DNA of 21,435 bases, taken from positions 1 to 21,435 of the IMG/VR virus record IMGVR_UViG_3300025646_000451; one strand, 5' to 3'. Below the pieces are notes generated by a model. The model did no database searches, had not been told where the DNA came from, and saw nothing but the letters and a program-made list of their open reading frames with translations. Below, piece after piece: positions 1 to 21,435 of the stretch (position 1 is its first letter; the number at the start of each line of letters is the position of its first letter). The DNA is from a virus. Position numbers and translations under genes: made by a program.

Positions 1-1142
1 CACAAGCTCCAGCAGGACAAGCACAACAAGCAGCCGCCCCTGCTAAAGCCGCTAGACCCCAAGGTGATGCTGGTAAAGCACAAGCCGCTAGAGTTCAGGC
101 AATGAACAATTACTTGAAGGGTGTTTCTCAACAGATGTCCAAGGTTCAAGACCAAGCACAGAAACAAGAATTATCCAAAGAGATGATCAACTACATGATG
201 GACCGTCAAGGTACTCCTGAATGGGAGAACGGGTTAAAAACTGTAGAGTTTATTCTTAACAAGAATACTGATCCTAAATTTGCAATGGCTTCCATCCAAA
301 AACTGAAGGGCGGCAAGCAGATGAATGTCAACCCTGCTAATGCACCAAAAGGCAACGTAGCAGAATCACGTTGGCAAGCATATTGGTTAAGCAGATTAGC
401 AGAATCATTTGGTTTTACTCTAAAGCAATTAGGATTTACTACATTAATTGAAAACAAACAGTATCGTATCGTAGAGTCACGCTTCTATAAAATGAACAAA
501 ATACTAGAGAGCGTGATTTTGTTAGAGCAAGGTCAGCCGTTTGACAAGTTTTTCAAAGACTGGTTTGGTCAATATATGCAAGGTGTTGACTTCTCAGCAA
601 ACAAGCCTGCATTGTACGCTATCGTAGATCAGATCACTGATACTTACAATAATCAGAAGGGTAAGATCGACAAACAAAATATCACAAAATTAGCACAAGG
701 TGGCTGGGCCGCTTCTAAAGCAGTTGGTATGAATCCAGCAGGCGCCCAAGATGCCGCAGGTGCTCAATCAGGTGCAGCCTCTGGTGGACAAGCACAACCA
801 GCAGCCGCAGGACAAGCACAACCAGCAGCCGCAGGACAAGCACAACCCGCTCAAGCAAAAGCAGCCGGCGGAGCAGAAAACGGTTATCAGATCGCTCAAC
901 GTGTTAAGTCAGAGTTAAACAAACTTTACAAGATCGATCAAGTTGTTTACAATGATCTTGTTAAGAGTTTACAACAGAAGCCAGTTACATCTAATGAGCC
1001 TCCCGCAGTTGCAATGACTGGTCAAGAGAAACCAAATACTCTAGGTGGTGCAGGTTATACTTCACCTCAGAGTCAACAGCAAAAGGTATCTGAGTCTGCA
1101 AAAAGAGCAGAACGTCTAAAGAAATTATTAGCGAGAGATTAA
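1..1142 (+). CDS. Q/A/P-rich phage protein of unknown function, 5'-truncated by window start
   Basis: I do not recognise a family. The frame is open from base 3, so the gene enters from the left; the first in-window ATG at 102 has no good ribosome binding site and the upstream codons encode the same Gln/Ala/Pro-rich composition seen later in the protein, so 102 is unlikely to be the true start. Visible layout: a Q/A/P linker (bases 3-100), a mixed, probably helical domain (about bases 100-720), a second linker with tandem GQAQPAAA repeats (about 735-880), and a charged C-terminal region ending in a Lys/Arg-rich helix (SAKRAERLKKLLARD). No signal peptide or membrane segment is visible. The stop lies one base before the ligase-like gene at 1144, suggesting co-transcription. 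The two linkers suggest a domain on flexible tethers; a virion or scaffold role is possible but not shown. Confidence 0.75.
   Translation, partial: QAPAGQAQQAAAPAKAARPQGDAGKAQAARVQAMNNYLKGVSQQMSKVQDQAQKQELSKEMINYMMDRQGTPEWENGLKTVEFILNKNTDPKFAMASIQKLKGGKQMNVNPANAPKGNVAESRWQAYWLSRLAESFGFTLKQLGFTTLIENKQYRIVESRFYKMNKILESVILLEQGQPFDKFFKDWFGQYMQGVDFSANKPALYAIVDQITDTYNNQKGKIDKQNITKLAQGGWAASKAVGMNPAGAQDAAGAQSGAASGGQAQPAAAGQAQPAAAGQAQPAQAKAAGGAENGYQIAQRVKSELNKLYKIDQVVYNDLVKSLQQKPVTSNEPPAVAMTGQEKPNTLGGAGYTSPQSQQQKVSESAKRAERLKKLLARD
786..847 (+). repeat. In-frame 24-bp tandem repeat coding for GQAQPAAA
   Basis: Two identical 24-base units (786-809 and 810-833) are followed by a partial third (834-847). 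A near copy with two mismatches, in the same frame, lies at 15-38, about 770 bases upstream in the same gene. The repeats encode flexible Ala/Gln/Pro linkers flanking the central domain. Confidence 0.9.
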
Positions 1143-1143
1143 T

Positions 1144-2298
1144 ATGAATCTCTCAGAGTCTTTAGCCGCACTCACTGCTAAACTGAATTCTATTAGTGTC
1201 CTTAATGAAGCAAAAGGACACTTAGATCACCCTGAAGATTTAGTCTTTTTAGACAGTGAAGCAGGGGCACGTAGAGCAGTCCAAGCAATAGAAAAGACTA
1301 TCCAGCAACCAAATACCGTCACTATCAAGTGGGACGGGTATCCTGCATTGATCTTCGGTAGAAATCCAGAAGGTAAATTTACCATCATGGACAAGCACAT
1401 GTTTAATAAGAAAGACGGTACCGGTAGACAGGTCTTCTCACCTAAAGAATTCAGAGCATATGACAACGCACGTGGAGTAGACAGGGGAGATTTGTACAGT
1501 CTTATCGACAAAATCTGGCCTGGTCTAGAAGCGGCTGATCGTGGATCATTGGGTTATTACTGGGGCGACTTATTGTTTAGCAATCCATTAAAAGAGCAAG
1601 ATGGATATTATGCGTTCAAAGCAAACCCAAATGGTATCTCGTATAAAGTAGATGTCAACTCAGAGCTGGGTCATCTTCTTGCAGGTAAGCAAGCAGGTAT
1701 CGCAGTCCACCAGTTTATTCCTGCTAATGCGGCATCTACTGACGATGCAGAAACATTAAACGGCACTATCGGTAACTTAAAGAATGATTCAACTGTTGCT
1801 ATTGTTCCTAGTAAAATGCCGATCACACCTAAGTTAAAGATCAATCAGAAACTAAAGAGTACAGCAGAAAACGAGATCAACCAGCACGGTGATGCAGTGC
1901 GTCTATTGATGGATTCTGCTCCTCAAGCGAAAAATGCGTTCGTATCGTTATTCACTACATATATTAATAAAAAGATCGTATCTGGTGATCTATCAAACTT
2001 GTATAATGATTTTATCGAATACGTAGAAAATCGTCCAATGACTGACTCAATGAGAGGAAAGATCACTAGACATTTCCAAGCACACAAAGACGGCATCATT
2101 GGCGCCTTTAAGATTTGGATCGCTCTCTACAATCTTAAGAACAGTGTAGTAGAGCAGTTAGACAATGCGGCTAAGTCAAGTCCTGTCAAAGGCTTCTTGG
2201 ATGACGGCACTGAAACTCAAGAGGGTTTCGTTGCTAACGGATTGAAATTTGTTAATCGTATGGGCTTTTCAAGGCAAAACCTAGCGGCAAAAGAGTAG
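1144..2298 (+). CDS. Ligase/nucleotidyltransferase-like phage protein (DUF6267-type, KxDG motif)
   Basis: A 384-aa protein resembling an uncharacterised phage family that I believe is catalogued as DUF6267. A conserved block HLDHPEDLVF (residues 26-35) precedes TIKWDGYPALIFG (60-72). K62-x-D64-G65 matches motif I of the covalent nucleotidyltransferase superfamily (ATP-dependent DNA ligases, RNA ligases, capping enzymes), where the Lys carries the nucleotide. Candidate later motifs are GDLLF (141-145, motif III position), FKANPNGISYKV (158-169, motif IV) and a Lys-rich PKLKINQKLK stretch beyond residue 220 (motif V). I see no OB-fold or zinc finger; the C-terminal third looks helical. It starts one base after the upstream stop and is followed by a 43-aa ORF. 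Family membership is fairly secure; enzymatic activity is inferred only from motif order. It could be a degenerate, non-catalytic relative. Confidence 0.7.
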   Translation: MNLSESLAALTAKLNSISVLNEAKGHLDHPEDLVFLDSEAGARRAVQAIEKTIQQPNTVTIKWDGYPALIFGRNPEGKFTIMDKHMFNKKDGTGRQVFSPKEFRAYDNARGVDRGDLYSLIDKIWPGLEAADRGSLGYYWGDLLFSNPLKEQDGYYAFKANPNGISYKVDVNSELGHLLAGKQAGIAVHQFIPANAASTDDAETLNGTIGNLKNDSTVAIVPSKMPITPKLKINQKLKSTAENEINQHGDAVRLLMDSAPQAKNAFVSLFTTYINKKIVSGDLSNLYNDFIEYVENRPMTDSMRGKITRHFQAHKDGIIGAFKIWIALYNLKNSVVEQLDNAAKSSPVKGFLDDGTETQEGFVANGLKFVNRMGFSRQNLAAKE

Positions 2299-2302
2299 TC
2301 TT

Positions 2303-2434
2303 ATGAAAGTAAAGAAACTAGTCAAAAAGATGAACGAAGCGTGTCTTAATAGAGACAGAGAAACCGAGCGTAAACTCTGGCTCAAGATACTTGAGAAGTC
2401 ACTCAAAGGCAAAAAGACCCACTTAGTACGCTAA
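2303..2434 (+). CDS. Small basic protein, 43 aa, unknown
   Basis: An ATG four bases after the ligase-like gene opens a 43-codon frame beginning MKVKKLVKKMNEACLNRD. The product is strongly Lys/Arg-rich and looks like one amphipathic helix. No family is recognised. Support for being real: tight spacing to the upstream gene, tandem orientation, and a following gap that holds a late promoter rather than more coding sequence. Upstream bases (AAAAGAG) give only a modest ribosome binding site. A small nucleic-acid-binding protein is possible but not shown. Confidence 0.55.
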   Translation: MKVKKLVKKMNEACLNRDRETERKLWLKILEKSLKGKKTHLVR

Positions 2435-2462
2435 ACCCAAAACCAGATTTTTTTATTCCAGG

Positions 2463-2470
2463 CATAAATA
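2463..2470 (+). promoter_or_regulatory. Late-type promoter octamer CATAAATA
   Basis: CATAAATA matches seven of eight bases of the T4 late promoter consensus TATAAATA and lies 76 bases before the small virion-type gene at 2547. No -35 element is evident, as expected for late promoters read by a phage sigma. Five bases after the octamer stands ATG-CGC-TAG, a start codon followed by a stop after one sense codon. Confidence 0.6.
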
Positions 2471-2546
2471 ATAGTATGCGCTAGAGAGGTTCTAGGGCAA
2501 ACAATTATAAGGTGTAGAAATACACATACTTTAAAGGAATATTAAA
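2471..2546 (+). other. Foldable 5' leader of the small virion-type gene
   Basis: The stretch between late octamer and start codon contains CTAGA/TCTAG (2481-2485 with 2491-2495, loop GAGGT) and GTGTA/TACAC (2512-2516 with 2521-2525) closed by a GAAA tetraloop. AGTATG (2473-2478) is complementary to CATACT (2525-2530) and could enclose both. A Shine-Dalgarno AAAGGA at 2533-2538 precedes the ATG. If transcription starts about six bases after the octamer, part of the enclosing stem would be missing, so only the two small hairpins are safe. Confidence 0.45.
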
Positions 2547-2918
2547 ATGGCACAATTTACAAGAGCAAATGGTGATTTTTATCCCGTTTTTCACTTAGAC
2601 GCAAGTTCATACACAAATCCAGGTGTTAACGCAGTTTCTTCTGCTGTAACAGTTCAGCCTCAAGGTCCAAAACTTGACTTCTTTACTATTGCATTAGCAA
2701 ACATTGCCGCTAACACTACACTAGCAAACATCGCTATGTTAACAGTTCAGCAAAACGCTGTTGTTTACATCTACGAGTTTACTGATACAACAACTGATAC
2801 TTTAGCAATTGCGGTTTACCCAACAGGTGCTTGGGACACTGCTTCACTTGCTACAGCTATCGATGCAGCCACAGGTGGTTCTTCAACTGTTACTGCTACA
2901 GCTACATTCACTAACTAA
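2547..2918 (+). CDS. Small Thr/Ala-rich virion-type protein, 123 aa
   Basis: A 123-aa protein starting MAQFTRANGDFYPVFHLDAS, with many Thr, Ala, Val and Asn residues and few charges, predicting mostly beta structure. This composition and size are typical of small capsid decoration or surface proteins of aquatic T4-like phages, but I cannot assign a named family. The start has a good Shine-Dalgarno (AAAGGA) at suitable spacing. It has its own late promoter (2463), a foldable leader and a strong terminator 23 bases after the stop, so it is probably made from an abundant monocistronic late mRNA. That fits a high-copy structural protein. No signal peptide or membrane helix is visible. Confidence 0.7.
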   Translation: MAQFTRANGDFYPVFHLDASSYTNPGVNAVSSAVTVQPQGPKLDFFTIALANIAANTTLANIAMLTVQQNAVVYIYEFTDTTTDTLAIAVYPTGAWDTASLATAIDAATGGSSTVTATATFTN

Positions 2919-2941
2919 TATTAGTTTTTGATTGTTAATTT

Positions 2942-2972
2942 AAGAGCCGGGATTTATTCCCGGCTCTTTTTT
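2942..2972 (+). terminator. Strong rho-independent terminator
   Basis: A perfect 11-bp stem (AAGAGCCGGGA at 2942-2952 with its complement at 2958-2968), a 5-base TTTAT loop and a run of six T (2967-2972). It directly follows the small virion-type gene and separates it from the next late promoter at 2977. Confidence 0.95.
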
Positions 2973-2976
2973 GCCT

Positions 2977-2984
2977 AATAAATA
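2977..2984 (+). promoter_or_regulatory. Late-type promoter octamer AATAAATA, five bases before a start codon
   Basis: AATAAATA matches seven of eight bases of the T4 late consensus and lies just after the terminator. The ATG at 2990 follows after exactly five bases (CGTAT), with no Shine-Dalgarno sequence, so a transcript from this element would be leaderless or nearly so. Confidence 0.65.
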
Positions 2985-2989
2985 CGTAT

Positions 2990-3436
2990 ATGGCAGATCG
3001 TATTACGTGTTATACTCTTTTTGATATCACCCAGACTAATGTTCTCAACAGGTCCAAACCTGTAGGAGACGATATTGAGTTATGGGTCAAAGAACGTAAC
3101 AGCCAATGTAATTTAGATACTATCCTTCAATGTATAGGATTAAGAGCGAATCCTGAGATAAAAAAATACCCCCATAAAGTATATGCAACGCAAGAACCTA
3201 CTAAGTTTGGTTTTTTATATGAGCAAGATAAAGATATAAAAAACTTTTGGTTCTGGAAATTCCAGTTTGTTGTAGATCATAACGGAGTTTTTGATAACGA
3301 AATAGAACCTCTTGGGTTCTTAGATCAAGATTGTCATGAAGTTCCTATGCTTCACTGCGATACAGAAGCAATCGACTTACCTGACTTTTTAGATGTCACA
3401 CCTGAAATGAGGAACATATATTTTGAAAGGGAGTAA
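2990..3436 (+). CDS. Conserved T4-like phage protein, unknown function
   Basis: A 148-aa protein beginning MADRITCYTLFDITQTNVLNR. The RITCYTLFDIT opening and the block containing QCNLDTILQ recall proteins I associate with T4-like marine phages, but no function is known to me. A central aromatic cluster (NFWFWKFQF) sits before an acidic C-terminal half. There are five Cys residues, without clear zinc-site spacing. The ATG has no Shine-Dalgarno and lies five bases after a late octamer; no alternative in-frame start with a ribosome binding site is visible nearby. The gene ends one base before the next start (3438), implying translational coupling. Late expression suggests a virion or assembly role. 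Confidence 0.7.
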   Translation: MADRITCYTLFDITQTNVLNRSKPVGDDIELWVKERNSQCNLDTILQCIGLRANPEIKKYPHKVYATQEPTKFGFLYEQDKDIKNFWFWKFQFVVDHNGVFDNEIEPLGFLDQDCHEVPMLHCDTEAIDLPDFLDVTPEMRNIYFERE

Positions 3437-3437
3437 A

Positions 3438-3935
3438 GTGTTGAAAGACGGTGAAAAATTAAAGCAACTTCTAAAAGACGAGTTGATCAAAGAGTTGCGC
3501 CACGTTTATATCAAGTACGATAATAAAGAATTGGTGCTTTTTAATGATTATCGTGTGAAAAGAACTAAAGATGGTAGATATGAAGTTACAAAAAACTTTT
3601 TCGATGATTATCCCGTACAAGTTTTCAATAACGTAAGAACAGCAGTTTCTTATGCAGTGCTACACAAGAACGGCAAGCGAGAAGATGCTAAAAAGATCGT
3701 GTACCTAGATACTCATTTAGATACGTTAGAATTAGAGATCAAGATTCACACTAACATCTATCACAAAGCAACTGACATGGACAAAAAAGGTATCTATCTC
3801 ACTAAGTTGCAAACCGACTACATTAAGAAAAAACAAGTTTTGCAGGAACTTAATTCTATCATAAATAGTTCTAAGCAACAACAGCGTAATCTTTTTCAGA
3901 AATACGTAAAACCTCGCCAGAAAGACGGGCTGTAA
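3438..3935 (+). CDS. Conserved phage protein with helical C-terminus, unknown function (GTG or TTG start)
   Basis: About 165 aa, Lys-rich. No ATG is suitable: an upstream in-frame TTG at 3423 lies inside the previous gene without a ribosome binding site, whereas AAGGGAG (3427-3433) sits 4 bases before GTG 3438 and 7 bases before TTG 3441. One of these two is the likely start; 3438 is given, one base after the preceding stop. The N-terminal half looks alpha/beta (VYIKYDNKELVLFNDYRVK, then a repeat of short strands); the C-terminal half is a long charged helical or coiled-coil region ending with a basic tail (KYVKPRQKDGL). I do not recognise a domain. Its coupling to the 2990 gene suggests the two products act together. 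Confidence 0.65.
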   Translation: MLKDGEKLKQLLKDELIKELRHVYIKYDNKELVLFNDYRVKRTKDGRYEVTKNFFDDYPVQVFNNVRTAVSYAVLHKNGKREDAKKIVYLDTHLDTLELEIKIHTNIYHKATDMDKKGIYLTKLQTDYIKKKQVLQELNSIINSSKQQQRNLFQKYVKPRQKDGL

Positions 3936-3949
3936 TTTTGAAGAATGAT

Positions 3950-3957
3950 GATAAATA
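3950..3957 (+). promoter_or_regulatory. Late-type promoter octamer GATAAATA
   Basis: GATAAATA lies 33 bases before the ATG at 3991, in the only gap between the two flanking genes. A Shine-Dalgarno (TAGGA near 3979) follows, so this gene would have a short conventional leader. Confidence 0.7.
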
Positions 3958-3990
3958 CTATTATCCGATAATGCACACTAGGAAAAAATT

Positions 3991-4704
3991 ATGAAACTAA
4001 CAGATTTAAACAAAAAAGATCACGCAGTTCGTGCGCTCAAAGAGAATTTTGAGTATGACTTTAAGGTGAATAACCTAAATAAAGTCCAGACCCAGACTTT
4101 GTTAAAGAAAGTTCAGGGTTTGATCGCTGAAGCACGTGGTGCAAAAGATTTTGGTGCTCAATATCCTTCATATATGAAACTAGTTTTCATGGAGCAAGCA
4201 CTTAAAGAGCATTATAAGAATGTTCCTAATATGCCCAAAGCTAAAGTAATCGTAGAGAACGAAGAAGTTAACAGATCACAAGTTATCCTAGCCGCTCAGG
4301 ACATGGTTGATTCTGTACAAAAGATGTTAGAAGAAGTTTCTGACATGATTGTTAAAGAGATGCCTGCATTGGTTGACAGTGTACAAAGCGAGATTGGTGT
4401 TAACGAAGCACAATCATTCGATCAAACTGCTGGTCAAGCCCTAGCAGAACTACAGCAATCACTTACTTCAGTAAAAGGTCAGTTAGATCAAGCATTATCA
4501 GGTATCACTGGTGGTGAAGTTGTCGATGCATTTGACGGTGAAGTTGATGCAGGTGGAGAAGCAGATGTAGACGTTGCTCCAGAAGCTCCAGCAGAGCTTG
4601 GTGCTGAAATGGGTGCTGAAGTTCCTGCTCCGGTAGCTGGCGCCGAAGAAGTAGAAGCAAACGTTGACGTTGAGACAGGTCCTATCGGTCGAGCAAAAAG
4701 GTAA
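3991..4704 (+). CDS. Helical protein with acidic Ala/Glu-rich C-terminal tail
   Basis: A 237-aa protein of unknown family starting MKLTDLNKKDHAVRALKENF. Residues 1-165 are predicted helical, with heptad-like stretches (VQKMLEEVSDMIVKEMPALVDSVQ, split by short breaks). Residues about 168-230 are low-complexity and acidic (Asp/Glu/Ala/Val/Pro), and the protein ends in a basic IGRAKR. Such helical, acidic proteins are common among structural or scaffold-like proteins of T4-like phages, but the role is inferred. It begins after its own late octamer with a Shine-Dalgarno TAGGA, and is followed five bases later by the 116-aa gene, so the two likely form one transcript. Confidence 0.7.
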   Translation: MKLTDLNKKDHAVRALKENFEYDFKVNNLNKVQTQTLLKKVQGLIAEARGAKDFGAQYPSYMKLVFMEQALKEHYKNVPNMPKAKVIVENEEVNRSQVILAAQDMVDSVQKMLEEVSDMIVKEMPALVDSVQSEIGVNEAQSFDQTAGQALAELQQSLTSVKGQLDQALSGITGGEVVDAFDGEVDAGGEADVDVAPEAPAELGAEMGAEVPAPVAGAEEVEANVDVETGPIGRAKR

Positions 4705-4709
4705 GGCAA

Positions 4710-5060
4710 ATGCGTTTATACGAGTTTGTCGATCCTGAAGACGATAACGCTAGAGCCGCATCTATTATCGCTGTAGCGAACCAACTTAAACAACATGTAG
4801 ATCAGGGAAAAATCAATGCTGACGATTTTTCTCTGGATCAGTTGTTAGATTATTTCCAAAAAAGTGATATCATCTTAGATCCACAAGACTTGTATTCAAT
4901 GATTCAAAAACCTTTACTAAAAGGTGTTATTTCTAACATCCAAGGTGACAAAGTTGTTTTCAAAGGTAAAGAAGAAGTTAATACATCACCACAGCAACAA
5001 GATCAACAACAAAAGACAGTTGCTAGCATGGCTAAATCTGCCCTTAACGCACGTACATAA
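4710..5060 (+). CDS. Conserved phage protein with Gln-rich linker, 116 aa, unknown function
   Basis: The product starts MRLYEFVDPEDDNARAASII, has a helical region (residues about 15-75, DFSLDQLLDYFQKSDIILD) then a short beta-like stretch (GVISNIQGDKVVFKGK), a Gln-rich linker (residues 94-102) and a short terminal helix. No family is recognised. AAAGG at the end of the upstream gene provides a ribosome binding site about eight bases before the ATG. Tight spacing to the acidic helical protein suggests the same late transcript and a shared assembly role. A 67-base gap with a sigma70-like promoter follows. Confidence 0.65.
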   Translation: MRLYEFVDPEDDNARAASIIAVANQLKQHVDQGKINADDFSLDQLLDYFQKSDIILDPQDLYSMIQKPLLKGVISNIQGDKVVFKGKEEVNTSPQQQDQQQKTVASMAKSALNART

Positions 5061-5071
5061 TCCCAATTAAA

Positions 5072-5100
5072 TTGATTTAACAGTAAACTTTATATATACT
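5072..5100 (+). promoter_or_regulatory. Sigma70-like promoter upstream of iscA
   Basis: TTGATT (5072-5077) and TATACT (5095-5100) are separated by 17 bases, the ideal spacing for host sigma70-type promoters. Predicted initiation near 5107 gives a short leader without a Shine-Dalgarno before the ATG at 5128. A 24-base dyad overlaps the -10 element. Confidence 0.7.
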
Positions 5101-5106
5101 GTTTAC
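5083..5106 (+). promoter_or_regulatory. Operator-like dyad over the iscA -10 element
   Basis: GTAAAC (5083-5088) and GTTTAC (5101-5106) are exact inverted repeats centred on a palindromic TATATATA (5091-5098); the three parts share one axis at 5094/5095, giving 20 of 24 symmetric positions. It covers the -10 hexamer, where a bound dimer would block RNA polymerase. No regulator is identified, and the AT-rich core makes chance symmetry easier. Confidence 0.4.
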
Positions 5107-5114
5107 ATTAACGG

Positions 5115-5122
5115 TGTAAATA
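5115..5122 (+). promoter_or_regulatory. Weak late-type octamer TGTAAATA five bases before iscA ATG
   Basis: TGTAAATA keeps the AAATA core and stands exactly five bases (CTAAT) before the ATG at 5128, matching the geometry of the other leaderless-type genes. If active, iscA would have both an early sigma70-type and a late promoter. Confidence 0.4.
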
Positions 5123-5127
5123 CTAAT

Positions 5128-5445
5128 ATGAATTTAACTGACATAGCAAAAGAAAAAATCCAACGTCATCTGGCCAAACGAGGCTCCGGTCTCGGTATTC
5201 GTGTTGGTGTCAAAACTACAGGCTGTTCTGGTCTAGCTTACGTATTAGAATATGTTGATAACGTAACAGACGAAGATATCATTACTTTTGATGAAGAATT
5301 TGTAGTAGTAGTCGATCCTAAATCTTTAGTCTATCTAGAAAATATCACGGTAGATTATCAAAAGCAAGGATTGAATGAAGGGTTTGAATTTATCAATCCA
5401 TTAGAAAAAGCACGTTGTGGTTGCGGAGAGAGTTTTACAGTTTGA
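5128..5445 (+). CDS. iscA: IscA/HesB-type iron-sulfur cluster assembly (A-type carrier) protein
   Basis: A 105-aa protein of the usual A-type carrier length. These proteins bind iron or a [2Fe-2S]/[4Fe-4S] cluster between subunits and deliver it to apo-enzymes in the cytoplasm. The three ligand cysteines are all present: C33 in TTGCSGLAY, and C97 and C99 in the C-terminal CGCGESF. The central FVVVVDPKSLVYLENITVDY is the family's beta-rich core. Aquatic T4-like phages are known to carry iscA/hesB-like genes as auxiliary metabolic genes. A sigma70-like promoter with a dyad lies upstream, implying early expression. There is no Shine-Dalgarno. The stop overlaps the TTG start of the SGNH-like gene (TTGA), so the two are translationally coupled. 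Identification is secure; the phage's target enzyme is unknown. Confidence 0.93.
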   Translation: MNLTDIAKEKIQRHLAKRGSGLGIRVGVKTTGCSGLAYVLEYVDNVTDEDIITFDEEFVVVVDPKSLVYLENITVDYQKQGLNEGFEFINPLEKARCGCGESFTV

Positions 5446-6335
5446 AACTAGACATATCACACCTTGTGGTCAATGGTTGTAGTTACACATATGGTCACGG
5501 GATAGAAAATCCAATCGAAGATGCTTGGCCATCATTGGTAGCTAAAAAGCTAGGTGTACCTCTAGTTAATCTAGCTCTTCCTGGACAAAGCAATTACGCT
5601 GTACAAGATAGAACTTTTAAATACTTTTTTAGAGATTTGTATAACCATAATAATCCGTTCTATATTCATGCTTATACTCAAAGTCAAAGACGAGAAGTTT
5701 ATATCTCTAAAGATTTTATGGGCGCCACGTATCAAAACTATATCTTAGTAGATTCCAGCAATCACGGAAAGACCACTAGATTAGAAAAAGAGGTTATATT
5801 AGAAACTGATGACTACTGCTTTAATCTACTAGAAGAAAAAAAGTATCATATCTGGCACAGTATAAACAGTTTATTATCTGCTTATAATATCAATAATCTT
5901 GCGACTGATTACATGCCCGTTACTGATGGATCTGTCGAAGAATGGATCCATAAACATCACTATATTTTAAAATCAGAAGTAGACAGCAATCCAAATCGAT
6001 TAACCAACTTTAATGATTTGACTCATCATATTAGTAAAACGCCCTGCTTACATGAAACTGAAGAAGGGCACATTGTTATTGCTGAATACGTTTACAAACA
6101 GATACAAAAACGTTATAATGAGATTAATGTTGTAGACAAGCCGTTCGCAAAACTAAAAGATATCTATATTGAACCGCCTGCTGTCTCAGAAACAAGAGAA
6201 ACAATGCACAATCTAAAAGAGCACCAGTATCTTCAAAGGGAATGGGGAGCTAATATTTACTATCTTACAGAGATAGGATATGACTGGAGGAAAACCAATT
6301 GGATGGGGAAACCCTCTAGAGGAACAAGACCGTAA
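5442..6335 (+). CDS. SGNH/GDSL-hydrolase-like protein 1 (TTG start)
   Basis: A 297-aa protein read from TTG 5442, which overlaps the iscA stop as TTGA; the longer frame from 5415 would run inside iscA without a start signal. Block I is NGCSYTYGHG with Ser14 as candidate nucleophile; LALPGQSNY supplies block II Gly48 and the block III-like Asn51; CLHETEEGH (from residue 202) resembles the terminal catalytic block, with His204, but the usual Asp three residues before His is replaced by Pro. This family includes esterases, deacetylases and lipases acting on lipids or glycans; the substrate is unknown. About 90 residues follow the last catalytic block, longer than a minimal SGNH domain. The next gene's ATG overlaps the stop (TAATG). 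The fold assignment is moderately secure; activity is uncertain. Confidence 0.65.
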   Translation: MKLDISHLVVNGCSYTYGHGIENPIEDAWPSLVAKKLGVPLVNLALPGQSNYAVQDRTFKYFFRDLYNHNNPFYIHAYTQSQRREVYISKDFMGATYQNYILVDSSNHGKTTRLEKEVILETDDYCFNLLEEKKYHIWHSINSLLSAYNINNLATDYMPVTDGSVEEWIHKHHYILKSEVDSNPNRLTNFNDLTHHISKTPCLHETEEGHIVIAEYVYKQIQKRYNEINVVDKPFAKLKDIYIEPPAVSETRETMHNLKEHQYLQREWGANIYYLTEIGYDWRKTNWMGKPSRGTRP

Positions 6336-7018
6336 TGTTAGTAAATCGATTTGCATACACTGAGTTAAAAAAAGAAAACATCAACGGCGCACGTAAGTAC
6401 GTCACTCCCGACGGTCACGCTCTCCCAAGCGTGACCACTATTCTTTCTGCCACACAATCAGAAGAAAAGAAAAAAGCACTACAAGATTGGCGAAGACGAG
6501 TAGGCACTCAAAAAGCGCAAGAGATCACTACTGAAGCCGCAGGTAGAGGTACTCGTATGCACAAGTGGTTAGAGAACTACATTCTTTCAGGTGATCGTGG
6601 AGCTCCCGGTTCCAATCCTTACAGTATACAATCACATAAGATGGCACAGACTATCATCGATCAAGGATTGTGTAATTGTAACGAATTCTGGGGTACTGAG
6701 ATTTCATTGTACTTTCCAGAAATCTATGCAGGTACAACAGACTTAGCAGGTATTCATGGTGGACAGGAAGCTATCATGGACCACAAGCAAACAAACAAAC
6801 CTAAGAAACGTGAGTGGATCGATGACTATTTCATCCAGCTGACCGCATACGCTGACGCTCATAATGCACTTTATGGGACTAATATCCGCAAGGGTGTAGT
6901 CTTTATGTGCAGTAAAGATAACGAATATCAAGAATTTATTATTGAAGGCAATGAGTTCGACCACTATCATCAAATATGGCTTAAGAAACTAGAGCAGTAC
7001 TACAGCCAATTTGTCTAA
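6335..7018 (+). CDS. PD-(D/E)XK family exonuclease (Cas4/RecB-like)
   Basis: A 227-aa protein with the motif series of single-domain PD-(D/E)XK nucleases. YVTPDGHALPSVTTIL (22-37) is a phage-type N-terminal block. GTRMHKWLE carries His76, YAGTTDLAG carries Asp136, MDHKQT carries Asp149-x-Lys151, and FIQLTAYADA carries Gln168 and Tyr172 (the QxxxY motif). These residues bind a divalent metal and cleave DNA phosphodiester bonds, usually from ends. GLCNCNEFW has two Cys but I do not see the four-Cys iron-sulfur site of Cas4/AddB. The start overlaps the SGNH-like stop by one base (TAATG), giving an iscA-SGNH-nuclease cassette. Likely roles are recombination-dependent replication or host DNA processing; which one cannot be told here. 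Confidence 0.82.
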   Translation: MLVNRFAYTELKKENINGARKYVTPDGHALPSVTTILSATQSEEKKKALQDWRRRVGTQKAQEITTEAAGRGTRMHKWLENYILSGDRGAPGSNPYSIQSHKMAQTIIDQGLCNCNEFWGTEISLYFPEIYAGTTDLAGIHGGQEAIMDHKQTNKPKKREWIDDYFIQLTAYADAHNALYGTNIRKGVVFMCSKDNEYQEFIIEGNEFDHYHQIWLKKLEQYYSQFV

Positions 7019-7040
7019 AAGCCATTCTCTTTAATTGAGT

Positions 7041-7048
7041 GATAAATA
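7041..7048 (+). promoter_or_regulatory. Late-type promoter octamer GATAAATA before the fibre gene
   Basis: GATAAATA lies 28 bases before the ATG at 7077, with AAGGGA (7058-7063) as ribosome binding site in the short leader. It starts the late unit covering the fibre-like gene. Confidence 0.75.
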
Positions 7049-7076
7049 AGTATAATCAAGGGAAAAGATTACACTT

Positions 7077-10000
7077 ATGGCTATCGTACAAATCTCTAAA
7101 ATACAACACAGATCAGGTAACTTAGTTGATTTACCTCAACTTGATGAAGCAGAGTTTGGCTTTGCTTCTGATGCCAAGCGTGTTTTCATCGGTAAAACAC
7201 AAAGCGGCTTAGAAAATATTGAGGTATTGACTTCTTATTCTGAAATCAGTTTCAGCCAGATTGACGGAGCTATCGGCAATCTGAACATCACTGCGCCTGT
7301 TGGCAACGGTGAAGTATTATCCTTCGATGGTACAGATTGGGTTAACAAAGGCGGGAACGCAGGTGGATACATCAATCTTGGAGACATCAGTAATCTTTCT
7401 ATCGGCGGTGGTTCTATTGGTTATGTTCTAGAAACAGACGGTCTAGGCAATTTAGCTTGGACTTCTAAGGGCACAACAACTGCGTTCATCGAAAACATCA
7501 GCCTGGCTAATCCTGGCGTAGTTACGACTACTGAAGACAACTTTTTAACAAATGGTGCCGCAGTAACTATTACTAACTGCCCCGGCATGACAGATATCAA
7601 CGGCGGAACTTATTACGCAAACGTACTAACTTCTGATACTTTCAGTTTGTACACTGATCAAATTTTATCTACCCCCTTAGACACAAGTTCATTTAACGCA
7701 TTTTCATATACTTCTGTAACAGCTACAACGGCTGCTACAAACACTATTACAGTAGGCGATTCATCATTATTTGCACTAAACATTCCTGTTAGGTTTTTAG
7801 GTGATGTCACAGGAACTGAATTAGACAATATTAGTACTTTTTATATTAAATCTAAACCATCAGGTACCACGATTACAGTTTCTAATGAGCTTTATGCTAA
7901 TGGTGTAGCAGGTAATGTTTTTCCGGTTAACAATGTAACTGGCTTGAGTGCTAATGTATACGGCACTACTGGCCGTTTAGTTTCACCATTAGGTGGAACA
8001 GGTGGCGGGAATGGCGCAGCCGGCTCAAACACAAGTGTGCAGTACAACTATAACAACGTGTTGACAGGTGACGGGGATTTTACTTGGGACTTTAGTGCTA
8101 GTAAAACTCTTACAGTAAACGGAAACGCAAACGTAGGAAATTTAAACGGTACCGGATCTGTAACAGCATCTAGACTTATATCAAACGTTGCAACAGGAAC
8201 AACTCCCCTAGTAGTTAATTCTACAACACGTGTAGCTAACTTAAACGTAGCGTATTCAAACGTAGCAGATCATTCAGTAGTTGGAAACTTAACAACAGGC
8301 AACTATTTTCCAGCGTTAGTGTCTAGTTCTGGAACAGGTAACAAAGCACTCAACGTGAGTGGTAGTTACGTATTCGATACTGCTAATGCTAAATTTGTAG
8401 CCGGTAATGTTACTGCAACATATGCAATAACAGGTTCTACTTTGACAGGTGGAATCACTACTAATGCACAACCCAATATTACTAGCGTGGGTACATTAGC
8501 AGGATTAGAAGTAGCAGGTGATATCACTCCTGACGCAAACGTAACTTATAACCTAGGTAATAATACATACAGATTTAATGATCTTTATCTGTCAGGTAGC
8601 ACAATCTATCTAGGTGCTCAACAGATCACTTCAAACTTAACAACAACTACTTTTAGCGGTAACATTTCTGCTAACGTAATCGCCGGCAATATTCAAAGCA
8701 CAGGCTCCGCTACTATGTCTTCTGTAACAGTTACAGGAAACTTAAGCGCAGGTAATATTTCAACAAGTGGAATTTTAGCAGTAACAGGTAATGCTAACGT
8801 AGGTAATTTAGGTGCTACTGGAGTCGTTGCGACAACTGTTTCAGGTACTTTAACTACAAACGCACAACCCAACATTACTTCGGTAGGCACTCTTACATCG
8901 TTGGGAGTTACTGGAAGTGTAACAGGTGGAAACTTAATTACATCTGGTAATGCTAACGTAGGAACTTTAAAAGTATCTGGAACCTCAGATTTAGGTGCAG
9001 TTGGCAATGTCACAATCACTGGTGGTACAGCAAATTATATTCTAAAAACTGATGGTGCAGGTAACTTAAGTTGGACTAATCCAGACGGCGGGTATTTCTT
9101 ACATACACAAGTTTCTGCAAGTAATGTTTGGACAGTTAATCATAATCTTAATAGAAGATATGTAGGTGTTGAAGCAATCGATGCTAATGGCATTTCTTAT
9201 ACCGGTAGATACGATTATCCAACTATTGATTACGTAGATGCTAATACACTCACAATGACTTGGACTACTTCACTTGCTGGTTATGCCGCAATTACAGGCG
9301 GCGGTACTAACATCAATAGCGTTACTGTTGGGAATTCTACTCCTGGTGGAGTTAACACTCAAGTTCAATTTAATGACGCTGGTGCCCTAGCAGGTAATAA
9401 CGGTCTTGTATTTGATAAAACAACTGGTACATTAACTGTAACTGCAATTAGCGGTAACGGTTCTGCATTAACATCAATTACTGGTGCTAATGTAACAGGT
9501 GCTGTAAGTTACGCAACTACTGCTAATAGTGTAGCAGGTGGTAATGTAAGTGGAGCAGTAGCTTACGCAACTACTGCTAATAGTGTAGCAGGTGGTAATG
9601 TAAGTGGAGCAGTAGCTTACGCAACTACTGCTAATAGTGTTGCAGGTGCAAATGTTTCTGGTGTTGTTGCTAATGCAACTTATGCAACAAGTGCAGGTAG
9701 TGCTACATCAGCAACAACAGCAGGCACTGTAACAACTGCGGCACAACCTAACATCACATCAGTGGGTACATTGACTTCTCTAGGTGTGACTGGTGCTGTA
9801 ACAGCAGGAAACGTTTATGCTAACTCTGGTACTGTTAGAGCAACTACATTACGTGGTACCGCACTAACTACCGGTGCTAACACAACAGCAGGTACAGTAA
9901 CAGGTAACTGGACTCTAACAGCTGGTTCAAGATTACAAGCAACATACGCTGACTTAGCAGAATACTATGAAGGCGACAAGATTTATGAACCGGGTACTGT

Positions 10001-10316
10001 ATTAGAGTTTGGTGGCGAGAAAGAAGTCACATTAGCAGGTGAAGAGACATTCAAACTTGCAGGTGTAGTATCTACTAACCCTGCATATGTAATGAACAGC
10101 GAATGTCAGGGCAATAAAGTTGCTATCGCACTGCAAGGTAGATGCCCAGTCAAAGTAAAAGGTCCTGTATCTAAGGGTGACATGATGGTAAGTGCTGGTA
10201 ACGGTTATGCTAAAGCAACTATCATAGCACCAAAGATTGGTACAGTATTAGGTAAATCATTAGAAAACTTTACTGGTGATGAGGGCGTTATTGAGATCGC
10301 TGTCGGCAGATTGTAA
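7077..10316 (+). CDS. Large fibre-like virion protein with repeats and a C-terminal maturation-like domain
   Basis: A 1079-aa protein with the start typical of aquatic phage fibres: IQHRSGNLVDLPQLDEAEFGF followed by RVFIGK (residues 9-40), a likely virion-attachment module. Residues about 140-215 form a beta module of the kind also seen in the 10428 gene. The rest is Gly/Asn/Thr/Val-rich beta-repeat sequence: three copies of AQPNITSVGTL (around bases 8465, 8862 and 9741), two VQFND/VQYNY blocks, and four 18-residue units at 9483-9698. Residues about 952-1079, starting ATYADLAEYYEGD and including EPGTVLEFGG and AGVVSTNPAYVMN, resemble the autoproteolytic Peptidase_G2-like or chaperone-type ends of phage fibres. 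Expected to be a trimeric host-recognition or tail fibre. It has a late promoter and good Shine-Dalgarno. Confidence 0.82.
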   Translation: MAIVQISKIQHRSGNLVDLPQLDEAEFGFASDAKRVFIGKTQSGLENIEVLTSYSEISFSQIDGAIGNLNITAPVGNGEVLSFDGTDWVNKGGNAGGYINLGDISNLSIGGGSIGYVLETDGLGNLAWTSKGTTTAFIENISLANPGVVTTTEDNFLTNGAAVTITNCPGMTDINGGTYYANVLTSDTFSLYTDQILSTPLDTSSFNAFSYTSVTATTAATNTITVGDSSLFALNIPVRFLGDVTGTELDNISTFYIKSKPSGTTITVSNELYANGVAGNVFPVNNVTGLSANVYGTTGRLVSPLGGTGGGNGAAGSNTSVQYNYNNVLTGDGDFTWDFSASKTLTVNGNANVGNLNGTGSVTASRLISNVATGTTPLVVNSTTRVANLNVAYSNVADHSVVGNLTTGNYFPALVSSSGTGNKALNVSGSYVFDTANAKFVAGNVTATYAITGSTLTGGITTNAQPNITSVGTLAGLEVAGDITPDANVTYNLGNNTYRFNDLYLSGSTIYLGAQQITSNLTTTTFSGNISANVIAGNIQSTGSATMSSVTVTGNLSAGNISTSGILAVTGNANVGNLGATGVVATTVSGTLTTNAQPNITSVGTLTSLGVTGSVTGGNLITSGNANVGTLKVSGTSDLGAVGNVTITGGTANYILKTDGAGNLSWTNPDGGYFLHTQVSASNVWTVNHNLNRRYVGVEAIDANGISYTGRYDYPTIDYVDANTLTMTWTTSLAGYAAITGGGTNINSVTVGNSTPGGVNTQVQFNDAGALAGNNGLVFDKTTGTLTVTAISGNGSALTSITGANVTGAVSYATTANSVAGGNVSGAVAYATTANSVAGGNVSGAVAYATTANSVAGANVSGVVANATYATSAGSATSATTAGTVTTAAQPNITSVGTLTSLGVTGAVTAGNVYANSGTVRATTLRGTALTTGANTTAGTVTGNWTLTAGSRLQATYADLAEYYEGDKIYEPGTVLEFGGEKEVTLAGEETFKLAGVVSTNPAYVMNSECQGNKVAIALQGRCPVKVKGPVSKGDMMVSAGNGYAKATIIAPKIGTVLGKSLENFTGDEGVIEIAVGRL
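9483..9698 (+). repeat. Four 54-bp in-frame repeats in the fibre gene
   Basis: Units at 9483-9536, 9537-9590, 9591-9644 and 9645-9698 encode 18 residues each (pattern GGNVSGAVAYATTANSVA). The middle two differ at a single base (GTA/GTT); the outer two have diverged. This indicates recent duplication or gene conversion in the fibre shaft. Confidence 0.92.
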
Positions 10317-10337
10317 CCCTGCTTTTTACGTAAAAAA

Positions 10338-10345
10338 GATAAATA
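10338..10345 (+). promoter_or_regulatory. Late-type promoter octamer GATAAATA
   Basis: GATAAATA overlaps the right edge of a 14-bp palindrome TTTTTACGTAAAAA (10323-10336, two bases upstream) and begins the transcript whose leader holds three hairpins. The start codon of the downstream gene is 82 bases further on. Confidence 0.75.
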
Positions 10346-10427
10346 TAATCATACACTCTCATGGTGAGAGTTTATGCAGTTACCCACTGCGTAGCGGATA
10401 GAACCCGCACTTAATAGGAGAAAACAA
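10346..10427 (+). other. Structured 5' leader: three tandem hairpins plus a 17-codon upstream ORF
   Basis: Hairpin 1: ACTCTCA (10355-10361) pairs with TGAGAGT (10365-10371), loop TGG. Hairpin 2: TATGCAGT (10373-10380) pairs with ACTGCGTA (10386-10393) including one T-G pair, loop TACCC. Hairpin 3: GCGG (10394-10397) pairs with CCGC (10405-10408). Only one base lies between hairpins 1 and 2 and none between 2 and 3. An ATG at 10361, in the top of hairpin 1, opens a frame MVRVYAVTHCVADRTRT ending with TAA at 10412-10414, just before the Shine-Dalgarno AGGAG (10416-10420) of the main gene. The pairing is seen directly; a role in mRNA stability or translation control is inferred. Confidence 0.6.
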
Positions 10428-11351
10428 ATGGGACGTCCTTTAAAAATCGCAAAAGCGCAAACCGTAGTCACATTGACTGCAACAGCCGCTACTACTAACA
10501 TCATCACTGTATCAAGCACCGCTGACTTCAGTGCTGGCATGCGTTTCGTAGTAGCATCAAACGTAGGTGGTTTAGTAGCAGGTACTACTTACTGGGTCAA
10601 AGAAATTCTTTCAGGAACAACTTTCTCAGCACTAGTAAATCATCCTTCAGTTCAACCACAAGTATCACCAACTCTTTCAACTACTTCAGGTGGTTCAGTA
10701 GCACTTTCAGTCAACGTTGTTGACTCAGGTTACTCAAACGCTTCAGGTTATGGTATCGTTGGTGGAGACACAGCAATTTATGGTAATCAAGTATTGATCA
10801 CTGCTGTGATCGGTATTGCTGGTGACGGCACAATATCATGTGCAGATGATAGTCCAAACTTAGATGGTGTAGGCACTGACTTTGCAAACACTCTTTCAGA
10901 TGGTTCTGTCGTAACTACAGCAGACGGCACATTCTTAGGTATTATCGATGATATCGCTAATGCTAACGCAGTATTCGCAACATTTCTTGCAAACGCTAGC
11001 GCAAACGTATCTGGATCTGAATGGGTCTATGGTGACGAAGAAGCTGGTTATGTCGTAAGACAAAAAGGTAAAACCAAATACTTGATTCACGGTGCAACAA
11101 CCGGCTTAGAAGTTCAGGCATTTACAGCAGACTATGGTACTACATTATTACCAAATACATTCAGCGTACAAGCAACTTATGCTAACAGTGCTAACACAGG
11201 TGCTTTCAGCTTTAGTGATCACAACGGTGAACTATTCGGTGACGGTACATTAGCTGGTTCTGATCCCGCGTTCTTAACGTTTGGTTCAGCAGAAGCCGCA
11301 GATGCCGCAAATGGTGTTCCTTACCCAGTCGTAACTATCGCAAGCAGTTAA
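10428..11351 (+). CDS. Virion structural protein of the MGRPLKIAK type
   Basis: A 307-aa protein starting MGRPLKIAKAQTVVTLTATA. The N-terminus, the GYGIVGGDTAIYGNQVL block (residues about 107-123) and GYVVRQKGKTKYLI (about 208-221) recall virion proteins of aquatic T4-like phages. Residues about 11-70 form a beta module (ITV then TYWVK and TTFSAL) resembling one in the fibre protein, so the two may share an evolutionary building block. The sequence is Ala/Thr/Gly/Ser-rich with few charges until the middle. A strong Shine-Dalgarno AGGAG and a structured late leader suggest high expression. Function is likely a capsid- or tail-surface component; I cannot say which. Confidence 0.72.
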   Translation: MGRPLKIAKAQTVVTLTATAATTNIITVSSTADFSAGMRFVVASNVGGLVAGTTYWVKEILSGTTFSALVNHPSVQPQVSPTLSTTSGGSVALSVNVVDSGYSNASGYGIVGGDTAIYGNQVLITAVIGIAGDGTISCADDSPNLDGVGTDFANTLSDGSVVTTADGTFLGIIDDIANANAVFATFLANASANVSGSEWVYGDEEAGYVVRQKGKTKYLIHGATTGLEVQAFTADYGTTLLPNTFSVQATYANSANTGAFSFSDHNGELFGDGTLAGSDPAFLTFGSAEAADAANGVPYPVVTIASS

Positions 11352-11364
11352 TAGGGGGTAAGTC

Positions 11365-11694
11365 ATGCCACAGTCTCAAGCACAACGTCAACTTCAAAAA
11401 TATGATGCAGAAATTGCCGTATTGCAAGTTGAATTTAAAAATCTAGACAGAAAATTCGATACAGAAATTATCGAATTGAAAGGACAGGTTAAAGATGTGT
11501 CAGATAAGATGGATAAGCACACAGAAAGTACTCAACAAATGATTCGTGATTTTCAAAAGTCAAATCTAGATTCACATAATGAGATGGCTAAGAAAATTGC
11601 AGGATTAGAAAAGTGGAGATGGATGCTTATTGGTGCTGGGATTGCTCTAGGTAGCTTAGGTTACTCGGGTTTTCAAGCATTTTTTGTACATTAA
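11365..11694 (+). CDS. Coiled-coil protein with C-terminal membrane segment (holin- or XhlA-like possible)
   Basis: A 109-aa protein. Residues about 5-80 are charged and helical with heptad-like spacing (coiled coil); residues 84-107 (WRWMLIGAGIALGSLGYSGF...) form one hydrophobic membrane segment, leaving only a few residues beyond it. This architecture, an N-terminal coiled coil and C-terminal single helix, resembles XhlA/haemolysin-type lysis accessory proteins, but also other membrane anchors, and no sequence signature decides. AGGGGGT precedes the ATG as ribosome binding site. It is the last gene of the late fibre unit, 22 bases before the terminator stem, consistent with a late lysis or membrane role. 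Confidence 0.6.
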   Translation: MPQSQAQRQLQKYDAEIAVLQVEFKNLDRKFDTEIIELKGQVKDVSDKMDKHTESTQQMIRDFQKSNLDSHNEMAKKIAGLEKWRWMLIGAGIALGSLGYSGFQAFFVH

Positions 11695-11715
11695 ATTTAG
11701 AGAAATCTAGATTAT

Positions 11716-11742
11716 GGAGGGGTCGCAAGACCCTTCCTTTTT
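11716..11742 (+). terminator. Rho-independent terminator ending the rightward late unit
   Basis: A 9-bp stem (11716-11724 with 11729-11737, one G-T pair) with a GCAA tetraloop and T5 (11738-11742). It overlaps by two bases the stop codon of the convergent leftward gene. Read leftward, the stem is not followed by a T run, so it should act mainly on rightward transcription. Confidence 0.88.
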
Positions 11743-12457
11743 ATTTGAATCTTTCGACTAGATAATCTATTAACATTCTACTCATTAGATATTGACTTTC
11801 TATAGTAGTATGATATCCCGGATCTTTGACGCCTACCGGCAAATCATTTGCCTTATCTAATAACGTAAACTTCTCATCGATAAAAGGGCAATATTCTAAG
11901 ATTTCGTTTTCTGGGAAGTTATACACGTAAGGTATTTTAGATTCATGTAATTTGTGGATTGATGCATAAAGACACATCATGTCCTTTATCCTCTCCCAGC
12001 CGAAATCATATATAGTTTCAAAATATTTTTTTATTCCTTCTGTTTTATAATCTATATCTGGAATATCATCGTATAAATTATATGTTAATATGCTGTACAT
12101 GCTATCTGATATTAGGTTAGGTCCTTTCTTACCTGTTATTCCGGAATATGTACTAAATGAATTTCTTTCCCTGTATATAATATCTTGCATAGTATAATCA
12201 TAACATTCTTCTGAAGGCGGTTTAAGAGGTATTTCAGTTCTGTCATAACTAGTAGTGTTAAATAAAATCAAATCAGGTTTGTTAGATACAGCTTCTTCTA
12301 TTTGAAGACATATTCCTAGATTACTCATGCCTCCGCGGGAGTATACTATTAATTCATAGTCTAATACTTTAGCAGTTAATTCAGCAAAATGTGTGTTTGG
12401 ATGAGCAACCGCTGGAGTCATGTAGCTATCTCCACACACTATCATTTTCTTTGTCAT
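11741..12457 (-). CDS. SGNH/GDSL-hydrolase-like protein 2
   Basis: A 238-aa leftward gene, last of its unit. MIVCGDSYMTP gives block I with Ser11; SRGGMSN supplies Gly42/43 and Asn46; LILFNTTSYDR is a block III-type strand with Asn; and KDPGYHT near the C-terminus gives the Asp212-His216 pair of the terminal block. The catalytic set looks more complete than in SGNH-like protein 1. Its start overlaps the Nudix stop by four bases (ATGA), so both are co-translated. SGNH enzymes remove acyl or acetyl groups from lipids or sugars; substrate unknown. No signal peptide, so it acts in the cytoplasm or is packaged. Confidence 0.68.
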   Translation of the reverse strand: MTKKMIVCGDSYMTPAVAHPNTHFAELTAKVLDYELIVYSRGGMSNLGICLQIEEAVSNKPDLILFNTTSYDRTEIPLKPPSEECYDYTMQDIIYRERNSFSTYSGITGKKGPNLISDSMYSILTYNLYDDIPDIDYKTEGIKKYFETIYDFGWERIKDMMCLYASIHKLHESKIPYVYNFPENEILEYCPFIDEKFTLLDKANDLPVGVKDPGYHTTIESQYLMSRMLIDYLVERFK

Positions 12458-12864
12458 TCAGTCAAGGCTCTCATTTTTTCTGTGACTGTTTCTATATTGA
12501 TTGTAGAATACAATCCGGGGTGCAGGGGTTTTGGATACATGTGATTACCAACCCAAGCATAACCTATATGTTCATGATTTAATTGAGGTATGAATTCTTC
12601 TTCTACGAGGCAAAAGAAAGTATGATATGCAAATGTTTTATTGACAAATTTTTGTATAGGAATTAGTTTAAAGTCATCGCTCCAGTGTTTCATTTCTTCT
12701 AAACACTCTCGTTTCAATCCAGCTAAAAGAGTTTCATTCTTTTCTATCTTACCACCGGGGATAGACCATGTTGGGTTCTTCGGCTCATTTCTAAGAAGAT
12801 AAAGATACCGTTTTGTGGTCTTGTTATAAAAGAATATCCCTGCGGACTGATTGAGGATGATCAT
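12454..12864 (-). CDS. Nudix hydrolase
   Basis: A 136-aa single-domain Nudix protein. These enzymes cleave nucleoside diphosphates linked to another group (dNTPs, NAD, ADP-ribose, sugars), releasing phosphate-containing products. The Nudix box is GGKIEKNETLLAG then LKRECLEEM: G38, E44, R52, E53, E56 and E57 are in place, giving the metal-binding glutamates; the final Gly of the consensus is replaced by Lys59. The preceding WSIPGGK is typical. Substrate cannot be told from the sequence. A late octamer GCTAAATA lies five bases before the ATG and there is no Shine-Dalgarno, so expression seems late and leaderless, independent of the upstream gp15-like gene. Overlaps the SGNH-like gene by ATGA. 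Confidence 0.9.
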   Translation of the reverse strand: MIILNQSAGIFFYNKTTKRYLYLLRNEPKNPTWSIPGGKIEKNETLLAGLKRECLEEMKHWSDDFKLIPIQKFVNKTFAYHTFFCLVEEEFIPQLNHEHIGYAWVGNHMYPKPLHPGLYSTINIETVTEKMRALTE

Positions 12865-12869
12865 AAAAT

Positions 12870-12877
12870 TATTTAGC
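12870..12877 (-). promoter_or_regulatory. Late-type octamer GCTAAATA five bases before the Nudix start
   Basis: On the minus strand GCTAAATA is followed by ATTTT and then the ATG at 12864, the same octamer-N5-ATG geometry as at 2977 and 16244. It sits in the 29-base gap after the gp15-like gene. Confidence 0.55.
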
Positions 12878-12893
12878 GGATATAAACTACCCC

Positions 12894-14495
12894 TTAAATA
12901 ACTATGCTGTAATCACCTTCGTTATAATATCCTTCATAAGACTTCATCCACTGTGCTTCTTGTGCAGGTTGCACATTGCCGGGTTCTTGGGGAGTGGGAG
13001 CCCATCTGTATTGTATTTGAGTAGTCAAATTCAATACGTATTGTACATCGTCTGGATATTCGCTAGAATCAAATGCGATAAACCAAGCTCCGATATCAGC
13101 GTTATATTGAATGATATCATTAGCTGACGCATCTTCAATCTTATATACTGTACCGGTACCTGCAGGTTCTACATTATTTAAAGTAAAGATAGTACCTGCT
13201 GTATTTGCTCCGGCGCCTAATGCCGTGAAGTCAGTGCTACCGGGATTTGCAATCATGTAATAGCCGCCAGGTACTCCAGCAGTGATAGGCATCGTCTCGG
13301 GGGTAGCTGATATACCAGAAACACTACCTAACATAAGTCCCCATGATGACGTATCAGTACCGATGTCTTCTACTAGAAGATAACGTTTGTTTGGTGTAGG
13401 GCCAGGCAATCCTGAGTTTGGCCCTGTCAATTGGGGATTGATTACACTATCTACTGGTTCTAGTGTATTAGTGGGTAACGTATCAGGATCGATATCATAA
13501 ATTAGATACCTTTCGTCCAGAGGATCTACTACAATCGTACCTACAATCTCATTATCCATATATGGATTTTCTAACCAAATTTGTGACAATCCCGGTTTAT
13601 ATGCTCCATATAAGTTAAGTAGAGACGGCCAGAAAATGTCAGTGTCGGGGTTTGTAGGTCTATCTAAGCTACTATTGGAAGGATAGAAAGGTTCCTTCTG
13701 TGGTAATAACTGTAATGAGTTTCCTATCAATAATAATTTGTACCCGTATGGAGAAATCTTTTGACGGGTACCAAGCAATAGATCATCATCTTGCATATCT
13801 TGGATAGTTCTGCCTTCGTAGATAGAAGTGATGATCTTGTGAATGACTCCAAATTTTCTTAGTTTGGCTGATGTAGTCAACCAGATAGGAATATAAAATT
13901 TCCAAGACATCACATCGATAGGGTTGCCTGTTCCCTGAGGAATACTACGTGACGAGAATGTCAAACCGTCTTGATATACGACACTCAACGAAGTCCAATC
14001 GATAAAGTTATCAGTGCTTTGAATCTCTAAACTTGGGTTGAAAAGCGTACCTAATTGTTCTACTAACTCTAACTTTTGCTGATAGTTAGTAGTCCAGAAG
14101 TCAACTTGAATACGCAATGTATAAGGCACTGGCATCAACTTCTCAACAGTGAAGGCCTGCCCCTGTGTAGTGTCATAAGACTGTGTTTCAGGATTGTATG
14201 TACGTTGTCTAATGTTTTGCTTTTCAACGAAGTACGGCTCTTGTGTGCGTCTCTGATCGTATTCTAAACCGTTGATGAAATAAGTTATCAGAGGAGCAGA
14301 AGGCATGTTACTAGCAGAGTTGTTGGCTATGATAGTAGATGCTTGTCTACTTGCATCACCATACATGATTGGTACTCTAACTAAGATTGGGTTGCCGTTA
14401 GGATCGTTACCTTTGGTAACATACCAATTGCTGAAAATTTTTGCAAACTGTAACAAGAATCTGCGTATCTGATTGTCGTAAAAATACTGTGCCAT
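12894..14495 (-). CDS. Tail sheath stabilisation/completion protein, T4 gp15-like, with long C-terminal extension
   Basis: A 533-aa protein, about twice the roughly 270 residues of T4 gp15. The N-terminal half matches my recollection of gp15: FYDNQIRRFLLQFAKIFSN (5-23) corresponds to the gp15 FY..FRRY...FSN start, then LVRVPIMYG (38-46), PYTLRIQVDFWTTNYQQKLELVEQL (split motif, 124-148), LFNPSLEI, and VMSWKFYIPIW (195-205). In T4, gp15 forms the terminal tail hexamer that caps the sheath and contacts gp14 of the neck. The C-terminal half is extra; residues 411-452 (GYYMIANPGSTDFTALGAG...) form a small beta module common in phage surface proteins. The start lies three bases after the gp14-like stop, so the two are one operon. 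Confidence 0.75.
   Translation of the reverse strand: MAQYFYDNQIRRFLLQFAKIFSNWYVTKGNDPNGNPILVRVPIMYGDASRQASTIIANNSASNMPSAPLITYFINGLEYDQRRTQEPYFVEKQNIRQRTYNPETQSYDTTQGQAFTVEKLMPVPYTLRIQVDFWTTNYQQKLELVEQLGTLFNPSLEIQSTDNFIDWTSLSVVYQDGLTFSSRSIPQGTGNPIDVMSWKFYIPIWLTTSAKLRKFGVIHKIITSIYEGRTIQDMQDDDLLLGTRQKISPYGYKLLLIGNSLQLLPQKEPFYPSNSSLDRPTNPDTDIFWPSLLNLYGAYKPGLSQIWLENPYMDNEIVGTIVVDPLDERYLIYDIDPDTLPTNTLEPVDSVINPQLTGPNSGLPGPTPNKRYLLVEDIGTDTSSWGLMLGSVSGISATPETMPITAGVPGGYYMIANPGSTDFTALGAGANTAGTIFTLNNVEPAGTGTVYKIEDASANDIIQYNADIGAWFIAFDSSEYPDDVQYVLNLTTQIQYRWAPTPQEPGNVQPAQEAQWMKSYEGYYNEGDYSIVI
13140..13265 (-). other. Surface-type beta module within the gp15-like protein
   Basis: Residues 411-452 of the gp15-like protein (YYMIANPGSTDFTALGAGAN and GTIFTLNN, then AGTGTVYK) follow a pattern seen in many phage fibre and surface proteins, with a TDFTALGA core and a GTGTV end. 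Here it is inserted into a neck/tail completion protein rather than a fibre. Confidence 0.5.
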
Positions 14496-14498
14496 AAA

Positions 14499-16238
14499 TT
14501 ACTCTTCTGGTGGAATAGGATCAGGTGCCAACTGCAACATCGATGATAGAGGTTGTGCTGACGGAACTTCAGTCCCTTCATTATTTACAAAGATTTCATC
14601 TTGGTTATTAATAAATCCTGATTGCAATGATGTATCTCCAGCAGTGTAACCTGTATCTGTTCTGACATTCTCACCTACTCTTAACCACAATTGCCCGTCC
14701 CATCTGAACAAGACGTTTGGTGTATAGTCTATACGTAAGAAGTAGTCGCCTACTTGCGGGTCTTGAGGGAACGCTAAGCCTGCACCAGTTGGTAAACCGT
14801 TTGGTGCAGCCCCCTCGCCTGTCAAGTACCCTGTTGTATAACCGAAATCTCTTGGTGTTGATCTTGCAATATACTGGAATCTAGGATCACAGTCTGCACG
14901 ATAGTTCATTGTGTTAGGACCATAGGGTTCTGTACCTGTGAATCCTGCCGCAGTTGGGTCTTGGTCTGCCGTTGCATAAGTGTTATCAGCAGTACCGTAT
15001 GGTCCTATAACAGGACCAGCAATTTGAACAGAAAGTATCTTTGTACCTTCTAATGCCCCTGATCCCGACTTCATCATCTCAGGTGCTTCAGTTAATATCT
15101 GTAAGTTGGCTTGTACGAACTTATCGATAATATTTTCTAGATCAATCTTGCCGCCCAATCTCTGTTGAATAGCATTCATTGTTTCTTTAGATACTTTGAT
15201 ACCTGAAGAAGAATATTTGTATTGACTGCTACGCATTGTGATAACTTGACCAGTACTAGTCAAAGCAGAGTTGCCGGGCATCCAGCTACGAATATCGACA
15301 GGCGGTGCAGGTTGATTTAATTTATTAGACAGAACGCCATTGGCTTCCCAGAGTCCATATCCAGGAACAACATACAAATCTGTTGTGTCGTAACCTGCTT
15401 TTGGTAGAATGCGTTTTGCTTCTTCTAAGTTCTTGTCGTTGATTTCTAAATTCTTATTGTAACGACCTAGAATATCTTTTAGTGAATCAGTTGTGTCTAA
15501 TTTCCAATATGGATCAGGATCTGTTGCTCCTGGTATTGTACCAGCGGGTACTTCTTGTAATGAGATATAATTTTTATCACCGTATGAAACTACATAGCCC
15601 GGTGGGTAAACTTTTAGTTTGTCCCAATCACCTAGATAGTTGTCTTTGTTGACTGGCTCTTTGAGAATGTTACTGAATTCTTGGCTATCAACTAGAGGCT
15701 CGCACTTGATGCGCCATAGATGCGGGAACCAAGTTTGGCTAAAACCTTCACTTGCATAGTTCGTATCTGTGATCTGGTAAAAGCGTTTCAGTGCTGTAGG
15801 GAACGTTTCATTCAATGGGTTGTAGTCCATTAAGTGAGGTAGTTCTAAAACGTCCCCAACCATTAATTTTCTGCCTATAACATCTATCATATCATTGTAA
15901 TGAACAGTGACAAAGATAGTATCATTACTTAAGAATAACCCAAACTGACTTAGATCGAAATCTAAGTTTTGGACATTGTAATGACCTCTTAAACGATAGA
16001 TATCCTTAGCATACTTACGATCTCTGTTTTCCAGAAATAACAAGTCTTGGATATTTAATGGATCCAGCTTATCATATTGGGGTTGAGTAAAGTCTGCTGA
16101 AGGCCCGTTGTCTTGGGGACCCAGATACTTGTGGATATATAGGTCGGTGCCCCCTACCGTTAATTGTTCAGAGATAGTTCTGTCCAAAAAACGATAGTCG
16201 TTTTGCTTTTCGGGTCTGTATAATGATAGTCTTGGCAT
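14499..16238 (-). CDS. Neck protein, T4 gp14-like, enlarged, with inserted carbohydrate-binding-like module
   Basis: A 579-aa protein, over twice T4 gp14 (about 256 aa). Residues 1-180 recall gp14: a Tyr-rich start, RLRGHYNVQNLDFDLSQFG (82-100), a strand FVTVHYNDM, LMVGDVLELPHLMDYNPLNE (125-144) and KRFYQITDTNYASEG. gp14 and gp13 form the neck joining head and tail. Residues 205-247 (WDKLKVYPPGYVVSYGDKNY then YWKL) look like a CBM5/12-type module. The C-terminal part has DYFLRIDYTPNVLFRWDGQLW, also seen in my memory of cyanophage gp14 proteins. The start has a late octamer five bases upstream and no Shine-Dalgarno. It leads the leftward unit gp14-gp15. Confidence 0.75.
   Translation of the reverse strand: MPRLSLYRPEKQNDYRFLDRTISEQLTVGGTDLYIHKYLGPQDNGPSADFTQPQYDKLDPLNIQDLLFLENRDRKYAKDIYRLRGHYNVQNLDFDLSQFGLFLSNDTIFVTVHYNDMIDVIGRKLMVGDVLELPHLMDYNPLNETFPTALKRFYQITDTNYASEGFSQTWFPHLWRIKCEPLVDSQEFSNILKEPVNKDNYLGDWDKLKVYPPGYVVSYGDKNYISLQEVPAGTIPGATDPDPYWKLDTTDSLKDILGRYNKNLEINDKNLEEAKRILPKAGYDTTDLYVVPGYGLWEANGVLSNKLNQPAPPVDIRSWMPGNSALTSTGQVITMRSSQYKYSSSGIKVSKETMNAIQQRLGGKIDLENIIDKFVQANLQILTEAPEMMKSGSGALEGTKILSVQIAGPVIGPYGTADNTYATADQDPTAAGFTGTEPYGPNTMNYRADCDPRFQYIARSTPRDFGYTTGYLTGEGAAPNGLPTGAGLAFPQDPQVGDYFLRIDYTPNVLFRWDGQLWLRVGENVRTDTGYTAGDTSLQSGFINNQDEIFVNNEGTEVPSAQPLSSMLQLAPDPIPPEE
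15498..15626 (-). other. CBM5/12-like carbohydrate-binding module inside the gp14-like protein
   Basis: Residues 205-247 show the spaced pattern W-x(5)-Y-x-x-G-x-V-V-x-Y-x-x-x-x-Y, then a Pro/Gly/Thr-rich loop and Y-W, as in chitin-binding modules of the CBM5/12 class. Whether it binds sugar is not known. Confidence 0.5.
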
Positions 16239-16243
16239 ATATA

Positions 16244-16251
16244 TATTTATC
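16244..16251 (-). promoter_or_regulatory. Late-type octamer GATAAATA five bases before the gp14-like start
   Basis: On the minus strand GATAAATA is followed by TATAT and the ATG at 16238, without any Shine-Dalgarno. It drives the leftward structural unit and shares the 122-base intergenic region with a rightward sigma70-like promoter. Confidence 0.75.
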
Positions 16252-16289
16252 GTAGGGCTTCCCGTGCTTTAATTTGGGTAAAATAGGCC

Positions 16290-16318
16290 TTGCAATTTTT
16301 TTTCGTATCGCTTACAAT
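16290..16318 (+). promoter_or_regulatory. Sigma70-like promoter of the 403-aa gene
   Basis: TTGCAA (16290-16295) and TACAAT (16313-16318) with a 17-base spacer that is T-rich. Initiation near 16325 gives a leader of about 35 bases with CGGAGA before the ATG at 16361. It diverges from the late promoter at 16244. Confidence 0.7.
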
Positions 16319-16360
16319 ACGCTATAAGTAGTTTCTATCTTACTATCACTCGGAGAAAAA

Positions 16361-17572
16361 ATGGCAAAGCGCAAAGTCAAAGTCAGTCGTAAACGTGCGA
16401 GTATGCGTGATCCTGATGCGTTGAACCTTACTATGGAAGACATCCAATGGTACGGAGATGAACCCGATTTCCGTGAAGATACTATTACGGACGAAAACCG
16501 CAACTCTAAATTGGGCAATGCACTAAACTGGTACAGTAAAATCTTTGATCAAAAGATGACGAAAAACTACGTGTCTCAATGGCTACATGCTAATGATCGG
16601 GTAGAAGACGCAAAGTTGTTGTCGAAAGTACCTGATACCCATATTACTCAAACCGTAGGGGCAATGTGTCGGCTAGCTCAATATCGGGGCTGGCCCCTCT
16701 CAGAAAAAGAAATTAACTTCATCAATGATAAAGTAATGACCCCTGTAAATCGCTGGTATGAAGAAAATAAAAAAGATGAAGAAGCATTAGATACAGAAAA
16801 AGAAAAGAAGCCAGAACGCAAGTCTGTTCAAGACATAATGCGTGAGCGCACACATGAAGTTGGTGGAGAGATTGATGGTCTGATTGATGAGTTTATCTAT
16901 AATCTCAAAGCCAAATCTGGGGTAGATCATTCATCTGAAGTTATCAAGCTATTGAATGATCAAAATATCTTACCACAACATACAAGTATTTTGGTAAACT
17001 ATTACGAAAAAGAGAAATCGGAATTCGTAGAAGTTCTATCAGGTAAAGATGAGCAACTAAATGAAGGTTACTCTCATTTTACTAAAACACAAATGAAAAA
17101 CTTGATTGCTTATTATGATAAGTTGATCGGGGCAATCAATTCATACAATGTCCTAAAGATTAAAACAAGGGCAAAAAGGGCACGTAAGCCAGTATCAATT
17201 GACAAACTTGTTTCTAAATTAAAATATATGCGAAAATTTGAAGATGAAGCAAACAACTTAAAGTTGGAAAGTGTTCATCCTAAAGACTTGCATCTTAAAA
17301 AAGAAGCCTGGGTCTATGACACGGCAAAGCGTAAGTTGCATCACTATGTTGCAGACTCACTAGGCGGAGAACTGTTTATCAAAGGTAACACACTGTGTGG
17401 TTTTGACAAGTCTGCTAGTCAGATCAAAACACTCAGAAAACCGGGCGAACAAATCAAAGAGGTCATGGGTAGTAAGCCTGCGGCACGACAGTATTTCGAC
17501 AAGATCAAAGCAGTAGCAGTGCAACCAAACGGTCGTTTCAACGACAAAATGATTATTTTGAAGGCATTTTAA
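16361..17572 (+). CDS. Conserved phage protein of unknown function, early-promoter type, 403 aa
   Basis: I do not recognise a family. The N-terminus is strongly basic (MAKRKVKVSRKRASMRD) and is followed by an acidic, aromatic stretch. Residues about 60-150 resemble a compact helical region (WLHANDRVEDAKLLSKV and CRLAQYRGWPLSEKEINF); 150-270 are charged helices; the last about 90 residues form a mixed domain with AWVYDTAKRKLHHYV, GNTLCGFDKS and IKTLRKPGEQ, which recalls proteins of marine T4-like phages. No enzyme motif is evident. The basic tail suggests nucleic-acid binding, but this is inference. A sigma70-like promoter and a CGGAGA ribosome binding site indicate early expression, unlike the divergent gp14 unit. 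The next ATG follows the stop by one base. Confidence 0.7.
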   Translation: MAKRKVKVSRKRASMRDPDALNLTMEDIQWYGDEPDFREDTITDENRNSKLGNALNWYSKIFDQKMTKNYVSQWLHANDRVEDAKLLSKVPDTHITQTVGAMCRLAQYRGWPLSEKEINFINDKVMTPVNRWYEENKKDEEALDTEKEKKPERKSVQDIMRERTHEVGGEIDGLIDEFIYNLKAKSGVDHSSEVIKLLNDQNILPQHTSILVNYYEKEKSEFVEVLSGKDEQLNEGYSHFTKTQMKNLIAYYDKLIGAINSYNVLKIKTRAKRARKPVSIDKLVSKLKYMRKFEDEANNLKLESVHPKDLHLKKEAWVYDTAKRKLHHYVADSLGGELFIKGNTLCGFDKSASQIKTLRKPGEQIKEVMGSKPAARQYFDKIKAVAVQPNGRFNDKMIILKAF

Positions 17573-17573
17573 C

Positions 17574-18320
17574 ATGAAAAATTATATGGTGATTGCAGGT
17601 TGCTCTCACTCATCTGGGTCTGAGATCGATGGTACACTAGACAGCAAATACAACCGAGAACATAGTTTCGGTAATCTGTTTGCTCAAAAGATGGGATATA
17701 TTCCTATCAATATTGCAACACCGGGCGCTACTAATCAGTTAGTAGCTAGACATATCTTAAGATGGTTTGCTGAAAACAAAGATATCGTTAACAACAAAAC
17801 TAACAACGTAGCACTGTTAGTAAACTGGACTGAGAGTATCAGAGTCGAAGCTCCGTTTGAGTTTCCAGCCGATACTTCATTTCCTTCTGCTGACTGGCAA
17901 GTAGATCAAGAACAATTTATTCAGATCAATCCTGGTTACACAGGATATTCTGCTAGGGAAAAAGAAAAGCAAGAACGTTATCATAGGTTCATTGCACATG
18001 AAGTACCCTTCTGCGAGATATTGAGTCTACAAATGATATTGATGATTCAATATTTTTGTCAAGCAAATAATTATAGGTATTTTATGTCCAGTGCTGGATA
18101 CGTTTTCACAGAAGAAAACTTGCCTTGGACTAGGCATTATATGAGATTGGTGAACGACAAACATTATTATAATTTCCGCACCAAAGAAGATGCTTTCTAC
18201 GAGAAATTTAAATTACGTGGACACGTGAACCACAAAGCAAAATATGGTCATCATGATGAGGCTGCACACAAAGCACACGCAGATGATCTTTACAACTACT
18301 TTAAGAGGAAAGGGGTATGA
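17574..18320 (+). CDS. SGNH/GDSL-hydrolase-like protein 3
   Basis: A 248-aa protein. VIAGCSHSSGSE gives block I (Gly9-Cys-Ser11), NIATPGATNQ gives block II/III residues (Gly51, Asn54), ALLVNWTESIR is the following strand, and YGHHDEAAHKAHADDLY near the C-terminus carries the Asp228/His232 pair. It shares this arrangement with the two other SGNH-like proteins in the window but little sequence elsewhere. The start is one base after the upstream stop, with GAAGG as ribosome binding site, so it is probably expressed from the 16290 promoter. The stop overlaps the DUF6356-like start (ATGA). Substrate unknown; acyl or acetyl removal from envelope glycans or lipids is a family-based guess. Confidence 0.65.
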   Translation: MKNYMVIAGCSHSSGSEIDGTLDSKYNREHSFGNLFAQKMGYIPINIATPGATNQLVARHILRWFAENKDIVNNKTNNVALLVNWTESIRVEAPFEFPADTSFPSADWQVDQEQFIQINPGYTGYSAREKEKQERYHRFIAHEVPFCEILSLQMILMIQYFCQANNYRYFMSSAGYVFTEENLPWTRHYMRLVNDKHYYNFRTKEDAFYEKFKLRGHVNHKAKYGHHDEAAHKAHADDLYNYFKRKGV

Positions 18321-18541
18321 ACTTTGATCATCTGAAAGAACAACGAATACCATATGGTACTCATCTAGCAAGAGTATTTAAAGCATCAGCTAAACTACTT
18401 TGGTTAGCGGTAGCAGGATTTATTCACGGTCTTTTTCCTTTTGTGTTTGTAAACACAGTAACAACGGGAATCAAAGAAGTACAACGTGATCTTTTTAGGA
18501 GACCCCGTCCGACGGGCCGTCCCCGTAAACAGACTAAATAA
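18317..18541 (+). CDS. DUF6356-like small membrane protein
   Basis: A 74-aa protein with the pattern of the DUF6356 family as I recall it: a conserved YGTHLARVFKASAKL (13-27), then one hydrophobic segment LLWLAVAGFIHGLFPFVFV (27-45) containing the family's IHGLFPF core, and a short amphipathic end. The basic tail (RRPRPTGRPRKQTK) should lie in the cytoplasm. Function is unknown; in bacteria such genes occur near envelope genes. It overlaps the SGNH-like gene by four bases (ATGA), so the pair is co-translated and may act together at the host envelope. The tail is encoded by unusually GC-rich DNA including a CCCGTC/GACGGG inverted repeat (18504-18516). Confidence 0.65.
   Translation: MNFDHLKEQRIPYGTHLARVFKASAKLLWLAVAGFIHGLFPFVFVNTVTTGIKEVQRDLFRRPRPTGRPRKQTK
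18533..18540 (+). promoter_or_regulatory. Late-type octamer ACTAAATA five bases before the 48-aa gene
   Basis: ACTAAATA includes the stop codon of the DUF6356-like gene and is followed by ACTAT and ATG at 18546, with no Shine-Dalgarno. It fits the octamer-N5-ATG pattern, although the octamer has only six matches to the T4 consensus. Confidence 0.5.
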
Positions 18542-18545
18542 CTAT

Positions 18546-18692
18546 ATGATATTAGAAAAATTTTTTAACAAAACTACAAAAAAGAAGGGTGAGTTCTGGG
18601 CCAAATTGTATGTAAAATGCGGTTTGGGTGAACCTACAGAAAAATTTAAAAAGAAACTAAAGAAGCAAGTCGATTCAGTTCCTGATAAATAG
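18546..18692 (+). CDS. Small basic protein, 48 aa, unknown
   Basis: MILEKFFNKTTKKKGEFWAK starts a Lys-rich protein, one third of whose residues are basic. The frame is open back to 18486, but that ATG lies within the DUF6356-like gene and would add 20 residues encoded out of frame by its tail; the start at 18546 is preferred because it falls five bases after a late octamer, as in four other genes of the window. No domain is recognised. Its last codons overlap the late octamer of the gp13-like gene. A small virion or DNA-binding protein is possible but not shown. Confidence 0.55.
   Translation: MILEKFFNKTTKKKGEFWAKLYVKCGLGEPTEKFKKKLKKQVDSVPDK
18684..18691 (+). promoter_or_regulatory. Late-type octamer GATAAATA before the gp13-like gene
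   Basis: GATAAATA overlaps the final Asp-Lys-stop codons of the 48-aa gene. A 21-base stretch containing AAGGA leads to the ATG at 18713. Confidence 0.75.
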
Positions 18693-18712
18693 ACTTATTA
18701 AGGAAAACTTTT

Positions 18713-19498
18713 ATGGCTTCTGATATTCTTGCAGTACCTAACAATCTGAATCTAGAACAACTCAAAGAAGAAATGTTTGATAACATTCGTTTCAGATTGG
18801 GCGACGGTATTATCGATCTAGAACTAGACCCTGAGCATTACGAACAGGCTTATATCTATACGATAAAGACCTATAGGCAACGTGCTGAGAATGCAGTCCA
18901 AGAAACTTATACTCTGTTGACTATCGACAAAAACGTAGACACTTACACCCTACCTAGTGAGTTTATTAACGTAAGACAAGTATTCAGAAGAACAATCGGC
19001 TTAGAGACAGGTCCAGCCGCAAGTTCGTTTGATCCATTCTCAAGTGCGATCTTAAACACTTATTTGTTAAACTACAACTATGCAGGTGGCATGGCGACAT
19101 ATGATTTCTATGCAGGATACGTAGAGCTAGCCGCTAGAATGTTTGGTGGCTTTGTTATCTATACGTTTGATCCAGTCACTAAACAGATTAGATTCGTAAG
19201 AGACTTTAAAGGCTCAGGCGAACAAGTTCTAATCTGGGCAGATATTCAACGTCCAGAAACTTCATTGTTACAAGATCCGGGTATCTCTCCCTGGCTATAT
19301 GATTTTTGTCTAGCAGTCTTAAAAGGCATCATGGGTGAAGCACGTGAAAAATTCTCAACTATTGCAGGACCCGGCGGCGGTACTGCACTTAACGGCGCGG
19401 CAATGAAGGCAGAATCTAAAGCAGAGCAAGAACGATTGCTGACAGACTTGAAGAACTACGTAGATTACTCACAACCTCTGACTTGGATCCAAGGTTAA
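18713..19498 (+). CDS. Neck protein, T4 gp13-like
   Basis: A 261-aa protein, slightly shorter than T4 gp13 (about 309 aa). NLEQLKEEMFDNIRFRLGDG (13-32) and ELDPEHYEQAYIYTIKTYR (36-54) match the gp13 start, in which a helix (LKDVILRRLGAP) is followed by LTPDQIYDCIQRALELY. Then come a beta strand region (TYTLLTIDKNVDTYTLPSEF), the INVRQVFRRT strand, and a C-terminal helical region with Lys/Glu-rich residues. gp13 joins gp14 to complete the head and form the neck. A late promoter and AAGGA ribosome binding site precede it. It lies more than 2 kb from, and opposite in strand to, the gp14-like gene, whereas T4 keeps 13, 14 and 15 together. Confidence 0.78.
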   Translation: MASDILAVPNNLNLEQLKEEMFDNIRFRLGDGIIDLELDPEHYEQAYIYTIKTYRQRAENAVQETYTLLTIDKNVDTYTLPSEFINVRQVFRRTIGLETGPAASSFDPFSSAILNTYLLNYNYAGGMATYDFYAGYVELAARMFGGFVIYTFDPVTKQIRFVRDFKGSGEQVLIWADIQRPETSLLQDPGISPWLYDFCLAVLKGIMGEAREKFSTIAGPGGGTALNGAAMKAESKAEQERLLTDLKNYVDYSQPLTWIQG

Positions 19499-19504
19499 TT
19501 CTTA

Positions 19505-20779
19505 ATGATAGATATCAGAAGTATCTGGTTTCACGACAATATCTGGGCTTTAGCAATCGAATGTTCTACACCCGGAGACAAGTTGCCGTTTTTTAGAGGT
19601 CATATCGATACAGAGATCGATAATAATGTACTAAATCAAATAGAACATTTGATCATAGGAATCGCTCTCTATGAGCCTCAACTTAAGGGTGATTATACAC
19701 CTTGGTTAGAAGACTGTTTAAAGTTCTGTAAAGAAAGTAACATGTTTCCTAATCTAAAATCAGTTCATGTGTTATATGAAACTGCATCTATAAAATTCTC
19801 AAAGCTAACAGATTACTATCCTATATATGGATCTAGGGTAAGATTTTTCTTATTAAGATCAGACGACACTGAGAAAAAATCTATAGGTATAGATCATTCA
19901 AAACAGTGGAGTTTTAATAGGAATAAAAAAGCACTTTGGATGCTAGGAGATATTACTAATAGACCTCATAAATTTCCTCTGCTGTATAAATTTTTCGTTG
20001 AAGACGAGATGGACCGTCTTGATTATTCGTTAACTTATGTCTTGAATGCATGTCAACCTAATCAATTTCAAGAAGAAACTTACAGCATGTTACTAGATTG
20101 GATGAACGGATTATATGATCTAGATTTAGACTTAGCTAAGATGAAAGAATTATATTTTAAATTTGCTAGATCATTCGAGGGCGACCAGTTTGGAGAAATG
20201 GCTTTAAAAAAATTACATGCGTTTGATCTTGCTAATTATGTTTTCCCTCCTCAATACAATAATGCAAGTCTTATCATAAATCCAGAAACATGGTGGAGAC
20301 ATCCAGCTCAAGGTGTTTATCCAGAAGATAATATGGTCTTTCCGGTAACTGAAAAAACTTGGAAACCTATCGCAGTGAAAAAACCATTCATAGGTATAAG
20401 TGTGCAGGATACGTTCGAAAAGACATTAGAATCACTAGGATTCAGAACCTTTAGAAAGTACACTTGTCACCCTGAATTAGTAGATTTTGGTGAGGGTTAT
20501 ATCGCAGAAGATTTAGAAAAATACATCAATGTTGCATATGAGCGGGTGACCAGTTTCTTAGACTGTTGCGATGAACATCAAGATGAAATATGGCAAGACA
20601 TTGAACATAATCACAACCAATGGAAAATAGTGCTAGAACGTGAATGGGATTTATTATTTCAAGGGTGTCCCCCTCTCAAACATGTACCTAAAATAAAGAT
20701 ATTGAGACTATTCACAGTTCCCTTTCTAACCACTATTAATTCTGAAGAAGCCCGAAATCACTTGATATTCGGTTACTAA
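19505..20779 (+). CDS. Possible glycosyltransferase-like protein
   Basis: A 424-aa protein I cannot place firmly. Residues about 278-315 (VFPVTEKTWKPIAVKKPFIG, then LESLGFRTF) resemble the C-terminal donor-site motif of alpha-1,3-fucosyltransferase-like (GT10-type) and related viral glycosyltransferases, where EKT-W-KP-I is the nucleotide-sugar-binding part. The N-terminal 200 residues are alpha/beta with many aromatics. It has no signal peptide. The start lies six bases after the gp13-like stop, with AAGG 11 bases upstream, so it is probably on the gp13 transcript and late. A role in glycosylating virion or host surface structures would fit the neighbouring SGNH-like genes but is inferred. 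About 40% sure of the family. Confidence 0.5.
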   Translation: MIDIRSIWFHDNIWALAIECSTPGDKLPFFRGHIDTEIDNNVLNQIEHLIIGIALYEPQLKGDYTPWLEDCLKFCKESNMFPNLKSVHVLYETASIKFSKLTDYYPIYGSRVRFFLLRSDDTEKKSIGIDHSKQWSFNRNKKALWMLGDITNRPHKFPLLYKFFVEDEMDRLDYSLTYVLNACQPNQFQEETYSMLLDWMNGLYDLDLDLAKMKELYFKFARSFEGDQFGEMALKKLHAFDLANYVFPPQYNNASLIINPETWWRHPAQGVYPEDNMVFPVTEKTWKPIAVKKPFIGISVQDTFEKTLESLGFRTFRKYTCHPELVDFGEGYIAEDLEKYINVAYERVTSFLDCCDEHQDEIWQDIEHNHNQWKIVLEREWDLLFQGCPPLKHVPKIKILRLFTVPFLTTINSEEARNHLIFGY

Positions 20780-20790
20780 TATACTATAAT
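20762..20790 (+). promoter_or_regulatory. Sigma70-like promoter of the dNMP kinase gene
   Basis: TTGATA (20762-20767) and a consensus TATAAT (20785-20790) with a 17-base spacer. The -35 element lies in the end of the preceding gene. A short leader with AGGAGA precedes the ATG at 20821. Confidence 0.82.
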
Positions 20791-20820
20791 ATACTTAAAT
20801 CATTATCAGGAGACCCTCAT

Positions 20821-21435
20821 ATGATCGTAGGCATCACAGGCTTGATCGGTAGCGGTAAGGATACTGTAGCAGACTACCTTATTAGATTTCATGGATTCAA
20901 AAAACTAAGTTATGCAACACCACTTAAAGATGCTGTTGCCGCTATATTCGGCTGGGACCGAGAGTTACTAGAAGGCACTACACTATCTAGTAGACAATGG
21001 CGTGAAGAAGTTGACGAGTGGTGGGCAAAACGATTAAATGTTCCTCATCTTACTCCCCGATGGGTGTTACAGCACTGGGGTACTGAAGTTTGCAGGAGAA
21101 ACTTTCATAACGATATCTGGGTAGCATCGATAGAAAATACTCTACGCAAGATCAAAGACAATGTAGTTATTACTGATTGTAGATTTCCAAATGAAGTTGA
21201 CGCTATCAAGAATTCAGGTGGTACAGTTATTAGAGTAGTCAGGGGAGAAAATCCAGACTGGTTTGGTTATGCTGAAGAATATACTCTGACACAAAACCCA
21301 CAAGCACTCGCAAAATTGATGGATTATAATGTTCATGCAAGCGAGTATAGTAGCGTGGGATTGAAATATGATTATGTGATAGATAATAACGGGTCGATTG
21401 ACGATCTACATTATCTAGTAGAATCAATAATCGAC
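20821..21435 (+). CDS. Deoxynucleoside monophosphate kinase, T4 gp1-like, 3'-truncated by window end
   Basis: The first 205 residues of a dNMP kinase (T4 gp1 is about 241 aa), continuing beyond the window. It phosphorylates deoxynucleoside monophosphates to diphosphates for phage DNA synthesis. GITGLIGSGKDT (4-15) is the P-loop, with Lys13 and Thr15 contacting ATP phosphates. Characteristic family blocks follow: FKKLSYATPLKDAV, AIFGWDRELLEG, RWVLQHWGTEVCRR, DIWVASIE, VITDCRFPNEVD and VIRVVRG. The DCRFPNE block is typical of gp1-like kinases. A near-consensus sigma70-type promoter and strong AGGAGA ribosome binding site fit early expression, as expected for nucleotide metabolism. The gene lacks a stop here only because the window ends. 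Confidence 0.92.
   Translation, partial: MIVGITGLIGSGKDTVADYLIRFHGFKKLSYATPLKDAVAAIFGWDRELLEGTTLSSRQWREEVDEWWAKRLNVPHLTPRWVLQHWGTEVCRRNFHNDIWVASIENTLRKIKDNVVITDCRFPNEVDAIKNSGGTVIRVVRGENPDWFGYAEEYTLTQNPQALAKLMDYNVHASEYSSVGLKYDYVIDNNGSIDDLHYLVESIID

Follow-up and report, generated by a model that had tools for sequence, protein, structure and literature searches.

The T4 genes whose leaders come closest to the one described here are gene 32, whose product is a single-stranded-DNA-binding protein and whose pseudoknot lies upstream of the start, and gene 43, which is not a late gene. The gene 32 leader pseudoknot serves autogenous repression by gp32, and a 2010 review considered it possibly the sole viral pseudoknot in translation autoregulation (PMC3014915). 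The gene 43 operator is a single hairpin with a UAAC loop and no evidence of a pseudoknot (PMC3014915). In E. coli, the alpha-operon (uS4) and rpsO (uS15) leaders form pseudoknots that include the ribosome binding site and block initiation by entrapment (PMC10931766).

The leader considered here lies in a virus record of which 21,435 nucleotides were analysed (the window), and it is a member of the freshwater-2 RNA family. The covariance model of that family, Rfam RF02980, matches over its full length, scoring 73.8 bits where the gathering score is 49.9, and is the sole Rfam match in the window. The traits of the family are all present: the same three hairpins, the conserved sequences UUAUGC, GCGUA and UAGAAC, and a position directly before a Shine-Dalgarno sequence and AUG, the model ending at the AUG, at position 10430. 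The Rfam structure line differs from our proposal in lacking a pairing between the loop of hairpin 2 and the start codon. In the literature searched we found neither a function for freshwater-2 nor a paper naming the family, whose original description likely lies outside that search. The RNA family was thus already known, and what we add to it is the downstream gene family, the late promoter, the association with gp23 and the loop-start pairing.

As at gene 32, this is an mRNA leader of a T4-like phage in which a pseudoknot may control translation (PMC3014915); unlike there, the proposed partner of the loop is the start codon of a virion gene expressed late, and the sequences are different and the hairpins are three. 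We rejected membership in the gene 32 pseudoknot class, the downstream gene being of a different family. It resembles the gene 43 operator in that a hairpin whose loop is conserved lies close to the ribosome binding site in the mRNA of a T4-type phage (PMC3014915). The uS4 and uS15 operators differ in belonging to cellular ribosomal protein operons, and we claim no sequence or structural relation between them and freshwater-2.

The leader and its late transcription unit

The features of the locus in the window are as follows.

10338..10345, + strand: late promoter -10 element GATAAATA of the T4 type (xATAAATA), read from the sequence; spacing and element are common in relatives
10355..10430, + strand: freshwater-2 RNA, Rfam RF02980, whole model 1-84, covariance model match
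10355..10371, + strand: hairpin 1, 7 bp, loop of 3, predicted 5'-terminal hairpin of the transcript; sequence free, pairing kept
10361..10414, + strand: 17-codon frame, ATG to TAA; exists in the window, not conserved, not considered a gene
10373..10393, + strand: hairpin 2, 8 bp, loop of 5, UUAUGCNG...CNGCGUA; its free pair covaries (177/177)
10383..10386, + strand: CCCA in the hairpin 2 loop; proposed partner, UGGG at 10429-10432
10394..10408, + strand: hairpin 3, covarying stem of 4 bp, 7-nt loop NUAGAAC
10416..10420, + strand: Shine-Dalgarno sequence AGGAG, read from the sequence
10428..11351, + strand: MGRP family gene, 307 aa, beta-rich model, probable virion protein; MGRP N-terminus and IVRQKGxxKYLV domain
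10429..10432, + strand: UGGG within the start region AUGGGA; proposed partner, the hairpin 2 loop

The three adjacent hairpins of 7, 8 and 4 bp at 10355-10408 had been drawn by a sequence-only reading of the window, and folding bears them out. The minimum free energy of 10351-10427 is -22.4 kcal/mol, compared with -12.8 +/- 2.6 for dinucleotide shuffles (z -3.6), and none of 200 such shuffles folded as well. By the same shuffle test, three further late leaders of the window, all of them short, show no structure (z -0.06, -0.54 and 0.02). A nested fold that includes coding sequence (10411-10443) pairs AGGA of the Shine-Dalgarno sequence with UCCU of codons 3-4. By eye, the window and many other leaders lack an upstream GUUC that could pair with the hairpin 3 loop UAGAAC.

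Of 198 parsed leaders, 193 have an element of the TAAATA type upstream, most commonly 8-9 nt before hairpin 1, with a second group at 15-19 nt; a handful, L148 and L152 among them, have no room for hairpin 1. In T4, late transcripts begin about 6 nt past the promoter element; the hairpins would stand at the 5' end of the mRNA if transcription proceeds here as it does in T4.

The proteins encoded downstream (116-512 aa) can be aligned as a single family: they share an N-terminus of the MGRP or MARx type and an IV(K/R)QKGSxKF domain, with insertions between the two; we therefore rejected the idea that the leader is a mobile module placed before unrelated genes. Structure models of the downstream protein are beta-rich. 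Two of them had no PDB match at E <= 0.001, and in BFVD only uncharacterised phage proteins matched at that threshold. On the same strand, 104 of 191 loci have the gene for gp23, the major capsid protein, upstream; among the other 87, only 20 extend more than 1.5 kb in that direction. The leader in the window is preceded by a tail-fibre-like gene (7077-10316) instead of gp23. The MGRP family protein may have a role in capsid decoration. Direct repeats with a 54-nt period, 60-93% alike, occur at 9429-9698 inside the tail-fibre-like gene. At 11716-11743, after a 109-aa gene, there is a strong terminator-like hairpin, GGAGGGGTCGCAAGACCCTTCC, followed by a T run, which likely ends this late unit.

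Conservation among relatives

Two pattern scans of viral contigs yielded at least 160 leaders. Because the scan patterns fix part of the leader sequence, a second set of loci was chosen solely by the beginning of the downstream protein. All of these protein-chosen loci with enough upstream sequence have a leader with hairpin 3, and nearly all have the promoter element and the same hairpin 2. The total comparison comprised about 190 related leaders from uncultured T4-like phages, 177 of them distinct and used for pair counts, which were taken at fixed offsets and are thus free of alignment choice.

Of the 177 distinct leaders, 167, 169, 176 and 176 keep the four respective pairs of hairpin 3, where shuffling gives means of 96, 82, 111 and 80, and each position shows several Watson-Crick types; a control register scored below shuffles. 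In hairpin 2 the free pair is intact in all 177, compared with 82 after shuffling. Hairpin 1 varies freely in sequence and has a pairing score of 14.1, against 9.8 in shuffles of the same stretch. In L246 hairpin 2 reads UACGC/GCGUA, a wobble pair having become Watson-Crick, and L274 has the compensatory variant UACGUA/UACGUA. Another, A+T-rich helix replaces hairpin 2 in L244, L245, L247, L290 and L294, in which hairpin 3 and the promoter are kept. These exceptions (L246, L274 and the L244 type), as we read their sequences, speak for structure. With the Rfam match and the compensatory changes in 177 distinct relatives, the case for a leader structure that is maintained in homologues is decisive.

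The same bases had also been read as an embedded 17-codon open reading frame, whose TAA (ending at 10414) is one base from the Shine-Dalgarno sequence, and this part of the reading did not survive comparison. The ATG in hairpin 1 is not kept, the commonest offset of an upstream ATG being found in only 15 of 192 leaders, and the AUG inside UUAUGC, set against the reading frame of the gene, falls into each of the three possible frames (69/68/55) and is followed by stops at varied distances. Thus, the structural part of the earlier proposal stands and the coding part falls; the frame is, judging from its relatives, an accident of sequence. The reading that these bases are conserved because they encode a regulatory leader peptide has virtually no standing, since start codon, frame and length vary among relatives and its one support is the presence of the frame in the window, and we rejected the frame as a gene on these grounds.

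Large records typically carry a single copy of the leader (19 of 20; the remaining record has two). Pattern matches in genome contigs were mostly chance-like, L203 alone passing the full leader test, and a scan for start codons without G after AUG yielded no true leader. Searches of annotated phages with blastn and tblastn for the leader or the window's protein gave no relevant match. About 57 leaders (for example L102, L104 and L116) have a longer spacer between hairpin 3 and the Shine-Dalgarno sequence that contains GGACUNCU and could pair with the Shine-Dalgarno sequence (CUUCU/AGGAG, CUCCU/AGGAG, CUA/UAG). A Shine-Dalgarno hairpin of this kind (CUNCU with AGGAG) is suggestive in these relatives and absent from the window.

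The hairpin 2 loop and the start codon

The hairpin 2 loop, UUACCCA in the window, is rich in C and can base-pair with AUGGG. Leaders in which AUGG precedes a non-G base were sought with loop content unconstrained; the scan recovered leaders with alanine as the second codon, and their loops differ. GCC occurs in loop 2 of 14 of 41 alanine leaders and in none of 145 glycine leaders, and [AU]GC in 7 of 41 and again none of 145. Two cases are clear: the leader L321 (MARPLKIAKAQ), which has the loop AAGCCA among MGRPLKIAKAQ leaders with UACCCA, and AAAUCCAA with GGA versus AACAGCAA with GCU. Testing of the pairing is partly post hoc because the idea arose from sequences included in the extended test set. 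Pairing of leaders with their own starts exceeded that in all 2000 permutations of starts among leaders. In a protein tree that leaves out the first five residues, we counted 12 gains of GC in loop 2, and 11 of them fall on alanine branches, which make up 25% of the tree length (P about 2e-6, an approximate value because the tree comes from short, divergent proteins with insertions and leaders may recombine).

The start region is also the best downstream target of loop 2 in about 152 of 184 leaders, and the loop-start duplex is predicted at -4.6 kcal/mol, compared with -2.4 for shuffled loops. The proposed pairing is just 3-5 bp long. It is absent in the L244 type (loop UAAC) and in L274 (loop GAUUUUAA), both of which keep AUGGG, and about half of the alanine leaders are uncompensated, 15 forming a better duplex and 14 a poorer one than when the start is swapped. 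On balance, the loop of hairpin 2 very probably pairs with the start region UGG(G/C). Covariation thus points to pairing of the leader with the initiation region, as in known operators. Whether repression is the effect of this pairing we would call just short of an even question.

Possible functions of the leader

The sequence-only reading had suggested a stability element, translational control or an RNA bound by protein, and among these the covariation of loop 2 with codon 2 favours translational control. We consider it an evenly balanced proposition that freshwater-2 acts in cis, as the 5' leader of a late mRNA, and governs the initiation of translation of a capsid-cluster protein. Transcription would start, by analogy with T4, about 6 nt after GATAAATA, such that hairpin 1 comes first in the RNA and the hairpins, all three shown by covariation, stand in succession at its 5' end. 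The C-rich loop of hairpin 2 would then pair with UGG(G/C), which reaches from the start codon into codon 2, placing a pseudoknot over the start site. A putative factor, which might be a ribosomal protein or else a virion or RNA-binding protein of the phage, may read UUAUGC, GCGUA and UAGAAC and either stabilise or undo the pseudoknot, and protein output may in this way be matched to capsid production. Against this mechanism we count Agrobacterium phage Atu_ph07 (L425:4011-5423), in which the same type of gene (MGRPLNKKYF) stands behind CATAAATAC without freshwater-2. Atu_ph07 is the only annotated cultured phage in which we found an MGRP family gene, and tRNA genes and a late promoter-like element precede it. 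The more specific idea of a pseudoknot switch, in which a loop that covaries with the second codon couples the capsid-cluster protein to virion assembly in a broad group of uncultured T4-like phages, is one we hold tentatively, with doubt outweighing belief.

Alternatively, the hairpins may function as a 5'-terminal stabiliser that blocks 5'-end-dependent RNase attack, so that the virion mRNA lasts and is highly translated; the loop-start pairing would then be a side feature, or would shape the start site for good initiation. Structure commonly located 8-9 nt past the promoter element, a hairpin 1 in which pairing alone is kept, and a gene that belongs to the capsid cluster are all consistent with this notion. 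Yet a stabiliser has no need for conserved UUAUGC, GCGUA and NUAGAAC or for covariation between the loop and codon 2, and other late leaders in the window lack such a hairpin. We regard this explanation as rather unlikely.

Less likely still is that the RNA serves chiefly as a binding site where a phage or host protein recognises the conserved core, with start-codon pairing absent or minor, one version being autogenous repression by the MGRP protein itself. A conserved core beside covarying stems is typical of protein sites, and the encoded N-terminus is basic and nearly invariant (MGRPLNKK). This explanation leaves the codon 2 covariation unaccounted for, however, and because Atu_ph07 retains its MGRPLNKKYF without the leader, the N-terminus is not kept only for leader binding.

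Returning to translational control by loop-start pairing, freshwater-2 would, if the pairing and its effect are confirmed, work like the gene 32, uS4 and uS15 pseudoknots while being a member of none of these groups. It would then represent a further viral case of pseudoknot translation control beside gene 32. Freshwater-2 is one of many RNA families that were found by sequence comparison and have no assigned function. Its association with one capsid-cluster late gene, its place at the transcript's 5' end and a candidate pairing between loop and start codon turn it into a testable hypothesis of a translation switch.
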